Positions 1 to 64,000 of a stretch of DNA of 64,000 nt are shown here, one piece after another. A model generated the notes under the pieces. The model saw only the letters and a list, made by a program, of their open reading frames with translations. It was not told the DNA's origin and did not search any database. The stretch is taken from positions 2,604,001 through 2,668,000 of the forward strand of contig NZ_CP030064.1 of the NCBI RefSeq assembly GCF_003990725.2, written 5' to 3'. How positions within the stretch are numbered: the first letter of the stretch is position 1; every line of letters begins with the position of its first letter. A program made the translations under genes and the position numbers. This stretch comes from Halorubrum sp. PV6. GTDB lineage: Archaea; Halobacteriota; Halobacteria; Halobacteriales; Haloferacaceae.

Positions 1-2
1 TG

Positions 3-566
3 CCGAACGCGTTCGCGACCGGCCGGAACAAGAAGAACGCGACCGTCGCCGTCACCACCGGTCTGCTTCGGGCGCTGGACGACGACGAGCTCGACGGCGT
101 GCTCGCCCACGAGCTCGCCCACGTCAAGAACCGCGACGTGATGGTGATGACCATCGCCTCGTTCCTCTCGACTATCGCCTTCTTCATCGTTCGGTGGGGC
201 TGGCTGTTCAGCGGCGACAACCGTCAGGGCGCGCCAGTCATCGTCGCGATCGTCGTGTCGATACTCGTCTGGATCGTCTCGTTCCTGCTGATCCGGGCGC
301 TCTCGCGGTACCGCGAGTACTCCGCCGACCGCGGGGCGGCGCTCATCACGGGGAAACCCGGCGCGCTCGCGTCCGCGCTCATGACGATCGACGGGCGGAT
401 GGATCGGGTCCCGAAAGAGGATCTGCGCGAGGAAGCCGAGATGAACGCGTTCTTCATCATCCCGGTCAAGGCGGGCTTCGTCGGGCGAATCGCCTCGACG
501 CACCCCTCGACGCAAAAGCGGATCGACCGGCTCCAAGAGCTCGAACGCGAGATGGAGACCGCCTAA
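3..566 (+). CDS. htpX: HtpX-like M48 family zinc metalloprotease, 5' end missing
   Basis: C-terminal 187 codons of a membrane zinc protease, open at the left window edge, so the true start is outside. The zinc-binding HELAH motif (HExxH) lies near residue 36 of the visible part. Two hydrophobic segments follow (about residues 42-62 and 76-98), then EYSADR, whose glutamate is the usual third zinc ligand of the M48 family. HtpX proteases act in the membrane, with the catalytic domain facing the cytoplasm, and degrade misfolded or damaged membrane proteins. The spacing from HELAH to EYSADR and the downstream Ser/Thr-rich tail (STHPSTQKRI) match the family. The next gene is on the opposite strand, so this reading frame ends its transcription unit. 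Confidence 0.88.
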   Translation, partial: PNAFATGRNKKNATVAVTTGLLRALDDDELDGVLAHELAHVKNRDVMVMTIASFLSTIAFFIVRWGWLFSGDNRQGAPVIVAIVVSILVWIVSFLLIRALSRYREYSADRGAALITGKPGALASALMTIDGRMDRVPKEDLREEAEMNAFFIIPVKAGFVGRIASTHPSTQKRIDRLQELEREMETA

Positions 567-587
567 AAACTCGTCCCGTCGACGCCG

Positions 588-974
588 CTATTCCGTCCGC
601 TCGGCGTCGTCAGCAACCAACTCTTCTGCGACCGTCTCGGGCCCCATCAGCGCCGGGTCGATAGCGAGGTCGGCGACGCCGGCGACGAACTCCGGCAGCG
701 ACCGGTCCGCGTACGTCACCGCGAGAACGTCCGGGTTCGCCTCCTTCGCGACCGGAATCCCGGTCGCCTCGTCGACGTCCGTGAGGACGAGGTACGTCGC
801 CTCGTCGATCCCCGACTCGGAGAGCGTGTCGGCGGTGACGAGCCCCTCGATTCGGCGTATCTCGACGCCGAGCGCGGCGAGTTCCTCGCCGAGGCCGTGT
901 TCGTCCGGTCCCGCGACGAGCGCGAGCCGCTCCTCAGTATGACCGCCGTCGGCGCGAGCAGAGCAGTCCGCCAT
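588..974 (-). CDS. Small TrkA-N-like protein (haloarchaeal DUF7126 type)
   Basis: 128-residue acidic protein, last gene of the pyrG-guaAB operon. Its ATG shares one base with the guaAB TGA, which suggests translational coupling. An in-frame extension upstream to 1217 exists but only overlaps guaAB in another frame, so I reject it. The pattern of an early VAGPDEHGLG stretch, GIDEATYLVLTDVDEATGIPVAKE and AIDPALMGPETVAEEL resembles the nucleotide-binding TrkA-N/RCK fold, where a mobile ligand-sensing domain pairs acidic residues with a late DPxxxxA helix. Small proteins like this next to guaA are sometimes labelled CTP synthetase, which I think is carry-over from the neighbouring pyrG. A role in sensing nucleotides is inference from context only. 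Confidence 0.75.
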   Translation of the reverse strand: MADCSARADGGHTEERLALVAGPDEHGLGEELAALGVEIRRIEGLVTADTLSESGIDEATYLVLTDVDEATGIPVAKEANPDVLAVTYADRSLPEFVAGVADLAIDPALMGPETVAEELVADDAERTE

Positions 975-1891
975 CACTCGTACTCGATCGTCGCGGGCGG
1001 TTTGTGAGTCACGTCGTAGACGACGCGGGCGACGTTCTCGTTCTCGCCGGTGATCCGGCTCTGGATGCGCTGGAGCGTGCTCCAGTCGAGCTCCTGCGCT
1101 CTGGCGGTCATCCCGTCCCGGCTCTCGACCGAGCGGACAGCGACGACCCAGCCGTGGACGCGGTTGTCGCCTTTGACCCCGGTCGCCTTTCCGAGAACCG
1201 CGGCGAACGCCTGCCACGGGTCGTACTCCTCCAGTTCCTCCTCGACGACGTGCGTCGCCTCGCGGGCGACATCGGCCTTCTCGGGGGTCACCTCGCCGAC
1301 GATGCGGACGGCGAGACCGGGACCGGGGAACGGCATCCGCTCGGAGATGATCTCCTCCAAGCCGAGCGCGCGAGCGACCTCGCGAACTTCGTCTTTATAT
1401 AGGTCGCGGACGGGTTCGACGATCCCCTCGAAGTCGACCACGTCGGGGAGTCCGCCGACGTTGTGATGTGATTTGATGTTCCCCTCGGACTCGATGCGGT
1501 CGGGGTAGATCGTCCCCTGCACGAGGAAGTCGGCGCCGACGTCGCGCGCGACCGTCTCGAACTCGTCGATGAACCCCTCGCCGATGACGTGGCGCTTCTC
1601 CTCGGGGTCGGTGACGCCCGCGAGCCGGTCGAAGAAACGGTTCTGTGCTTCGATGACTCGCAGCGACTCCATGAAGTCGAACGTGTCGCGGATCTCTTCG
1701 GTCTCCCCTTTCCGCATCAGTCCCGTGTCCACGTAGACCGGAGTGAGCTGGTCGCCGACCGCCTCGTACGCGAGCGTCGCCGCGACCGAGGAGTCGACCC
1801 CGCCGGATAAGGCGATGACGGCGTTCGCGTCGCCGATCGCCTCCTGTATCTCCGCTTTCGCCTCCGCGATGAATTCGTCCGTCTCGACCAT
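974..1891 (-). CDS. guaAB: GMP synthase, ATP-pyrophosphatase subunit B
   Basis: 305 residues, matching the archaeal split GMP synthase subunit that adenylates XMP and aminates it with ammonia from the separate glutaminase subunit GuaAA. The PP-loop SGGVDSS sits at residues 29-35. The C-terminal dimerisation domain ends in [12 protein letters not shown], the normal end of GuaA. No glutamine amidotransferase domain is fused to it, and no guaAA gene lies in the window. The ATG directly abuts the pyrG stop codon, so the two nucleotide-synthesis genes are almost certainly co-transcribed. It acts in the cytoplasm in the last step of GMP formation. Confidence 0.95.
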
Positions 1892-3547
1892 CTATAGCCT
1901 CACATCTGCGTTCCGCTCGGTTGTGTCCGTCGATCCCAGCGCCGCCTCCACGAGGGCGACGAACGGCGGACTCGCGCGATCCGGCCGCGACCGGAACTCG
2001 GGGTGTGCCTGCGTCCCGAAGAAGAACGGGTGGCTCTCGCGTTCGAGGATCTCCATCCGGTTGTCGGCCTTCCCGGAGAAGGTCAGCCCGTCCGCCTCCA
2101 AGTCGTCGATGTACTCGGGGTTCACCTCGTAGCGGTGGCGGTGGCGCTCGGTGCAGGCGTCGGCGTCGTACACCCGCGCCGCGAGCGTGTCGGGTTTGAT
2201 GTCCGTCTCGTGGGCGCCGAGCCGCATCGTCCCGCCCATATCTTCCGTCTCGTACTGGTCGGGGAGCAGGTCGATGACCGGGTAGGGGGTGTCGGGGTCG
2301 ATCTCGGCGGAGTGGGCGCCCTCCAGTCCCAAGACGTTGCGCGCGTGTTCGACGACGGCCATCTGGAAGCCTAAGCAGAGCCCGAGGAAGGGCACGTCGT
2401 TCTCGCGGGCGTACCGGATCGCCTCGATCTTCCCGTCGGTGCCGCGGGAGCCGAACCCGCCGGGAACGACGACGGCGTCCGCGCCGGCGAGGCGCTCCTC
2501 GTGTTCGGCGCGGGTCTCGTCGGCGTCGACCCACAGCACGTTCACTTCGGTCTCGGTCTGGATCCCGGCGTGTTTCAGCGCCTCGTGGATGGACATGTAG
2601 GCGTCTTCGAGGGCGTACTTGCCCACGAGCGCCACGTCGATTTCGCGATCGCGGTCGCGGGTGACCAGTTCGCGCCACTCCGTCGAGCGCTCGGCCTTCG
2701 GGAGCGCCTCGTCGGCGAGCCCGAGCCGCTCCATCACGTACTCGTCGAGTCCTTCGTCTTCGACCATCAGCGGGACGTGGTAGATATCCTCCACGTCGGG
2801 GTTCGAGAAGACGGCGTCCGTGGGCACGTCACAGAACAGGGCAATCTTCTCTTTCGTCTCGGGGTCGAGCCGGTCTTCAGAGCGGCCGACTAAGATGTCC
2901 GGCTGGAGCCCGATCGACCGCAGCTCCTTCACCGAGTGCTGGGTGGGCTTCGTCTTCTGCTCGCCGTTCTTCGAGTAGGGGACCAGGGTGACGTGGGTAA
3001 AGAGGATATCCTCGTCGTCCTCCTCGTGGGCGAACTGGCGGAGCGCTTCGAGGAACGGCATCGACTCGATGTCGCCGACCGTCCCGCCGATTTCGATGAG
3101 ACAGACGTCGCTGCCCTCGGCGGCCTCCCGGATGCGCCGCTTGATGTCGTCGGTGATGTGCGGGATGATCTGGACGGTTTTCCCGAGGTAGTCGCCGGCG
3201 CGCTCGCGCTCGATGACGTGCTGGTAGGTCTTCCCCGTGGTGACGTTGTGGTCGAACGTCATGTCGGTGCCGAGGAAGCGCTCGTAGTTGCCCAAATCGA
3301 GGTCGACCTCGCCGCCGTCTTTGAGGACGTACACCTCGCCGTGTTCGTACGGGTTCATCGTCCCGGCGTCGACGTTGAGATAGGGGTCTACTTTTACGGC
3401 GGTGACGTCGAAGCCCGCGTTCGCGAGGAGGCGACCGGTGCTGGCGGCGGTGATACCCTTGCCCAGCCCGGACATCACCCCGCCCGTGACGAACACGAAC
3501 TTCCGACCCAGCGAGGGGTCGTACCCGGTGTCGGGATCCGTTGGCAT
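1892..3547 (-). CDS. pyrG: CTP synthase
   Basis: 551 residues, normal family length. The N-terminal amidoligase domain carries the P-loop [10 protein letters not shown] near residue 22 and the nucleotide-binding stretch around [13 protein letters not shown]. The C-terminal class I glutamine amidotransferase domain has the nucleophile in GLCLGFQM (near residue 392) and the His/Glu pair in AHPEF near the end. The enzyme converts UTP to CTP using ATP and glutamine. It heads an operon with guaAB and a small TrkA-N-like protein, so CTP and GMP synthesis are linked. The start ATG at 3547 is the first in frame and the following [23 protein letters not shown] is typical of haloarchaeal PyrG. Confidence 0.97.
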
Positions 3548-3888
3548 ATCGACCGTCCGTCAGGGGCCTCCAAAACCGTTTCGGACCCGCCGTTTCAGTG
3601 GACGTTCGTGACGTTTTGACGGGGAACGGGGAGGTGGGATCGGTGGGCGGAGCATGAATGCAGTACCCGTGGTCCGTACCTGTTCGGCTGGACGATACCG
3701 CGTATCAATAGCCGCTGCTCGGGGGTTCGAGGAATTTTGCGAGGGAAGAGCGCTCCGAGAGCGTCTTCCGCATCACGGGGGTGGACCCCGGCGATGCGAG
3801 GGGAGGGATTTGAACCACGGTCGCGCCAGAGGCGCTCCCTGATTCGAATCCTCCTCTCGTGTGCATTCGCGCGTTGTGGACGCGCTCA
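3548..3888. other. Gene-poor stretch between pyrG and tRNA-Leu
   Basis: No protein gene is convincing here. Open frames on the plus strand contain the telltale string CEGRDLNPR, the classic false translation of a tRNA 3' end. The stretch holds an imperfect hairpin at about 3744-3769 (arms ggaaga and tcttcc with an inner gctc/gagc) and the partial tRNA repeat listed separately. It may be the scar of an element once inserted at the tRNA; that is inference. Confidence 0.5.
3794..3816 (-). repeat. Duplicated 3' end of tRNA-Leu (att-like direct repeat)
   Basis: Twenty-three bases identical to the 3' end of the intact tRNA gene (3888-3910), in the same orientation and offset by 94 bases. The match covers the acceptor stem 3' strand, the T-stem 3' strand and the T-loop, then breaks by a one-base deletion in the next few bases. 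Haloarchaeal integrases commonly recombine within tRNA 3' ends and leave such direct repeats. No integrase gene lies between the copies, so this would be a relic. Confidence 0.7.
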
Positions 3889-3972
3889 TGCGAGGGGAGG
3901 GATTTGAACCCACGGACCTCTACAGGAGCGGAGCTTGAATCCGCCGCCGTTTCCGGGCTTGGCTACCCTCGC
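3889..3972 (-). tRNA. tRNA-Leu (anticodon CAA)
   Basis: Eighty-four bases with a 7-bp acceptor stem (GCGAGGG with CCCTCGC), a G-rich D-arm, anticodon stem GCGGA/TCCGC enclosing the loop TTCAAGC, and so anticodon CAA at 3935-3937. A long variable arm with a small CCT/AGG hairpin identifies a class II (Leu/Ser) tRNA. The T-loop is TTCAAAT and the discriminator is A, both usual for archaeal tRNA-Leu. The T-stem contains one apparent U-U mismatch (second pair). CCA is not encoded. It reads leucine UUG codons. No intron is visible. Confidence 0.93.
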
Positions 3973-4002
3973 ACGCGGACAGGAGTTCGACACCCCGCGA
4001 CT

Positions 4003-5097
4003 TTACGTCGTCGATTCCGCACCGACCAACGTCGCCCGGAACCCCCCTGCGTCGGACTCGTCGACCACGAGTTCCCAGCCGTGAGCGGCCGCGACCCGGT
4101 CGACGATGGCGAGCCCGATCCCCGTTCCGCCGTCCTTCGAGACGCCGAACTCGGTGATTTCGTCCAGGTCGGCGGCGGCGATTCCCGGCCCGTCGTCGGC
4201 GACGTACAGTCCGCGGTCGTCGACGCCGACCCGGATCGTCGGCGCGTCGCCCGCGTGGTCGAACGCATTTTTCAGCAGATTTCCGACCGCCCGCCGGAGC
4301 AGGGCGCGGTCCGCGGTGACCGGTCCGGCGTCCTCGACGACGAGCGTCGCGTCCGCGGGCGGCGTCCCGGCGTCGCCCGACTCCCAACAGCTCGTCGCGA
4401 GCGCGGCGAGGTCGACCGGTTCGAGGGTGACGTCGATCGCAGAGGGGTCGCGGACCAGCACGAGCGCCTCGTCTATCAGCGCCTCCATGCGTTCGAGCGC
4501 CTCGTCCGCGGGGTCGAGTCGGTCCACGTCTCCGGTGTCGCGGGTCAGCTCCACGTACCCGCGGGCGACGGAGAGCGGGTTCTTCAGGTCGTGCGAGAGG
4601 AACGCGGCGAGGCGTTCCAGCCGCTCGTTGAGCCGCGACAGCTCGCGTTCGCGCTCGACGCGGTCCGTCACGTCGCGGATCACGCCGATGACGCCGCAGA
4701 TCTCGCCGGGTGCGGCGTCGTTCCCGTCGTCGGCTCCCTTCTCGTTGCCGTCTCTCACCCCGTCGGCGGTCAACGGCGTGAGCCGCGTCTCGCTCGTGAT
4801 CGTCGATCCGTCGGCGAGCCGCGTCGTCAACTGGACGCGCTCGTCGTCGGATTCGCCGGCGAGGACGCGCTCTGTGGCGGCGCGAAATCGGTCGCCCGCC
4901 GCCTCGTCCCAATGCCCCTCGGCGACGATCCGCTCCGGGTGTTTGCCGTGGAGGACCGCCTCGTCGAACCCCGTCACCTCCCGGAGCCGGTCGTTGACGA
5001 ACACGCGGTTCCGGTCCGTATCGAGGACGTACGCACCGTCGCCGAGGGCAGCGACGATCGACTCGGCGTATGTCGGGACGGCGTCGTCACGGGCCAT
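4003..5097 (-). CDS. PAS domain sensor histidine kinase
   Basis: 364 residues with no predicted membrane segment. An N-terminal PAS domain (about 8-130) is followed by a short coil with VTDRVERERELSRLNERLE, then the HisKA phosphoacceptor box in FLSHDLKNPLSVARGY, and an HATPase_c domain with N-box NLLKNAFDHAGD, G1 box DDGPGI and G2 box GGTGIGLAIV. It is a complete soluble kinase predicted to autophosphorylate on histidine. No response regulator is adjacent, which is common for haloarchaeal orphan kinases, so its target is unknown. The ATG at 5097 is the first in frame. The gene lies immediately downstream of the 11-bp tandem repeat. Confidence 0.92.
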   Translation of the reverse strand: MARDDAVPTYAESIVAALGDGAYVLDTDRNRVFVNDRLREVTGFDEAVLHGKHPERIVAEGHWDEAAGDRFRAATERVLAGESDDERVQLTTRLADGSTITSETRLTPLTADGVRDGNEKGADDGNDAAPGEICGVIGVIRDVTDRVERERELSRLNERLERLAAFLSHDLKNPLSVARGYVELTRDTGDVDRLDPADEALERMEALIDEALVLVRDPSAIDVTLEPVDLAALATSCWESGDAGTPPADATLVVEDAGPVTADRALLRRAVGNLLKNAFDHAGDAPTIRVGVDDRGLYVADDGPGIAAADLDEITEFGVSKDGGTGIGLAIVDRVAAAHGWELVVDESDAGGFRATLVGAESTT

Positions 5098-5167
5098 ACG
5101 TCACCTTCGACCCCTATCGCGACGTGTTTTGCGGGTCAGATCGGGATGGGGACGGACAGCCGGCGAC

Positions 5168-5211
5168 GATCCGCCGACGATCCGACGGCGATCCGACGGC
5201 GATTCGCTCCG
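5168..5211. repeat. 11-bp tandem repeat, four imperfect units
   Basis: Units gatccgccgac, gatccgacggc, gatccgacggc and gattcgctccg follow one another in the 117-base gap between the end of the EamA gene and the start of the PAS kinase. Two units are identical. An 11-base period is close to one helical turn, so direct binding sites on one DNA face are possible, but simple slippage is equally plausible. Confidence 0.6.
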
Positions 5212-5214
5212 ATC

Positions 5215-6132
5215 TTATAAAGCGATCATCGTCACGCCGACGACCGCGAGGAGGGCGGCGACGAGCCGGATCCGGAAGTAGCGCTCGCCGAGGATGATCC
5301 CGCCGAGGACGACGGCGACGATGGCCTGCGTGTTGATCACGGGCGAGGCGACGCTCGCCGGCAGCGCCGCGAACGCGACCGTCGTCAGGTACTCGCCGAG
5401 CGCGACCAACCCGCCCGCGGCGAGGAACTTCGGGAGGTCGCCGCGCGTCACGCTCGCCGGGTTCCGAACGGCGGCGGGCAGCAGGATGAGGCCGGCGCCC
5501 GCGAGCAGCAGGGGCACCCACAGGGTGCCGGGGATCGCGAGCTCCTGGAGCGCCACCCGCTTGCCGAGGTCGCCGACGGCGTAACAGGCCGCGCTCAACA
5601 GCGCGAGCTGGGCGGGCCGAGAGCGGACGGCGCCGTACAGCGGCGCGAGCAGGCTCCCCGGCTCGTAGTTCGCGACGTACACGGCGGCGGTGGCGACGAC
5701 GACGCCCGCGACCTGTATCGGCGCGAGCACCTCGCCGAGCAGCAGGACCTCGAGCGGGAGCACGAACATCGGGATCACCTTGTTGATCGGCGTCACGTAC
5801 GAGACGTCACCCCCCTCGATCGCTTTGAGGAACAGCACGAACGCGGCCGCGGTCGCCGACGCGGTCAGGGCGACGACGCCGACGGCGGCGGGGTCGACGG
5901 TCGCCACCGCTTGTAAGACTCCGGCGGCGACGCCGGCGAGTCCGGAACCGGACCCGGCGGGAGCGAAATCGATCGTCGCGGCGGTGACGGGGAGGAACCA
6001 CGCGAGCGCGGCGGCGTTGAGGAGCACCGTCAGCCCGGCCGGCGGGTAGCCGGAGAACGAGCGCTTCAGCACGAAGATGTAGGTCCCCCAGACGAGCGCA
6101 GCGCCGATCGCGGCAGGGAGGCCGGCGTCCAT
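5215..6132 (-). CDS. EamA (DMT superfamily) permease
   Basis: 305 residues, almost entirely hydrophobic, with about ten membrane helices in two halves, as expected for two EamA repeats of the drug/metabolite transporter superfamily. Recognisable family features are the N-terminal [19 protein letters not shown] and the C-terminal half with [25 protein letters not shown], where the conserved Glu of the last hairpin appears. These transporters export or take up amino acids, sugars or small metabolites; nothing here points to a substrate. It lies upstream of the PAS kinase on the same strand but with a repeat-filled gap, so co-transcription is uncertain. The ATG at 6132 gives a normal first helix. 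Confidence 0.9.
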
Positions 6133-6195
6133 CGAGCGATTCGATGCCCGGCGGGGGAAAGAAGGGTTCGGTTCCGGCGACCGACGCGTCGGCGG

Positions 6196-6531
6196 TTACG
6201 CGGCTGCGGCGTCTGCGTCCGGCTCGTCGGCGTCGTCTGCGGCCGCCGCCTCGGCCGCCGCGTTCTCGCTGGCGACCTCCATCGCGTAGCCGGCGATCCC
6301 GGCCGCGGCCGCGCCGATTCCGAGCGCGCGAAGCTGTCGGCGGTACGCCGGTTTCGCTTCGAGCGCCTCCGCGTTCTCGAAGTTTTTGCTCAGCAGTTTC
6401 CGCGTGAGGCGCACGCTGAGCCCCGGCAGGAGCGCGGTGAGGAGCCCCTGTCCGATCGCGAGGAGCGCGCCGGCCTTGCGTTTCGACCCGTCGTCGACGT
6501 TGCGACAGGGCATCTCGTCGCTGTCGAACAT
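6196..6531 (-). CDS. Hypothetical protein with one membrane segment and Ala/Asp-rich tail
   Basis: 111 residues from ATG 6531. The reading frame stays open to 7428 on this strand, but that part lies opposite two plus-strand genes and has shadow-type composition, so I start at MFDSDEMP. Visible features are a Leu-rich amphipathic stretch ([19 protein letters not shown]), a predicted membrane helix near residues 70-88 ([16 protein letters not shown]), and a low-complexity acidic, alanine-rich tail. I do not recognise a family with an assigned function. It is convergent-free and stands alone between the EamA gene and a plus-strand gene. Confidence 0.65.
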
Positions 6532-6669
6532 ACCGGTAATTCGCGCCCGAGACTCATGAACGCTGTGCGGATTCCATGCGCGTGCGATCGGCGAGGGGAG
6601 CGTCGGCGGGGACCGCCCGGTCGACGCCGGCACGAAAGTGTTAGCACCGTCGCCGACAGTTACTGGCGC

Positions 6670-7197
6670 ATGGACGATCACACCCGCGATCCCGGCGTCG
6701 CCCCGCCGCTCGGGAACCCGACCGGGTGGCACGCGGCCGACGACGCGTCGGCGCCAGACGACGCGCGGCTCGCCGGCGGGTACTGGGAACACGCCACGCT
6801 TCGGCGGGCGACGGAACACGGCGTTCGGCTGTTCAACGCCGGCGAGTACCACGAGTCGCACGACTGCTTCGAAGACGAGTGGTACAACTACGGCAGCGGC
6901 ACCCCGGAGAGCGCGTTCCTGCACGGGATGGTGCAGGTCGCGGCGGGCGCGTACAAACACGTCGACTTCGGGAACGACGACGGGATGCGGTCGCTCTTCG
7001 AGACCGCGCTGGCGTACCTCCGCGGGCTCCCCGACGACTTCTACGGGGTCGACCTCGAGGAGGTTCGCGAGACGCTCCGAGCCGCCTGCGATGGCCCGGC
7101 CGCGATCGACGGGTGGAAGATTTCCATCGACGGCGCTCGCCCGGAGGCGTACCCGGCGGATTACGAGTACGCGGAGCGGATCGACGAAGGTCACTGA
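6670..7197 (+). CDS. DUF309 domain protein
   Basis: 175 residues from ATG 6670. An in-frame start at 6556 would add a basic, low-quality leader, so I reject it. The core [21 protein letters not shown] and [15 protein letters not shown] are the two signature helices of DUF309, an all-helical family containing conserved E, H and W residues around the HExxE-like stretch. The function of DUF309 is not established; a metal or small-ligand site has been considered because of the conserved His and Glu. The next gene starts 82 bases downstream on the same strand. Confidence 0.85.
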
Positions 7198-7279
7198 CTC
7201 GCGGCGGCGGAGTCGAGTCCGGAGCGCGCCCGCGCCGGCGATCCGATCACGACTTATCAGCGCGGCCCCTGTCGGTCGT

Positions 7280-8083
7280 ATGGACGTATACGACCTGGGC
7301 AGCGGGGAGCCGGAGGTCGCGGTCGTCGGCGGGATCCACGGCGACGAGCCCTGCGGCGCGCGTGCGGTCCGACGCCTGCTCGATGCCGACCCCGACGTCG
7401 AGCGCCCGGTGCGGCTGATCGTGGCCAACGAGGCGGCGCTCGACGCCGGCGTTCGCTACCTCGACGCCGACCTCAACCGGGCGTTCCCCGGCGACCCGGA
7501 CGCGGCGGCCCACGAGGAGCGGCTCGCCGCCGACCTGCTCGACGCGCTCGCCGGCTGTTCGACGCTGGCGATTCACTCGACGCAGTCGTACGCCGAGCCG
7601 TTCGCCGTCGTCGATTCCATGGACGAGGTCGCCCGCGCGGTCGCCCCGCACCTCCCGGTCGACACCGTGATCCAGACCGACGCGTTCACCGAGGGCCGGC
7701 TCATCGAACACCCGCACACCCTCGAAGTGGAGGCCGGCCTGCAGGGCTCCGACGGCGCCGCTGACAACGCGTACTGGCTCTCGCGGGCGTTTCTGGCCGC
7801 GACCGGCGTCCTCCCGGCGCCGGGCGCGGAGGGCGTCGTCGACGCCGGGGGACGCGAGGCGGTCGAGGTGTTCCGGCTCCGCGACCGGATCCCCAAACCG
7901 GATGCGGAGGCGTACGAGGTGTTCGCCCGCAACTTCGAGCGCGTCGAGGCCGGCGAGGCCTTCGCCGCCGCCGGCGACGAACAGCTCCGCGCGGACGAGC
8001 CGTTCTACCCCGTCCTGCTCTCGCCGTACGGCTACCGCGACCAGTTCGGCTACGTCGCTGACCGGGTCGGCACCATCGAGTGA
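7280..8083 (+). CDS. M14-type succinylglutamate desuccinylase/aspartoacylase family protein
   Basis: 267 residues. GGIHGDEP near residue 17 supplies the first zinc His and Glu, LDADLNRAFPGD gives the substrate-binding Asn-Arg pair typical of the AstE/AspA branch of the M14 fold, and AIHSTQSYAEPF supplies the last zinc His. Catalytic Glu candidates are in HTLEVEAGLQG. Family members remove acyl groups from N-acylated amino acids. The start ATG at 7280 gives MDVYDLGSGEPEVAVVGG, a normal N-terminus. It may be co-transcribed with the DUF309 gene, but the 82-base gap leaves room for its own promoter. The exact substrate cannot be deduced. Confidence 0.85.
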   Translation: MDVYDLGSGEPEVAVVGGIHGDEPCGARAVRRLLDADPDVERPVRLIVANEAALDAGVRYLDADLNRAFPGDPDAAAHEERLAADLLDALAGCSTLAIHSTQSYAEPFAVVDSMDEVARAVAPHLPVDTVIQTDAFTEGRLIEHPHTLEVEAGLQGSDGAADNAYWLSRAFLAATGVLPAPGAEGVVDAGGREAVEVFRLRDRIPKPDAEAYEVFARNFERVEAGEAFAAAGDEQLRADEPFYPVLLSPYGYRDQFGYVADRVGTIE

Positions 8084-8098
8084 CGCCGGGCGAGCCGG

Positions 8099-8491
8099 CT
8101 ACTCGACGAGTTCGATGTCGTCGTCGCCGTTCGGCACCGCACAGATGAACGCGCCGGCCTCGTCGCCCTCGTTCCGGTACCAGTGTTCGACGCCGGCGGG
8201 GATGAGGAGCGCGTCGCCGGGCTCGACGACGTGTTCCGTCTCGCCGATGCCGACGACGTACTCGCCGGCGAGGACGTACTGCTCGTGTTCGACCGCGTTC
8301 GTGTGTCGCGGGACCTCGGCGCCGGCCGCGAGTTCGAAGCGGCGCATCGCGAAGTTCGGGGCGCCGTCGGACTCGTCGAGCAGGACGCCCTTCGTGAGCC
8401 CGGCAGCGGCCTCGACCGCCGCGTAGTCGACGTCGTCGCCGCGTCTCACGACGGGCGTCGGGGCCGCCGCGTCGTCGGTGGTGTCGCGCAT
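8099..8491 (-). CDS. Cupin domain protein
   Basis: 130 residues, a single cupin barrel. Motif 1 reads GAEVPRHTNAVEHEQYVLAG and motif 2 GDALLIPAGVEHWYRN, so the metal-binding His and Glu residues (two His and one Glu in motif 1, one His in motif 2) are present. Small cupins of this type bind a divalent metal and may act as dioxygenases, isomerases or ligand-sensing proteins; the sequence alone does not choose between them. It converges on the preceding plus-strand gene with a 15-base gap. The ATG at 8491 is the only reasonable start. Confidence 0.85.
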   Translation of the reverse strand: MRDTTDDAAAPTPVVRRGDDVDYAAVEAAAGLTKGVLLDESDGAPNFAMRRFELAAGAEVPRHTNAVEHEQYVLAGEYVVGIGETEHVVEPGDALLIPAGVEHWYRNEGDEAGAFICAVPNGDDDIELVE

Positions 8492-8590
8492 ACCGGCCGA
8501 TCGGCCGTCGGGGACTTATAAACGCCGGCGGCGAGTCGGCCCGTCGTCTCCCCCCGGATGTTTAACCGGCCACCCGTCTAACTCGCGGCT

Positions 8591-9775
8591 ATGCGTGGAA
8601 TCAAGGTCGGGACGGCGCTGGGAATCCCGATCAGGCTCAACTGGACGTTTCTGATCGTACTGCCGCTTTTCGCCTATCTCATCGGCTCGCAGGTCGGCAT
8701 GATCGCCGGGGTGATGAACGACGCGTTCGGCGCCGGCATCGACCCCGCCGCGGTCGGCGCGGGTATCACCCCGTGGACGCTCGGGTTGGCGGCCGCCCTC
8801 GGGCTGTTCGGCGGCGTCCTCCTCCACGAGTTCGGCCACTCGATCGTCGCCATGCGGTACGGCTACGAGATCGAATCGATCACGCTGTGGCTGCTCGGCG
8901 GGATCGCGAGCTTCGCCGAGTTCCCCGAAGACTGGAAACACGAGTTCTGGATCGCGATCGCCGGCCCGCTCGTCAGCGTCGGGGTCGGCGCCGTCTGTTA
9001 CGTGGTGTTCCAACTCGCGCCGAGCGGCGCGAACGCCGTGCTGTTCGTCTTCGGCTACCTGGCGCTGTTAAACGTCGTCCTCGCGGTGTTCAACATGCTG
9101 CCCGCGTTCCCGATGGACGGCGGGCGCGTCCTCCGAGCGATCCTCGCGCGGAACCAGCCGCACGCGCAGGCGACCCAGCGCGCCGCGGCGGTCGGGAAGG
9201 TGTTCGCCTTCTTCATGGGGCTTCTCGGCGTGTTCACGTTCCAACTGCTGTTGATCGTGTTGGCCTTCTTCGTGTACATCGCCGCCTCGGGCGAGGCCCA
9301 GCAGACGACGCTGAGAGCGGCCTTCGAGGACGTGACCGTCGCCGACGTGATGACTCCTCGGGAGGAACTCCACACCGTCACCGAAGACACCTCGGTGGCG
9401 ACGCTGATGAACCGGATGTTCGAGGAGCGTCACACCGGCTATCCCGTGATCCACGGCGACAGCCTCGTCGGGATGGTGACGCTGGCCGACGCCCGCTCGA
9501 TCAGAGAGGTCGAGCGCGACGCCTACCAGGTGAGCGACGTGATGGAGACGCAGTTGGTCGGCGTCGGCCCCGAGACCGACGCGATGACCGCGCTACAGAC
9601 GATGCAGGAACACGGCGTCGGGCGGCTCCCGGTGGTCGACCGGCAGGAGCAGCTGGTCGGGCTCATCTCGCGGTCGGACCTGATGACCGCGTTCAACATC
9701 ATCCAGACGGGCGGCACGCCGAGTATCATCACCGGCCGGCGACAGCAGTCCGACGGCGGCCCCGGCGTGTTCTGA
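8591..9775 (+). CDS. Site-2 protease (M50) with tandem CBS domains
   Basis: 394 residues. The membrane part (about 1-225) has the zinc motif LLHEFGHSIVA (HExxH) near residue 80 and the second-site motif MLPAFPMDGGRVLRA, both diagnostic of S2P-like intramembrane metalloproteases. Two CBS domains follow (about 245-380: DVMTPREELHTVTED... and DVMETQLVGVGPETD...), as in the archaeal and bacterial SpoIVFB/Rv-type branch with C-terminal CBS pairs that bind adenine nucleotides. It probably cleaves transmembrane regulatory proteins in response to cellular energy status; that link is inference from the CBS domains. It is monocistronic, with a start at ATG 8591. Confidence 0.93.
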   Translation: MRGIKVGTALGIPIRLNWTFLIVLPLFAYLIGSQVGMIAGVMNDAFGAGIDPAAVGAGITPWTLGLAAALGLFGGVLLHEFGHSIVAMRYGYEIESITLWLLGGIASFAEFPEDWKHEFWIAIAGPLVSVGVGAVCYVVFQLAPSGANAVLFVFGYLALLNVVLAVFNMLPAFPMDGGRVLRAILARNQPHAQATQRAAAVGKVFAFFMGLLGVFTFQLLLIVLAFFVYIAASGEAQQTTLRAAFEDVTVADVMTPREELHTVTEDTSVATLMNRMFEERHTGYPVIHGDSLVGMVTLADARSIREVERDAYQVSDVMETQLVGVGPETDAMTALQTMQEHGVGRLPVVDRQEQLVGLISRSDLMTAFNIIQTGGTPSIITGRRQQSDGGPGVF

Positions 9776-9785
9776 CCGGCAGTGA

Positions 9786-9838
9786 GTAATCACTGAATCG
9801 GCATTACGTAGTCACTAAATTGGCATTACGTAGTCACT
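9786..9838. repeat. 22-bp tandem repeat, about 2.4 units
   Basis: The segment gcattacgtagtcact occurs at 9801-9816 and again at 9823-9838, a 22-base period. A third partial copy, gtaatcact at 9786-9794, aligns with gtagtcact at the same period with one difference. It sits just downstream of the M50 protease stop and faces the end of the next minus-strand gene, in a locally AT-rich pocket. Confidence 0.75.
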
Positions 9839-9870
9839 GGACCGGGCGTCGGTGACCCGCCGTGACCGCC

Positions 9871-10074
9871 TCACTCGCCGTCGGCGTTCGCGAAGAACTC
9901 CACGTCGCCGGCGATGATCGCGCTTCCGATCACCGCCACGCCGACGAGGGTGGCGACGACGAGCGTCGTCAGCGTCACGCCGAACGCGTCGCCACCGATG
10001 GAGACGCCGACGAACGCGCCGACAGACCCGCCCACGCCGCCAGCGATGACCGCAAGCGTCTGCGCCTCGCTCAT
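9871..10074 (-). CDS. Small two-helix membrane protein
   Basis: 67 residues with two hydrophobic segments (about 6-28, glycine-rich, and 33-55) and an acidic tail. The glycine-rich first helix (GGVGGSVGAFVGVSIGG) may pack tightly with itself or a partner. No domain is recognised. A good ATG at 10074 and haloarchaeal codon use make it a likely real gene, although short. It stands alone between the M50 protease and larE, so context gives no hint of function. Confidence 0.6.
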   Translation of the reverse strand: MSEAQTLAVIAGGVGGSVGAFVGVSIGGDAFGVTLTTLVVATLVGVAVIGSAIIAGDVEFFANADGE

Positions 10075-10182
10075 AGGTGTCGATTTCCCAACAGCGGTGA
10101 TAAGCGTTCGCGTCAGGTTCTCTCCGGTGATAACGGGGGCTGACGGGCGCGGCGCGAGGGGCGCCCGGCGACCGCGGCCGGC

Positions 10183-11127
10183 TCAGCGCGGGTACTGGCG
10201 GCCGAGGTCGGGAGCGGAGTCGTCGGACCCGGCGTGGGCGTCGTCGCCCTCGGCCTCCGCGGCGCCCTCGGCCTCGCTCTCGCCGTCCGGGCTCACGCTG
10301 CCGGTGCGGTAGCCGGCCATGTCGAGGGTCACGTAGTCGAACCCCACGTCGGTGAGGTGTTCGTGGACCGCGTCGGCGAAGGCCGGGTCGAGCGCGCGCT
10401 CCAGTTCGTCGGGGGCGATCTCGACGCGGGCGAGCCCGTCGTGGTCGCGGACGCGGAACCCCTCGAACCCCCACTCGCGGAGCACGCGCTCGGCCTTCTC
10501 GACGCGCGTCAGCCGCGCCTTCGTCACCTCCAGTCCGGTCGGGATTCGGGAGGAGAGACACGCCATCGACGGTTTATCCGCGACCGACAGCCCGTACGCG
10601 TCGGCGACGGCCCGCACGTCGTCTTTGGTGAGTCCCGCCTCCAAGAGCGGCGAGACCACGTCCAGTTCCTCGACCGCGCGGAGGCCGGGGCGGTGGCCCT
10701 CGCCCGGATCGTCGGCGTTCGTCCCGTCACAGACCGTCTCGATGCCCAGCTCCGCGGCCGTCTCGTACATCCGACCGAGCCGCATCGTGCGGCAGTGGTA
10801 ACAGCGTTCGCCGTCGTTGGCGACGAAGTTCGGGTCGTCGAGCTCGGAGAAGGTGACCACCTCGTGGGAGATCCCGATCTCGTCGGCGACCCGCTTCGCG
10901 TCGTCGAGCTCCGCGGCCGGCAGCGTCTCGCTCCGGGCCGTACAGGCGACCGCGTCGTCGCCGAGCACGTCGGACGCGAGCGCCGCGACGACCGCGGAGT
11001 CCACGCCGCCCGAGAACGCCACGAGGACGGCGTCGCGCTCGGCGAGCGCGTCGCGGGCGGTCGCCGCTTTCGCCGCCGTCTCCGGAGCGAGGTCGCTGTC
11101 GGCGGCGGCGAGGGGGTGCTGACTCAT
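10183..11127 (-). CDS. larE: LarE, ATP-dependent sulfur transferase for the nickel-pincer cofactor
   Basis: 314 residues. The PP-loop FSGGVDSAVVAAL near residue 39 adenylates the substrate carboxylate. LarE inserts sulfur into pyridinium-3,5-biscarboxylic acid mononucleotide made by LarB. The cysteine in MACLSSRIPTG (residue 190) matches the sacrificial Cys of the Lactiplantibacillus enzyme. In addition ERCYHCR supplies a CxxC, so three cysteines could instead hold a [4Fe-4S] cluster, as described for some LarE proteins. The C-terminal 45 residues are acidic low-complexity sequence. larB is 34 kb away at 44406; larC is not in the window. The start ATG at 11127 gives a short acidic leader before the PP-loop domain. 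Confidence 0.85.
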   Translation of the reverse strand: MSQHPLAAADSDLAPETAAKAATARDALAERDAVLVAFSGGVDSAVVAALASDVLGDDAVACTARSETLPAAELDDAKRVADEIGISHEVVTFSELDDPNFVANDGERCYHCRTMRLGRMYETAAELGIETVCDGTNADDPGEGHRPGLRAVEELDVVSPLLEAGLTKDDVRAVADAYGLSVADKPSMACLSSRIPTGLEVTKARLTRVEKAERVLREWGFEGFRVRDHDGLARVEIAPDELERALDPAFADAVHEHLTDVGFDYVTLDMAGYRTGSVSPDGESEAEGAAEAEGDDAHAGSDDSAPDLGRQYPR

Positions 11128-11239
11128 GCCACCGGGTTCGTGGGCGGCGCGAAAAAGCGCGTCGGCCGCGGCCGTTCGGGATCTCGGGGCGCCTTCGACC
11201 CCCTATCCTTTTGCGCGTAGCCGCGATACCCGCGAGTGA

Positions 11240-13234
11240 ATGGAGTTAGAGGCGATCCCCGGCGTCGGCGCGAAGACGGCCGCGTCGCTCCGCGAGCTCG
11301 ACGACCCGGTGGCGACCGTCGAATCCGGCGACGTGGCAGCGATCGCTCGCGCGCCGGGCGTGAACGAGGCGCGGGCCGCCCGCATCGCCCGCGGCGCGAT
11401 CCGGCGGCGACACGGCGACGACGGGCGGGTGTTGGCGACCGATCGCGCCCGCGAGGTGTACCGCTCGGCGATCGATCTCCTGCGCGAGCGCACCGTCACC
11501 GACTACGCCGCGAAGCGGCTGGAGACGTTCTACCCGAGTGCGGCGGCCTCGCGGATCGAGGAGGCGCAGGCGTTCGTCGAGTCGGCGGTCGAGCGCGAGC
11601 CCGCTCCCGCGGTCCGGGAGGCGCTCGCCGGGGTCGAACCCCTCGTCGACCCGAAGACAGTCCGGGTCCGCGACCGCTGTCTCGCGACGGCCGACGCCGA
11701 GACGCTCGCCCGCGCGGAGTCCGCGGTGCCGGAGCTGTCGGTCGAGACCGTCGACGATGCCCGCGACGTCTCCGAGCTGGCGCGGTCGTACGCGACCGTG
11801 ATCGTCTTAGACGAGTCGTTCGCCGGGCTCGACGTGGACGGCGACGTGCACGTCCGGCCGGACGCACTTGAGAACCCGGCCGAGACCGTCCCCGAGCGCC
11901 TGCTCGCCTTTTTCGCCGCGAACCGCGAGCGGCTGGCGGCGGCGGCGGCGGTCCACGAGGCGGCGGACCTCGCTCCGGCCGCCGACCTCGACGCGCTCCG
12001 AGGCGCGCTCGACCGGCTCGACGACGACGGGACGATCGTCGGCGACGCGGAACTCGAACGGCTGACGGCCGCCGTCGACGACTTAGACGCCGCGGTGTCG
12101 ACCGCGGAGTCCGTCGCCGACGACCGGCTGCGCGACGCGATCCGCGAGCGCGACGTGACCATCGAGGGGACCGACTTCCTCTCCCTCGTCGAGCAGGGCG
12201 CGCGGGTCGACTCGCTGCTCGACCGGGAGCTCGCGGACGAGTACGACGCCGCAATCGAGCGCGCCCGCGAACACCTAGTCGACGCGCTCCGGCTCGAACC
12301 GGACGAAGCGGAGCTGGCCGCGCGGGTCTTCGGCGACGACCCCTCGTTCCCGGTCGAACACGACGAGACCGCGGTGTCGCGGCTCCGCACGGAGCTTTCG
12401 GCGGCGCGCGACCGGCGGGCCGCCCGCCTGAAAGCGGAGCTCGCGACCGACCTCGGCGCGCTCAGAGAGCCGGTCGAGGAGTTGGTGCGGGACGCCCTCG
12501 AACTCGACGTGGAGCTCGCCGTCGCGCGGTTCGCCCGCGACTTCGACTGCGTGCTGCCCGACGTGGTCGGGCCGGACGCGGCGGGGGCGGAAGGCGGCGG
12601 GTTTCGGATCGAGGGCGGGCGCTCCCCGCTCCTCGACGTCGACTTCAGCGAGGCCGAACCGATCGACTACGGGGTGTCGGGCGCGACGCTCCTCTCCGGC
12701 GTTAACTCCGGCGGGAAGACCTCGACGCTCGATCTGGTCGCGCTCGTGGTCGTCTTAGCGCAGATGGGGATGCCCGTTCCCGCGAAGTCGGCGACCGTCG
12801 AGCGGTTCGAAGAGGTCCACTACTACGCGAAATCGCAGGGCACCCTCGACGCGGGCGCGTTCGAGGCGACGCTCCGGGACTTCGGCGACCTCGTCGAGGG
12901 CGCGGACGGGCGGCTCGTGTTGGTCGACGAACTCGAATCGATCACGGAGCCGGGCGCCTCGGCGAAGATCATCGCGGGGATCCTCGAAGCGCTCGACGAA
13001 CAGGACGCCACCGCCGTCTTCGTCTCGCACCTCGCGCGGGAGATCCGCGACGCCGCCGACTTCGCGGTCGCCGTCGACGGCATCGAGGCGGCCGGGCTCG
13101 TCGACGGCGAACTCGAGGTGAACCGCTCGCCGCGAAAGGGGCACCTCGCGCGGTCGACGCCGGAGCTCATCGTCGAGAAACTCGCCGGCGACCGCGACAG
13201 CGACTTCTACGAGGCGCTGTTAGAGAAGTTCTGA
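11240..13234 (+). CDS. MutS-like ATPase with N-terminal helix-hairpin-helix
   Basis: 664 residues. The N-terminus (about 1-55) has two helix-hairpin-helix-like repeats, LEAIPGVGAKTAASLREL and IARAPGVNEARAARIA. A long helical, Glu/Arg-rich region follows (about 150-450), then a MutS-type ABC ATPase: Walker A SGVNSGGKTST near residue 487, the MutS segment MGMPVPAKSATVERFEEVHYYAKSQG (interrupted here for length), Walker B LVLVDELESIT near 558, and VFVSHLAREI. The classical MutS mismatch-binding domain I (with Phe-x-Glu) is absent, as is a Smr nuclease domain. It therefore resembles the MutS5/MutS2 branch found in haloarchaea, which acts in recombination or other DNA transactions rather than simple mismatch recognition. 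Alone in its transcription unit. Confidence 0.8.
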   Translation: MELEAIPGVGAKTAASLRELDDPVATVESGDVAAIARAPGVNEARAARIARGAIRRRHGDDGRVLATDRAREVYRSAIDLLRERTVTDYAAKRLETFYPSAAASRIEEAQAFVESAVEREPAPAVREALAGVEPLVDPKTVRVRDRCLATADAETLARAESAVPELSVETVDDARDVSELARSYATVIVLDESFAGLDVDGDVHVRPDALENPAETVPERLLAFFAANRERLAAAAAVHEAADLAPAADLDALRGALDRLDDDGTIVGDAELERLTAAVDDLDAAVSTAESVADDRLRDAIRERDVTIEGTDFLSLVEQGARVDSLLDRELADEYDAAIERAREHLVDALRLEPDEAELAARVFGDDPSFPVEHDETAVSRLRTELSAARDRRAARLKAELATDLGALREPVEELVRDALELDVELAVARFARDFDCVLPDVVGPDAAGAEGGGFRIEGGRSPLLDVDFSEAEPIDYGVSGATLLSGVNSGGKTSTLDLVALVVVLAQMGMPVPAKSATVERFEEVHYYAKSQGTLDAGAFEATLRDFGDLVEGADGRLVLVDELESITEPGASAKIIAGILEALDEQDATAVFVSHLAREIRDAADFAVAVDGIEAAGLVDGELEVNRSPRKGHLARSTPELIVEKLAGDRDSDFYEALLEKF

Positions 13235-13306
13235 GGCGGAGGGCGTCCGGGTGAGCCGAAAACCGGTCGTAGCAGTACGCTTATTATCTATTCTGTCAAT
13301 TATTAG

Positions 13307-14335
13307 GTGTTGACCGATTCGATCATCGCCGAGTTCGGGGCCGTCGTCGATTTTAGTCGTTCGACGAGCGGCGCGCCGAGTCGCGGGCGCATCGCGATGA
13401 CGCCCGCACAGATCCGCGTCCGGTCCGGGGAGGTGACGCGCCGGATCGACGTCGACGAGGTCTTCGACATCGTGCGGGACGTCTCGATGGCCGCCGCCGC
13501 CGACTCGACTGAGACCGTCACGCTCGCGTTCGACAGCGGCGGTCGGCGCGAGACGCTCGCCGTGCAGGCCGACGCCGCGACGCTCGTGAAGTTCCAGCGC
13601 CTGCTCTTCCGGCAGCTGCTCGTCGACGCGGCGGTGTCCGTCGCCCACCGGCGCGCGGACGACCAGACCGACGACAGGCGGCCCTGCCGGCTCGCCGTCT
13701 CGGCCACGGAGATACGGTTCGAACCGACGGACGGCGGCGACCGGATCACCGTCCACCGGGACGATGTCACCCGGTTCAGCCTCTCGGGGACCGACGCGCC
13801 GGCGGTCGTCCTGTACCTGAGCGCGGCGGACCGGGCGGAGCGGCTCGGCGTCCGGTTCCCGTCGTTCCGCCTGTTGAACCTCTTCGGGCGGTACCTCCGC
13901 GCCGACCTGCTCGCGGTCGACGCGCTCGGGTCGGTGTCGGACGGGAGCGGCGCCATCGAGGTGCTGCTCGTCGACGACGACGAGCAGAGCCGCGAGATGA
14001 CCCGCGTATTCTTAAGCGAACAGTCGGACCGGCTCTCGATAACCGAGGCTGAGAGCCCGCTTGCGGCGCTCGAACGGCTCTCCGACCCGCGTCGCGCGGC
14101 GCGGATCGACTGTATCGTCAGCGACTACAAGATGCCGGAGATGGACGGCATCGAGTTCCTCAGCGCCGTCCGGGACCGCCATCCGACGCTCCCCTTTATC
14201 CTGTACACCGGGCGGGGCAGCGAGACGGTAGCGAAGAAGGCGATCCTCGACGACGTGACCGACTACGTCGAGAAAGAGGTCGGCCCGAAACAGTACGAGA
14301 CGCTCGTCGAACGGATCGAGAAGGCCGTTCGGTGA
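13307..14335 (+). CDS. CheF-like domain fused to a response-regulator receiver domain
   Basis: 342 residues from GTG 13307; TTG 13310 is an alternative. Residues 1-205 follow the CheF (DUF439) pattern: DSIIAEFGAVVDF, RGRIAMTPAQIRV, a VDEVFDI segment, TVTLAFDSGGRRETLAV, and a final LLNLFGRYLRAD. CheF is the haloarchaeal adaptor that links CheY to the archaellum. From about residue 216 comes a full receiver domain: the acidic pair in LLVDDDEQS, the phosphoacceptor Asp273 in SDYKMPEMDG, the Thr in LYTGRG and the Lys in YVEKEVGP. No DNA-binding output domain follows. No other chemotaxis gene is nearby. The protein looks like CheF and CheY combined in one chain; its role in motor switching is inference. 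Confidence 0.8.
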   Translation: MLTDSIIAEFGAVVDFSRSTSGAPSRGRIAMTPAQIRVRSGEVTRRIDVDEVFDIVRDVSMAAAADSTETVTLAFDSGGRRETLAVQADAATLVKFQRLLFRQLLVDAAVSVAHRRADDQTDDRRPCRLAVSATEIRFEPTDGGDRITVHRDDVTRFSLSGTDAPAVVLYLSAADRAERLGVRFPSFRLLNLFGRYLRADLLAVDALGSVSDGSGAIEVLLVDDDEQSREMTRVFLSEQSDRLSITEAESPLAALERLSDPRRAARIDCIVSDYKMPEMDGIEFLSAVRDRHPTLPFILYTGRGSETVAKKAILDDVTDYVEKEVGPKQYETLVERIEKAVR

Positions 14336-14396
14336 CGAGCAGGGCGGTCGATACACCGGGCGGGGCGGTCGAGACGCCGGGCGGCGACCGGTGAAC

Positions 14397-17348
14397 TCAG
14401 TCGTCGTCTGCGGCAGCGGGCTTCCGGCGGTCGTCGCGAGGGCCTTCCAAGTCCACGTCCGGGAGCATGTCGCGCAGGTAGCGGCCGGTGTGTGAGTCGT
14501 CGTCGCGAGCGACCGCTTCGGGGGTGCCGGTCGCGACGAGGTCGCCGCCGCCGTCGCCGCCCTCGGGACCGAGGTCGATGACGCGGTCGGCGTTTTTCAC
14601 TAAGTCGAGCTCGTGTTCGATGACGACCACCGTGTTGCCCGCGTCGACGAGGCGGTGGAGGACGTCGATCAGCTTGCGCTCGTCCTCCTTGTGAAGCCCC
14701 GTCGTCGGCTCATCGAGGAGGTAGAGCGTGTCGCCGGTCGCCCGTTTGCCCAGTTCCTCGGCGAGTTTGACGCGCTGGGCCTCCCCGCCGGAGAGCGTGG
14801 TGGAGGGCTGGCCGAGCTCCATGTAGCCGAGCCCAACGTCTTTTAAGAGCTTGAGGCGGCGCTGGAGCCCGCGGTGGCTCTCGAAGAAGTCGTACGCCTC
14901 GTCGACGCTCATATCGAGCACGTCGGAGATGGTCGCACCTTTATACGTGACGTCGAGCGTCTCGTCGTTGTAGCGCGCGCCGCCGCACTGCTCGCAGGGG
15001 ACGTACACGTCAGAGAGGAAGTTCATCTCGATTTTGACGGTCCCCTGTCCGCCACACTCCTCGCAGCGCCCGCCCTTCACGTTGAACGAGAAGCGACCCT
15101 TCTCGTAGCCGCGGCGCTTGGAGAGTTTGGTCTCCGCGAACAGTTCGCGGACGTAATCGAACACGTCGGTGTACGTCGCGGGGTTCGAGCGCGGCGTCCG
15201 ACCGATCGGCGACTGGTCGATGAGCCGGACGGTCTCGATTTCGTCTAACCCCTCGATGGCTTCGTGGTCGCCGGGGTCGACCGACGTGTTGTCGTTCATC
15301 TCGCGGACGAGGGCCTTATAAAACACGTTGTGGACGAGCGTCGACTTCCCGGAGCCCGAGACGCCGGTGACGGTCGTCAGCGTGCCGAGCGGGATGGACA
15401 CGTCGAGATCCTTGAGGTTGTGCTGGCGGGCCCCGCGGACGACCAGTTCGCCGTCCGGATCGCGGCGCTCGTCGGGCACCGGAATCGACTTCCGACCCGC
15501 GAGGTAGTCGCCCGTGATCGACTCCTCCGCGTCGATCACGTCGTCGAAGTCGCCCTGGGCGACCACTTCTCCGCCGCGTTTGCCGGGGCCGGGACCCATG
15601 TCGATTATCTCGTCGGCGCGGCGCATCGTCTCCTCGTCGTGCTCGACGACGACGAGGGTGTTCCCGAGGTCGCGGAGCCCGGCCAGCGTGTTCAGCAGGC
15701 GGTCGTTGTCGCGCTGGTGGAGCCCGATCGACGGCTCGTCTAAGACGTACAGCACGCCGACGAGCCCCGACCCGACCTGCGTGGCGAGCCGGATGCGCTG
15801 GCTCTCACCGCCCGAGAGCGTCGACGCCTCGCGGTCGAGCGTGAGGTACTCCAACCCGACCTCCTCCATGAAGCCGAGTCGCGCGCGAATTTCTTTTAAA
15901 ATCTCCGTCGCGATGGTCGTCTCGCGCTCGTTCAGTTCGTCTTCGAGCCCCTCGAAGTGGGCGCGGGCGTCTGCGATCGACAGCTCGTTCACTTCGGTGA
16001 TCGCGGTGTCGCCGACGAGGACGTGACGAGACTGCTCTTTGAGTCGGGTCCCCGAACACTCCGGACACGTCGTAACGGCCATGTACTCCTCGATGTGGTC
16101 GCGAGCGCGCTCGGAGTCGGTCTCCACGTGGCGACGCTCCAAGTTGGGGATGACGCCCTCGAAGCGCTCGGTCTTCTCGCGGGTCCCGTTCTTCGTGGTC
16201 CACTCGAAGTGAACCAGGTCGTCGGTGCCGTAGAGGAACTGCCGCTGAATCGAATCGTCGAGCTCCTCGAAGGGGGTGTCGAGCGAGACGCCGAAGTGAT
16301 CGGCGACGTTGTCGAGTTGGCGGGAGTAGTAGGTCCGGTCGTAACTCCACGGCTCGAAGACGTGTTTGAGCGGCTGTGCGGGGTCTTCGATAACGAGGTC
16401 CTCGTCGACCTCCTTCGTCGAGCCGATCCCCTCACACTCCGGACAGGCGCCGTAGGGACTGTTAAAGGAAAACGAGCGGGTCTCGATCGCCGAGAACTGC
16501 ACGTCGGAGTTGGGGTTGCCGAGCTCCTCGGAGAACTCGACGACGAGCCGGTCGTCGCCGTCGGCGTCCGCCGCGAGCGACCCGGTCGAGCGCGCGTTCG
16601 AGGCGAACGGCACGTCGTCGGGCGGGTCCGGCACGATCAGTTTGAGCACGCCGCCCGCCTCCTCCAAGGCGGTCTCGACCGAGTCCGTGATCCGGGAGCG
16701 GGCGTCCGGCGACACCTCGATCCGGTCGACGATCACGTCGATGGTGTGGTCGTAGTTCTTGTCGAGGTCGGGGTCGTCGAGCGTCAGGTCGGTCGGCTCG
16801 CCGTCAATCTCGACGCGGGCGTACCCGTCGGCCACGAGGTCCTCGAACAAGTCCTCGAAGGCGCCCTTCTGGTCGCGGATGACCGGGGCCGCGACCTTCG
16901 CACGAGTCCCCTCGGGGAGTTTCAGGATCTGTTTGACCATATCCTGTGCCGACTGCTCACCGACTTCCTCGCCGGTGACGGGGTCGTACTGGGTGCCGAT
17001 CCGGGCGTACAGCAGCCGGAGGTAGTCGTGGAGTTCGGTGACGGTTCCCACCGTCGATCGGGGGTTGTTCGCGGCGTTCTTCTGGTCGATGGAGATGGCG
17101 GGGGAGAGCCCCTCGACGGCCTCCACCTGCGGTTTGTCCATCTGCCCGAGGAAGTTGCGGGCGTACGCCGACAGCGACTCGATGTACCGGCGCTGTCCCT
17201 CGGCGTAGACGGTGTCGAACGCGAGCGACGACTTCCCCGAGCCGGAGAGGCCGGTGACGACGGTGAACTCCTCGCGCGGGATCCGGACGTCGAGGTCCTT
17301 GAGGTTGTGCTCCTCGGCGCCGCGGACCTCGATGTAGTCCTTGCTCAT
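14397..17348 (-). CDS. uvrA: Excinuclease ABC subunit A
   Basis: 983 residues, full-length UvrA with two ABC ATPase modules. Module I has Walker [13 protein letters not shown] near residue 33, the UvrB-interaction and insertion regions, the zinc module around [14 protein letters not shown], and signature [10 protein letters not shown]. Module II has Walker [14 protein letters not shown], the zinc finger [14 protein letters not shown] with PCEQCGG, and signature [10 protein letters not shown]. UvrA dimers scan DNA for bulky lesions and load UvrB. uvrB is in the same window but 30 kb away (47204), on the other strand. The bacterial-type nucleotide excision repair system is known to be functional in haloarchaea. 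ATG 17348 gives the normal N-terminus [18 protein letters not shown]. Confidence 0.97.
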
Positions 17349-17463
17349 TTCTGTTCGCTCATAGCGTGCGCGCGCGGGAATACTCGTCGGTCACGGCGGT
17401 TTGACGAGTCGCGGAGGAGCGAGGTGGAACGACGCAGCCTGTCGCCGAACGCCCCCGACCGCG

Positions 17464-19716
17464 TTATGGCCCGACGAGCTCCGACGGCGGCGAGAGGTTC
17501 CGCCGCCCGCCGAAGGTGACGAGGAAGAGGACCCCGACGCCCAGCCCGTACGCCGCCATCAGCGGGACCGTGGCGAGGAGCATGGTGATCACGTCGGCGG
17601 GGGTAAACACCGCGGCGAACAGCATGATCCCGACGGTGACCTCGCGCCAGCGGGCCCGGAAGACCTGGTACGGGACGCCGGCGTTGTTCAGGAGGAGCAT
17701 CGCAATCGGGATGTCGGCGAGGAAGCCGATGCCGATGGTGGTGTAGACGACGAGCCAGAGGAAGTCGCTCACCTGGTAGGTGATGATCATGTTCGCCAGT
17801 TCGGCGTCGGTGATGAGCCAGCCGATGATCGTGGGCGCGATGTAGCCGTACCCGAGCGCGAAGCCGCCGATCAGGCCGGCAAACAGCGCACCGGCCCAGA
17901 GGTACACCTGATAAATGCGGCCGGCGACGAAGCCGCGATCACGGAGCGCGGGCCACGCGTAGTAGAGGAGGAACGGGAAGACGGCCACGATCCCGAGCAG
18001 GATGGAGAACTTCACCATGAAGATCAGCGCCTCGACCGGGTGGAGCGTGATGATGTTGATCCCGCCGCCGATCTCGGCCGGAACGCGCGATTCGAGGTCG
18101 TTCCGGACCGTCGCGAGGCCGCCGAGGTACAGCCACGTGAACGCGGCACCCATGACGCCGGCGAAGACGGCGACGAGGCGGAACGACCGCGACCGCAGCG
18201 AATCGAAGATGAACTTGAGATCCCTGTAGTAGCCGCCGATGTCGTCTTCGGCCTCGCCTTCGTCGCCGTCGGTGAGTTCGGAGAGGAACGTGGAGCTGGC
18301 GCGAGTGGTGCGATCCTGGACCGTTCCCATCAGGCCGGCGTCGCCAGCGCCGCCGGAACCGCCCGCACCGCCGGACCCACCTGTGGCTCCCTCGCCGGTT
18401 CCTGTCGAGTCGCCGTCGCCGTCTTCGTCACCGTCAGCCTCGTTCACCGCGTCGAAGCGGTCGAGGATGGCTTGGGCCTTCTCGGCGTCGTTGTCGTCGA
18501 TTGCGGCCTGCGCGAGCGCGAGCGACTCGCCTTCGTCCATCTCCGCGAAGGCGTCGTCGGGGGCGGCGCGGACGCCCGCCGCGTCCAGTTCGCCCACGTC
18601 GATGGCGGCCGGGTCGCCGTACTGGTAGCCCGCGCTCGTCGTGTCGAGGTCGGCGTAGACGGCCCACAGCGTCGCGATAATGACGAACGCGAGCGCCCAC
18701 GCCGCGGCGTAGATGGCGGCGCCCGTCGCGGGGTCGACGCCGAGACCGACGCCGGGTTCGAGGAAGCGCCAGTCGCTGTCGATGAGATCGTTTCGGAGGA
18801 CGCCGTTTATTGCCGCGCGGCCGCCGTACTCGTAGAACGCGTAGACGAGCCCCGCGCCGAGGACGGCCGACCCGCCGACGACGTTCCAGTGGTTCTTCGC
18901 CGCGCCGAGGACGTGAATGCGGTCGGAACTCCGCTGGGCCGTGACGACGAGCTTCGCGAGATAGAGGCTGAAGCCGTAGAGGATGATGAGCGGGAACGCC
19001 CACATCAGCTGGGTGAACGGGTCCGGCGGAGAGAAGACGGCGCCGAAGACGAAGATGGCGACGACCGCGTAGCGCCACTTGTCGCGGAACGTCTCGTACT
19101 GGACGATACCGGAGTAGGAGAGCCCGGTGATGAGGAGCGGCATCTGCCCCGCGAGCCCGAAGGAGAGCGAGAGGAAGACGATGAACTCCGTCCACATCAC
19201 GATCCCGTAGGTCGGCTGGATTCCGGCCTCCAGCCCGAAGCCGGCCAAGAAGGAGAACATGATCGGGAAAAAGGCGTAGATCCCGTAGGCGACGCCGCCG
19301 GCGAACAGCCCGAAGCCGAGCAGGCCCACCGCGGCGAGTTTCCAGCGCGCTATCGGCGACTGCGGCCACGCGCCTCGCGCGCGAAGTTCGTCGCGGGTGA
19401 CGTAGATGAAGGGCGGGATCGCGAAGATGGCGCCGACCACCAGCCCGATCTTGGCTTGGAGGAGGATCACCTCGAACGGCGTGGTCGCGATCACGTCGGT
19501 GTCTGCGGCGACCGCGGCCGACATGTTCGCCTTGGTCACGTTGTAGAGGAACTCCCAGATGAAGACGCGGAGCGCCCAGAACGTCGCGAGAAAGCCAACC
19601 AGGAAGACGATGAACACCTTCTGGAGGTCTTTCTGGACTGATCGGAGGAAGGCCTTGGCCGACTCGCGGCCGTCCGCGAGCGACTGTTGGGTATCCTCGT
19701 CGAGGGCACTCGCCAT
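17464..19716 (-). CDS. tatC2: Twin-arginine translocase subunit TatCt (double TatC)
   Basis: 750 residues from ATG 19716; the longer frame to 19800 adds a non-conserved basic leader. Two TatC units sit in tandem: the first begins at about residue 20 (FLRSVQKDLQKVFIVFLVGF) and the second at about 430 (YYRDLKFIFDSLRSRSFRLV). Between them is a hydrophobic stretch followed by a glycine- and aspartate-rich linker. This 14-helix fused TatC is a haloarchaeal speciality, where most secreted proteins fold in the salty cytoplasm and leave through Tat. It is divergent to tatCo, with 121 bases between the two starts, so a shared control region is likely. Each unit retains the TatC periplasmic-loop proline features (FPLIILYGFS, VFTPADVITMLL). 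Confidence 0.95.
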   Translation of the reverse strand: MASALDEDTQQSLADGRESAKAFLRSVQKDLQKVFIVFLVGFLATFWALRVFIWEFLYNVTKANMSAAVAADTDVIATTPFEVILLQAKIGLVVGAIFAIPPFIYVTRDELRARGAWPQSPIARWKLAAVGLLGFGLFAGGVAYGIYAFFPIMFSFLAGFGLEAGIQPTYGIVMWTEFIVFLSLSFGLAGQMPLLITGLSYSGIVQYETFRDKWRYAVVAIFVFGAVFSPPDPFTQLMWAFPLIILYGFSLYLAKLVVTAQRSSDRIHVLGAAKNHWNVVGGSAVLGAGLVYAFYEYGGRAAINGVLRNDLIDSDWRFLEPGVGLGVDPATGAAIYAAAWALAFVIIATLWAVYADLDTTSAGYQYGDPAAIDVGELDAAGVRAAPDDAFAEMDEGESLALAQAAIDDNDAEKAQAILDRFDAVNEADGDEDGDGDSTGTGEGATGGSGGAGGSGGAGDAGLMGTVQDRTTRASSTFLSELTDGDEGEAEDDIGGYYRDLKFIFDSLRSRSFRLVAVFAGVMGAAFTWLYLGGLATVRNDLESRVPAEIGGGINIITLHPVEALIFMVKFSILLGIVAVFPFLLYYAWPALRDRGFVAGRIYQVYLWAGALFAGLIGGFALGYGYIAPTIIGWLITDAELANMIITYQVSDFLWLVVYTTIGIGFLADIPIAMLLLNNAGVPYQVFRARWREVTVGIMLFAAVFTPADVITMLLATVPLMAAYGLGVGVLFLVTFGGRRNLSPPSELVGP

Positions 19717-19837
19717 ACGGGAGTGGAAGTCCGTGGGCGTTATCAACCTTTTCGACCGCGCTCGCGTCGGCGAAGCGGGCCGACGGGCGCCGCCATCCAA
19801 AAAGGCCTATAGTCACCCAGTCGCGTAGAAGAAGTGA

Positions 19838-21019
19838 ATGGACGACTCGGACCGGTCGCGTGACGAGCCCTCGGACCCCGAGACCGACTCGGCCGACGAC
19901 CACGAGACGGTCGACGGCACCAGTTCACATGGAGACGAATCCGTGGACACAGCCGACGAGTCGTCAGATACCAGCCAACCAGACGCCGACGAGAACGGAG
20001 ACGACGCCGAGTCGTCGTCCGTGGAGCCGGAGGTCACGTCCGAAGTCACTCCGGAGGTCGGCGTCGACGACGAGGCGGGCGCTGCGGGCGACGAAGAGCG
20101 TGGAGACGCCGCCGAAGAAGGAGCCGCCGACGAGACTGGGGACGACTCGGCAGACGCCGACGACTCAGTAGACGCCGACGACACAGACGAGGACCCCGCG
20201 GACGGCACGGCGGCCGACCCCGACGCCCCAACCGTCGAGGACGGCGGCGTCGCGAGCGCGGGCACCGCCGACGTCGACGACGAGTACGACGGCATCGAGG
20301 CGCCGGAGACGGACGAGGAGATGCCGCTCGCGGCCCACATCGAGGAGATGATGCGACGGCTCGCCGTCGTCTTCGTCTTCGGCGGACTGGCGACGCTCGT
20401 CGTCGTCACCGAGTCGACCGAGCTCATCAACTACTTCTGGAGCTATCACATCCCCGCGCCGCTTGAGAACCGACCGCGGCTGTACGGCCCGCTCGAACTC
20501 CCGCTCACGCGGCTGAAGGTCGCGGGGCTCGCCGGCGTCGTCGTCGGACTCCCGGCGTTCGTCTACCAGACCTACCGCTTTATGAAGCCCGGCCTGTACG
20601 AGAACGAGCGGCGCTACTACCTCGCAGCGGTCCCGACGAGCCTGATCCTCGGCGGGATCGGCATCGCGTTCGCGCACTTCCTCGTGTTGCCCGCTATCTT
20701 CTCGTATTTCACCACTTACACCTCGGACGCGGCGACCATCGCCTTCGGGCTCGCGGAGACGTTCAACCTGATCGTCATCATGCTCGCGTTCATGGCGATC
20801 GTCTTCCAGATTCCGCTGTTCATCATGCTCGCGATCATGATGAACCTCGTCACCCGGCAGTGGCTGGAGGCGAAGCGGCTGATATTCTGGGGGGCGTTCC
20901 TCGGGATCGCCTTCCTGTTTAGCCCCGACCCGACCGGGATGGCGCCGATCATCGTGACGCTCACCATGATCGTGCTGTACGAGGGGACGCTCGCGGTGCT
21001 GCGGTGGACCGGGAACTGA
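19838..21019 (+). CDS. tatC1: Twin-arginine translocase subunit TatCo with long acidic N-terminal extension
   Basis: 393 residues. Residues 1 to about 160 are an Asp/Glu/Ser/Thr-rich, probably disordered extension. The TatC core starts near 165 (EMPLAAHIEEMMRRLAVVFVFG) and contains six membrane helices, with the conserved FVYQTYRFMKPGLYENERRYY loop and FSPDPTGMAPIIVTLTMIVLYE at the end. The signal-peptide-binding cytoplasmic face normally includes the Glu after the first helix segment, visible as HIEEM. In other haloarchaea TatCo is essential and works with TatCt. The acidic extension is the odd feature, because it lies on the cytoplasmic side where Tat substrates dock. Divergent to tatCt. 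Confidence 0.95.
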   Translation: MDDSDRSRDEPSDPETDSADDHETVDGTSSHGDESVDTADESSDTSQPDADENGDDAESSSVEPEVTSEVTPEVGVDDEAGAAGDEERGDAAEEGAADETGDDSADADDSVDADDTDEDPADGTAADPDAPTVEDGGVASAGTADVDDEYDGIEAPETDEEMPLAAHIEEMMRRLAVVFVFGGLATLVVVTESTELINYFWSYHIPAPLENRPRLYGPLELPLTRLKVAGLAGVVVGLPAFVYQTYRFMKPGLYENERRYYLAAVPTSLILGGIGIAFAHFLVLPAIFSYFTTYTSDAATIAFGLAETFNLIVIMLAFMAIVFQIPLFIMLAIMMNLVTRQWLEAKRLIFWGAFLGIAFLFSPDPTGMAPIIVTLTMIVLYEGTLAVLRWTGN

Positions 21020-21221
21020 TCGGTGCACGGTCCTCGGGGGCTTTTTAAATGAGCGGCTCTGTCGAAATACCCGACTGGAGATACGTCCTCAGCGTTCGGG
21101 TGACTACGGGGCGCGAATCTCGCTATCGGAGAGGCGGATTGTAGCTGCGGCGAACCCATTACTCAGAGAACCGCTTGGTCGAGGAGCAGTTATATCACCG
21201 AGATACCGCATCTACTAACTC

Positions 21222-21584
21222 ATGGAGCGTCGCCAGTACCTCGCAGTGTTAGCGGGGATGCTCTCCGTTGCTGGCTGTACCGGAATACAGGATGAAACGA
21301 TAACGATGCTCGCTGTCAATGAGGACGATACGTCTCACACGGTGACGGTCTGGGCCGTTCGTCGCGAGGAACTGACCGTCGCAAACACGGTCGAAGTGGC
21401 GAGCGAGGGGGTCGCACAACTCGGGGAGATGGCTTGGAATGCCGGCCAGTACCGAGTCACCGTTCAGGTCGACGGCGACGTTGTGCTCGCCAACGAGTTT
21501 CGCTCCGAAGACTGGTTCAATCAGCTCGACGTCTTCATCGATGAGGATGGCTCAGTCGAACTGGACAAGGCGCGAGCGGCGTGA
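21222..21584 (+). CDS. Small predicted lipoprotein, hypothetical
   Basis: 120 residues. The N-terminus MERRQYLAVLAGMLSVAGC has basic residues, a hydrophobic stretch and a lipobox ending in cysteine, so it is probably exported and lipid-anchored on the outer face of the membrane. The RR pair suggests the Tat route, though the full Tat motif is not met. The mature part is predicted beta-rich (HTVTVWAVRREELTVANTVEV, RVTVQVDGDVVLANEF), resembling immunoglobulin-like or Ig-fold haloarchaeal lipoproteins. Third codon positions are less GC-rich than in the neighbours, and the surrounding 21.0-21.8 kb is also AT-richer, suggesting a more recent arrival. A TATA-like gttatatc lies about 35 bases upstream of the ATG. 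Confidence 0.75.
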   Translation: MERRQYLAVLAGMLSVAGCTGIQDETITMLAVNEDDTSHTVTVWAVRREELTVANTVEVASEGVAQLGEMAWNAGQYRVTVQVDGDVVLANEFRSEDWFNQLDVFIDEDGSVELDKARAA

Positions 21585-21820
21585 GACAAAGACGCTGACC
21601 TAGTCAATCCGCGGTGCTGACTGTACTCTCTGTATCTTGCAGTAGTTTGTGTCAGTTTCTATATATTTCACCGGAGCCGAATACCCCACGCTCCGCGTCC
21701 GTGCGGCAGTGAGCCGTAGTCCCAAGAACGGACGGCGAACGCTCCGGTGCGAACGGTGGGGGTCAGACGATCCGGATCGGCCTGGCTCCGGAGCTGAAGG
21801 CGTCACCCTTCGCCGGGGAC

Positions 21821-22174
21821 TTAGATGCCCGGAACCCCGAACGCGCCGACGCCGAGGCCGAACACGGCGTTGACGACGAACAGCACGACGAGCGCGGCGA
21901 CCCACGCCCCGAGACCGATGATCCCCGCTTTGACCCAGCCGCCGGGGTACCGCCAGTTGATGACGCCGACCCACACGACCAGCGCGACGAGCGACCCGAT
22001 GAGCGGAATCCACGACGTCAGCGCCCAGCCCAGCGCGCCGAGCAGGGCGGTGACCACGGCGTGTCCGTAGTCGTCGACGTCGACGACGACGCGCGCGCTC
22101 AGGTAGATAGTGAGGCCACCGACGAGGAGCGCGACGACGAACGACACTATCGAGCCGACGAACGGGATAGCCAT
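21821..22174 (-). CDS. Four-helix membrane protein, hypothetical
   Basis: 117 residues from ATG 22174 (MAIPFVGSIVSFVVALLVGG). About four hydrophobic segments fill nearly the whole protein, with a conserved-looking WVGVINWRYPGGWVKAGIIG stretch between helices 2 and 3. Small membrane proteins of this type are common in haloarchaea and have no assigned function. The frame remains open far upstream opposite argF-region DNA, but that part is shadow. It is followed only by the AT-richer gap toward the lipoprotein gene. Confidence 0.7.
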   Translation of the reverse strand: MAIPFVGSIVSFVVALLVGGLTIYLSARVVVDVDDYGHAVVTALLGALGWALTSWIPLIGSLVALVVWVGVINWRYPGGWVKAGIIGLGAWVAALVVLFVVNAVFGLGVGAFGVPGI

Positions 22175-22233
22175 GCATCGACTCGGCGAAGAAGCCGTAT
22201 AAAACCGCGGCCGCCGGCCGAACCGGTCGTCGC

Positions 22234-23133
22234 CTACTCCCCGCCGAGCAGTTCGACGAGCAGCGCGTTCTGCGCGTGCATCCGGTTTTCGGCCTGATCC
22301 CAGACGAGCGCCCGATCCGACTCCAACACGTCGTCCGTGACCTCCTCGCCGCGGTGGGCGGGGAGGCAGTGCATCACCTTCGCGTCGGTGCCGGCGAGCA
22401 GGTCCGAGTTCACTTGGAACCCGTCGAAGGCGGCGAGTTTCTCGTCGCGCTCGTCCTCTTGGCCCATCGAGATCCACACGTCGGTGTACACCACGTCGGC
22501 GTTCCCGACGACCGACTCGGGGTCGGTCGTGGGCGTCACGTCCGCGCCGAACTCGGCGGCGCGGTCGAAGACGGCGGGGTTCATGCCGTAGTCGGCGGGG
22601 GTGGCGACTTCCACGTCGATCCCGGCCATCGCCGCGCCGACGACGAACGACTGCCCGACGTTGTTGCCGTCGCCGACCCACGCGACCGTCGCGTCCTCTC
22701 CGACCGTCTCGCGGATCGTGAGGAGGTCCGCGAGCGTCTGGCACGGGTGCGCCTCGTCGGTGAGTCCGTTTATCACGGGGCAGTCGGCGTACTCGGCGAG
22801 CACCTCGACGTCCTCGTGGTCGAACAGGCGAGCCATCACCCCGTCGACGTAGCGACCGAGCACCCGAGCGGTATCACGCAGGGGCTCGCCGTGGCCGAGT
22901 TGGATGTCGTCCGGGCCGAGGAACATCGCGTGGCCCCCGAGCCGCGTCATGCCGGTCTCGAAGGAGACGCGGGTGCGCGTCGAGGGTTTCTCGAAGATCA
23001 TCCCGAGCGTCGCGTCGCCCAGTCGGGGGTCGGTCTCGCCCGCTTTCATCGCGGCGGCGCGGTCGAGCAGGGCGTCCAGTTCGGCGGGCGTCACGTCGTC
23101 GATATCGAGGAAGTCGTCAGTAGTGAGTGGCAT
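22234..23133 (-). CDS. argF: Ornithine carbamoyltransferase
   Basis: 299 residues from ATG 23133, an N-terminus (MPLTTDDFLDIDDVTPAEL) that fits the family better than the upstream in-frame start at 23202. The carbamoyl-phosphate site STRTR near residue 50, HPCQTL near 130 and HCLPAHRGEEV near 265 are all present. The enzyme makes citrulline from ornithine and carbamoyl phosphate. It is the last gene of the arginine cluster, set off from argE by 126 bases that contain a hairpin, so it may be partly uncoupled from the upstream genes. Confidence 0.96.
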   Translation of the reverse strand: MPLTTDDFLDIDDVTPAELDALLDRAAAMKAGETDPRLGDATLGMIFEKPSTRTRVSFETGMTRLGGHAMFLGPDDIQLGHGEPLRDTARVLGRYVDGVMARLFDHEDVEVLAEYADCPVINGLTDEAHPCQTLADLLTIRETVGEDATVAWVGDGNNVGQSFVVGAAMAGIDVEVATPADYGMNPAVFDRAAEFGADVTPTTDPESVVGNADVVYTDVWISMGQEDERDEKLAAFDGFQVNSDLLAGTDAKVMHCLPAHRGEEVTDDVLESDRALVWDQAENRMHAQNALLVELLGGE

Positions 23134-23234
23134 TGGTGGGGTGTCGGTGGGTGTTGGTCTCTGGGTGGTATCGAGGGGAGCGAGCGAGTCGAGAGTAATC
23201 ATCTCCGGCGCAACGAGTCGATACAGAAGGAGAC

Positions 23235-23260
23235 GGCGTCACGGGCCGTGCCGTGACGCC
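23235..23260 (-). terminator. Hairpin between argE and argF
   Basis: Perfect 10-bp inverted repeat (23235-23244 with 23251-23260) and a 6-base loop, starting at the argE stop codon. On the transcribed strand it is followed by a moderately T-rich run. It could act as a terminator, attenuator or RNA processing site that lowers argF expression relative to the upstream genes. Confidence 0.45.
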
Positions 23261-24423
23261 TACGGTCGGTCCCGACAGACGTCGCTCAACACGGTCGTCG
23301 CGCGGTCCAGTTCGGCGAGCGGTAGGCGCTCGTCGGGCGCGTGGTCGAGGTCGGAGTTTCCGGGGCCGTAGGTGACCATCGGGCAGTCCCACGCGGCCGC
23401 AAAGAGGTTCATGTCGCTCGTCCCGGTCTTCCGGAGCAGGCGAACGTCGCCGCCGGCGCCGCGGATCGCGACGCGGAACGCCCTCGCGAGCTCCGTGCGC
23501 GGGCTCTCCATCACCGGCGGGATCGGCTCCTTCCAGTGGACCGAGCCGGTCGACAGTTCGGTTTCGGCCAGTTCGTGTATCTCGTCGACCGTCCGGTTCG
23601 GGGGGACGCGCAGCTGCACGTCCATCGTCGCCTCGACCGCGAGCCCGTCGTCGGTCAGTCCGCCGTCGACCGAGACGGGCTTGGTCGTCACCTGCTCGAA
23701 GACGGGCGTGTCGTCGTCGGTGGGGTCGAACGTCTCTTCGACGCCGTGCCACCAGTCGATCGCGTGCTGGATCGCGTTCGGCTCCGGGCGCGAGGTGTGG
23801 CCGGACTCGCTCGTGTTCACGTACGTGCCCGCGAGGAAGCCGCGGTAGCCGAGCGTGACGCCGTCCCAGCCGGAGGGCTCGCCGTTCACCACGGCCTCGG
23901 GCGCGTCGCGGTCCTCGACGAGGAACCGGGCGCCCCGCGAGTTCGTCTCCTCGCCGGCGACGCCGACGAACGAGACGCCCGTCTGGACCGCCGCGACCGC
24001 CATCGCGACGAGGGGGCCGGTGGCGTCGACGGTCCCCCGCCCCCAGAGGACGGGCTCGCCCGGCTCGCCCGTCTCGCCGTCTTCGGCCGCCGGCTTCACC
24101 TCGACCGGGATGTCTCCCGGCACGGTGTCGATGTGCGAGGTCAACAGGACGGCGTCGCTGGCGGGCGCGCGGACGTTGCCGACCTCGTCGATCCACGCCT
24201 CCCGGCCGTTCGCCTCGAAGAAGTCGACGAGGCGCTTCGCGGCCTGTTCCTCCTCGCCCGACGGCGAGGGGATAGACACCATGTCGTAGAGCAGCTTCCG
24301 GGCCGGCGTGTCGCAGGCCTCGGGGTAGCCGCCGCCCGCGACCACGTCGGTGCCGGCCCCGGACGAGTCGTCCGCGCCCCCGTCCGCGCCGTTCTCCGCG
24401 TCGCGCTCCGCCCCGGTCGACAT
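23260..24423 (-). CDS. argE: LysW-ornithine carboxypeptidase (ArgE/LysK type, M20 family)
   Basis: 387 residues. Its ATG overlaps the argD stop codon by one base. After a glycine- and acid-rich leader of about 35 residues, the M20 metallopeptidase core shows SIPSPSGEEEQA, zinc ligands in LTSHIDTVPGD, the second metal Asp in GRGTVDATGPL, and the catalytic Glu pair in VGVAGEETNSRGA. This matches LysK-type hydrolases, which release ornithine (or lysine) from the C-terminal glutamate of the carrier protein LysW. The gene order with the carrier, argX, argC, argB and argD makes ornithine the expected product here. Confidence 0.92.
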   Translation of the reverse strand: MSTGAERDAENGADGGADDSSGAGTDVVAGGGYPEACDTPARKLLYDMVSIPSPSGEEEQAAKRLVDFFEANGREAWIDEVGNVRAPASDAVLLTSHIDTVPGDIPVEVKPAAEDGETGEPGEPVLWGRGTVDATGPLVAMAVAAVQTGVSFVGVAGEETNSRGARFLVEDRDAPEAVVNGEPSGWDGVTLGYRGFLAGTYVNTSESGHTSRPEPNAIQHAIDWWHGVEETFDPTDDDTPVFEQVTTKPVSVDGGLTDDGLAVEATMDVQLRVPPNRTVDEIHELAETELSTGSVHWKEPIPPVMESPRTELARAFRVAIRGAGGDVRLLRKTGTSDMNLFAAAWDCPMVTYGPGNSDLDHAPDERLPLAELDRATTVLSDVCRDRP

Positions 24424-25550
24424 CACCCGATCACCTCCGCGAGCGCGTCGACCACGGCGTCGGCGTGGTCGCGCTCGATCGTCAGCGGCGGCAGGAGCCG
24501 CACCACGGTGCGGCCCGCCGGCAGCGCGAGGATCTGGTGATCGATAGCCAGATCGCGCAGGAGGCGGTTCGAACCGCGCTTGACCTCGATACCGATCATC
24601 AGCCCGTGGCCGCGCACGTCGCGGATGTCGTCGCCGAGCCGGGCCGCGATCTGTTCGCGGAGGTACGTCCCGACCTCGTCGGCGTGGGCACAGAGGCCCT
24701 CCCGCTCGATCACGTCGAGCGTGGCTCCTGCGGCCGCCGACACGACCGGGCCGCCGGAGAACGTCGAGCCGTGGTTGCCGGCGTCCTCGGCGATCCAGTC
24801 GCGACACAGCGTCGCGCCGATCGGGAGCCCGCTCCCGAGCCCCTTCGCGGTCGTGAGAACGTCCGGAACCACGTCGTGGGTCTCCGTGGCCCACAGCGAA
24901 CCGGTCCGGCCGAGGCCGGTCTGTATCTCGTCGACGATCATCGCCGCGCCCGACGTGGCCGTCGCGACGCGGATCGTCTGGAGGTACTCGGTGTCTGCGG
25001 GGTTGATCCCGCCTTCGCCCTGCACGGGCTCGACGATGACCGCCGCGGTCTCGTCGTCTATCGCCTCGCGCATCGCGTCGCTATCCCCGTACTCGACGAA
25101 CTCGACGCCGCCCGCGAGCGGCTCGAACCCCTGCTTGTACTTCTGTTTCCAAGTGGTCGCGAGCGCGCCCATCGTCCGGCCGTGGAACCCCTGCGTCGTG
25201 GCGACGATCTTCTCGCGGCCGGTGGCGTGCCGGGCGAATTTTAAGGCGGCCTCGTTGGCCTCCGTCCCGGAGTTACAGAGCCAGACGTTGTCGACATCGA
25301 CCGGGCCGACCTCGGAGAGCTGTTCGTACAGCGCCGTCCGCGCCGCGTGCGGGTACGACGCCTGCACGTACATGAGCTCCTCAAGCTGGCTCGTCGCGGC
25401 GTCGACGACCTCGGGGTGGCAGTGACCGACCGGGGTGCAGGCGTAGCTCGCGCCAAAATCGAGGTACTCCGTCCCGTTCGTGTCCGTGACGTGAACTCCG
25501 TCGCCCGAGGCTATCTCGATCGGCTTCTCGGAGAAGACGAAGCCGCTCAT
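24423..25550 (-). CDS. argD: LysW-glutamate-semialdehyde aminotransferase (ArgD/LysJ type)
   Basis: 375 residues, class III PLP aminotransferase. The PLP lysine is in TTAKGLGSGLPIGA, the preceding Asp in MIVDEIQTGLGRTGSLWA, and the cofactor phosphate region in NSGTEANEAALKFAR. The enzyme transaminates the carrier-bound semialdehyde to carrier-bound ornithine. It overlaps argB upstream by four bases and argE downstream by one, so the cluster is translationally coupled. The start at ATG 25550 (MSGFVFSEKPIEI) is normal for the haloarchaeal family. Confidence 0.95.
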   Translation of the reverse strand: MSGFVFSEKPIEIASGDGVHVTDTNGTEYLDFGASYACTPVGHCHPEVVDAATSQLEELMYVQASYPHAARTALYEQLSEVGPVDVDNVWLCNSGTEANEAALKFARHATGREKIVATTQGFHGRTMGALATTWKQKYKQGFEPLAGGVEFVEYGDSDAMREAIDDETAAVIVEPVQGEGGINPADTEYLQTIRVATATSGAAMIVDEIQTGLGRTGSLWATETHDVVPDVLTTAKGLGSGLPIGATLCRDWIAEDAGNHGSTFSGGPVVSAAAGATLDVIEREGLCAHADEVGTYLREQIAARLGDDIRDVRGHGLMIGIEVKRGSNRLLRDLAIDHQILALPAGRTVVRLLPPLTIERDHADAVVDALAEVIG

Positions 25551-26464
25551 GCGGTCTCGCCCTCCGTGTCGGCGTCGGCGTGCTCACCGTCGGTATCGTC
25601 CCCGAGCGCCGACCGCTCGATGGTCGTTCCCTCGCCGCCGAGCGCGGCGACGATGGGGTCGCGGACGTTGGCGTCGGCGACGACGACGCGCCCGGAGCCG
25701 CCCGAGAGCGCCTCCGTGGCGGCCATCACCTTCTTGCCCATGAACCCCTCCGCGGCGGCTTCGACCGCGTCGAGGTCGTCGGGCGTCGCGGCCGACTCGA
25801 TCAGCGTGTCCGGGTCGTCCGGGTCCGCGTACACGCCGGCGACATCCGTCAGGAGGACGAGGTCGGCGTCGAGCGCGCCCGCGACCGCGGCGGCGGCCCG
25901 ATCCGCATCGGTGTTCACCGCCGTGACGCCGCCGTCGCTCTCTTTCCCCTCCATCGGGGGCGAGACGACGGGCGTGTAGCCGTCGGCGAGCAGTCCGGCG
26001 AGGAGGTCGTCGTTCACCGACTCGATCCGGCCGGAGTGTTCGCCGCGTTTGATCTTCCGCTTGCCGTCCTCGACCACGCGGACCGCCGACTTGCGGGGCC
26101 CAGAGAGGAGCCCGCCGTCGACGCCCGAGAGGCCGACCGCGTCGACGCCGGCCTCGCGAAAGCGGGCCGTCAGCTCGGTGTTGAGCTTGCCGGCCATCGC
26201 CATCGTGAACGCCTCCATCGCGTCGGCGTCGGTGAACCGGCCGGTGACGCCGGAGGCCGATTCGACGTACTCGGGCTCCATACCGAGCCGCTCGATGGTC
26301 TCGTCGACGACCGTCGAGCCGCCGTGGACGACGACGACTCGCCGCCCGTTTGCCGCGAGGTGGGCCACGTCGCCGACCGCGCCGGCCGGGTCGACCGCCT
26401 TCGCGCCGCCGATCTTGACGACGACCGGGGGCTCGTCCGCGGCGCCGCGGTCGTCGCCCGTCAT
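25547..26464 (-). CDS. argB: LysW-glutamate kinase (ArgB/LysZ type)
   Basis: 305 residues, amino-acid kinase family. VVKIGGAKAVDPAG at the start and VVVHGGSTVVDETIERLG supply the phosphate-binding glycines, and GLSGVDGGLLSGPRK and VNTDADRAAAAVAGALDADLVLLTDVAGVY match the acetylglutamate/LysW-aminoadipate kinase pattern. It phosphorylates the gamma-carboxylate of the glutamate attached to the carrier. It overlaps argC and argD by four bases on each side. The final 25 residues are an acidic tail. Confidence 0.94.
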   Translation of the reverse strand: MTGDDRGAADEPPVVVKIGGAKAVDPAGAVGDVAHLAANGRRVVVVHGGSTVVDETIERLGMEPEYVESASGVTGRFTDADAMEAFTMAMAGKLNTELTARFREAGVDAVGLSGVDGGLLSGPRKSAVRVVEDGKRKIKRGEHSGRIESVNDDLLAGLLADGYTPVVSPPMEGKESDGGVTAVNTDADRAAAAVAGALDADLVLLTDVAGVYADPDDPDTLIESAATPDDLDAVEAAAEGFMGKKVMAATEALSGGSGRVVVADANVRDPIVAALGGEGTTIERSALGDDTDGEHADADTEGETA

Positions 26465-27546
26465 GGCGACCCCACGGGGTGGAGGCCCTGGAACTCCAAG
26501 CCGGCGTCTTCGGGCAGCCCGAGCGCGACGTTCGCCGCGTGGACCGCCTGTCCGGCCGATCCTTTGGTCATGTTGTCGATAGCCGAGAACACGACGACGC
26601 GCCGGTTGCCCGGATCGAGTTCGAAGCCGACCTCGCCGTAGTTGGTGCCGGCGACCGACTTCGGCTCGGGGTAGCGGTAGACGCCGCCGCCGCCGGAGAC
26701 GATCCGCATGAACGGCTCGTCGGCGTAGGCGCCGCGGTACGCCTTCCAGAGGTCCGCCTTCGAGACCGGCTCGTCGGGGAAGACGTGACAGGTCGCGCTC
26801 GCGCCGCGGACCATCTCCACCGCGTGGACGGTAAAGGAGACGTCGAGTCCGAGGTACGCCTCGATCTCCGCCTCGTGGCGGTGCCCGGTGGGGGCGTAGG
26901 GGCGCACGACGCCCGAGCGCTCCGGGTGCGAGGAGGCCGCGCCGCCGCCGGCGCCGCCCTCCGAGGAGCCGACCTTCACGTCGACGACGACCTCGCCGGC
27001 GTCGGGACCGAGCGCGCCCGCGTCGACGAGGGGTTTGAGTCCGAGGATCGTCGCCGTCGCGTTACAGCCGCCGCCGGCGATCAGGTCGGCGCCGGGGAGG
27101 TTCTCGCGGTTGAGTTCGGGGAGCGCGTACTCCGCGCGCTCCAGGTACTCGGGCGACTCGTGGCCGTCGTACCACTCGTCGTACAGCTCGGCCGCGGGCA
27201 GCCGGAAGTCCGCCGAGAGGTCGACGACGGTGTCTGCGGCCTCGAAGTACTCGTCTATCTGGCCCATCGAGACGCCGTGGGGCGTCGCCGAGAACAGCAC
27301 GTCGACCGACTCCAGATCGTCGGGGTCGGAAAAGCGCAGGTCGAGCCCGCGCAGGTTCGGGTGCGACCGCCCGACGGTCATGTTGTCGGCCGAGCGCGAC
27401 GTGGCCTGAACGATCTCGAACTCGGGGTGTGCAGCGAGGATCCGCAGCAGTTCGCCGCCGGTGAAGCCGGTGCCGCCGACGACGCTCGCGGTGTACGTCT
27501 CGTCGACGGTCGCGGCGTCGACCGCCGTCTCCTCGGCGGCCGTCAT
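26461..27546 (-). CDS. argC: LysW-glutamyl-phosphate reductase (ArgC/LysY type)
   Basis: 361 residues from ATG 27546; the frame extends upstream only opposite argX. The NADP-binding motif VVGGTGFTGGELLRIL is near residue 20, and the catalytic Cys lies in AGGGCNATATILGLKPL, with His in SGHRHEAEIEAYL-like sequence (here TGHRHEAEIEAYLG). The enzyme reduces carrier-bound glutamyl phosphate to the semialdehyde. A four-base overlap (ATGA) links it to argX upstream and to argB downstream. Confidence 0.95.
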   Translation of the reverse strand: MTAAEETAVDAATVDETYTASVVGGTGFTGGELLRILAAHPEFEIVQATSRSADNMTVGRSHPNLRGLDLRFSDPDDLESVDVLFSATPHGVSMGQIDEYFEAADTVVDLSADFRLPAAELYDEWYDGHESPEYLERAEYALPELNRENLPGADLIAGGGCNATATILGLKPLVDAGALGPDAGEVVVDVKVGSSEGGAGGGAASSHPERSGVVRPYAPTGHRHEAEIEAYLGLDVSFTVHAVEMVRGASATCHVFPDEPVSKADLWKAYRGAYADEPFMRIVSGGGGVYRYPEPKSVAGTNYGEVGFELDPGNRRVVVFSAIDNMTKGSAGQAVHAANVALGLPEDAGLEFQGLHPVGSP

Positions 27547-28439
27547 ACCGTCGCCTCCGTGGTGTCGGCGTCTTCCGCCGCCGCGGCCGCCTTCGTCTCC
27601 AGCCAGTCGACGACCGTCGCGGGGACGTCGACGTCGCTGGCCGCGTCGAGCGCCTTGAACTCGACCGTGTGGTTCACTTCGTGGACGGTGTACTCGCCGG
27701 AGCCCTCGCCGCCGACCTCCATCAGGTCGACGCCGAGGAGCCCGCCGCCGACCGCCTCGCTCGCGCGCTCGACGAGGTCGAGGGCGCGGTCGTCGAGGTC
27801 GAACGTCGCCGTCTCGCCGCCTTTCGCGGCGTTCGTGAGCCAGTGGTCGGACGAGCGCGTCATCGCGGCGACCGGCTCGCCGTCGACCGCCAGCACGCGG
27901 ATGTCGCGGCCGGGCTTGTCGACGAACTCCTGGATGTAGAACACCTTGTGCTCGTAGTGGCCGAGCGTCTCCTTGTGCTCTAAGATCGCCTCGGCCGCGT
28001 TGCGCGAGTCGATCTTCGCCATCAGGCGGCCCCACGAGCCGACGACGGGTTTTAAGACGCAGGGGTAGCCGAACGACTCGATGGCCTCCATCGCCGACTC
28101 CTTCGTGAACGCGACTTCGGTCGCCGGGGTCGGAATGTCCGCCTCGGCGAGCGCGAGCGAGTTCTTTGCCTTGTCGGCGCAGACGTCGCCCGTCTCGGGG
28201 CTGTTTACCACCGGGACGCCGTAGCTGTCGAGGAACTGGGTCGCGTACAGCGACCGGCTCGTCGACAGACAGCGATCGACGACCAGATCGAGGTCCTCGA
28301 CGTCGGCCGTGGTCTCCGCCAGTCCGAACCGCTCTTTGCGTACGTCTATCTTCGCGATCTCGTGATCGCGGTCGCGGAGCTCGGAGAGCAGCAGCTTCTC
28401 GTCTTTCCGGATCCGCGAGTAGAGGATCCCTATTTGCAT
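27543..28439 (-). CDS. argX: Glutamate-LysW ligase (ArgX/LysX type, ATP-grasp)
   Basis: 298 residues from ATG 28439 (MQIGILYSRIRKDEKLLL); a GTG nine bases upstream is possible. It is an ATP-grasp ligase of the RimK/LysX family, with the ATP-binding VLKPVVGSWGRLMAKIDS region and metal-binding residues in LLGVDLMEV and VHEVNHTVEFK. It joins the alpha-amino group of glutamate to the C-terminal glutamate of the carrier. Haloarchaea make lysine by the diaminopimelate route, so arginine is the likely pathway here. The carrier gene is 41 bases upstream. Confidence 0.93.
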   Translation of the reverse strand: MQIGILYSRIRKDEKLLLSELRDRDHEIAKIDVRKERFGLAETTADVEDLDLVVDRCLSTSRSLYATQFLDSYGVPVVNSPETGDVCADKAKNSLALAEADIPTPATEVAFTKESAMEAIESFGYPCVLKPVVGSWGRLMAKIDSRNAAEAILEHKETLGHYEHKVFYIQEFVDKPGRDIRVLAVDGEPVAAMTRSSDHWLTNAAKGGETATFDLDDRALDLVERASEAVGGGLLGVDLMEVGGEGSGEYTVHEVNHTVEFKALDAASDVDVPATVVDWLETKAAAAAEDADTTEATV

Positions 28440-28480
28440 GTCGACCACTCGCGTGTCGCGGTCGTGACAGTCGTCACCAT

Positions 28481-28669
28481 CTACTCGCCCCAGTCCTCCT
28501 CGAGTTCGGGGGCCTCTTCGAGCACGACGGGGTCCAGCGAGATGACCTCCAGCTCGGTCCCGGTGACCGGGCTGTCGATGATCTCGCCGACTTCGACGTC
28601 GGCCGGGAGTTCGATCTCTTCGCCCGTGATCGGGTCCTCTGCCAGCACTGGGTCGGTGTCGTTCGTCAT
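28481..28669 (-). CDS. lysW: LysW/ArgW-type amino-group carrier protein lacking zinc-ribbon cysteines
   Basis: 62 residues. The C-terminus EEDWGE is the conserved LysW tail whose final Glu carries the substrate. The body EEIELPADVEVGEII and TELEVISLDPVVLEEAPEL aligns well with LysW. In usual LysW two CPxCG motifs bind zinc, but here they read DPITG and SPVTG, so all four cysteines are lost while the surrounding prolines and glycines remain. The protein carries glutamate and its derivatives through ArgX, ArgB, ArgC, ArgD and ArgE. The ATG at 28669 is supported by a TATA-like element about 30 bases upstream. A longer in-frame extension to 28771 is non-conserved. Confidence 0.92.
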   Translation of the reverse strand: MTNDTDPVLAEDPITGEEIELPADVEVGEIIDSPVTGTELEVISLDPVVLEEAPELEEDWGE

Positions 28670-28696
28670 CGTACCACCTACTCGACCGTGAACCCG

Positions 28697-28735
28697 CATA
28701 AAGCCTTCGAACTTGTAATATAGTTTACAATAAAC
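28697..28735 (-). promoter_or_regulatory. Putative promoter/operator of the lysW-argXCBDEF operon
   Basis: In the AT-rich strip ahead of lysW there are two overlapping inverted repeats: TTGTAA/TTACAA (28713-28718 and 28725-28730) and GTTTA/TAAAC (28723-28727 and 28731-28735). A TATA-like tttatg lies about 30 bases from the ATG. Palindromes of this sort are typical of Lrp/AsnC-type operators, but no regulator gene is adjacent. The whole 28670-28921 gap has no gene. Confidence 0.45.
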
Positions 28736-28921
28736 AGAGTTCCAGCTAACGGAGATAAATCGGCCAGACAACCGTCGTGCGAAATCCGATGTCAGATTTC
28801 AGTAGATAATGTGTCCCCTCGCAGGGACGGCGGTCGTCGCTCGACCGCCGACGCCGTCGGCCGTCGCGGCGGCTGAGACCGACGATCGGAGCGCGTCCCG
28901 ACCGATGTCGCGGTCGCCGAC

Positions 28922-30394
28922 TCAGACATACGAGTCCACCTCCGACGCCAGCAGCTCCGCGGCCGCGGCGAGCGACTCGCGCTCGGCGGTCAGCGTCGCG
29001 GTGTCGGCTTCGATCCCGGAGTCGGCGGTCGCGAGTTCGTCGGCGACGGCGGCGGGCGCGGGCCCGCCGGCGGAGTCGCGGCTCGCGACGCTGGCGGCGG
29101 GGTCGAGCGCGGACACCACGGCTTCGCGGCTCACGTGTGCCGAGAGGGCCTCGCCCGTCACCTTTCGAGTGGCCTCGTCAACTTTTGCGGCGGCGTCGGC
29201 CGCCGAGTCGTCGTCGGAGACGCTCTCGGCGGCGGTCGCGACGATCTCGTGGGCGGTCCGGAAGGGCATCCCGTTCATCGCGAGCAGGTCGGCGACGCCG
29301 GTCGCCGTCGCGAAGCCCTCGCCCGCGGCGTCCGCGAGCGTCGCGTCGTTCCACTCGGCGGTCGCGACCGCGCCCGCGGCGACCTCGGTCGCCTCGCGCA
29401 CGTCGTCGGCGATGTCGAACACGCCCGCGTGGGCGCGCTGGAGGTCGCGGTTGTACGCGCGGGGCAGCCCTTTTAAGAGGCTCAGCGTCCCCGTCGCCTC
29501 GCCGATCGCGTCGCCGGCGACGCCGCGGGTCAGCTCCAGCGTGTCCGGGTTCTTCTTCTGGGGCATGATCGAGGAGGTGGAGGCGTACGCGTCCGAAAGC
29601 TCCACGAACCCCTTGTTCGAGAAGATGACGAGGTCCTCCGCGAGCCCCGACAGCGTCGTCGCGAGCGTGGCGCAGGCGGTCGACCCCTCGGCGAGGAAGT
29701 CGCGGGCCGACGCCGCGTCCGTCGAGTTCCGGACCGTCCCGTCGAAGCCGAGCAGTTCGGCGGTCCGCTCCCGGTCGATATCGAACGGCGTCCCCGCGAA
29801 GGCAGCCGCGCCGAGCGGCGACCGGTTCACCCGCTCGTAGGCGTCGAGCAGGCGCGCGGTGTCGCGGGCGATCCCGCCCTCGTAGGAGAGCAGGTAGTGC
29901 GCGACCGTCGTCGGCTGTGCGGGTTGGAGGTGCGTGTAGCCGGGCATCACGGTCTCGGTGTGCTCGCTCGCGGCGTCGATGAGCGCCTCGCGGAGTGCGA
30001 GGGTGGCCTCGGCGGCCGCGAGCAGGTCCTCGCGCAGCCGGTACCGGATGCAAGTCGCGACCTCGTCGTTGCGCGAGCGGGCCGTGTGCATCCGCCCGCC
30101 GTCCGGACCGATCCGGTCGATGACGGCCGTCTCGATGGCCTCGTGAACGTCCTCGCCGTCGGATAAGTCGTCGTGGCCGGCGGCCTCCACGTCGGCGAGG
30201 GCGTCGAGGATCGCCCCCGCGACCGCGTCGTCGACGATCCCCTGCTCGGCGAGCATCACCGTGTGCGCGCGGTCGACCGCGAGGTCGGCCTCGAAGATGG
30301 CCGCGTCGGCCGCGAGGCTCGATAGGAACTCGCGGGCGGGGCCGCCGCTGAAGCGGTCGCGGCGAACGGCCGTGCCGGGATCGTCGTCGGTCAT
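28922..30394 (-). CDS. argH: Argininosuccinate lyase
   Basis: 490 residues, fumarase/aspartase superfamily. The signature STSSIMPQKKNPDTLEL near residue 275 contains the catalytic serine loop, and HTARSRNDEVATCIRY and MPGYTHLQPAQPTTVAHYL are the other conserved regions. It cleaves argininosuccinate to arginine and fumarate. The ATG directly follows the argG stop with no gap, so the two final arginine genes form a unit. The C-terminal region has an alanine- and serine-rich helical part typical of haloarchaea. The 253-base gap to lysW shows that the carrier operon has its own promoter. Confidence 0.96.
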   Translation of the reverse strand: MTDDDPGTAVRRDRFSGGPAREFLSSLAADAAIFEADLAVDRAHTVMLAEQGIVDDAVAGAILDALADVEAAGHDDLSDGEDVHEAIETAVIDRIGPDGGRMHTARSRNDEVATCIRYRLREDLLAAAEATLALREALIDAASEHTETVMPGYTHLQPAQPTTVAHYLLSYEGGIARDTARLLDAYERVNRSPLGAAAFAGTPFDIDRERTAELLGFDGTVRNSTDAASARDFLAEGSTACATLATTLSGLAEDLVIFSNKGFVELSDAYASTSSIMPQKKNPDTLELTRGVAGDAIGEATGTLSLLKGLPRAYNRDLQRAHAGVFDIADDVREATEVAAGAVATAEWNDATLADAAGEGFATATGVADLLAMNGMPFRTAHEIVATAAESVSDDDSAADAAAKVDEATRKVTGEALSAHVSREAVVSALDPAASVASRDSAGGPAPAAVADELATADSGIEADTATLTAERESLAAAAELLASEVDSYV

Positions 30395-31624
30395 CTATTC
30401 GGACTCGTCGTCGGTTCCGCTGCCGTCGGTGGCCAGTTCGGGCTTCGAGACGCTCTTTTTGACGTCGTTCGCGAGGCGCTCCTGAAGCCCGTGGTACTTC
30501 GCGACGCCGGTAGCGTCCTCCTGCGCGATGCCGGCCACGTCCTCGGTGTTGAACGAGGCCATCTCCTCGGAGTAGACCGCGTACTCCGAGTCGCGGGCGA
30601 CGACGCGGCAGTTGCCGCCGGAGACCTTCACCGTCGCCGTCCCCGTCACCACGTCCTGCGTCTCGTCGATGAACGCGTCGAGCGCGTCGACGACGGGCGC
30701 GAACACGAGTCCCTGATACGCCTTCTCGGACCACTCCTGCTCGATTCCCTTCTTAAATGAGCGCTCGTTTTTCGTCAAGACGAGGTCCTCCAGCGCCTGG
30801 TGGGCCGTCAGCAGGACCGTCGCGGCCGGGTGCTCGTAGTTCTCGCGGACCTTCAGCCCGAGCATGCGGTCTTCCATCACGTCGGTGCGGCCGATGCCGT
30901 AGCCGCCGGCGTACTTGTTGAGGTGCTGGATCAGCGGGACCGGGTCCATCGCCTCGCCGTCGATAGCGACCGGGACGCCCTCCTCGAAGGCGACCTCGAT
31001 CGTCGTCTCGCCTTCCGGCTCCGCGGTCCACTGGTAGATGTCCTCCGGCGGCTCGTAGTTCGGGTCCTCCAGTTCGCCGCCCTCGACCGCGCGCGACCAG
31101 ATGTTCTCGTCGATAGACCAGACGCCGCCGTCGCCGGCCTCGACGGGCAGGTCCTTCTCCGCGGCGTAATCGATCTCCCACTCGCGGGTGAGGCCGAGTT
31201 CGCGCACGGGGGCGATCACTTCCAGGTCGGAGCCGCGCCAGACGGCCTCGAACCGGAGCTGGTCGTTGCCCTTCCCGGTACAGCCGTGCGCGATGGCGTC
31301 ACAGCCCTGCTCTTCGGCGACGCCCAAGATTGCCTCGGCGATGACGGGGCGCGCGAGGGCGGTCCCGAGCGGGTAGCCCTGATACGTCGCGTTCGCCTTC
31401 ACGGCGTCGTAACAGAGGTCGGCGAACTCCGCTTTCGCGTCGACGACGTGGATGTCGAGGCCGAGCGCCTCGGCCGTCTCTTCCGCCTCGTCGAACTCCT
31501 CGGTCGGCTGCCCGACGTCGACGTTGACGCCGATGACCTCGTCGTAGCCGTACTCTTCTTTTAAAAGCGGCACGCAGACGGTCGTGTCGAGTCCCCCACT
31601 GAACGCGAGTGCAACGGTTGCCAT
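30395..31624 (-). CDS. argG: Argininosuccinate synthase
   Basis: 409 residues from ATG 31624. The ATP-pyrophosphatase loop ALAFSGGLDTTVC lies near residue 5, HGCTGKGNDQLRFE near 112 and the citrulline-binding GRTDVMEDRMLGLKVRE region near 265. The enzyme joins citrulline and aspartate using ATP. An in-frame start 12 codons upstream (MNLRGVGR...) is rejected because it would place the start inside the promoter. A perfect inverted repeat flanks the TATA-like element (see separate entry). argH follows immediately. Confidence 0.97.
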   Translation of the reverse strand: MATVALAFSGGLDTTVCVPLLKEEYGYDEVIGVNVDVGQPTEEFDEAEETAEALGLDIHVVDAKAEFADLCYDAVKANATYQGYPLGTALARPVIAEAILGVAEEQGCDAIAHGCTGKGNDQLRFEAVWRGSDLEVIAPVRELGLTREWEIDYAAEKDLPVEAGDGGVWSIDENIWSRAVEGGELEDPNYEPPEDIYQWTAEPEGETTIEVAFEEGVPVAIDGEAMDPVPLIQHLNKYAGGYGIGRTDVMEDRMLGLKVRENYEHPAATVLLTAHQALEDLVLTKNERSFKKGIEQEWSEKAYQGLVFAPVVDALDAFIDETQDVVTGTATVKVSGGNCRVVARDSEYAVYSEEMASFNTEDVAGIAQEDATGVAKYHGLQERLANDVKKSVSKPELATDGSGTDDESE

Positions 31625-31632
31625 TACCGGAG

Positions 31633-31667
31633 TAAAACGGCCCACACCCCTTAAATTCACCGTTTTA
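31633..31667 (-). promoter_or_regulatory. argG promoter with inverted repeat flanking TATA
   Basis: Perfect 8-base inverted repeat TAAAACGG/CCGTTTTA (31633-31640 and 31660-31667) brackets a TATA-like aatttaagg about 28 bases from the argG ATG. A protein bound at both arms would cover the TATA box, giving simple repression. The spacing between arm centres is 27 bases. Confidence 0.5.
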
Positions 31668-31971
31668 GTTGTTGGAACGAAAGGAGAGCGGCGACGCTAC
31701 GGACGGACGTGGCTGTCACTCACAGGAACGGAACGGCGCGAACGCGACGAGGGAGAATATTATTGGCCCGAAGGGGCCGATCGTCGCGCCGCGCCGGAAT
31801 CCGGTCGCGGCGGTCGGACGCCTCGTCGCGGTCGCGGGGCTCGTCGGCCTCGGAAACGGGCGGCGTCGAGACGAGCCTCCGCACGCATTAGCGGTAGGTA
31901 GTTGCGTTTCGGTATAAAAGTATTCCGCACCGATCGTCGGTCGCAACGCTTGCCGGCCCGCCGAGTCGGGC
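31668..31971. other. Gene-free stretch upstream of argG and downstream of hemL
   Basis: No credible gene. It contains a short GC hairpin (31765-31769 with 31774-31778, loop gaag) flanked by AT-rich bases, perhaps a terminator, and a lone TATA-like tataaaag at 31913-31920 with no reading frame behind it. Open frames here lack family matches and codon bias. Confidence 0.5.
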
Positions 31972-33309
31972 CTACAGCGCCTCGCGGTAGGCCGCGAGCG
32001 TCTCTTCGACGTCTTCCTCCGTGTGCGCGTAGGACGTGAACTGACACTCGTACTGGTTCGCGGTGAGGAACACCCCGCGGTCTTTCATCTCCTGCCAGAA
32101 GACGCGCTCCCAGCGGTCGGTGGCGGCGCGAGCCACGTCGGCGCCCGTCTTCGGACACGCGTCGTAGCGCGCGCAGTCGGGGTTCTGTCGGCACCCCCCC
32201 GCACAGCAGGCGTCGACGTCGTCGGGGGCGTCTCGCGTGAAGATGGTCTTAAACATCGAGTCGGTGCCGACGACGGTGTACTCGGGGGCGCGCTCCGCAC
32301 AGATTTCGGCGATGCCCTCGCGGAGTTTCCGGCCGAGTCGGTCGACGTGCTCGTACACGTCGTTTTCGGCGGCGTACTCCAGCCCGGCTTTCCCGGCGGC
32401 CATCGTCACGGGGTGCCCCGAGAAGGTGCCGGACTGGAACACGTCGCCGGCGGGCGTGAACTCCTCGATGATCTCCGCTTTGCCGCCGATAGCGCCGACC
32501 GGGAAGCCGCCGCCGATGATCTTTCCGAACGTCGTCACGTCGGGCGTGACGCCGAACTTCGACTGCGCGCAGCCGAGCCCGCCCACGCGGAACCCGGTGA
32601 TCACCTCGTCGAAGACCAAGAGCGAGCCGTGGTCGTCACAGAGGTCCCGGAGCGTCTCGTGGTAGCCGTCGACCGGCATGACGATCCCCATGTTGGCTAA
32701 GATCGGCTCGACGAGGACAGCGGCGATGTCGTCGCCGTGTTCGGCGAACACCTCCTTCGCCGCCTGCGGGTCGTTGAACGGAACCGGAAGGGTGTGCTTC
32801 GCGAACTCCTCGGGGATTCCCTTCGTCGACGGGTGCGGGTCGTCGGGCGACCCCTCGACGAGCGTCGACTCCTGGGCGCCGTGGTAGCCGCCCTGCATGA
32901 CGACGATTTTGTCGCGGCCGGTGTGGCCGCGAGCGAGCCGCACCGCCGACACCGTCGCCTCCGTCCCGGAGTTGACGAAGCGGATCGACTCGACGCTCGG
33001 GACGTGTCGGGCCACGAACTCGGCGTGTTCGACCTCGATTTCGGTGGGGGCACCGTACATCGGCCCCTGCGCGACGTGCGACTGGATCGCCGCCTCGACC
33101 GGATCCGGAAGGTCGTGGCCGTACAGCAGCGGGCCGTACCCCATCACCCAGTCGACGTACCGGTTGCCGTCGGCGTCGATCACGTGGCCGCCGTCGCCGC
33201 GCTCGACGAAGAACGGGTGCGGCATGTTCGCCCGGACCGAAGAGTTGACCCCCGCGGGCATGACCGACAGCGCGCGGTCGTACAGCCCGCGAGAGCGCTC
33301 GTGGTTCAT
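31972..33309 (-). CDS. hemL: Glutamate-1-semialdehyde 2,1-aminomutase
   Basis: 445 residues, PLP enzyme of tetrapyrrole synthesis that converts glutamate-1-semialdehyde to 5-aminolevulinate. The N-terminus [27 protein letters not shown] is typical, the PLP lysine is in [14 protein letters not shown], and [12 protein letters not shown] holds the cofactor Asp. Near residues 366-386 is an insertion with five cysteines (CC, C, C, C in [14 protein letters not shown]) not present in bacterial HemL. It may bind a metal or form disulfides; this is inference. The gene is monocistronic, with ATG at 33309. Confidence 0.95.
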
Positions 33310-33408
33310 AGCGACTGGTTGGAGCGGCGGGCTGAAAGTAGTTGCCGAACCGGCCTGGTGCCGGTCGGATCGGAGAGAAACAGCGACGGTGGTTCGCGAG
33401 CGACTCGC

Positions 33409-35127
33409 TTAGACGGCCTCCGTTCCGGTCGCGCCGGTGCGGACCTGCAGTGCCTCCTCAACCGGCATGATGAAGACCTTCCCGTCGCCGGGTTCGCCGG
33501 TCTTCGACGCGTCGGCGATGGCGTTTGCGACCTCGTCGGCCGGGATGTCGGCGACGACCACTTCGACTTTCACCTTCTGGTGGAGGTCGACCGTGAACTC
33601 CTCGCCGCGCCACTGGCCCTTCTTCGCGGGCTGGCTGCCGCGCCCCGAGACGTTCGTCACGGTGAGCGACGGGGCGTTGATCTCCGCGAGCGCCTTCTTG
33701 ATGGCTCCGAGCTTGTCCGGGCGGACGACCGCGGTGACCATCTTGATGTCCGCGCCCGCCTCCTCGCCGCCGTCGGCGCGCGGGGAGTCCTGGGTGGTGT
33801 CGACGACGGACGGGCCGCCGTCGGTCGCGACGCGGTCGCCACCGAACTCGGGGTAGGTCTCGACGCCGTGTTCGGAGATGTCGAGGCCCTCCTGTTCGTG
33901 TTCTGCGGTGACGCGCGCTTCGCCGCTCAGCTTGAGGGCGTACCAGACGGCCGCGGTCGCGGTGAGCGTCCAGCCGCCGATGATGACGACGCCGACCAGC
34001 TGGGCGACGAAGTGGGCACCGACGCCGGCGCTCAGGGTGCCGGGCGCGGCGACGAACGGGAACAGCAGCGTTCCGAGGACGCCAGCGCTGCCGTGGACCG
34101 GGAACACCGCGCAGACGTCGTCGATCTTGAGCGTGTCCGAGACGAACTCGAAGACGATGGGAAGCTGGGCGCCGGCGAGACCGCCGACGATCAGCGCGCC
34201 CCACCACGCCGTGGTGTCCGGAATGGCCGTGATGCCGACGAGGCCGGCGAGCAGGCCGTTCGCGACGTAAAGCGTGTCGACTTTCCCGGTCTTGAGCCAC
34301 ACGACGAGCGCGGCGCCGATGCCGCCGGCCGCCATCGCGATGGTCGTCCCCATCGCGACCAGGTTGACGGTCAGCGTGTTGAACACGCCGCCGCTGACGA
34401 CGGAGGCCGTGCCGACGTTGAAGCCGTACCAGCCGAACGCGAGGACGAGCGTCCCCAGCACGGCGAACGTCAGCGAGTGGCCGGGGATGACGTTCGTCGA
34501 GCCGTCCTTGGCGTAGCGGTCCATCCGCGGTCCGAGGACGGCCGCGGCCGTGAGGCCGGCGATCCCGCCCATGCCGTGGACGATCATGCCGCCCGCGAAG
34601 TCGTGGAACGCGGTCCCGGTCAGCTGCGCGACGAGCCCGTCGCCCGACGCCGACCAGGTGAACGCGATGACCATCGGGTAGATCACCGCTGCGAGGAGGA
34701 ACGTGTACGTGACGTACGCGCGGAGTTTCGCGCGGCCGGCGACCGCACCGGAGACGATCGTCGCGGCCGTCATCGCGAAGACGGCGCCGTAGAGCCAGTT
34801 AACGTACGGGCCCACGGCCCCGCTCTCGACGGCGAGTTCGCCGCCGGAGAACAGCGTCCCAGCGGCCGAGACCGGGCCGCCGGAGCCGCTCATCACGCTC
34901 GTAAACGCCGTGCCGATGAGGAAAAACACCGTCACGCCGACGCTCCACGTCAGGAGGTTCTTCGTCAGCTGGTTCGCGACGTTCTTCGAGCGGACCTGCC
35001 CGGCTTCGAGCATGGCGAAGCCCGCGTGCATGAAGAAGATGAGGAACGTTACCATCAGGATCCACGTCCCGTTCATCGCGGATGCGAACGTGCTCGGGTC
35101 GACCGTTGCGAGTACGCCGGTCGTCAC
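33409..35127 (-). CDS. amt: Ammonium channel Amt fused to a C-terminal PII domain
   Basis: 572 residues from GTG 35127. Residues 1 to about 400 form an Amt channel: the family start [16 protein letters not shown], the first pore His in [13 protein letters not shown] and the second in [14 protein letters not shown], with about eleven membrane helices. After an acidic linker, residues 459-572 are a PII (GlnB/GlnK) domain: [14 protein letters not shown], the T-loop [15 protein letters not shown], and [18 protein letters not shown], which is the PII C-terminal ligand site. Normally a separate GlnK blocks Amt when nitrogen is ample. Here the blocker is covalently attached. Tyr51, the uridylylation site of enteric PII, is Trp506 here. 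No separate glnK follows. Confidence 0.94.
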
Positions 35128-35632
35128 GCGACGACCACCTCAACTAAACAAACGTCTGTTAAACAACGCTCTTTGTCCGTGTTCATGTGCTGAATCACAT
35201 TACGACGCGGGGGTATGGAGATATATAAACACTTGAGTTGAGTTTCACAAAAAATCTCGTTGATGATACGAGAAGCGTCCGATATAAGGACAGATACATT
35301 GAATATAAGGCCATATTCTAGCCAAACTCCTCGCAATATTTGCGATCGAACTGGGCAACTGTTTTGTCAGATTTGTAAGTATACCTCGCAGATCGGGCGA
35401 ATCCGCGCCCGACGAGGCCGGGCGCGGCCACCGCGGGCGATTTTTGCCGCCCGGAACCGCGGGCACGACGCGCCGTTCCGGGCGCAACCCGTGATTTCGG
35501 CCGTTTGAACCGATCTGCGAGGAATTGTACGTTCGTCAACCCGATCGGCGGTCGAGGGGGGAAGGTGAAACTAGGCGGTCGATTCCCGTCAAAAACGGCA
35601 CGTCGTCGCGATGATTCGCGGTCGGTCCGGAA
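35128..35632. promoter_or_regulatory. Long AT-rich regulatory region upstream of amt
   Basis: 505 bases without a credible gene, much lower in GC than its surroundings. For the amt transcript, a TATA-like atatataaac sits at 35221-35230, leaving a leader of about 95 bases. Inverted repeats lie farther up: TCTCGT/ACGAGA (35255-35260, 35268-35273) and GAATAT/ATATTC (35301-35306, 35313-35318). Toward radA are a strong 9-bp GC hairpin (35403-35411 with 35419-35427) and a smaller one enclosing a T run (35434-35438 with 35449-35453). The palindromes are candidate nitrogen-regulator sites and the hairpins candidate terminators for radA or amt antisense reading; both are inference. Confidence 0.5.
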
Positions 35633-36664
35633 CTATTCCGGCTTCAGGCCTTCGCCCTGGACGCGCATCACGGCCTCGCCGTCGGCGAGGTTCGGCGCGT
35701 CGACGAGGCGGACGATCCGCTTGTTCCCCTTCGATTTGCGGAGGTACATCCGGAACGTGGAGGCGTGGCCGAGGATGTTCCCACCGATCGCCTGCGTCGG
35801 GTCACCGAAGTACGAGTCGGGGTTGGACGCGACCTGGTTGGTGACGAGGATGGCGGTGTTGAACAGGTCGCCGATCCGCATCAGGTCGTGGAGGTGTTTG
35901 TTGAGCTTCTGCTGCCGGTCGGCGAGTTCGCCGCGGCCGACGTACTCGGCGCGGAAGTGGGCGGTAAGCGAGTCCACGCAGACGATCCGGATGGGCCACT
36001 CGCTTTCCTCGTGTTCGCCGGCGAGCTCCTTCGCCTTCTCCGCGAGCAGGATCTGGTGGTTGGAGTTGAACGCCTTCGCGACGTGGATCTGGTCTAGGAA
36101 CGCCTCGATCAGCGCCTCCATCGCCTCCTCGTCGCTCGGCGTGCCCTCTATCTCGCGGCGCTCCATCTCGTTGGCGAGAATCTCGTCGTCGAGTCCGCGG
36201 ACCATGTCGTCGATCCGCTCCGGGCGGAACGTGTCCTCGGTGTCGACGAAGATACAGCCGCCGTCAAGCCCGCCGTGTTCCGGCGGCAACTGCACGTTGA
36301 CCGCCATCTGGTGGGTGACCTGCGACTTCCCGGACCCGAACTCGCCGTACACCTCGGTGATCGACTGGGTCTCGATACCGCCGCCGAGCAGCTCGTCGAC
36401 CTCGTCGATCTGCCAGGAGAGCTTCCCGATCTCCTGGCGTCGTTCGAGGACCGTCGCGCCCGTCTCGAAGCCGCCGACGTCGGCCGCGTCGCGGGCGGCG
36501 TTGATGATGTCCGCGGCGGAGGACTCGCCGATGTCCGCCGTGTTCGACATCTCGCCGGGGCTCGCAACGGCGATAGACTGGTAGCTCTCGAATCCGTTCT
36601 CGACGAGTTTGTCTGCGGTGGCGGGGCCGACTCCGGGAAGGTCCTCGAGTTCGTCTTCTGGCAT
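35633..36664 (-). CDS. radA: DNA repair and recombination protein RadA
   Basis: 343 residues, archaeal RecA/Rad51 recombinase. A helix-hairpin-helix domain ([17 protein letters not shown]) is followed by the polymerisation segment, Walker [14 protein letters not shown] near residue 110, and Walker B in [13 protein letters not shown]. Loop regions [14 protein letters not shown] and the C-terminal [14 protein letters not shown] match RadA. It forms filaments on single-stranded DNA and carries out strand exchange. The ATG at 36664 is six bases inside a longer frame (MYMPED) and follows a TATA box at 36691-36698, giving an almost leaderless transcript. An intein, common at this site in haloarchaea, is absent. 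Confidence 0.97.
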
Positions 36665-36690
36665 GTACACGTCCGTTGTTCGCCATCCCG

Positions 36691-36698
36691 TATAAATA
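36691..36698 (-). promoter_or_regulatory. TATA box of radA
   Basis: The sequence tataaata, read as TATTTATA on the coding strand, lies about 28 bases upstream of the radA ATG. Just beyond it is the repeated gtgaaagtgaaa motif, a possible B-recognition or activator site. Confidence 0.55.
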
Positions 36699-36871
36699 CT
36701 CGTTTACACCCGAGTGAAAGTGAAAATTGCTCCCGCGTCGCGCTCCGGATGCGTCGGTGTCGTATATAAGCGTCTGCGTCGATGCGCCGTCTCGCTCTCC
36801 CGGTGAAACTACTCGGCTCGGGCCGTCACCGCGTAGCGTCACCCGTCGTCCGGCGCGGCCGGCCGCCGCGC

Positions 36872-37372
36872 TCAGAAGCCGACGCGCCGTACGTAGTCGA
36901 GTTCGCGGATCTCGACGAGCAGGTCGCCGGAGAGGTCGGCGTCGGTGATCACGTACAGCTTCGGATCGTCGGTGAACTCGGGGTCCTCGCTCAACACCTG
37001 CCGGATCGAGACCCCGTGGTCGGCGAGGATACCGGTCACCTCGGCGACGATCCCCGCCTCGTTGGCGGACGCGACCTCGATCGTGAGCACCGTCAGATCG
37101 AGGACGGGAGCCAGATCCATCAGACTCGGCACCGACGAGATGTTCGTGAAGATGCGTTTCAGCTCCGGGTCGGCGAGTATCGCGTCGGTCGTGGAGTCGA
37201 CGACGCGGCGGTCGACGTCGAGTTCGCGCGCGATACCGGTGTAGGGGATCTCTATCCCGCCGGAGACGACCCGCCCCTCCTCGTTGACCGAGAAGCCGCG
37301 CTCTAAGAACAGCCGGATCACGGCCTGTTGGCTCGGTGACCCCTCGAACTTCTCGAGGATCTCGTCGAACAT
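36872..37372 (-). CDS. Putative amino-acid-responsive regulator with ACT domain
   Basis: 166 residues. The N-terminal half (about 1-75) looks like a winged helix (SPSQQAVIRLFLERGFSVNEEGRV, IPYTGIARELDVDRRVVDST). The C-terminal half is an ACT domain (VLTIEVASANEAGIVAEVTGILADHGVSIRQVL). This layout matches the COG2150-type archaeal proteins called regulators of amino acid metabolism. ACT domains bind amino acids at dimer interfaces. Which genes it controls is unknown; it is monocistronic, upstream of radA on the same strand with a 207-base gap. Regulatory role is inferred from domain type. Confidence 0.8.
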   Translation of the reverse strand: MFDEILEKFEGSPSQQAVIRLFLERGFSVNEEGRVVSGGIEIPYTGIARELDVDRRVVDSTTDAILADPELKRIFTNISSVPSLMDLAPVLDLTVLTIEVASANEAGIVAEVTGILADHGVSIRQVLSEDPEFTDDPKLYVITDADLSGDLLVEIRELDYVRRVGF

Positions 37373-37540
37373 TCGTCTCTCGGTGGTCGCCGCGAGCGGT
37401 TAAAACACCGGGGGAGGCGACCGGCGGTCGACCGTGCCGACCGAACGCTTCGAGACCGGGCAAGAACCCCTTCAGCCGTCACAGACCACTTTCGCCCCGC
37501 CACCCAACCGCTTTTAGCCGACGGCGACGAACCTCGGTCC

Positions 37541-39784
37541 GTGTCAGAGTCGCCGCATTTGCGGTTCTTCCCGTACGAGGAACCGTATCCGAACCAGCGC
37601 GAGGCGATGGATAGGATCGCCAACGCGCTGGATCGCGGGCAGGACGTGCTGTTCGAGGGAGCGCCCGGAACGGGAAAGACCCTCTCCGCGCTCGTGCCCG
37701 CGCTGGAACACGCCCGCGAGCACGACCGCACGGTCGTGATCACGACCAACGTTCACCAGCAGATGCGGCAGTTCGTCGAGGACGCCCGCGCGATCACCCG
37801 CGAAGAGCCCATCCGCGCGGTCGTATTTAAAGGGAAGGCATCGATGTGTCACATCGGCGTCGACTACCAGGAGTGTCAGACGCTCAGGGACACCACCCGC
37901 GAGATGGTCGAGACCGAAAGCGACGTGCGCGAACTGGAAGCCCGGCAGCGCGAGCTGTTGGCCGAGAGCCGCGAGGGCGACGCGGGCGCCGCCGAGGCCC
38001 GCGAATCCGTGATGGAGGAACTCGACGAACTCGAAGCAGAAATCGACGAGTACGAGACCGCGAACGTCTGTTCGCACTACCGGAACAACCTCGTCGAGGA
38101 CACGGACGAGTTCTTCGGCTGGCTGTTCGAGGACGTTCGCACCCCCGAGAACGTGTACGCGTACGCGGACGAGCGCGATCTCTGTGGCTACGAACTGCTC
38201 AAAGAGGGGATGGAGGGCGTCGACCTGGTGGTGTGTAACTACCACCACCTGCTCGACCCGAACATCCGCGAGCAGTTCTTCCGGTGGATCGACCGCGACC
38301 CGAGCGAGATTCTCACCGTCTTCGACGAGGCGCACAACATCGAGGACGCCGCGCGCGACCACGCCACGCGAACGCTGACCGAGAACACGCTCGACGCCGC
38401 CTTAGAGGAGCTCGCGGAGAGCGACGACTCTCGCAGCGAGGCGGCGGAGAACGTCGTCCGCGCCTTCCGTGACGCCCTGCTCGAAACGTACGAGGACGCG
38501 CTCGGCGCCGGTCGCCGCGAGTCGGTCGGCGAGAACTGGGAGGATCTGTCTATCGCCAACGACGACCGCCGCGACGACCTCACGCTCGCCTTTCTCCGCA
38601 ACTACGAGGGGAAGGGCATCGACACGGAGACGGAACTCGCGGTCCAACTCGGGCAGGCGTTAGACGAGGAGTACGACCGGCGCTACCGCGACGGCGAGAC
38701 GACGACCCGGACGGAGTGTCAGACCCTGCAGGTCGCCCGGTTCGTCTCGACGTGGATGGCGGAGGGGACCGAGATGGGCCAGTACCCGGTCGCCTCCGTG
38801 CGCCGCGACGGCGCCACCGACGAGGTGTACGGCCGCGCGGAGCTGTACACCTGCATCCCGCGCCGCGTCACCGAAGAACTGTTCGACGAGGTCGCCGCGT
38901 CGGTGCTGATGAGCGCGACGCTCCGCCCCTTCGACGTGACCAACGACGTGCTCGGCCTCGAAGACGTGGCGTCGCTGGCGTACGGGATGGGCTACCCCGA
39001 GTCGAACCGCCGGACCTTCGCGGTCGACACCCCGCCGCTTTTCGCCTCCGAGCGAAACGACCCGGAGACCCAGGAGACGGTAGCGTCGCTGCTGCGCGAC
39101 GCGATCCGGTTTACCCCCGGCAACACGCTCGCCTTCTTCCCCTCCTACGCCGAGGCCGAGCGCTACTACGAACGGCTGGGCGGGTCGACCGGCGGGGACG
39201 CGGGGGCCGCCGGCGCGGGGAGCCGGGACGTCGGCGTCGGCGGGGGGCTGGCCGGCGCGGACCTCGGCGCGCTCTACCTCGACGGCCCCGGCGAAGACGA
39301 GGAGGACCTGCGCCGGCGGGTCGTCGAGAGCGACGACGCGACCCTCTTTACCTCCCTCTGGGGCACCCTCGCGGAGGGGGTGAGCTTCGACGGCGACGAC
39401 GCGCGGACGGTCGTCGTCATCGGCGTCCCGTACCCGCACCTCTCCGACCGGATGGAGGCGGTGCAGGCGGCGTACGACCGGGCGTTCGCCGACCACGACC
39501 GCTCCCGCGACCCCGGCTGGGCGTACGCCGTCGAGATCCCGACGATCCGCAAGACCCGACAGGCGATCGGCCGGGTCGTTCGCGGCCCGGACGACTTCGG
39601 CGTCCGGATCCTCGCGGACCGCCGGTACACGGCGGCCGACATGGGGAAGTACTCGGTTCGGAGCGCGTTCCCGCCGGAAGAGCGCGAGGAACTGCTCGAT
39701 CTACAGCCCGAGAAGCTGAAGTTCGCGATGCTCAACTTCTACGGCGACCACGACGCCTACGACGGGCCGCCACCGGAGCCGTGA
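37541..39784 (+). CDS. rad3: XPD/Rad3-family 5'-3' DNA helicase with Fe-S cluster motif
   Basis: 747 residues from GTG 37541. Motif I is FEGAPGTGKTLSAL near residue 38, the DEAH box is in TVFDEAHNIEDAA near 265, and motif VI region IRKTRQAIGRVVRGPDDFG is near 675. Four cysteines between motifs Ia and II (in SMCHIG, YQECQT, NVCSHY and DLCGYE) match the [4Fe-4S] domain of XPD-type helicases. These helicases unwind DNA in repair. A glycine-rich insertion lies around residues 548-570. Haloarchaea carry several Rad3-like genes, so the specific role is not fixed. Divergent to the ACT-domain gene. Confidence 0.92.
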   Translation: MSESPHLRFFPYEEPYPNQREAMDRIANALDRGQDVLFEGAPGTGKTLSALVPALEHAREHDRTVVITTNVHQQMRQFVEDARAITREEPIRAVVFKGKASMCHIGVDYQECQTLRDTTREMVETESDVRELEARQRELLAESREGDAGAAEARESVMEELDELEAEIDEYETANVCSHYRNNLVEDTDEFFGWLFEDVRTPENVYAYADERDLCGYELLKEGMEGVDLVVCNYHHLLDPNIREQFFRWIDRDPSEILTVFDEAHNIEDAARDHATRTLTENTLDAALEELAESDDSRSEAAENVVRAFRDALLETYEDALGAGRRESVGENWEDLSIANDDRRDDLTLAFLRNYEGKGIDTETELAVQLGQALDEEYDRRYRDGETTTRTECQTLQVARFVSTWMAEGTEMGQYPVASVRRDGATDEVYGRAELYTCIPRRVTEELFDEVAASVLMSATLRPFDVTNDVLGLEDVASLAYGMGYPESNRRTFAVDTPPLFASERNDPETQETVASLLRDAIRFTPGNTLAFFPSYAEAERYYERLGGSTGGDAGAAGAGSRDVGVGGGLAGADLGALYLDGPGEDEEDLRRRVVESDDATLFTSLWGTLAEGVSFDGDDARTVVVIGVPYPHLSDRMEAVQAAYDRAFADHDRSRDPGWAYAVEIPTIRKTRQAIGRVVRGPDDFGVRILADRRYTAADMGKYSVRSAFPPEEREELLDLQPEKLKFAMLNFYGDHDAYDGPPPEP

Positions 39785-39803
39785 GGCGGCGTGGGGTCGC
39801 CGC

Positions 39804-40163
39804 CTACCCCGGTCGGGCCGCGAGCAGCACCGCGACGCCGAGTAACACGATGCCGAGCAGCGTCGTGATCACCGCGTGGATGAGCGTCATGCCGACCACG
39901 AGACGCCGGGGCTGGTCGTAGCTCCACGCGAACATGAGGCCGTCGACCACGAGCGCGGCCGTGACGATGAGTGACTCCGGGAGCGAGAAGGCGCCGCCGA
40001 CGACGCCGATGACGGCCGGGAGCGGGCCGACGTAGAGCGCTCGACGCGGGTCGACATCGCCGAGGACGTTCCGGGCGGCGAGGTGAGCCGTCACCGAGAG
40101 GAACAGCGCGAACAGGACGGTCGTCCCCAGCACCGAGGCCGGCGTCACCGTCTGCAGGATCAT
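39804..40163 (-). CDS. Small membrane protein, hypothetical (DUF7473-like)
   Basis: 119 residues with about four membrane helices (10-28, 45-62, 66-84, 92-115). The first helix region LFALFLSVTAHLAARNVLGDVDPRRALYVG is Ala/Leu-rich, and a polar W-SYDQPRR loop lies between the third and fourth helices. It resembles haloarchaea-specific membrane proteins without assigned function. It follows the XPD-like gene convergently with a 19-base gap. ATG at 40163. Confidence 0.7.
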   Translation of the reverse strand: MILQTVTPASVLGTTVLFALFLSVTAHLAARNVLGDVDPRRALYVGPLPAVIGVVGGAFSLPESLIVTAALVVDGLMFAWSYDQPRRLVVGMTLIHAVITTLLGIVLLGVAVLLAARPG

Positions 40164-40238
40164 AGGCGAACTACGGGACGACGGGTAAAAAGTGGTCGCG
40201 GAATCGGATCGGTCGGGCGCTCGCCACGCGCCGACGGC

Positions 40239-40796
40239 TCACGCCAGCAGGCCGAGACCGTCGAGTTCCTCAACGATCACGTCGACGGCGGCCGCGGCGT
40301 CGTCCGGCGTCGTGCCGCCGGTGACGACGAGCTTTCCGCTGCCGAAGAGCAGCGCGACCACGTCGGGGTCGTCGATCCGGTAGACGAGGCCGGGGAACTG
40401 CTCCGGCTCGTACTCGATGTGTTCTAACCCGAGCCCGATGGCGATCGCGTTGAGGTTGAGGCTCTGGCCGAGGTCGGCGGAGGTGACGATGTTCTGGACC
40501 GTGACCTCCGGGTCGTCGACCGGGATCTGGAGCGCGCGGAGCTCGTCGAACACCAGATCGAGGCTCTCGTGGACGGCGTCGATCGAGTTGGCCCCCGTAC
40601 AGACGATCTTCCCCGACCGGAAGATCAGCGCGGCCGATTTCGGGTCCGTGGTGCGGTAGACGAGGCCGGGGAACTGCTCGGGGTCGTAGTCGGCGCCTTC
40701 GAGATCCATCGCGACGCTCTGGAGGTCGAGCTCCTGTCCGATCCCGGTGGAGGCAACGACATTCTCTATCGATATCGTCTCCTTCGGGTCGGCCAT
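40239..40796 (-). CDS. tbp: TATA-box-binding protein
   Basis: 185 residues made of two imperfect repeats of about 90 residues. The first begins IENVVASTGIGQELDLQSVA and the second VQNIVTSADLGQSLNLNAIA. Each carries the FPGLVYR strand and the KIVCTGA or KLVVTGG strand that contact the DNA minor groove. TBP recruits TFB and RNA polymerase to archaeal promoters. Haloarchaea usually have several tbp genes with different promoter preference; the acidic character fits the halophilic version. The ATG at 40796 is about 27 bases from a TATA-like element shared with the divergent trm-G10 gene, so the transcript may be leaderless. Confidence 0.96.
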   Translation of the reverse strand: MADPKETISIENVVASTGIGQELDLQSVAMDLEGADYDPEQFPGLVYRTTDPKSAALIFRSGKIVCTGANSIDAVHESLDLVFDELRALQIPVDDPEVTVQNIVTSADLGQSLNLNAIAIGLGLEHIEYEPEQFPGLVYRIDDPDVVALLFGSGKLVVTGGTTPDDAAAAVDVIVEELDGLGLLA

Positions 40797-40818
40797 TATA
40801 CCGGGACAGACAGCTGTG

Positions 40819-40830
40819 AGATATAAATAG
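40819..40830. promoter_or_regulatory. TATA element shared by tbp and trm-G10
   Basis: The AT block agatataaatag reads as ATATAAATA on the plus strand and TATTTATAT on the minus strand. It lies about 27 bases from the tbp ATG and 55 bases from the trm-G10 GTG. It is the only TATA-like element between the two genes. Confidence 0.55.
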
Positions 40831-40882
40831 GTGGCTGGTTGGAACCGCTATCCTCTTGCGAGCGGCGGCCCGACTCCGCGAC

Positions 40883-41983
40883 GTGTACTGGCTCGAACTC
40901 GCCGGCGAGGAGGACGCGTTCGCGGCGCGCGAAGCCGCCGTCGCCGCGGCGGGCGTCGAACTGCTCGCGCCGGGAGTCGCCCGCGCCGGGAGCGTCGGGC
41001 TCGGTCGCGACGACGCGGGGGCGGCGGTCCGACGGCTCGCGTACACCCGCAGCGCAACCGAGGCGGTCGCCCGGACCGACGCCGACATCGACGCCGCGGC
41101 CGCCGCCCTGGAGGCGGCGCCAATCGACCGATCGGGGACGGTCGCGGTCCGCGCCCGCAACGTGCGAAACACGACGGCGGTCTCGACGAGCGCGGCCGAG
41201 CGCGAGCTGGGCGGCGTCCTCGTCGACCGCGGGTTCGACGTCGACCTCGACGACCCCGACCACGTGTTGCGCGCGCTGTTCGCGGCCGGCGAGCGCGAGG
41301 CACACGAGTCGGTGCCGGGCGCGGACGGCGACGCGGCCGCGGTCTGTGCGCTGGGGTGGGTCGTCGCCGAGGCCGCGCGTGATTTCGCGCCGGACCCCAC
41401 CGACCGACCCTTCTTCCAGCCGGGCAGCATGGCGCCGGCGGACGCGCGGGCGTACGTCAACCTCGCCGGCGCGGGGCCCGGTCGGACCGTGCTCGATCCG
41501 ATGTGCGGCACCGGCGGGTTACCCCTCGAAGCGGGGCTCGTCGGGAGCGACGCGGTCGCCTGCGACGCGCAGTCGAAGATGGTCCGCGGGACGCGCGAGA
41601 ACCTCCGGGCGTACGTCGGGGACGGCTCGGCGGGGCCGAACTGGCACGTCGCCCGCGGTGACGCCACCGACCTCCCGCTGCGAGACGACTCAGTGGATGG
41701 GGTCGCGTTCGACGCCCCGTACGGCCGGCAGTCGAAGATCGCCCGGCACGAACTGGCCGACCTCGTGGCGGGCGCGCTCGCGGAGGCCGCCCGCGTCGCC
41801 CCCCGTGCGGTCGTGATCGCCGACCGCGACTGGCGTCGGGAGGCGCGTGCGGCCGGGTGGACCGTCGACGCCGCCTTCGAGCGCCGGGTGCACCGCTCGC
41901 TCACCCGCCACGTGCTCGTCCTCGATCGGCGGCCGGACCGCGACGACCGCCGTGGACCGGCGAGTCGACCGTCCCGAGAGTGA
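40883..41983 (+). CDS. trmG10: tRNA (guanine10-N2)-dimethyltransferase (Trm-G10)
   Basis: 366 residues from GTG 40883, which gives MYWLELAGEEDAF, the usual N-terminus of the family; TTG 40856 is a longer alternative in the same frame. A THUMP domain (about 1-155) binds tRNA, and a Rossmann methyltransferase domain follows with LDPMCGTGGLPLEAGL (SAM site) and FDAPYGRQSK, the D-P-P-Y-type catalytic motif. The enzyme makes N2-methyl and N2,N2-dimethylguanosine at position 10 of tRNA. It diverges from tbp across a short shared promoter region. Confidence 0.92.
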   Translation: MYWLELAGEEDAFAAREAAVAAAGVELLAPGVARAGSVGLGRDDAGAAVRRLAYTRSATEAVARTDADIDAAAAALEAAPIDRSGTVAVRARNVRNTTAVSTSAAERELGGVLVDRGFDVDLDDPDHVLRALFAAGEREAHESVPGADGDAAAVCALGWVVAEAARDFAPDPTDRPFFQPGSMAPADARAYVNLAGAGPGRTVLDPMCGTGGLPLEAGLVGSDAVACDAQSKMVRGTRENLRAYVGDGSAGPNWHVARGDATDLPLRDDSVDGVAFDAPYGRQSKIARHELADLVAGALAEAARVAPRAVVIADRDWRREARAAGWTVDAAFERRVHRSLTRHVLVLDRRPDRDDRRGPASRPSRE

Positions 41984-42088
41984 AGATCGAGTCGGCGAGA
42001 ACCGGCGGGTGAGCCGCGCAGCCGACGCGTTTCACTTTCGCTCTCCCCGCGGGCAACGATTAAGTGGACAGCCAGTCGTGGTGTGTTC

Positions 42089-43216
42089 ATGACCGGGGAC
42101 GCCGGCGGCGACATGCTCTCGTGGGACGAGTCGGTGTTCCGCGACGAGTCGGTGTTCGAGATCGACCACGTCCCCGAGACGTTCCGCCACCGCGAGAGCC
42201 AACTGGAGAGTTTAAAGTACGCGCTCCGCCCGGCCGTTCGGGGCTCCCGACCGCTCAACACGATGGTCCGCGGCCCGCCCGGCACCGGCAAGACCACGGC
42301 GGTCCAGAAGCTGTTCGGCGAACTCGGCGCCCGGACCGACGTGCGCACGGTCCGCGTGAACTGCCAGGTGGACTCGACGCGCTACGCAGTCTTCTCCCGC
42401 ATCTTCGAGGGGATATTCGATTATGAACCCCCCTCCTCCGGAATCTCGTTTAAAAAACTGTTCGGCCAGATCACGGACCGGCTCGTGGAGGAAGACGACG
42501 TGCTCGTCGTCACCTTAGACGACGTGAACTACCTCTTTTATGAGAACGAGGCCTCAGACACGCTCTACTCGCTTTTGCGCGCCCACGAGGCGCACTCCGG
42601 CGCGAAGATCGGCGTCATCGTCGTCTCCTCCGATCTCGGCCTCGACGTGATAGACGACCTCGACACCCGCGTCCAGTCGGTGTTCCGGCCGGAGGAGGTG
42701 TACTTCCCCGTCTACGACGCGACCGAGATATACGACATCCTCTTCGAGCGCGCGAAACGCGGCTTCCACGACGGCGTCATCGGGGATAGCGAACTGGAGC
42801 GCGTCGCGGATCTGACCGCCGAGAGCGGCGACCTCCGGGTCGGCATCGACCTCCTCCGCCGGGCGGGACTCAACGCCGAGATGCGCGCCTCGAAGACCAT
42901 CGTCGGCGAGGACGTGGAGTCAGCCTACGACAAATCGAAGCACGTTCACCTCTCGCGGTCGCTCCGCGGCCTCTCGGAGTCAGAGCGCGCGCTCGTCCGC
43001 GTCCTCGCCGAAAACGACGGCGAGCGCGCCGGAGCGGTGTACGACGCGTTCCGCGAGGAGACCGACCTCGGCTACACCCGCTACTCGGAGATCATCAACA
43101 AACTCGACCAACTCGGCGTGATCGACGCGGAGTACGCCGACGTGGAGGGGCGCGGGCGCTCCCGCGAACTCTCCTTGGCCTACGACGCCGAGGCGGTGTT
43201 AGACCGGCTGGAGTAG
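42089..43216 (+). CDS. orc1: Orc1/Cdc6 family replication initiator
   Basis: 375 residues from ATG 42089 (a GTG six bases upstream is possible). AAA+ domain: Walker A RGPPGTGKTTAVQKL near residue 63, Walker B VVTLDDVNYLF near 143, sensor-1 region IGVIVVSSD and sensor-2 Arg in SGDLRVGIDLLRRAG. A winged-helix domain occupies about 285-375. Such proteins bind origin repeats and load the MCM helicase. No convincing origin repeats flank the gene: the upstream gap is only 105 bases and GC-rich. It is therefore probably one of several orc paralogues not tied to an adjacent origin. Confidence 0.93.
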   Translation: MTGDAGGDMLSWDESVFRDESVFEIDHVPETFRHRESQLESLKYALRPAVRGSRPLNTMVRGPPGTGKTTAVQKLFGELGARTDVRTVRVNCQVDSTRYAVFSRIFEGIFDYEPPSSGISFKKLFGQITDRLVEEDDVLVVTLDDVNYLFYENEASDTLYSLLRAHEAHSGAKIGVIVVSSDLGLDVIDDLDTRVQSVFRPEEVYFPVYDATEIYDILFERAKRGFHDGVIGDSELERVADLTAESGDLRVGIDLLRRAGLNAEMRASKTIVGEDVESAYDKSKHVHLSRSLRGLSESERALVRVLAENDGERAGAVYDAFREETDLGYTRYSEIINKLDQLGVIDAEYADVEGRGRSRELSLAYDAEAVLDRLE

Positions 43217-43255
43217 CCCGACGCCTTTTCAATGCCACCGCCCGCACTCGGCGGT

Positions 43256-43981
43256 ATGAAGACGAGCGGCGGCAGCGACGCGGCGAAGCGACGGGCCGGC
43301 GAGTCGGCGGCCGAGACGGTCGACGACGGCGAGGTGGTCGGCCTCGGAACCGGCTCGACCGCGGCCCACGCGATCCGGCGGCTCGGCGACCGAGTGGACG
43401 CCGGGCTCGACGTGAGGGGCGTGGCGACCTCCTTCGCGAGCCGCGAGCTCGCGGTCGACTGCGGGATTCCCCTCATCGACCTCGACGAGGCCGTCGGCCT
43501 CGACGCCCCCGGAATCGACCGAGCGATCGACGGGGCCGATCAGATTGCGGTCGGCCGCGGCGACGAACCGACCGTCGGCCCGCTTATCAAGGGCGGCGGC
43601 GCCGCGCACGCTCGCGAGAAGCTCGTCGACGCCGCGGCCGACCGGTTTCACGTCGTCGCCGACCCCTCGAAGGAGGCGGCGGTCCTCGATCGGTCGGTCC
43701 CGATAGCGGTGCTCCCCGACGGCCGGTCGGCGGTCGCCGACGCGGTGCGAGCCGCCGGCGGCGAGCCGACGCTCCGGCTCGCGGAACGGAAGGACGGGCC
43801 GGTCGTCACGGACGACGGGCACCTCGTCTTGGACTGCGCGTTCGGCGAAATCGACGCCCCGGAGCGGCTCGCGGCGACGCTGTCCGCGACGCCCGGCGTC
43901 GTCGAACACGGGCTGTTCGTGGGGCTCGCGGACGCGGTCCACGTCGGGACGGAGACGGGGGTTCGCGTCGCTCGGCGGTAA
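43256..43981 (+). CDS. rpiA: Ribose-5-phosphate isomerase A
   Basis: 241 residues from ATG 43256. The phosphate-binding GLGTGSTAAHAIRRL, the DGADQIAVGRGD segment and KGGGAAHAREKLV with its catalytic residues match RpiA. The enzyme interconverts ribose-5-phosphate and ribulose-5-phosphate, supplying ribose for nucleotides. It starts 39 bases after orc1 ends, on the same strand, and may share its transcript. The N-terminus is short and acidic as usual for haloarchaea. Confidence 0.94.
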   Translation: MKTSGGSDAAKRRAGESAAETVDDGEVVGLGTGSTAAHAIRRLGDRVDAGLDVRGVATSFASRELAVDCGIPLIDLDEAVGLDAPGIDRAIDGADQIAVGRGDEPTVGPLIKGGGAAHAREKLVDAAADRFHVVADPSKEAAVLDRSVPIAVLPDGRSAVADAVRAAGGEPTLRLAERKDGPVVTDDGHLVLDCAFGEIDAPERLAATLSATPGVVEHGLFVGLADAVHVGTETGVRVARR

Positions 43982-44050
43982 CAGGGCTTCAGAGGGCGTC
44001 GCTCGGCGGTCGGCAGCACGCAAAAAATGAAGGACTAAAACGCGTCCGTC

Positions 44051-44218
44051 TTAGAGGTCGCGAGGCTGGACCGTCTTCCGGTCGTTGGCCTCGGCTCGGC
44101 GCGCAGCGTCTTCGAGCAGCTCGTCCACTTCGTCGTCGAGCGCGTCGTAGAAGTCCGAAGCAACGTTTTTGTCGTCCAGGGCTTCCTTGACGGCCGCTTT
44201 GACAATAAGGTCTGCCAT
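44051..44218 (-). CDS. Small histone-fold protein (DUF1931-like)
   Basis: 55 residues, too short for most gene finders. The chain reads as helix-strand-helix-strand-helix, with VKAAVKEALDD, SDFYDALDDEVDELLEDAARR and a C-terminal KTVQPRDL, which matches the loop-2 and last-helix start of histones (in archaeal histones KTIKAEDI). It resembles DUF1931, a histone-fold family of archaea and bacteria. It is acidic rather than basic, so simple DNA wrapping is unlikely. A TATA-like element (ttattaac, near 44242-44249) lies about 26 bases upstream of the ATG at 44218. The reading frame has good haloarchaeal codon use. Confidence 0.85.
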   Translation of the reverse strand: MADLIVKAAVKEALDDKNVASDFYDALDDEVDELLEDAARRAEANDRKTVQPRDL

Positions 44219-44405
44219 GCGGTCGAGAATATCCGTCGACAGTTAATAAGAGTTCCTGAATTCGCCCGCGAGGGAGGCCGTGCGGGCGGTTCGCGGCGGT
44301 GTACCAGAGCGGTCACTTATAAACTTTGTGAGAGCGAGGGACGATTCGCGGCGGCGGTCGGCTCGGATCGATAGGTACGACTCGGTTCGGTCCCGACGAA
44401 CGGCC

Positions 44406-45188
44406 ATGCGCGACACGCTAGAGGCGCTCGACGCCGGGGAGATCGGCGTCACGGAGGCGGAGTCACGACTCGCCGGCTACGCGACGACGGCGGCGGGGCG
44501 GTTCGACGCCGCCCGCGAGCGCCGGCGCGGGATTCCCGAGGCGATCCTCGCGGAAGGAAAGGTGCCGGCGGAGGTCGCCGCGCTGACGACGACCGCGGTG
44601 GAGACGACGGGCCGCGCGCTGGTGACGCGGGCGGACGCCGACGACGCGGCCGCGATCCGAACGGCGGTGGACCGCGAACTCGACGCCGGGGCGGCGGGCG
44701 ACCCGGTCGTCGACCACGACGAGCGAACCGGCACGGTCGTCGTGCACGCGGGCGACTTCGAGCCCCCGGATCTCGACGCGACCGTCGCCATCGTCGCGGC
44801 CGGGACCGCGGACGCGGCGGTCGCGGGCGAGGCGGCGGTCGTCGCCGGCGAGGTCGGCGCGACGGTCGACCGGATCGACGACGTGGGCGTTGCCAACGTC
44901 GACCGCATCCTCGACCAGCGCGACCGGATCCGGTCGGCCGACGTGGTCGTCGTCGCCGCCGGCCGCGAGGGAGCGCTCCCGACGGTCGCGGCGGGCCTCG
45001 TCGACGCCCCGGTGATCGCGCTCCCCGTCTCGACCGGGTACGGCGTCGGAGGCGACGGCGTGGCGGCCCTGCAGGGCGCGCTCCAGTCCTGCTCCGTGCT
45101 CACGACGGTGAACGTCGACGCGGGGTTCGTGGCGGGCGCGCAGGCGGGGCTGATCGCCAAGGCGATAGACGCGGCGGCGGAGTCGTAG
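44406..45188 (+). CDS. larB: LarB, pyridinium-3,5-biscarboxylic acid mononucleotide synthase
   Basis: 260 residues from ATG 44406; longer starts upstream (44280, 44328) add a basic, unsupported leader. The C-terminal half is an AIR-carboxylase-like domain: VAIVAAGTADAAVAGEAAVVAG, VVVVAAGREGALPTVAAGL and VIALPVSTGYGVGGDGVAALQ are characteristic of LarB. LarB carboxylates and hydrolyses nicotinic acid adenine dinucleotide, the first step to the nickel-pincer nucleotide. Its pathway partner larE is in the window 34 kb away. A TATA-like cttataaac lies at 44315-44323, leaving a long leader. Confidence 0.92.
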   Translation: MRDTLEALDAGEIGVTEAESRLAGYATTAAGRFDAARERRRGIPEAILAEGKVPAEVAALTTTAVETTGRALVTRADADDAAAIRTAVDRELDAGAAGDPVVDHDERTGTVVVHAGDFEPPDLDATVAIVAAGTADAAVAGEAAVVAGEVGATVDRIDDVGVANVDRILDQRDRIRSADVVVVAAGREGALPTVAAGLVDAPVIALPVSTGYGVGGDGVAALQGALQSCSVLTTVNVDAGFVAGAQAGLIAKAIDAAAES

Positions 45189-45291
45189 TCCGCGCCGATA
45201 CCGGCGAGGGCGTATCGGTCGACACGAGGGCACAGCGGTGGCGAGAAAGGGTATTTGTTCGTCCAGCCCGTGGATCTGTTGTTGGGAACCA

Positions 45292-45444
45292 ATGCCATGC
45301 TGTGACCACTGCGGGTCGCACGTCTCGGACCGCTTCGCGCGCGTGTTCGCCGACGAAAACGGCGAGTTGAACGCCTGTCCGGACTGCTCCGCGAACGCCG
45401 GGATCGCCGAGGTCTCGCGAGAGCGTACGCGGGCCGGAGACTGA
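45292..45444 (+). CDS. Small CPxCG-type zinc-ribbon protein
   Basis: 50 residues from ATG 45292; the upstream in-frame codons have unusual composition and are excluded. Two zinc knuckles, CCDHCGS at the N-terminus and CPDCSA at about residue 29, give four ligands for one zinc ion. Haloarchaea encode dozens of such small zinc-finger proteins, some of which affect growth, swarming or biofilm formation in Haloferax; none of that can be transferred to this one. It follows larB by 103 bases. The C-terminus is basic-acidic mixed and probably disordered. Confidence 0.78.
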   Translation: MPCCDHCGSHVSDRFARVFADENGELNACPDCSANAGIAEVSRERTRAGD

Positions 45445-45525
45445 CCCGCCGACTCCCCGGCGATCCCCCGGCGACGCCACGCCCGGAGCGGCAGCTATTC
45501 GAGTCGCGCGCACCGACCGGCTGTC

Positions 45526-45792
45526 GTGTCCACATCGAGCGCGGGCGGGTCACATCACGTGTACGTCATCGAGTGTGCCGACGGGACGCTCTACACCGGC
45601 TACACCACCGACGTGGAGCGGCGCGTCGCCGAACACGACGCCGGGGAGGGCGCGAAGTACACCCGCGGGCGAACGCCCGTGACGCTGCGCCACGTCGAGT
45701 CGTTCGACTCGAAGTCGGCGGCGATGTCGCGTGAACACGCGATCAAGTCGCTCTCGCGAGCCGAGAAGGAGCGGCTGATCGGCGACGAGTAG
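45526..45792 (+). CDS. GIY-YIG domain protein (UPF0213-like)
   Basis: 88 residues from GTG 45526. [20 protein letters not shown] is the GIY-YIG motif (here VYV and YTG) with the conserved Tyr pair, and [15 protein letters not shown] contains the catalytic Arg and the His/Lys region; a Glu near [18 protein letters not shown] completes the family pattern of small single-domain YhbQ/UPF0213 proteins. They are presumed nucleases, but activity is rarely shown. It stands in a short plus-strand run after larB. Confidence 0.85.
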
Positions 45793-45804
45793 CTCCGTTC
45801 GGCC

Positions 45805-46695
45805 TCACTCGACGAGGCGCTCGATCTCCGTGACGAGGATGCCGGTCGCGCCGACCGACTTCAGTTCGGAGATGGTCGCGAACACGTCGCGCTCCTCGAC
45901 GACGGCGTGGACCGCCACCATGCCGTTCCCGTTCTCGTCCGCCTCCACGTCCATGACGGTCGGCCCGCCGAGGCCGGGGATCACGTCTTTCACCGCGTCG
46001 AGCCGGTCTTTCGGAGCGTTCATCATCAGGTAGCGGCGCCCGTCGGCGGCGAGGACGGACTCGAAGGCGGTCATCACCTGCTCGACTTTCGGGTCATCGA
46101 CGACGTCGGGCCGCGCGAAGAGCCGCACCGAGGAGTCGAGCACGTCGTCGATCACGGCGAGCCGGTTCACCTTGAGCGTCGTCCCCGTCGAGGTGATGTC
46201 GACGATGGCGTCGGCCATGTCGACGTGGGGGGTCAGCTCCGTCGCGCCCGTCACGGTGACCACGTCGGCGTCGACGTCCACGCGGTCGAGGTAGGCGCGC
46301 GTCACCGCCGGGAACTCGGTGGCGATGGCGCCGCCGGCGAGATCCTCGACGGTCGAGACGTCGCCGTCTTCGGGCGCCGCGAGGACGAGTTTACAGGAGC
46401 CGTACCCCAAATCGAGCAGATCCACGAGGTCGTCGTCGGCCGCCGCGGTCGCCGCGTCGGCGACGCCGCCGGACTCGGCCGCCTGATCGAGGCCGGTGAT
46501 GCCGAGGTCGGCCGCGCCGTCCCGGACGTATTCGGGGATGTCCGCCGCCCGAGCGAAGAGGATGGAGACGTCGGGGTCGACGGTGTCGGCGTACAGCTGG
46601 CGGTCGGCGGTCTCCTCGACGTGGAGCCCGGCGCGCTCGAGGAGTGAGAGCGTCGGGTCGTGTAGGCGGCCCTTGTTGGGAACGGCGATGCGCAT
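45805..46695 (-). CDS. hisG: ATP phosphoribosyltransferase (long form)
   Basis: 296 residues from ATG 46695. The start [20 protein letters not shown], the DLGITGLDQ region and [20 protein letters not shown] match HisG. The C-terminal 75 residues ([25 protein letters not shown]...) form the regulatory ACT-like domain that binds histidine in the long form, so a HisZ subunit is not needed. The enzyme performs the first step of histidine synthesis. It stands alone, convergent with the GIY-YIG gene. Confidence 0.96.
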
Positions 46696-46762
46696 ACGCG
46701 ACGACTCGCGGGGACAGGGGGAAACGTTTTCGTCCGGGGAGCGGCGCAGGTGTCGACGCGAG

Positions 46763-47125
46763 ACCGTTTATAAACAAACGCGGTGGTGCGTGCCTGTGAG
46801 CGCCCGGAGGGCGCGAACAGCACCGCGCGAGGGAGTCGCTGGCTCCCGGAGCGAAGCGGAGGGTGCCAGCGACGAGGCTGGGGAGGCGTGAGGTGCGGTT
46901 GCGGACGGGCGGGAATCGAAGGGGCAGCCGCGAGACGGGCGTAGACGACGTAAGGACCGCAGGAGCGAGCAACGCGAGCGACGAGGACCGAAGCGAGTGT
47001 ACGCCCGTCTCGCGGCTGGGGCTTCGGGGGTGTCCGTCACCGTATCGATCGCAACGATCGCTAACCAAGCGACTGGGGCTTCAGGGGGCGTTCGCTGTCA
47101 GTCCGCAGTCAACCATTTATAAACG
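46763..47125 (+). ncRNA. Candidate structured non-coding element between hisG and uvrB
   Basis: About 360 bases with no convincing protein frame but strong secondary structure. A TATA-like tttataaa at 46767-46774 is followed by a stem (46835-46843 with 46865-46873, with a further ccc/ggg inside), then a perfect 19-bp stem (46925-46943 with 47000-47018, loop 56 bases), then a cgatcg/cgatcg pair (47046-47051, 47055-47060). The decamer ctggggcttc occurs twice (47016-47025, 47073-47082). A second tttataaa at 47116-47123 probably belongs to uvrB. From memory, similar sequences recur in Halorubrum intergenic regions. It could be a transcribed RNA, a REP-like repeat or a non-autonomous mobile element; strand is a guess from the TATA position. 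Confidence 0.5.
46925..47018. repeat. Perfect 19-bp inverted repeat, 56-base loop
   Basis: Left arm 46925-46943 and right arm 47000-47018 are perfectly complementary. The loop is rich in gcgag and gagcg repeats. This is the longest perfect inverted repeat that I found in the window and the core of the structured element. Confidence 0.9.
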
Positions 47126-47203
47126 CCCGAACAGCTGAGCGAGAGTCCAGCCGCCACCTGTCGCCGCGCCGCTCAAGTGCGTCGCCCCCCAACGACGCGT
47201 ATC

Positions 47204-49258
47204 GTGAGCGACGCCGACTCCCCCCTCTCGGAGGACCGCCCGACCGTCGACCGACCCCTCCGCGTCGACGCCCCGTTCGAGCCCGCGGGCGACCAGCCGG
47301 AGGCCATCGAAGGGTTAGTCGAGGGGTACGAGTCGGGCGCGAAAAAACAGACCCTCCTCGGCGTAACGGGGTCCGGGAAGACGAACACCGTCTCGTGGGT
47401 CGCCGAGGAGTTAGACCAGCCCACCCTCGTCTTGGCCCACAACAAGACCCTCGCGGCCCAGCTGTACGAGGAGTTCCGCGAGCTGTTCCCGGACAACGCC
47501 GTCGAGTACTTTGTCTCCTACTACGACTACTACCAGCCGGAGGCGTACGTCGAGCAGACGGACACGTTCATCGACAAGGAGATGTCGATAAACGAGGAGA
47601 TCGACCGCCTGCGACACTCCGCGACGCGCTCGCTTCTCACCCGCGACGACGTGATCGTGGTCGCGTCGGTGTCGGCCATCTACGGTCTCGGCGACCCGCA
47701 GAACTACCGGGACATGGCGCTCCGGCTTGAGGTCGGCGAGGAGGTTGGCCGCGAGGCCCTGCTCGCCCGCCTCGTCGACCTGAACTACGAGCGCAACGAC
47801 GTGGACTTCACGCAGGGCACCTTCCGGGTGCGCGGCGACACCGTCGAGATATATCCGATGTACGGGCGCTACGCGGTTCGCGTGGAGCTGTGGGGCGAAG
47901 AGATCGACCGGATGATCAAAGTCGACCCGATGAAAGGCGAGGTCGTCTCCGAGGAGCCGGCGGTGATGCTCCACCCGGCAGAGCACTACTCGATCCCCGA
48001 CGACAAACTGGAGCAGGCGGTCACAGAGATCGAGGACCTGATGGAGAAACGCGTCAGCTACTTCGAGCGACAGGGCGACCTGGTCGCCGCCCAGCGCATC
48101 GAAGAGCGGACCACGTTCGACTTGGAGATGCTCCGGGAGGCGGGCTACTGCTCCGGGATCGAGAACTACTCCGTCCACATGGACGATCGTGAGTCGGGCG
48201 ACGCCCCCTACACCCTCCTCGACTACTTCCCCGACGACTTCCTCACCGTGATCGACGAGTCCCACCAGACGATCCCGCAGATAAAAGGCCAGTACGAGGG
48301 GGACAAGTCCCGCAAGGACTCGCTCGTCGAGAACGGCTTCCGGCTCCCGACCGCCTACGACAACCGCCCGCTGACCTTCGACGAGTTCGAAGAGAAGACG
48401 GACCGCACCCTCTACGTCTCGGCGACGCCGAGCGACTACGAGCGCGAGACCTCGGACCGGATCGTCGAGCAGATCGTTCGGCCCACGCACCTCGTCGACC
48501 CGAAAGTGGAGATCACCGAGGCGACTGGCCAGGTCGAGGACCTCCTCGAACGGGTCGGCGACCGGATCGAACGCGACGAGCGCGTGCTCGTCACCACCCT
48601 CACGAAGCGGATGGCCGAGGACCTCACGGAGTACTTCGAGGAGGCGGGGATCGACGTGGCGTACATGCACGACGAGACGGACACCTTGGAGCGCCACGAG
48701 ATCATCCGCGACCTCCGCCTCGGCAACATCGACGTGTTGGTCGGGATCAACCTGCTCCGCGAGGGGCTCGACATCCCCGAAGTCTCGCTCGTCGCCATCC
48801 TCGACGCCGACCAGGAGGGGTTCCTCCGCTCCACGACGACGCTCGTCCAGACGATGGGGCGGGCCGCCCGCAACGTCAACGGCGAGGTCGTCCTCTACGC
48901 GGACCGGACGACCGACTCGATGCAGGCCGCCATCGAGGAGACCCAGCGGCGCCGCGAGATCCAGGTCGAGTACAACGCCGAACACGGCTACGAGGCGACC
49001 ACCATCGACAAGCCCGTCGGCGAGACGAACCTCCCCGGTTCGAAGACGGACACCTCGTCTGTCAGCGTCGGCGACGTGGAGAGCAAAGAGGAGGCGACGG
49101 CACAGATCGAGGCGCTCGAAGACCGGATGGACGAGGCCGCGAGCAACCTGGAGTTCGAGCTGGCGGCCGACATCCGCGACCGGATCGCGGAACTCCGGCG
49201 CGCGTTCGACCTCGACGGCGGCGACGACGGCGTCCCGGCGCCGATGATAGACGAGTGA
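47204..49258 (+). CDS. uvrB: Excinuclease ABC subunit B
   Basis: 684 residues from GTG 47204. Walker [17 protein letters not shown] near residue 45, the beta-hairpin region [25 protein letters not shown]-like VIDESHQT near 345, motif [21 protein letters not shown], and the UvrC/UvrA-interacting C-terminal UVR motif ([21 protein letters not shown]). UvrB verifies lesions delivered by UvrA. The TATA box at 47116-47123 gives a leader of roughly 55-60 bases. The in-frame ATG upstream at 47177 would extend into non-conserved sequence. uvrC is not in the window. Confidence 0.97.
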
Positions 49259-49356
49259 GCGCGGGCGACCTCGCCACCTCGCCGCCTCGGTCCGATTCTC
49301 GCGCGTCGAGAGTTGCGACGACGGGGTTTTTATTCGCGAGCGCCGGAGCGCGTCGT

Positions 49357-49887
49357 ATGAAGCGCCGCGCGATGGTGGCCGGACTCTGTGCCGTCGCCAG
49401 CGCGGGCTGTACCGACCGGCTCCGCGACGTGGTGGCGTCGACGCCGCGCGATATCGCGGTTCGGAGCCGCTACATCGACGGCGACCCGCTCGTCGAGGGA
49501 CAGAGCGTGCGCTCGATGCCCGAGGAGCTGATCACACACGCCACCTCCTTCCGGTCGCAGGCCGGAGCGATGGGGGCGATCCGCCCCGGTCACCCGGAGA
49601 CGACGGAGTTCGTCGAGAACACCGAGTTCGTCGACGACGGCGGCGAGGTGGTGCTCGTCGTCGCCCAGCGACTCACCGCGCCCGAAGTCGAGGTGCGACT
49701 GGGGTCGATCAGTCGGACCGGCGACCACTCGCTTCGGATCGCCGTCGATCTGGCCGGCGTTCGCGGTGAGATCGAGACCGACGACCCGGTCGTCAAGACG
49801 CTACTCTTGCGGCTGACCGACGAGCAGGGGCCGCCGGAGCGCGTCATCGTCTCCATCGACGGCGACCGCGCGGGCGTGACGATCTGA
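49357..49887 (+). CDS. Predicted lipoprotein, hypothetical
   Basis: 176 residues from ATG 49357. MKRRAMVAGLCAVASAGC has basic residues, a hydrophobic core and a lipobox with the cysteine at position 18, so it is probably exported and lipid-anchored. The mature part has no recognised domain; predicted strands alternate with acidic loops (FVDDGGEVVLVVAQRLTAPEVEVRLGS). A haloarchaeal secreted lipoprotein of unknown function. It follows uvrB by 98 bases, with a TATA-like tttttattcg at 49326-49335 in between. Confidence 0.72.
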   Translation: MKRRAMVAGLCAVASAGCTDRLRDVVASTPRDIAVRSRYIDGDPLVEGQSVRSMPEELITHATSFRSQAGAMGAIRPGHPETTEFVENTEFVDDGGEVVLVVAQRLTAPEVEVRLGSISRTGDHSLRIAVDLAGVRGEIETDDPVVKTLLLRLTDEQGPPERVIVSIDGDRAGVTI

Positions 49888-49964
49888 GGCGAGTTCGCCG
49901 GCGTCCCCCCGAGTGCCGGCCCGCTCCCGCGGGCGTTTTGTGTCCGCGCGGTGTCCGGCCGAAC

Positions 49965-50561
49965 ATGAGTATGCTCCCCCGCCGCCTCGTCGGATTAGTC
50001 GCCCTCGTCGTCGCCGCGGCGTCGCTTGCCCTCGCGGCCGGCACCACTCCGGCGATCGTCGCGTCGTCGACGAGTTCGACGGGGTTTGCCGCCGTCACGC
50101 CCTCGCCGGTCTCGCTGCTCGCGTCGCCCGCGCTGCTCGCGGTCGGATCGGTGCTGTTCGTCGGCGGCGCCGCCGCGATCGCCGACGCGAACCTGTCTGC
50201 GCGCGCCGCGATGCTCGCGCCGACGCTCGGCGTGGTCGCCGCGGGCGTGTTCGGGTTGGGGTTCGGACTCGACCCCGGTTCCGCTCTCGCGACCGCGACC
50301 GACCCGGCCGCGTACGAGCTGCTCGGGACCGGGGTCGGCGCCCGGATCGCCGCGGGCGCCGTGGCGGGCGGTGCCGTGGCGCCGGTCGTCCGCGCGTCGA
50401 CGACCGAGGACACCGTGGTGCTGCTGGTCGGCGCGGCCCTGTTGCTCGCGGCGGTCGCCGCGGGGTCCGACGCCCCGCTCGCGCTCCTCGCCGGCGGCGT
50501 CGCCGGCGCCCTCGCGGTCGGGGCGCTCTGGGCGGTCGATTCTGCGGCGTGGCGGCCCTGA
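49965..50561 (+). CDS. Multi-helix membrane protein, hypothetical
   Basis: 198 residues from ATG 49965 (MSMLPRRLVGLVALVVAAASLALAAG). About six hydrophobic segments in an alanine- and valine-rich protein; the first may be a signal anchor. I recognise no domain. Composition and codon use are those of a real haloarchaeal gene. It converges on the stomatin-like gene with a 26-base gap. A function cannot be suggested. Confidence 0.65.
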   Translation: MSMLPRRLVGLVALVVAAASLALAAGTTPAIVASSTSSTGFAAVTPSPVSLLASPALLAVGSVLFVGGAAAIADANLSARAAMLAPTLGVVAAGVFGLGFGLDPGSALATATDPAAYELLGTGVGARIAAGAVAGGAVAPVVRASTTEDTVVLLVGAALLLAAVAAGSDAPLALLAGGVAGALAVGALWAVDSAAWRP

Positions 50562-50587
50562 TCGGCGAGCGCGCGCCGAGACCGGGG

Positions 50588-51817
50588 TCAGTCGCTCGGG
50601 TGCTCGCTTTCGGTCTCCAGTTCGATGTCGCGGTCGGCCTCGCGTGCCGCGTCGTCCTGGCGACCCAGGTCGACGTCGCGGGCCGTGTCCGCGTCGCGGG
50701 TCTCGTCGGTCCGGAGGTCGCTGTCGGCCACCGTGTCGAGCTGTTCGAGCGCGCTCTCGATGTCCTCCAGTCCGAGGAGCTTCTCCGTCTCCTCGTCGAA
50801 CTCCTTGCCTTCGAGCCCCTCCATCTCCTGGACGTCGGAGCCGGAGAGCGCCTTGCCGTAGCGCCCGACGAGGCTGGTGAGCTCCTGCGGGAGGACGAAC
50901 GTCGTCGAGTCGCCCTTGCCGATCTCTTCTAGGGTCTCCATGCCGCGCTCGATGATGGCGCGCTCGCCCATCGACTCCGCGGAGCGAGCCCGGAGCACGG
51001 TCGAAATCGCGTCACCCTGCGCTTCGAGGATCTGACTCTGCTTTTCACCCTGTGCGCGGATGATGTTCGACTGCTTGTCACCCTCCGCCTGCTCGACCGC
51101 GGAGCGACGCTCACCCTGCGCTTCGAGAATCATCGCGCGGCGGCGACGCTCCGCGCCCGTCTGCTGTTCCATCGCGCGTTGGACCTCCTGTGACGGGCTC
51201 ACCTCGCGGACCTCGACCGCCTCGACGCGGATCCCCCACTCGTCGGTGGGCTCGTCCAACTCCTCGTTGATGCGGTCGTTGATCTGGTCGCGCCGGGAGA
51301 GCGTGTCGTCGAGTTCCATGTCGCCGAGGACGGCGCGAAGCGTCGTCTGCGCGAGGTTCGAGACCGCGTTTTTGTAGTCGTCGACCTCCAAGAATGCCTT
51401 CTTCGCGTCCATCACCTTGATGTAGACGACCGCGTCGGCCGTCACCGGCGAGTTGTCCCGCGTGATCGCCGACTGGCTCGGCACGTCGATCGTCTGCGTC
51501 CGCATGTCGAAGGCGTACGTGCGGGAGACGAAGGGGGGGATCAGATGCACGCCCGGTTGGAGCAGTTTGCGATACTCGCCGAACACCGTGAGCGCCTCCT
51601 TGTCGTAGGCGTCGACGATCTCGACGGCGCTGACGACCGTGACGGCCGCCACCAGCACCGCGAGCGCCGCGACGCCGTAGACGAGGCTCTGGCTGAGGAG
51701 GGCGAAGCCGACGAGGAGCGCGAGCGCGAGCGCCATGTACTGCCAGATGGCGTCCGGGATCGCACCCGTCGCCTCTCCGACGTCGAAGGCGTTGCCGCGA
51801 GGACCTTGTGTTCCCAT
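50588..51817 (-). CDS. SPFH/band 7 (stomatin-like) membrane protein
   Basis: 409 residues from ATG 51817. Two N-terminal membrane helices (about 28-66) are followed by the band 7 core (FGEYRKLLQPGVHLIPPFVSRTYAFDMRTQTIDVPSQ) and a long helical region with repeated EAQGE and RAQGEKQSQILEAQGDA, typical of stomatin/HflK-type proteins that form ring oligomers. The last 70 residues are acidic and disordered. Stomatins organise membrane microdomains and often pair with an NfeD partner, but none lies here. Role in membrane stability is inference. Confidence 0.93.
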   Translation of the reverse strand: MGTQGPRGNAFDVGEATGAIPDAIWQYMALALALLVGFALLSQSLVYGVAALAVLVAAVTVVSAVEIVDAYDKEALTVFGEYRKLLQPGVHLIPPFVSRTYAFDMRTQTIDVPSQSAITRDNSPVTADAVVYIKVMDAKKAFLEVDDYKNAVSNLAQTTLRAVLGDMELDDTLSRRDQINDRINEELDEPTDEWGIRVEAVEVREVSPSQEVQRAMEQQTGAERRRRAMILEAQGERRSAVEQAEGDKQSNIIRAQGEKQSQILEAQGDAISTVLRARSAESMGERAIIERGMETLEEIGKGDSTTFVLPQELTSLVGRYGKALSGSDVQEMEGLEGKEFDEETEKLLGLEDIESALEQLDTVADSDLRTDETRDADTARDVDLGRQDDAAREADRDIELETESEHPSD

Positions 51818-51960
51818 GCGTGACCTTACGACCCGACGCTGTTAACGGTTGCCACGAATTCGGGCGTCGCGGGCGCGGAGGGCGCCCGTCAGCGTCCGAG
51901 ATACCGGAAACGTCCGTAACTGCCGGGCGGCTTTAACCGTTCGGCGCGTCACGTGCGAGT

Positions 51961-53262
51961 ATGCCAGCCGACGACGACGGCGACCACGAGTTCCGCACCC
52001 GAAGCGTCCACGCCGGATCGAACCCCGACCCGGCGACGGGCGCCCGCGCGACGCCGATCTATCAGACCACCTCCTACGAGTTCGAGGACGCCGACCACGC
52101 GGCCCGCCTCTTCGGGTTAGAGGAGGCCGGCAACGTCTACTCGCGGATCATGAATCCGACGAACGCCGCCCTCGAAGAGCGGATCGCCTCCCTCGAAAAC
52201 GGGGTCGGCGCGGTCGCCACCGCCTCCGGGATGGCGTCGCTCGACCTGGCGACGTTCATGCTCGCGTCCGCGGGCGACAACATCGTCTCGTCGTCCGCGC
52301 TGTACGGCGGCACGTACACCTACTTCACCCACTCCGTCGAGCGGCGCGGCGTCTCGACCCGGTTCGTCGACCCGCTCGACTACGAGGGGTACGCCGAGGC
52401 CATCGACGAGGACACCGCCTACGTCCACCTCGAAACCATCGGCAACCCCGCGCTCGTCACGCCGGACATCCAGCGTATCGCCGACATCGCTCACGAGCAC
52501 GGCGCGCCGCTCTTCGTCGACAACACGTTCGCGACGCCGTACCTCTGCCGGCCGCTCGACCACGGCGCCGACCTCGTCTGGGAGTCGACGACGAAGTGGC
52601 TCACGGGCAACGGCACCACCGTCGGCGGGGTCTTGGTTGACGGCGGCTCGTTCCCGTGGGCCGAACACGCCGAGAAGTACCCGGAGATCGCCCAGGACAA
52701 CCCGGCGTATCACGGGATCAACTTCGTCGAGGCGTTCGGCGACGCGGCGTTCACCTTCGCGGCGACGACGCGCGGCCTGCGCGACCTGGGCGACCAGCAG
52801 TCCCCGTTCGACGCGTGGAACACGCTCCAGCAGACGGAGTCGCTCCCGCTGCGGATGGACCGCCACTGCGAGAACGCCGCGATCGTCGCGGAGACCCTCG
52901 AAGCCCACGACGACGTTGCGTGGGTGAACTACCCCGGACTGGAGAGCCACGAGACCCACGAGGAGGCCAGCGAGTACTTGGAGGGCGGCTACGGCGGCAT
53001 GATCACCTTCGGACTCGAAGGCGGCTACGAGGCCGCGAAGGGGACCGTCGAGAACGCCGACCTCGCCTCGCTGCTCGCGAACGTCGGCGACGCGAAGACG
53101 CTCGTCATCCACCCGGCCTCGACGACGCACCAGCAGTTGACCGAGGAGGAACAGGAGGCCGCCGGCGTCACCGCCGACATGGTCCGGCTCTCCGTCGGTA
53201 TCGAAGATCCGGCCGACATCGTCGCCGACCTCGAAGCCGCGATCGAACACGCGACCGCGTGA
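51961..53262 (+). CDS. metY: O-acetylhomoserine (thiol)-lyase
   Basis: 433 residues from ATG 51961. Cys/Met metabolism PLP family: TPIYQTTSYEFEDADHAA at the start, ALYGGTYTYF, the PLP lysine in WESTTKWLTGNGTTVGG near residue 210, and HPASTTHQQLTEEEQ near 380. The length and the extended loop fit O-acetylhomoserine sulfhydrylase, which makes homocysteine from O-acetylhomoserine and sulfide; a cystathionine gamma-synthase activity is possible. A TATA-like ctttaacc lies about 30 bases upstream. No partner metX is adjacent here. Confidence 0.93.
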   Translation: MPADDDGDHEFRTRSVHAGSNPDPATGARATPIYQTTSYEFEDADHAARLFGLEEAGNVYSRIMNPTNAALEERIASLENGVGAVATASGMASLDLATFMLASAGDNIVSSSALYGGTYTYFTHSVERRGVSTRFVDPLDYEGYAEAIDEDTAYVHLETIGNPALVTPDIQRIADIAHEHGAPLFVDNTFATPYLCRPLDHGADLVWESTTKWLTGNGTTVGGVLVDGGSFPWAEHAEKYPEIAQDNPAYHGINFVEAFGDAAFTFAATTRGLRDLGDQQSPFDAWNTLQQTESLPLRMDRHCENAAIVAETLEAHDDVAWVNYPGLESHETHEEASEYLEGGYGGMITFGLEGGYEAAKGTVENADLASLLANVGDAKTLVIHPASTTHQQLTEEEQEAAGVTADMVRLSVGIEDPADIVADLEAAIEHATA

Positions 53263-53360
53263 GCGACGCGACCCTCGATTACTTATAAACCGGCGGCGCC
53301 GCCCGGCGAACGCGCCCGCCGTCTCTGATAAATCACCGACCGTCGACCGCCCGCCGACGC

Positions 53361-54194
53361 TTATAAATCGGCGGCGTCGAACGTCCAGAGTCCGACGAGC
53401 GGCGGCGCGATGGTCCAGAACACGAGCATCGACACCGCCGATATCTGCTGGTTGAGCGTCTCACCCGCGAGCAGTTGCCCGCCGAGGAACGCGCTGGAGA
53501 GCAGTTCGACGCCGCTCGTCGGGTTCGCGGCCTGGAGGAACACGCTCACCTGCTGTTGAGAGACCGGGAGCGGGTCGATCACGCCGCTCGCGGCGTTGAG
53601 GAACTGCCCGGTGACGGCGCTCCACAGCAGGACGAACAGGACGTAGACGCCGACGCTGCCGATCAGCGCGCGGCGCTGCGTCGACGCGGCCGCCGAAAAG
53701 CCGACCGAGATGGCGACGAAGACGACGCCGAGGACCGCCGCGAAGACGGTGTAACCGAGGAACGATCCCACGTTGAACGCCGCGAGCGCGCCGGTCTGTT
53801 CGAGCGCGAACAAGACGAGTCCCGGCAGCAGGAAGCCGGTGAACACCGCGAGCGACAGCGCGGCGCCCCGCCCGATCACCTTCCCGAAGACCACGTCGGC
53901 ACGGGAGTGCGGGAGCGACAGGAGCAGCTTCAGCGACCCCGACTCGCGCTCGCCGCTGATCGCGTTGTAGCCCACGACGATCCCCACGAGCGGGACGAGC
54001 GGCGTCACGAGGAACCGGCCGACGAAGAACTGCAACAACAGTTCGGTCGCGAACTGCTCTGTCCCCTGTCCGGTCGGTCTGACGACGACGGCGAACGCCG
54101 CGACGAGCAGCGAGAAGAGCGCCACGAGCGCCAGCATGCCGCGGGAGCGCACCGCGTCCTGGAAGTCCTTCTTCGCGATGGGCGCGAGGCTCAT
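53361..54194 (-). CDS. ABC-2 type exporter permease
   Basis: 277 residues with about six membrane helices. The N-terminus MSLAPIAKKDFQDAVRSRGMLALVALFSLLVAAFAVV and the helices that follow match ABC-2 permeases of the NosY/YhaP kind, with the ISGERESGSLKLLLSLPHSRADVVFGK coupling segment. It overlaps the upstream ATP-binding gene by four bases. Together they form a half-size exporter for a lipid, peptide or drug-type substrate that cannot be named from sequence. A short direct repeat of its 3' end lies 79 bases beyond the stop. Confidence 0.9.
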   Translation of the reverse strand: MSLAPIAKKDFQDAVRSRGMLALVALFSLLVAAFAVVVRPTGQGTEQFATELLLQFFVGRFLVTPLVPLVGIVVGYNAISGERESGSLKLLLSLPHSRADVVFGKVIGRGAALSLAVFTGFLLPGLVLFALEQTGALAAFNVGSFLGYTVFAAVLGVVFVAISVGFSAAASTQRRALIGSVGVYVLFVLLWSAVTGQFLNAASGVIDPLPVSQQQVSVFLQAANPTSGVELLSSAFLGGQLLAGETLNQQISAVSMLVFWTIAPPLVGLWTFDAADL

Positions 54195-55222
54195 CGGCTC
54201 ACCTCCTCGGTGTCGGCGTCGGCGTCGGCGTCGTCATCGCTGATCGCGTCGTTGTCCTCGCCGTCTTCGTCGCCGCCCTCGCTTGCGTCGTCGGCGCTCG
54301 GCGCCGGCGTCTCGCCCTCCGTGTACGCCAAGAACAGGTCTTCGAGCGACGCCTCGCGGGTGTGGAAGTCGGCGACCGCGACGCCGGCGTCCTCTAACGC
54401 GGCGATGACGCTCGTCTTCGCGTCGTCGGCACAGCTCACGACGAGCGCGTCGCCGTCGCGGTCGACGCGGCTCACGCCTTCGAGCGCGCGGACCGCGGCC
54501 GTCCCCTCGTCGACGGCCTCGGCGTCGTCGCCGACCGCTATCTCCAGCGTCTCCTCGCCGCCGACCGCCTCGCGGAGCCCCTCCACGGAGTCCTCGGCGA
54601 CGAGCTCCCCGTCGCGCAAGATCCCGACGCGGTCGCAGACGGCTTCGACCTGTTCGAGGACGTGCGAGGAGAAGAAGACGGTCGCGCCGCGGTCGGCCTC
54701 GGCGCGGACGATTTCGCGCATCTCCTTTGCGCCGGCGGGGTCGAGTCCGGAGGAGGGCTCGTCGAGGATGAGCAGGTCGGGGTCGCCGGCGAGCGCCATC
54801 GCCAAGGCGAGCCGCTGGCGCATTCCCTTCGAGTAGCCGCCGGCCGTGCGGTCGGCGGCGTCGAGAAGTCCGACCCGGTCGAGGAGCGCGTCGGGGTCGT
54901 CGGCCGCGTCCTTCGACCGGACCGCGAACGCGACGTGTTGACGCCCTGTGAGCCGGTCGTACACGGCGAAGCCGTCCGGGAGGACGCCGGTCCGCTGCCG
55001 GATCGCGACCCCGTCGGCCGTGGCGTCCTGCCCGAGGACGCGCACGGTCCCCTCGGTCGGACGGACCAGATCGAGGACCATGTCGATGGTCGTCGACTTG
55101 CCGGCGCCGTTCGGGCCGAGGAAGCCGTACACCTCGCCCGACTCGACGGTGAGATCGAGGCCGCGAACGGCCGTGACGTCGGCGAACTCCTTCGTCACGC
55201 CACGCAGTTCGATGGCGGTCAT
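54191..55222 (-). CDS. ABC transporter ATP-binding protein
   Basis: 343 residues. Walker A GFLGPNGAGKSTTID near residue 36, signature YSKGMRQRLALAMALAGDP near 134, Walker B LLILDEPSSGLDPAGAKE and switch His in VFFSSHVLEQVEA. The C-terminal 45 residues are acidic low-complexity sequence. It pairs with the overlapping ABC-2 permease as a CcmA/NatA-type exporter. The ATG at 55222 is normal (MTAIELRGVTKEFADV). No substrate-binding protein is encoded, which fits an exporter. Confidence 0.95.
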   Translation of the reverse strand: MTAIELRGVTKEFADVTAVRGLDLTVESGEVYGFLGPNGAGKSTTIDMVLDLVRPTEGTVRVLGQDATADGVAIRQRTGVLPDGFAVYDRLTGRQHVAFAVRSKDAADDPDALLDRVGLLDAADRTAGGYSKGMRQRLALAMALAGDPDLLILDEPSSGLDPAGAKEMREIVRAEADRGATVFFSSHVLEQVEAVCDRVGILRDGELVAEDSVEGLREAVGGEETLEIAVGDDAEAVDEGTAAVRALEGVSRVDRDGDALVVSCADDAKTSVIAALEDAGVAVADFHTREASLEDLFLAYTEGETPAPSADDASEGGDEDGEDNDAISDDDADADADTEEVSR

Positions 55223-55262
55223 ACCGCCCCGTTGCCGCGTCGCCAGATAAAGGGTTGCGGGT

Positions 55263-57401
55263 TTACGACCCCGCAGGCGGCCACGCGACCCCCTGCTCGG
55301 CGAGGAGGTCCGCGAACGCGTCCTCGTCGAGGACGGGCACGCCCTCGCTGTCGGCGTCGTCCCGCTTCGACCGCCCCGGACTCTCGCCGGCGACGAGGTA
55401 GTCCGTGTTGCCCGAGACGCTCGACGTGGCGTTCGCGCCGTGCGCCTCCACGTGGGCCTGCGCGTCCCCTCGGGTCGTCGACAGCGACCCGGTGAACACG
55501 AAGGTGAGCCCGTCGAGCGCGTCGCCGGCGTCGACGCTCACCGGTTCGGGGTCGACCCCGCGCTCGCGGAGGCGCTCGATCGCTGCCCGGTTCTCCTCGC
55601 TGTCGAGGAAAGACCGGATCGACTCGGCCACCGCCGGCCCCACGTCGTCGACCGCGCGGAGGTCCGCCTCGTCGGCGGCGAGGAGCGCGTCGAGGTCGCC
55701 GAAGTGCGCCGCGAGCGCGCGGGCCGTCGTCGCCCCCACGTCGGGGATGCCGAGTCCGGCGAGGAAGTCGTCGAGCGGGGGGTCGCGGGTCTCGTCGAGT
55801 TCCGCGAGCAGGTTCTCGGCGCTCGTCTCGCCCCAGCCCTCCAGCGCCGCGAGGTCCTCGGCCGTGAGGTCGTACAGGTCCGGCAGCGACTCGACGAGCC
55901 CGGCCTCGCGGAGCTGTTCGACGCGCTCCGGACCGAGCCCCTCAATGTCGAGCGCCTCCCGGCGCGCCCAGTGTTCGATCGCTCGCTCCAGTTGCGCCGG
56001 ACACCCCAGCCCGCCGGTACAGAAGGCGAGCGGGCCGTCGCGTTCGACCGGTGCGTCACACACCGGACAGGTCTCGGGGAAGGAGGCCGGCGCGTCGGCG
56101 CGCCGGTCGACCACCTCGGGGATGTAGGGGATCACGTCGCCGGCTCGGTAGACCCGCACGCGGTCGCCGACACCGACGCCGAGCGCCGCCATCATGTCCG
56201 GGTTGTGAAGCGTCGCCCGCGAGACGCTGACGCCGCCCACGTCGACCGGTTCGAGCTCCGCGACGGGCGTGAGCCGCCCCGTCCGGCCGACCTGCACCGT
56301 GAGACCCTCGACGGTCGTCGTCGCGGTCCGCGGCGGGAACTTATACGCGAACGCCCAGCGCGGCGCCCGCGCGGTCGCCCCGAGCGCCTCGCGGTGGGCG
56401 CGGTCGTCGACCGCGATCACCACCCCGTCGATGGCGTAGTTCAGCCCCTCGCGGTCGTCCATGAGCCGGTCGCGGTACGCGAGCGCGGCGCCGATGTCGT
56501 CGACGCGCTCGATCCGATCGGTGTGGCGGAGCCCGAACGACTCGAACGCGTCGAACTCCCCCCAGTGGGTGTCGGGGCGCTCGGGGCCGTCGCCCGGCTC
56601 CCACCCCAACACGTCGAAGAAGAACACGTCGAGGGGGCGTTCGGCGACGACGGACGGGTCCAACTGACGGAGGGTCCCGGCCGCGGCGTTGCGGGGGTTC
56701 GCGAACGGCTCCTCGCCGCGCTCGATCAGCGTCTCGTTGTACGCCTCGAAGGCGTCGCGGGGCATGTACACCTCGCCGCGGACCGCGAGTCGAGCGGGCG
56801 GGTCGCCGCGGAGTTGTCCGGGGACGGACCGGATCGTTCTGACCTGCTCGGTCACGTCGTCGCCCGCGGTGCCGTCGCCGCGGGTGGCGGCCCGGACGTA
56901 CTCGCCGTCCTCGTAGACGACCTCGATTGAGAGGCCGTCGAACTTCGGTTCGCAGACGTACGCGACCGAGTTCGGGTCGAATCCGTCGTCGTCGAGCCCC
57001 GTCCGGACGCGCTCGTCGAACGCGCGCACCGCGTCCGGGTCGATCGCGTTGTCGATAGAGCGCATCGGCGCGACGTGTTCGACCGTCTCCAGTTCGTCGA
57101 GCGGCTCGCCGCCGACCCGGCGCGTCGGGGAGTTCGCGGTGGGGAGGTCGAACGCGTCTTCGATCGCTCGCAGCCGGGCGAACAGCCGGTCGTACACCTC
57201 GTCGGCGATCAGCGGGTCGGCCGCCACGTAGTAGCGGTGGTCGTGCTCCCGTATCGCCGCGCGGAGCAGCGACGCCTGTTCGGTCGCCTCCGCCTTTGAG
57301 AGCGTCGCCACCGGCTCGAAGTCGGTCGGCGGCGCCTCGACGTAGGGGTTCTCGTCGGGGTCCGCGTGCCGGGGCGACGACCCGGAGTTCGCGCTCGTCA
57401 T
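55263..57401 (-). CDS. ligA: NAD-dependent DNA ligase
   Basis: 712 residues. The adenylation lysine is Lys153 in CEPKFDG, the Ia NAD-binding region is YYVAADPLIADEVYDRLFA near residue 57, and the zinc finger CPVCDAPVERDGPLAFCTGG near 445 has its four cysteines. Helix-hairpin-helix repeats and a C-terminal BRCT domain (LDGLTFVFTGSLSTTRGDAQ) complete the bacterial LigA layout. It seals nicks using NAD rather than ATP. Most archaea use ATP ligases; haloarchaea such as Haloferax carry an additional NAD ligase (called LigN) gained from bacteria. About 45 extra residues lead the protein. Confidence 0.96.
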   Translation of the reverse strand: MTSANSGSSPRHADPDENPYVEAPPTDFEPVATLSKAEATEQASLLRAAIREHDHRYYVAADPLIADEVYDRLFARLRAIEDAFDLPTANSPTRRVGGEPLDELETVEHVAPMRSIDNAIDPDAVRAFDERVRTGLDDDGFDPNSVAYVCEPKFDGLSIEVVYEDGEYVRAATRGDGTAGDDVTEQVRTIRSVPGQLRGDPPARLAVRGEVYMPRDAFEAYNETLIERGEEPFANPRNAAAGTLRQLDPSVVAERPLDVFFFDVLGWEPGDGPERPDTHWGEFDAFESFGLRHTDRIERVDDIGAALAYRDRLMDDREGLNYAIDGVVIAVDDRAHREALGATARAPRWAFAYKFPPRTATTTVEGLTVQVGRTGRLTPVAELEPVDVGGVSVSRATLHNPDMMAALGVGVGDRVRVYRAGDVIPYIPEVVDRRADAPASFPETCPVCDAPVERDGPLAFCTGGLGCPAQLERAIEHWARREALDIEGLGPERVEQLREAGLVESLPDLYDLTAEDLAALEGWGETSAENLLAELDETRDPPLDDFLAGLGIPDVGATTARALAAHFGDLDALLAADEADLRAVDDVGPAVAESIRSFLDSEENRAAIERLRERGVDPEPVSVDAGDALDGLTFVFTGSLSTTRGDAQAHVEAHGANATSSVSGNTDYLVAGESPGRSKRDDADSEGVPVLDEDAFADLLAEQGVAWPPAGS

Positions 57402-57483
57402 CGCCCGACGGTTCGGTCGGCTCGGGTTAAAAACGCGCGTTCGGCGGCGGCGGCCGGCGGGTCGGCGGTCGGCGGTCGCCGCC

Positions 57484-58659
57484 CTACGCGACCCGTTCGC
57501 CGGCAGCGAACACCGCGGTCGGGTCCTGCCACGTCGTCACGTCGTCGGTCGGATCGGCTTCGAGGAGGACGAGGTCGGCGCGGTAGCCCGTCGCGACGCG
57601 GCCCACGTCGTCGAGCCCGAGCAGGTCGGCGGCGTTGACCGTGGCGGCCGCCAGCGCCCGCGCCGGCGAGAGGCCGTAGTCGACCATGTACGCGAGTTCG
57701 GTCGGGATGTCGGCGAAGAAGTTGAACGGCGTGCCGGCGTCGGTCCCCATCGCGATGGGCACGTCGGCCGCCAGCGCGTGGTCCCACGCGTCGTCGAAGC
57801 GGTCGGCGGCGTCCTCGCCCTTTTCGACCGCGTCCTCGGGGATGCCGGCTTCGACTCCGTGGTCGGCGACCCCGCGGAGCGCGCTCGCGGTCGGCACCCA
57901 GTAGGTGCCCCGGTCGGCCATCATCTCGGCCGCTTCGCGGTCCATGAAGGTGCCGTGTTCGACGCTCGAAATGCCGGCGGCGACCGCGTTCTTGATCCCC
58001 CGCTCGCCGTGGGCGTGCGCCGCGGTCGGGGTGTCGGTCGGGGCGGCCGCGTCCGTGAACGCCGCCAGTTCGTCGGGGGTCAACTCGGGAGCGCCGGTCA
58101 CCGCCCCCTCGGTGAGGACGCCGCCGGTCGCCATACACTTCAGCACGTCCGCGCCGCGTTTGAGCTGTTCGCGGGCCGCCTTCCGGACCTCGGCCGGCCC
58201 GTCGGCCTCCCGGCCGAACCAGTTGCCGTGGCCGCCGGTCATGATGACGTTGCGGCCGCACGCGAGGACGCGCGGGCCGGGGATGTCCCCCGCCGCGACC
58301 GCCTCGCCCGCGTCGAGCGCGAGCGTCCCGCGGCTGCCGAGGTCGCGGACCGTCGTGACGCCCGCTTCGAGGGCGTCTCGGAGGTTGCCGGCGGCCCGAT
58401 AGCTCGCGGTGTAGTCGCTGTCGGCGACCGCGGTGGCGACGTCCGGGCGCCCGTCCAGCATGACGTGGACGTGGGCGTCGATCAGGCCGGGCGCGACGAC
58501 CGCGCCGGTCGCGTCGGTCTCGGCGTCGACCGCGCCCTCGCCGCCGATCTCGTCGACCGCGTCCGGGCCGACCGCGACGATGTCGCCGTCGGCGACCGCC
58601 ACGTCGGCCGCGCGGCTCCCGTCGGCGTCGACCACTCGCCCGCCTCGAATCAGGTGCAT
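57484..58659 (-). CDS. Amidohydrolase (metal-dependent hydrolase) family protein
   Basis: 391 residues. VAPGLIDAHVHVML carries the first metal HxH, ADVLKCMATGG the bridging Lys, PTAAHAHGERGIKNA and SSVEHGTFMD the second-site His residues, and GTDAGTPFN the catalytic Asp. This is the imidazolonepropionase/prolidase-like (Sgx9260-type) branch of the amidohydrolase superfamily, which hydrolyses amide or carbamate bonds in small molecules such as dipeptides. The substrate is not evident. ATG 58659 gives MHLIRGGRVVDADGSRAADVAV, the usual start of the small beta-sandwich domain. Confidence 0.88.
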   Translation of the reverse strand: MHLIRGGRVVDADGSRAADVAVADGDIVAVGPDAVDEIGGEGAVDAETDATGAVVAPGLIDAHVHVMLDGRPDVATAVADSDYTASYRAAGNLRDALEAGVTTVRDLGSRGTLALDAGEAVAAGDIPGPRVLACGRNVIMTGGHGNWFGREADGPAEVRKAAREQLKRGADVLKCMATGGVLTEGAVTGAPELTPDELAAFTDAAAPTDTPTAAHAHGERGIKNAVAAGISSVEHGTFMDREAAEMMADRGTYWVPTASALRGVADHGVEAGIPEDAVEKGEDAADRFDDAWDHALAADVPIAMGTDAGTPFNFFADIPTELAYMVDYGLSPARALAAATVNAADLLGLDDVGRVATGYRADLVLLEADPTDDVTTWQDPTAVFAAGERVA

Positions 58660-58735
58660 AGCCGCATCAGGGGCGTTCGAGTCGTAAAGACTCGGGTCGC
58701 GGTCGGCCGCGGGAGGCGACCGGACCGGCCGGACC

Positions 58736-58787
58736 GGTCTCAGGACGCGGCGGGCAGCTTCGGTCTCAAGACGCCGCTAGCAGTTTC
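58736..58787 (-). repeat. 26-bp tandem duplication at the 3' end of the glutaredoxin-like gene
   Basis: Segments 58762-58787 and 58736-58761 match in 21 of 26 positions. The first covers the last codons and stop of the gene (KLLAAS-stop); the second repeats them just past the stop (KLPAAS-stop), in a different frame to the first stop. Confidence 0.7.
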
Positions 58788-59038
58788 AGTCGCAGGTCGC
58801 GCTCCTCGACGGTGTACTTGAAAGCGGGATGGCCGTCGACGAGAACGTACGGGACGCGCTCGCCGTACTCCGCGGCCAGTTCGGGGTCCTCGTCGACGTC
58901 GACCATCTCGATAGCGACGGCCACGTCAAGGTCGGCGGCGACCGACTCGATGGTGTCACGGGCCGCGACGCAAAGCGAGCAGTCTTCGCGGGTGTACACC
59001 GTGACGGGGACGGCGTCCGACGCGTCCGGTTCGCTCAT
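58766..59038 (-). CDS. Glutaredoxin/thioredoxin-fold protein
   Basis: 90 residues. The redox motif CSLC lies in TVYTREDCSLCVAA near residue 20, and the cis-proline region reads GERVPYVLVDGHPAF, matching the small DUF836/glutaredoxin-like family. Two cysteines (CxxC) suggest dithiol chemistry in thiol-disulfide exchange, in a cytoplasm that uses gamma-glutamylcysteine rather than glutathione in haloarchaea. Partner and substrate are not evident. It is separated from the upstream malate dehydrogenase by 181 bases with no gene. Confidence 0.85.
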   Translation of the reverse strand: MSEPDASDAVPVTVYTREDCSLCVAARDTIESVAADLDVAVAIEMVDVDEDPELAAEYGERVPYVLVDGHPAFKYTVEERDLRLKLLAAS

Positions 59039-59219
59039 ACCCGAGCGTCCGGGCGGCGGCGACGAGTCGGTTTCGATCGGCGCGGACCGCGGGCGTCGCT
59101 GGCGGGGGCTCGCGTCGGTGGGAGGAAAAATCGGGGCGTTGCGACCGCGGCGCGGTCACGTCGCCGGTCGATCTGCTCGCGAACGGCGAGAGCCGGCCGG
59201 CGAGAGCCGATCTGTCTTT

Positions 59220-60134
59220 TTAAGCGATCTTGTCGTACTGCTCCGAGAGCTTGTCCGCGGCCTCATCGAGCAGGTCCGACTCGTACTCGTCGAGGTCCCA
59301 CTCGACGACCTCCTCGACGCCGTCCGCGCCGAGTTTCGCGGGCACGCCGAGCGCGGTGTCCTCGTAGCCGTACTCGCCGTCGAGGACGACGGAGCAGGGG
59401 AGCACCTCGCCGGTGTCGTTGAGGATGGCCTCGACGGTGTGAGCGACGCCGGTGGCGGGACCCCACTGCGTGGCGCCCTTGCGGCTGATCACGTCCATCG
59501 CGGACTCCTGAAGGTCCGCGAGGATCTCCTCCTTCTCGTCGGCGTCGAACGAGGGGTCGCGACCGTCGACGCGGACCTTCGAGAAGACGGGCGCCTGCGC
59601 GTCGCCGTGTTCGCCGAGGATCGTCGCCTCGACGTTCTGGACGGGCGCGTCGAAGCGCTCCGAGAGGACGTACCGGAAGCGCGCCGAGTCGAGTCGGCCG
59701 CCGAACCCGATCACGCTGTGGCGGTCGCGGTCGCCCGCCTCGTATAAATGCCGATTGAGGAGATCGACCGGGTTGGAGGTCGTGACGGTGACGAAGTCGT
59801 CGTTGTGTTCGGCGAGCGAGGAGCCGATGTCGGCCATGATCGGCGCGTTGTCGCCGGCCAGATCGATCCGGGTCTGGCCCTCCTGGCGCGGGATGCCGGC
59901 CGTGATCACGACGACGTCCGAGCCGGCGGTGTCTGCGTACTCGCCCTGCCGGACGGTCGTGTTCGAGTCGTAAGCGACGCCGTGGTTGGTGTCGGCCGCC
60001 TGTCCGATCGTCGTCTCACGCTGGTCCGGAATGTCGACGAAGACGAGCTCGTCGACCACGTCTCGCAACGCGAGGTTGTACCCGGCTGCAGCACCGACAG
60101 TGCCCGCCGCACCGATGACGCTTACCTTTGTCAT
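59220..60134 (-). CDS. mdh: Malate dehydrogenase
   Basis: 304 residues from ATG 60134 ([19 protein letters not shown]); an in-frame ATG-like start at 60185 is not conserved. The NAD fingerprint GAAGTVG, the substrate-binding arginines in [12 protein letters not shown], and the catalytic His in [15 protein letters not shown] define the L-lactate/malate dehydrogenase family. The three Arg residues and Asp-rich surface are like the well-studied Haloarcula halophilic enzyme. It oxidises malate to oxaloacetate in the TCA cycle. It stands alone. Confidence 0.96.
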
Positions 60135-60260
60135 ACCGTGTACACTCGCGACCGGACGGCGAGTAAACGTTTCGGAACCCCGCAACTGCCCGCACCGAGC
60201 GGGCCCGCGAGCCGCCCCGTCGCGAAACGCCTAACTCCGGTCGTCACCCATCGCCTGCTA

Positions 60261-60854
60261 GTGCCGACGTTCCGCTACCCGTGCCCCGGCTGCCGGACGA
60301 CCAACAGCCTTCACGACGCCGACTGCGAGTTCGAGGGTGTGAGCTGGCCGACCATCGAGAAGGCGTACACGGACCTGCTGACCGTCCTCACCGCCGAGCC
60401 GGACGGGCTGGCCGAGTCCACGCTTCGCGAAGCGGTCCACGGCGAGTGGGGCGGGCTCCACAAGGCCGCGCTCAACGCCTTGGCGCGCGAGCAGCGCGTC
60501 GTCGAGGAGGGCGGTCGGCTCCGGCTCCTCACCGCCGCCGAGTTCAAGGAGCTCGTCTCGGAGCCGACCCGCGACCCCATGCGGACCGTCTACGAGTACG
60601 GCTCCGTCCCCGGCTGTCACGACAACGCCGTCTTCGCGATGGTCGCGTGGTACGAGATGGTCGGGCTCTCGTGGCCCGAGACCCGCGAGAACGTCGTCGA
60701 GTGGCTCCGCGAGTCGGGCGCGTGGGACCGCGGCGGCTTCGAGGAGTCGACGCCCGAGGAGCTCGTCGACGCCAAGCGACACGTGTACGACGAGGGGTAC
60801 GGCTGGAAGGAGAAGGGGCAGGCGGCGAAACGCGTCATCGAGCGTCACGTGTAG
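60261..60854 (+). CDS. Hypothetical haloarchaeal protein with N-terminal Cys cluster
   Basis: 197 residues from GTG 60261; the longer frame from 59748 lies opposite mdh and is excluded. The N-terminus PTFRYPCPGCRTTNSLHDADCEF has three to four Cys/His that could bind zinc. The middle (ESTLREAVHGEWGGLHKAALNALAREQRVVEEGGRLRLLTA) looks like a winged helix, and the rest is helical and acidic with WPETRENVVEWLRESGAWDRGGFEE. The combination suggests a DNA- or RNA-interacting protein, but no known family function applies. It may be specific to haloarchaea. Confidence 0.75.
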   Translation: MPTFRYPCPGCRTTNSLHDADCEFEGVSWPTIEKAYTDLLTVLTAEPDGLAESTLREAVHGEWGGLHKAALNALAREQRVVEEGGRLRLLTAAEFKELVSEPTRDPMRTVYEYGSVPGCHDNAVFAMVAWYEMVGLSWPETRENVVEWLRESGAWDRGGFEESTPEELVDAKRHVYDEGYGWKEKGQAAKRVIERHV

Positions 60855-60944
60855 CGGCTCGACTCGGAACCGGGTCGCAATTCAAATCACGCCCCCGACC
60901 GCGCTCTCCCGCCTTTTTAAGTTCGCCCGAGGTCTCTCACCACC

Positions 60945-62336
60945 GTGACACATCCGGAGGGGGGCGCGGCCGACGACGGCCTCGACGACGTCGCCGAGGC
61001 CGTGCCGGACGCTGACGACGACGCGCAGCCGCCCGCCGTCGCCAACCCGCGGCGCGCGCTCGCGGTCGTGATCGGCGTCGTGTTCATCGATCTGGTCGGC
61101 TTCGGGATCGTGATTCCGATCCTCCCCTTTTACGTGCGGTCGTTCGGCGTCAGCGACGCCTTCATCGGCCTGCTGGCGGCGTCGTACTCGCTCGCGCAGT
61201 TCCTCGCGGCGCCGACGCTCGGGCGGCTCTCGGACCGGATCGGACGCCGGCCCGTCCTCCTCGCGTCGCTCGCGGCCGCCGGCGTCGCGTGGGTGACGTT
61301 CGGCTACGCCGGGGTCGCGGGCGAGCGCTTCGGCACCGTCGCCGCGCTCGCGACGCTTTTCGCCTCCCGGACGCTCGCGGGCGCGATGGGCGGGAACATC
61401 GCCGCCGCGCAGGCGTACGTCGCCGACATCACGCCGCGGGACCGGCGGGCGGGCGCGCTGGGGCTCATCGGCGCCGCGTTCGGCCTCGGGTTCGTCTTCG
61501 GTCCGGCCATCGGCGGCCTGCTCGCCGCCGACCCCGTGGTGGCGCGCGCCGACGCGCTCCTCCCCGCCTTCGTGCCGGCGACGGCGTACTCGCTCCCGAG
61601 TTTCGCCGCGGCCGGCATGAGTTTCCTCGCCGTCGGCGTCGGCGCCCGCTTCCTCGAGGAGCCAGCGCGCACGCGGTCGACCGCGGACGCCGGGCGCAGG
61701 CGGACCACCGCGATCGGCCAGTTCCGCGAGGCGCTCGCCTCGGCCGCGCTCCGCCCGCTGACGCTCACGTACTTCGTCGTCGCCGTCGCGTTCGCGGGCG
61801 TACAAGTGATGTTCATCCCGTACGTCGCGGACGCGTTCGGCTACGACGCGACCGCCGCGGCGTTCCTCCTCACCTACGTCGGCGTCCTCGGTGCGGTGAA
61901 CCAGGGCGTCCTCGTCGGGCGGCTCTCGCGGGTCGTCTCCTCGCGGACGCTCGTGGCGGGCGGGGCGGTCGTCCTCGGCGCCGCGCTCGTCGCCATCCCC
62001 GCGACCGGCCTCGTCGACGGCGCGTTCGGGGGCGTCGCCCTCGGCGGCCCGTCGTGGCTCACGCTCCCGCTCGTCGCGCTCCTCCTCGCGCTCGCGGCGC
62101 TGTCGCTCGGGAACGCGCTCGTGAACGTCTCGCTGGCGACGCTCGTCTCCACGTCCGCCGACGACGCGGCACAGGGCGCGGCCTTCGGCGTGACGCAGGG
62201 GGCGTCGAGCCTCGGTCGAACCGTCGGCCCGCCCCTGATGGCCGCGCTCTACACCGTCGCCGTCGCGTCGCCGTTCCTCGCCGGCGCGCTCCTGCTCGTT
62301 CCCGTGGCCGTCGCGTTCGGTCGCCGCCGCGAGTGA
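60945..62336 (+). CDS. Major facilitator superfamily transporter (DHA1/TetA-like)
   Basis: 463 residues from GTG 60945. After an acidic leader of about 35 residues come twelve predicted membrane helices. The loop 2-3 motif RLSDRIGRRPVLL (motif A of DHA1 transporters) and the motif C-like GLGFVFGPAIGG in helix 5 place it in the drug:proton antiporter group similar to TetA. It probably exports a hydrophobic compound, but substrate is unknown. A cttttTAAg TATA-like element precedes it. The gene stands between a hypothetical and a histidine kinase. Confidence 0.9.
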   Translation: MTHPEGGAADDGLDDVAEAVPDADDDAQPPAVANPRRALAVVIGVVFIDLVGFGIVIPILPFYVRSFGVSDAFIGLLAASYSLAQFLAAPTLGRLSDRIGRRPVLLASLAAAGVAWVTFGYAGVAGERFGTVAALATLFASRTLAGAMGGNIAAAQAYVADITPRDRRAGALGLIGAAFGLGFVFGPAIGGLLAADPVVARADALLPAFVPATAYSLPSFAAAGMSFLAVGVGARFLEEPARTRSTADAGRRRTTAIGQFREALASAALRPLTLTYFVVAVAFAGVQVMFIPYVADAFGYDATAAAFLLTYVGVLGAVNQGVLVGRLSRVVSSRTLVAGGAVVLGAALVAIPATGLVDGAFGGVALGGPSWLTLPLVALLLALAALSLGNALVNVSLATLVSTSADDAAQGAAFGVTQGASSLGRTVGPPLMAALYTVAVASPFLAGALLLVPVAVAFGRRRE

Positions 62337-62398
62337 CGGGGCGCCGAGCGGCGCGATAGTTTTACACCCCGCGTGGTCATCGCAATCGGTATCGACAG

Positions 62399-64000
62399 AT
62401 GGCACTCGATCTCGTCCCCGCGTGGCCGGCCGTCGGATCGATCGCCGGCGGAGCGGGGGCGCTCGCGCTCGCGTGGGCGATCAGAGACCACCGCGGGCGC
62501 CCCGGAGTCGACTGGTTTCTGGGCGTCTTCGCCGCCCAAGCGGTCTGGTGTCTCTCCTACGGCGCCGGGCTCCTCGTCGACGACCTCGCCCTCCGGGCCG
62601 CCCTGGAGGGGGCGATGTGGCTGGGGGTCGTCTGGACCGGCGTCGCCTTCCTCGGCTTCGCGCTCGCCTACACCGGCCGGAGCGACGTGGTCCGGAGCCG
62701 GCTGTTCGCGGCGGTCGTCGCCTTCGGCGCCCTCTCGACCGCGCTGATCGCGACGAACCCCCTGCACGGCGCGTTCTGGACCGGCCTCGAACCTGCCCCG
62801 GCGTTCGGCGTCGCGACCGTCTCGTACGCGTTCGGTCCGTGGGCGTACCTCGTCGTCGCCGTCGAGACCGTCCTCGTCGCCAGCGCGGTCTTCCTGCTCG
62901 TCGACACCCTCCTCAGCTACGGCCCGCTGTACCGCCGCGAGAGCGCCGCCGTCGCCCTGAGCTCGCTCCCGCCGGGGTTCGCCCTGGTCGCGTGGGCGCT
63001 CGAACTCGGTCCCGTCCCGCAGCTGCAGTTGGCCCCCGTCCTGTTCGTCCCGCACGCGCTCATGGACGCGTACGCGTTCAACCGGGCAGAGATGTTCGAC
63101 CGGAACCCCACGACCAGCCGGGCGGCGGAGCGCACCGCGATAGACGACCTGAACGACCCCGTCGTCGCGCTCGGGCTCGACAACCGCATCGTTCGGCTCA
63201 ACCCCGCCGCGGAACGGGTGTTGGGCGTCGGCGCCGAAGCCGCTCAGAGCCGCTCGCTCGACGAGTTTCTCGACATCCCGATCGGTCTGGGGGCCGAGTC
63301 CGGAGCGGAGGGTGCCGAGTCCGAAGGGATCGACGGAGAGACCGCCAGCGAGACGGTCGAGGTCGCGGGGACCCCCGAAGCGGGTCGGCGGACCTACGCC
63401 GTGTCGACCGCGCGGCTGACCGACCCGAACGGGACACACGTCGGGTACACGGTCGTCCTCTCGGACATCACCGAGCGCGAGCGGCGGCGCCAACAGCTCG
63501 AGGTGCTCAATCGGATCTTGCGTCACAACCTTCGCAACGACGCCGGCGTGGTCCACGGCTACGGCGAGATTCTCCGCGACCGGCTCGACGACCCCGACCT
63601 GACCCGGATGGCCGACGCCATCGAGCGACGGGCGGGCGCGCTGGCCGCGCTCGGCGAGAAGGCCGGCACGGTGGAGCGGCTCGTCGCCGACGGGGAGGCA
63701 CACGATGTCGCCGTCGACGACCTCGTCGAGCGAGTCGTCGAGGAGGCGCAGAACAGCAACCCCGACGCAACCGTCGAGTTGCTGGTGGACGACGGCGACT
63801 GGACCACGTGCGTCCGGGGCGACGCGCTGGGGGCGGTGGTCGAGAACACGGTCGAGAACGCGCTCGACCACCACGACGGCGAGGGCAGCGAGCGCGACGA
63901 CGGCGGCGCGTGGGTGCGCGTGACGTTGGAACGAGCGGGCGACACCCAGCGCGAGGCCGACCAGTTCGTCCTCACCGTCACAGATGACGGGCCGGGGGTC
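62399..64000 (+). CDS. 7TM-PAS sensor histidine kinase, 3' end cut by window
   Basis: 534 codons from ATG 62399, open at the right edge. Seven membrane helices occupy about residues 1-220 (the HisKA_7TM-type N-terminus), then a PAS domain (about 240-360: DLNDPVVALGLDNRIVRLNPAAERVLG), the phosphoacceptor box in NRILRHNLRNDAGVVHGY, and the beginning of an HATPase_c domain with N-box ENTVENALDHHDG and DDGPGV at the cut. This is a typical haloarchaeal membrane-bound kinase with an unknown ligand. No response regulator is visible before the edge. Confidence 0.92.
   Translation, partial: MALDLVPAWPAVGSIAGGAGALALAWAIRDHRGRPGVDWFLGVFAAQAVWCLSYGAGLLVDDLALRAALEGAMWLGVVWTGVAFLGFALAYTGRSDVVRSRLFAAVVAFGALSTALIATNPLHGAFWTGLEPAPAFGVATVSYAFGPWAYLVVAVETVLVASAVFLLVDTLLSYGPLYRRESAAVALSSLPPGFALVAWALELGPVPQLQLAPVLFVPHALMDAYAFNRAEMFDRNPTTSRAAERTAIDDLNDPVVALGLDNRIVRLNPAAERVLGVGAEAAQSRSLDEFLDIPIGLGAESGAEGAESEGIDGETASETVEVAGTPEAGRRTYAVSTARLTDPNGTHVGYTVVLSDITERERRRQQLEVLNRILRHNLRNDAGVVHGYGEILRDRLDDPDLTRMADAIERRAGALAALGEKAGTVERLVADGEAHDVAVDDLVERVVEEAQNSNPDATVELLVDDGDWTTCVRGDALGAVVENTVENALDHHDGEGSERDDGGAWVRVTLERAGDTQREADQFVLTVTDDGPGV

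Follow-up and report, generated by a model that had tools for sequence, protein, structure and literature searches.

REP and REPIN elements are intergenic hairpin repeats built of two short hairpins, present in over 100 copies and vertically persistent. These bacterial elements go together with RAYT transposases (PMC3116915). Among archaea, the PATEs are palindrome-associated transposable elements of Haloquadratum walsbyi (PMC3119063), and the class I intergenic repeats of halovirus HF2 are promoters of 56-58 bp (PMC8707807). A MITE containing a minisatellite is described in Porphyromonas (PMC4596501), and comparative genomics has provided candidate structured RNAs of archaea (for example PMC2864571).

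Here, we describe a repeat of Halorubrum in relation to these systems. The window is a stretch of 64,000 nucleotides from Halorubrum sp. PV6 (contig NZ_CP030064.1, positions 2,604,001 to 2,668,000), and its gap between hisG and uvrB (segment 46763-47125) contains a single copy of a folded repeat that is non-coding and had not been annotated before. The open reading frames in this gap are short or basic and none is plausible, in agreement with an earlier note on this DNA that had seen no protein gene in the segment. The copy starts at about 46780, and its 3' end, which is not exactly definable, falls at about 47110-47125. The features are as follows, with window coordinates and, where it applies, the basis in brackets.

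46695, - strand: start of hisG
46767..46775, no strand assigned: TATA-like TTTATAAAC, palindromic, just outside the 5' end of the element
46780..47125, + strand: whole element copy, from GCGGTGG to a degenerate second tail unit (own-genome matches; 5' boundary, n = 178; tail, n = 161)
46780..46828, + strand: P1, a two-step hairpin with a GA/GA internal loop (covariance counts, 87 copies)
46829..46834, + strand: GAGGG(A), the invariant, unpaired spacer between P1 and P2 (alignment of copies)
46835..46873, + strand: P2, a hairpin of GTCGCTGGC/GCCAGCGAC (covariance counts and direct sequence check)
46874..46893, + strand: core GAGGCTGGGGAGGCGTGAGG, invariant and unpaired (alignment, exact-motif scan)
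46917..46943, + strand: P3 5' arm, consisting of CGAAG, a GGG internal loop and a 19-nt arm
46944..46999, + strand: P3 apical region, 2-bp steps alternating with GA/GA and a small end loop (RNA folding)
47000..47026, + strand: P3 3' arm, consisting of the 19-nt arm, a GGG internal loop and CTTCG
47016..47072, + strand: tail unit 1, 57 nt, beginning CTGGGGCTTC
47073..47125, + strand: tail unit 2, diverged, with another TTTATAAAC at its end (47116-47124)
about 47205, + strand: start of uvrB

Several of these features had been picked out previously from the letters alone, and direct inspection agrees. CAGCCGCGAGACGGGCGTA (46925-46943) and TACGCCCGTCTCGCGGCTG (47000-47018) form the perfect 19-bp inverted repeat around a loop of 56 bases, the reported 9-bp stem pairs GTCGCTGGC with GCCAGCGAC (46835-46843/46865-46873), the decamer CTGGGGCTTC stands at 47016 and, 57 bases on, at 47073, and CGATCG occurs as the claimed pair, at 47046 and 47055. 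The inverted repeat is the long stem P3, and the two decamers belong to the tail units. When the segment was dinucleotide-shuffled 100 times, the longest perfect inverted repeat reached at most 12 bp (mean 7.8), compared with the 19 bp of the real sequence. TTTATAAAC marks both ends of the segment, at 46767 and again at 47116. The claim that the features lie behind a TATA-like box holds for this copy, whereas across the family a TATA-like tract is present upstream in only about 60% of copies. The upstream TTTATAAAC could be the promoter of hisG, on the - strand, and the tract before this copy may be the hisG promoter in reverse just as well as a promoter of the element; the second TTTATAAAC may serve uvrB. 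Folded as RNA, the segment scores z = -4.8 on the + strand and z = -5.3 on the - strand relative to shuffles and, because both lie about 5 SD below the shuffles, single-sequence folding does not choose the folding strand. An Rfam cmscan of 46000-48000 with E up to 1 placed nothing on 46763-47125, returning two weak matches only, both off the element.

Complete copies have a constant order of parts: a sharp 5' end, P1, P2, the invariant core, P3 and a tail of 57-nt units. The 5' boundary falls between GC and GGTGGCGCG (178 copies). P1 has the family form GCGCGTGCC-TGT-GA-GCGCCC..GGGCGC-GA-ACA-GCACGCGC, P2 occurs as 145 distinct sequences among 204 copies, and the core, with family form GAGGCTGGGGAGGYGTGAGG, is followed by a GC-rich linker and then by P3. 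Across the family, P3 comprises CAAAG or CGAAG, a GGG/GGG internal loop, 10-19 bp and an apical ladder of 2-bp steps and GA/GA, and next comes CTGGGGCTTTG, which is also the opening of the first tail unit. The tail is a variable tandem array whose units carry TATA-like boxes; their number varies (tail set of 161 copies), and the spacing is most often 57 nt (57 of 95 measured spacings). Two copies in the genome of the window (L002 and L005; G000:C1:1418915 and 238477) have tail arrays of four to five near-identical 57-nt units, a pattern that suggests recent expansion and a usable variable-number marker.

Within 800 kb (400 kb each of genomes G152 and G115), nearly all copies contain both the 5' domain and P3. 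A few copies are without P3 (L014, L018, L079, L096 and L146 near 11303-11424), having lost it between GGGG runs as in a typical hairpin deletion. In two G115 copies (C1, region coordinates 258235-258389 and 307807-307900, to which 535000 is added for contig coordinates), the P3 interior is inverted relative to the rest, as if the two P3 arms had recombined. The 800 kb also contain 19 doublets, each made of two perfect triloop hairpins with a short linker between them (about 40-50 nt in total), all of them within elements, at a few recurring positions and with conserved linkers (G152:C49 1-400000; G115:C1:535001-935000; L127-L166). The doublets look like a second, nested module.

That similar sequences recur in Halorubrum intergenic regions had been suspected in the earlier note, and this proved right. 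With a covariance model of the 5' domain built from 14 copies, 39 of 39 Halorubrum genomes are positive, with 10 to at least 101 copies each, and two congeners have at least 150 and at least 145. Copies are intergenic where examined and have a density of about one per 20 kb. The genome of the window, with 15-16 copies by the same model, is at the low end of the Halorubrum range; when it is searched with the segment, about 15 other loci match at 71-85% identity, and the larger matches keep the order of parts. Matches outside Halorubrum are weaker. An order-wide scan gave matches in 38 of 146 genomes overall and, among the matches listed in an exact-motif scan of named genomes, most are Halorubrum, with some Haloparvum, Halobellus and Halorussus. 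Distant forms retain the P1-P2-core block, and some also P3, and their tails are different tandem repeats. In family f17, which is probably Halorussus, the block is followed by other tandem repeats, some with AGCTAG (L045, L046, L050-L053, L057 and L063), with as many as 24 copies in a genome at E <= 1e-4. Plasmids yielded only four matches, all partial, and 50,697 phage records and IMG/VR yielded none. The 58-bp promoter repeats of HF2 were rejected as a source of the tail on the basis of this phage and IMG/VR result and of differing motifs. The open-licence papers searched contain no description of the repeat family, and the sources consulted carry no annotation of it. Among the non-coding repeats seen to date in Halorubrum genomes, it appears to be the most frequent.

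The base pairing of P1, P2 and P3 is maintained by massive compensatory change. Over the 18 pairs of P1 and P2 in 87 copies, 95.0% of pair cells are paired versus 83.5% after shuffling and the covariation score is 0.356 versus 0.154, values reached by none of 500 shuffles, in an alignment that was fitted to the model and thus leans towards structure. Both sides have changed at 13 of the 18 pairs, and sliding the partner by 1-3 columns abolishes pairing. Model-free counts for P3, made on 159 copies, give the same picture and include many kinds of compensated pair. At the orthologous hisG-uvrB site, 15 or 16 of 16 P3 pairs are retained in 8 of the 12 species with a readable P3, the letters differing. 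Covarying stems, proposed in the earlier note as a check, are very strongly evident in both data sets. Mispairs of the G.U kind far exceed A.C (104:11 in P1/P2, 36:14 in P3), which shows that it is the + strand that folds, whether as RNA or single-stranded DNA. In one P1 pair, the U.G wobble is the commonest state (66 U.G versus 17 C.G). The copies at G152-region 62541 and G115-region 61647 have most of P3 in common, and the arm differs by T-A to C-G, a single compensating change. Preservation of a strand-specific fold in almost all copies means that it is important, whether to spread or to function.

If to function, the copies could be a multicopy structured RNA family in which the + strand of each is transcribed, the RNA acting in trans or in the 3' UTR of the upstream gene, with spread being secondary. 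Covariation and the G.U preference on the + strand are what such a family would display, as are an invariant unpaired core, conserved GA/GA and GGG/GGG internal loops, peripheral hairpins nested as in structured RNAs, and copies that are intact almost everywhere. Persistence at orthologous sites with compensatory change also points this way. Such a family is the main rival to a mobile element, and it accords well with conservation at old sites. However, the element region has no Rfam match at E up to 1, and copy number ranges from 10 to over 145 between congeners; we consider the RNA reading possible, if on balance doubtful.

Spread is addressed by filled and empty sites. Genomes G152 and G115 align in the same order over most of 400 kb, with an identity of about 87-90%. 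They share about half of their copies, and at least three copies occur in just one of the two. The site at G152:C49 284040 was followed in 52 genomes: the element is present in six species (G152, G163, G104, G184, G179 and G178), and in about 25 others the flanking genes lie next to each other, across a short gap or in a contiguous match. With six species filled and about 25 empty, parsimony makes this element a gain. Two more sites carry the element in G152 and lack it in G115. On these alignments the element inserts into intergenic gaps, and the earlier suggestion of a spreading, non-autonomous repeat is in part upheld, by the one site filled in six species and empty in about 25. No target-site duplication is readable at filled and empty sites, whose flanks have diverged and are 80-96% identical at best. 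The hisG-uvrB gap of two congeners (L069 and L072) has, instead of the element, a short ORF of about 110-120 aa that by eye looks like a SHOCT-type protein.

The G152:C49 284040 insertion also records exchange between copies. Among G152, G163 and G104, it is 99-100% identical in P3, 96-98% in the linker, 93-96% in the tail and 93-95% in the upstream flank, and P1 differs wholesale in all three (67-69% identity). P2 of G152 is 69% identical to that of G163 and G104, which are identical to each other and have a form found verbatim in six other copies. When element bodies at orthologous sites of G152 and G115 are compared, the orthologues form the closest pair at 3 of 9 sites only and are often no closer than paralogues. 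Evidently, whole hairpins are swapped while the remainder of the insertion stays. Gene conversion takes place in polyploid haloarchaea, and its ectopic form, between copies, would be the simplest cause of the swaps. Template switching and gene conversion might even re-make the palindromes with no selection at all, covariation then being a mutational by-product. Whole-hairpin replacement and the very long perfect arms prove that such exchange occurs, but palindrome correction would erase the GA/GA and GGG/GGG mismatches, the unpaired core and the U.G-dominant P1 pair, all of which are kept, and we regard this account as very improbable.

Genomic context was counted at 160 sites with rough gene calls. 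Gaps between convergent genes hold 56 of the copies (about 35%), compared with about 15% of all gaps over 50 bp, and co-directional gaps have no sense/antisense bias (41 versus 38). An antisense orientation to flanking genes, seen as 23 of 41 in 800 kb, was gone at the 160 sites. These placements could suit a chromosomal DNA element (an insulator, terminator or nucleoid-binding site) kept for the host at gene ends, for which the intergenic location, convergent-gene enrichment, even spread and tandem 57-bp units with TATA-like boxes all speak. Yet the absence of orientation bias, with the caveat that gene calls are rough, and the more than tenfold difference in copy number between congeners argue otherwise, and a double-stranded site needs no strand asymmetry of its fold; such a host site seems unlikely.

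For 94 of the 160 copies the 5' neighbour is a gene on the same strand, whose stop lies a median of 57 nt upstream, as would be convenient for a transcribed RNA. Against transcription of each copy, 41% have no same-strand gene upstream and no fixed promoter position was found upstream of 178 copies. In many copies an AT-rich TATA-like tract lies about 8-21 nt before the element, and 105 of the 178 have a TATA-like hexamer within 55 nt upstream; because the tract is so close, transcription from it would begin within P1.

Along the G163 chromosome, copies look randomly oriented and randomly spaced, and the regional strand bias expected for IS200/IS605-like single-strand movement was not found there. 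Scans with element profiles of TnpB loci (three genomes) and Y1_Tnp loci (four genomes) revealed no shared ends, and elements occur near TnpB/Y1 transposase loci at about background density; a copy lies within 1.5 kb of only one of eight Y1_Tnp loci in four genomes (L324), on one side only. An IS605/TnpB or Y1 transposase parent was rejected for the loci searched, which do not carry the element ends. Retrotransposition with 5' truncation was also rejected, because almost every copy is full length and those that are incomplete lack P3, not the 5' end. The 0.3-Mb second contig of the window's genome (G000:C2) has many TnpB-type genes, several of them short or partial.

Dispersal, the filled and empty site, strongly varying copy number and random orientation indicate that the element spreads, and the missing fixed promoter, the 41% of copies without a same-strand upstream gene and the more than tenfold copy-number range favour a non-autonomous element moved in trans. 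With a probability of roughly 0.55, we interpret the hisG-uvrB copy as a member of a genus-wide, non-coding, non-autonomous interspersed family that is moved in trans via its folded + strand. Machinery supplied in trans would recognise this strand and move the element, the folded form most likely being single-stranded DNA, in the manner of HUH-transposase substrates. AT-rich TATA-like sites may be the preferred targets, and slippage would lengthen the tail arrays. In the polyploid cell, copies would recombine and thereby exchange hairpins as units, and swapping and selection together could keep the folds intact. Several points weigh against a trans-moved family: a purely selfish, dead copy would not be expected to persist at hisG-uvrB across the genus for so long with its fold intact, no target-site duplication is readable in flanks that are 80-96% identical at best, and neither a mobilising enzyme at the TnpB/Y1 loci nor a regional strand preference on the G163 chromosome was found.

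More tentatively, the repeat may represent a new class of archaeal element, with transposition or function via a complete one-strand fold, hairpins as exchangeable cassettes that recombination passes from copy to copy, and inheritance of the fold rather than the sequence. The fold would cover P1, P2, the core and P3, the conserved GGGG runs possibly forming quartets in the high-potassium cytoplasm. Should the repeat be mobile, a well-studied archaeal genus has, or once had, an active machinery that handles folded single strands in trans; should it be transcribed, archaea have a very large structured-RNA family. Either way, dozens of copies per genome with one fold and different letters are a natural experiment, and the family allows a direct test of selection on structure versus hairpin conversion.

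So, how does the element compare with known systems? Like PATEs, it is short and non-coding, lacks terminal inverted repeats, contains palindromes, exists as many diverged haloarchaeal copies and is targeted by further small elements (PMC3119063). However, the palindromes of PATEs lie near the termini and are related to the ends of IS605-type elements (PMC3119063), whereas the Halorubrum element has hairpins throughout, no IS605 parent sharing its ends and a tandem 57-nt tail. Of the palindromes that PATE and IS605 elements have at both termini, it has P1 at the 5' end; at the 3' end is the tandem tail, without a strong hairpin. With REP/REPIN elements it shares the nature of an intergenic hairpin repeat, over 100 copies and vertical persistence, but it is about 300 nt long, with three distinct helices and a conserved unpaired core, and no RAYT-like Y1 gene flanked by its copies was found at eight Y1_Tnp loci in four genomes. 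MITEs are likewise non-autonomous, short and able to contain tandem repeats; unlike them, the Halorubrum element has no terminal inverted repeats, its 5' and 3' consensus not being complementary, and no target-site duplication is seen, the flanks of filled and empty sites being too diverged to read. The HF2 repeats resemble the 57-nt tail units in length and in an AT-rich promoter-like motif, but their motifs CTTTAAGT and CGTCTNNTAGAG (PMC8707807) are not in the tail consensus. Candidate structured RNAs of archaea are defined by covarying helices and conserved loops, which the element also has; it differs in its far higher copy number, dispersed insertion, hairpin swapping and lack of an Rfam match. 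The element combines covarying helices and G.U tolerance on one strand, as in structured RNAs generally, with the filled and empty orthologous sites of a mobile repeat.
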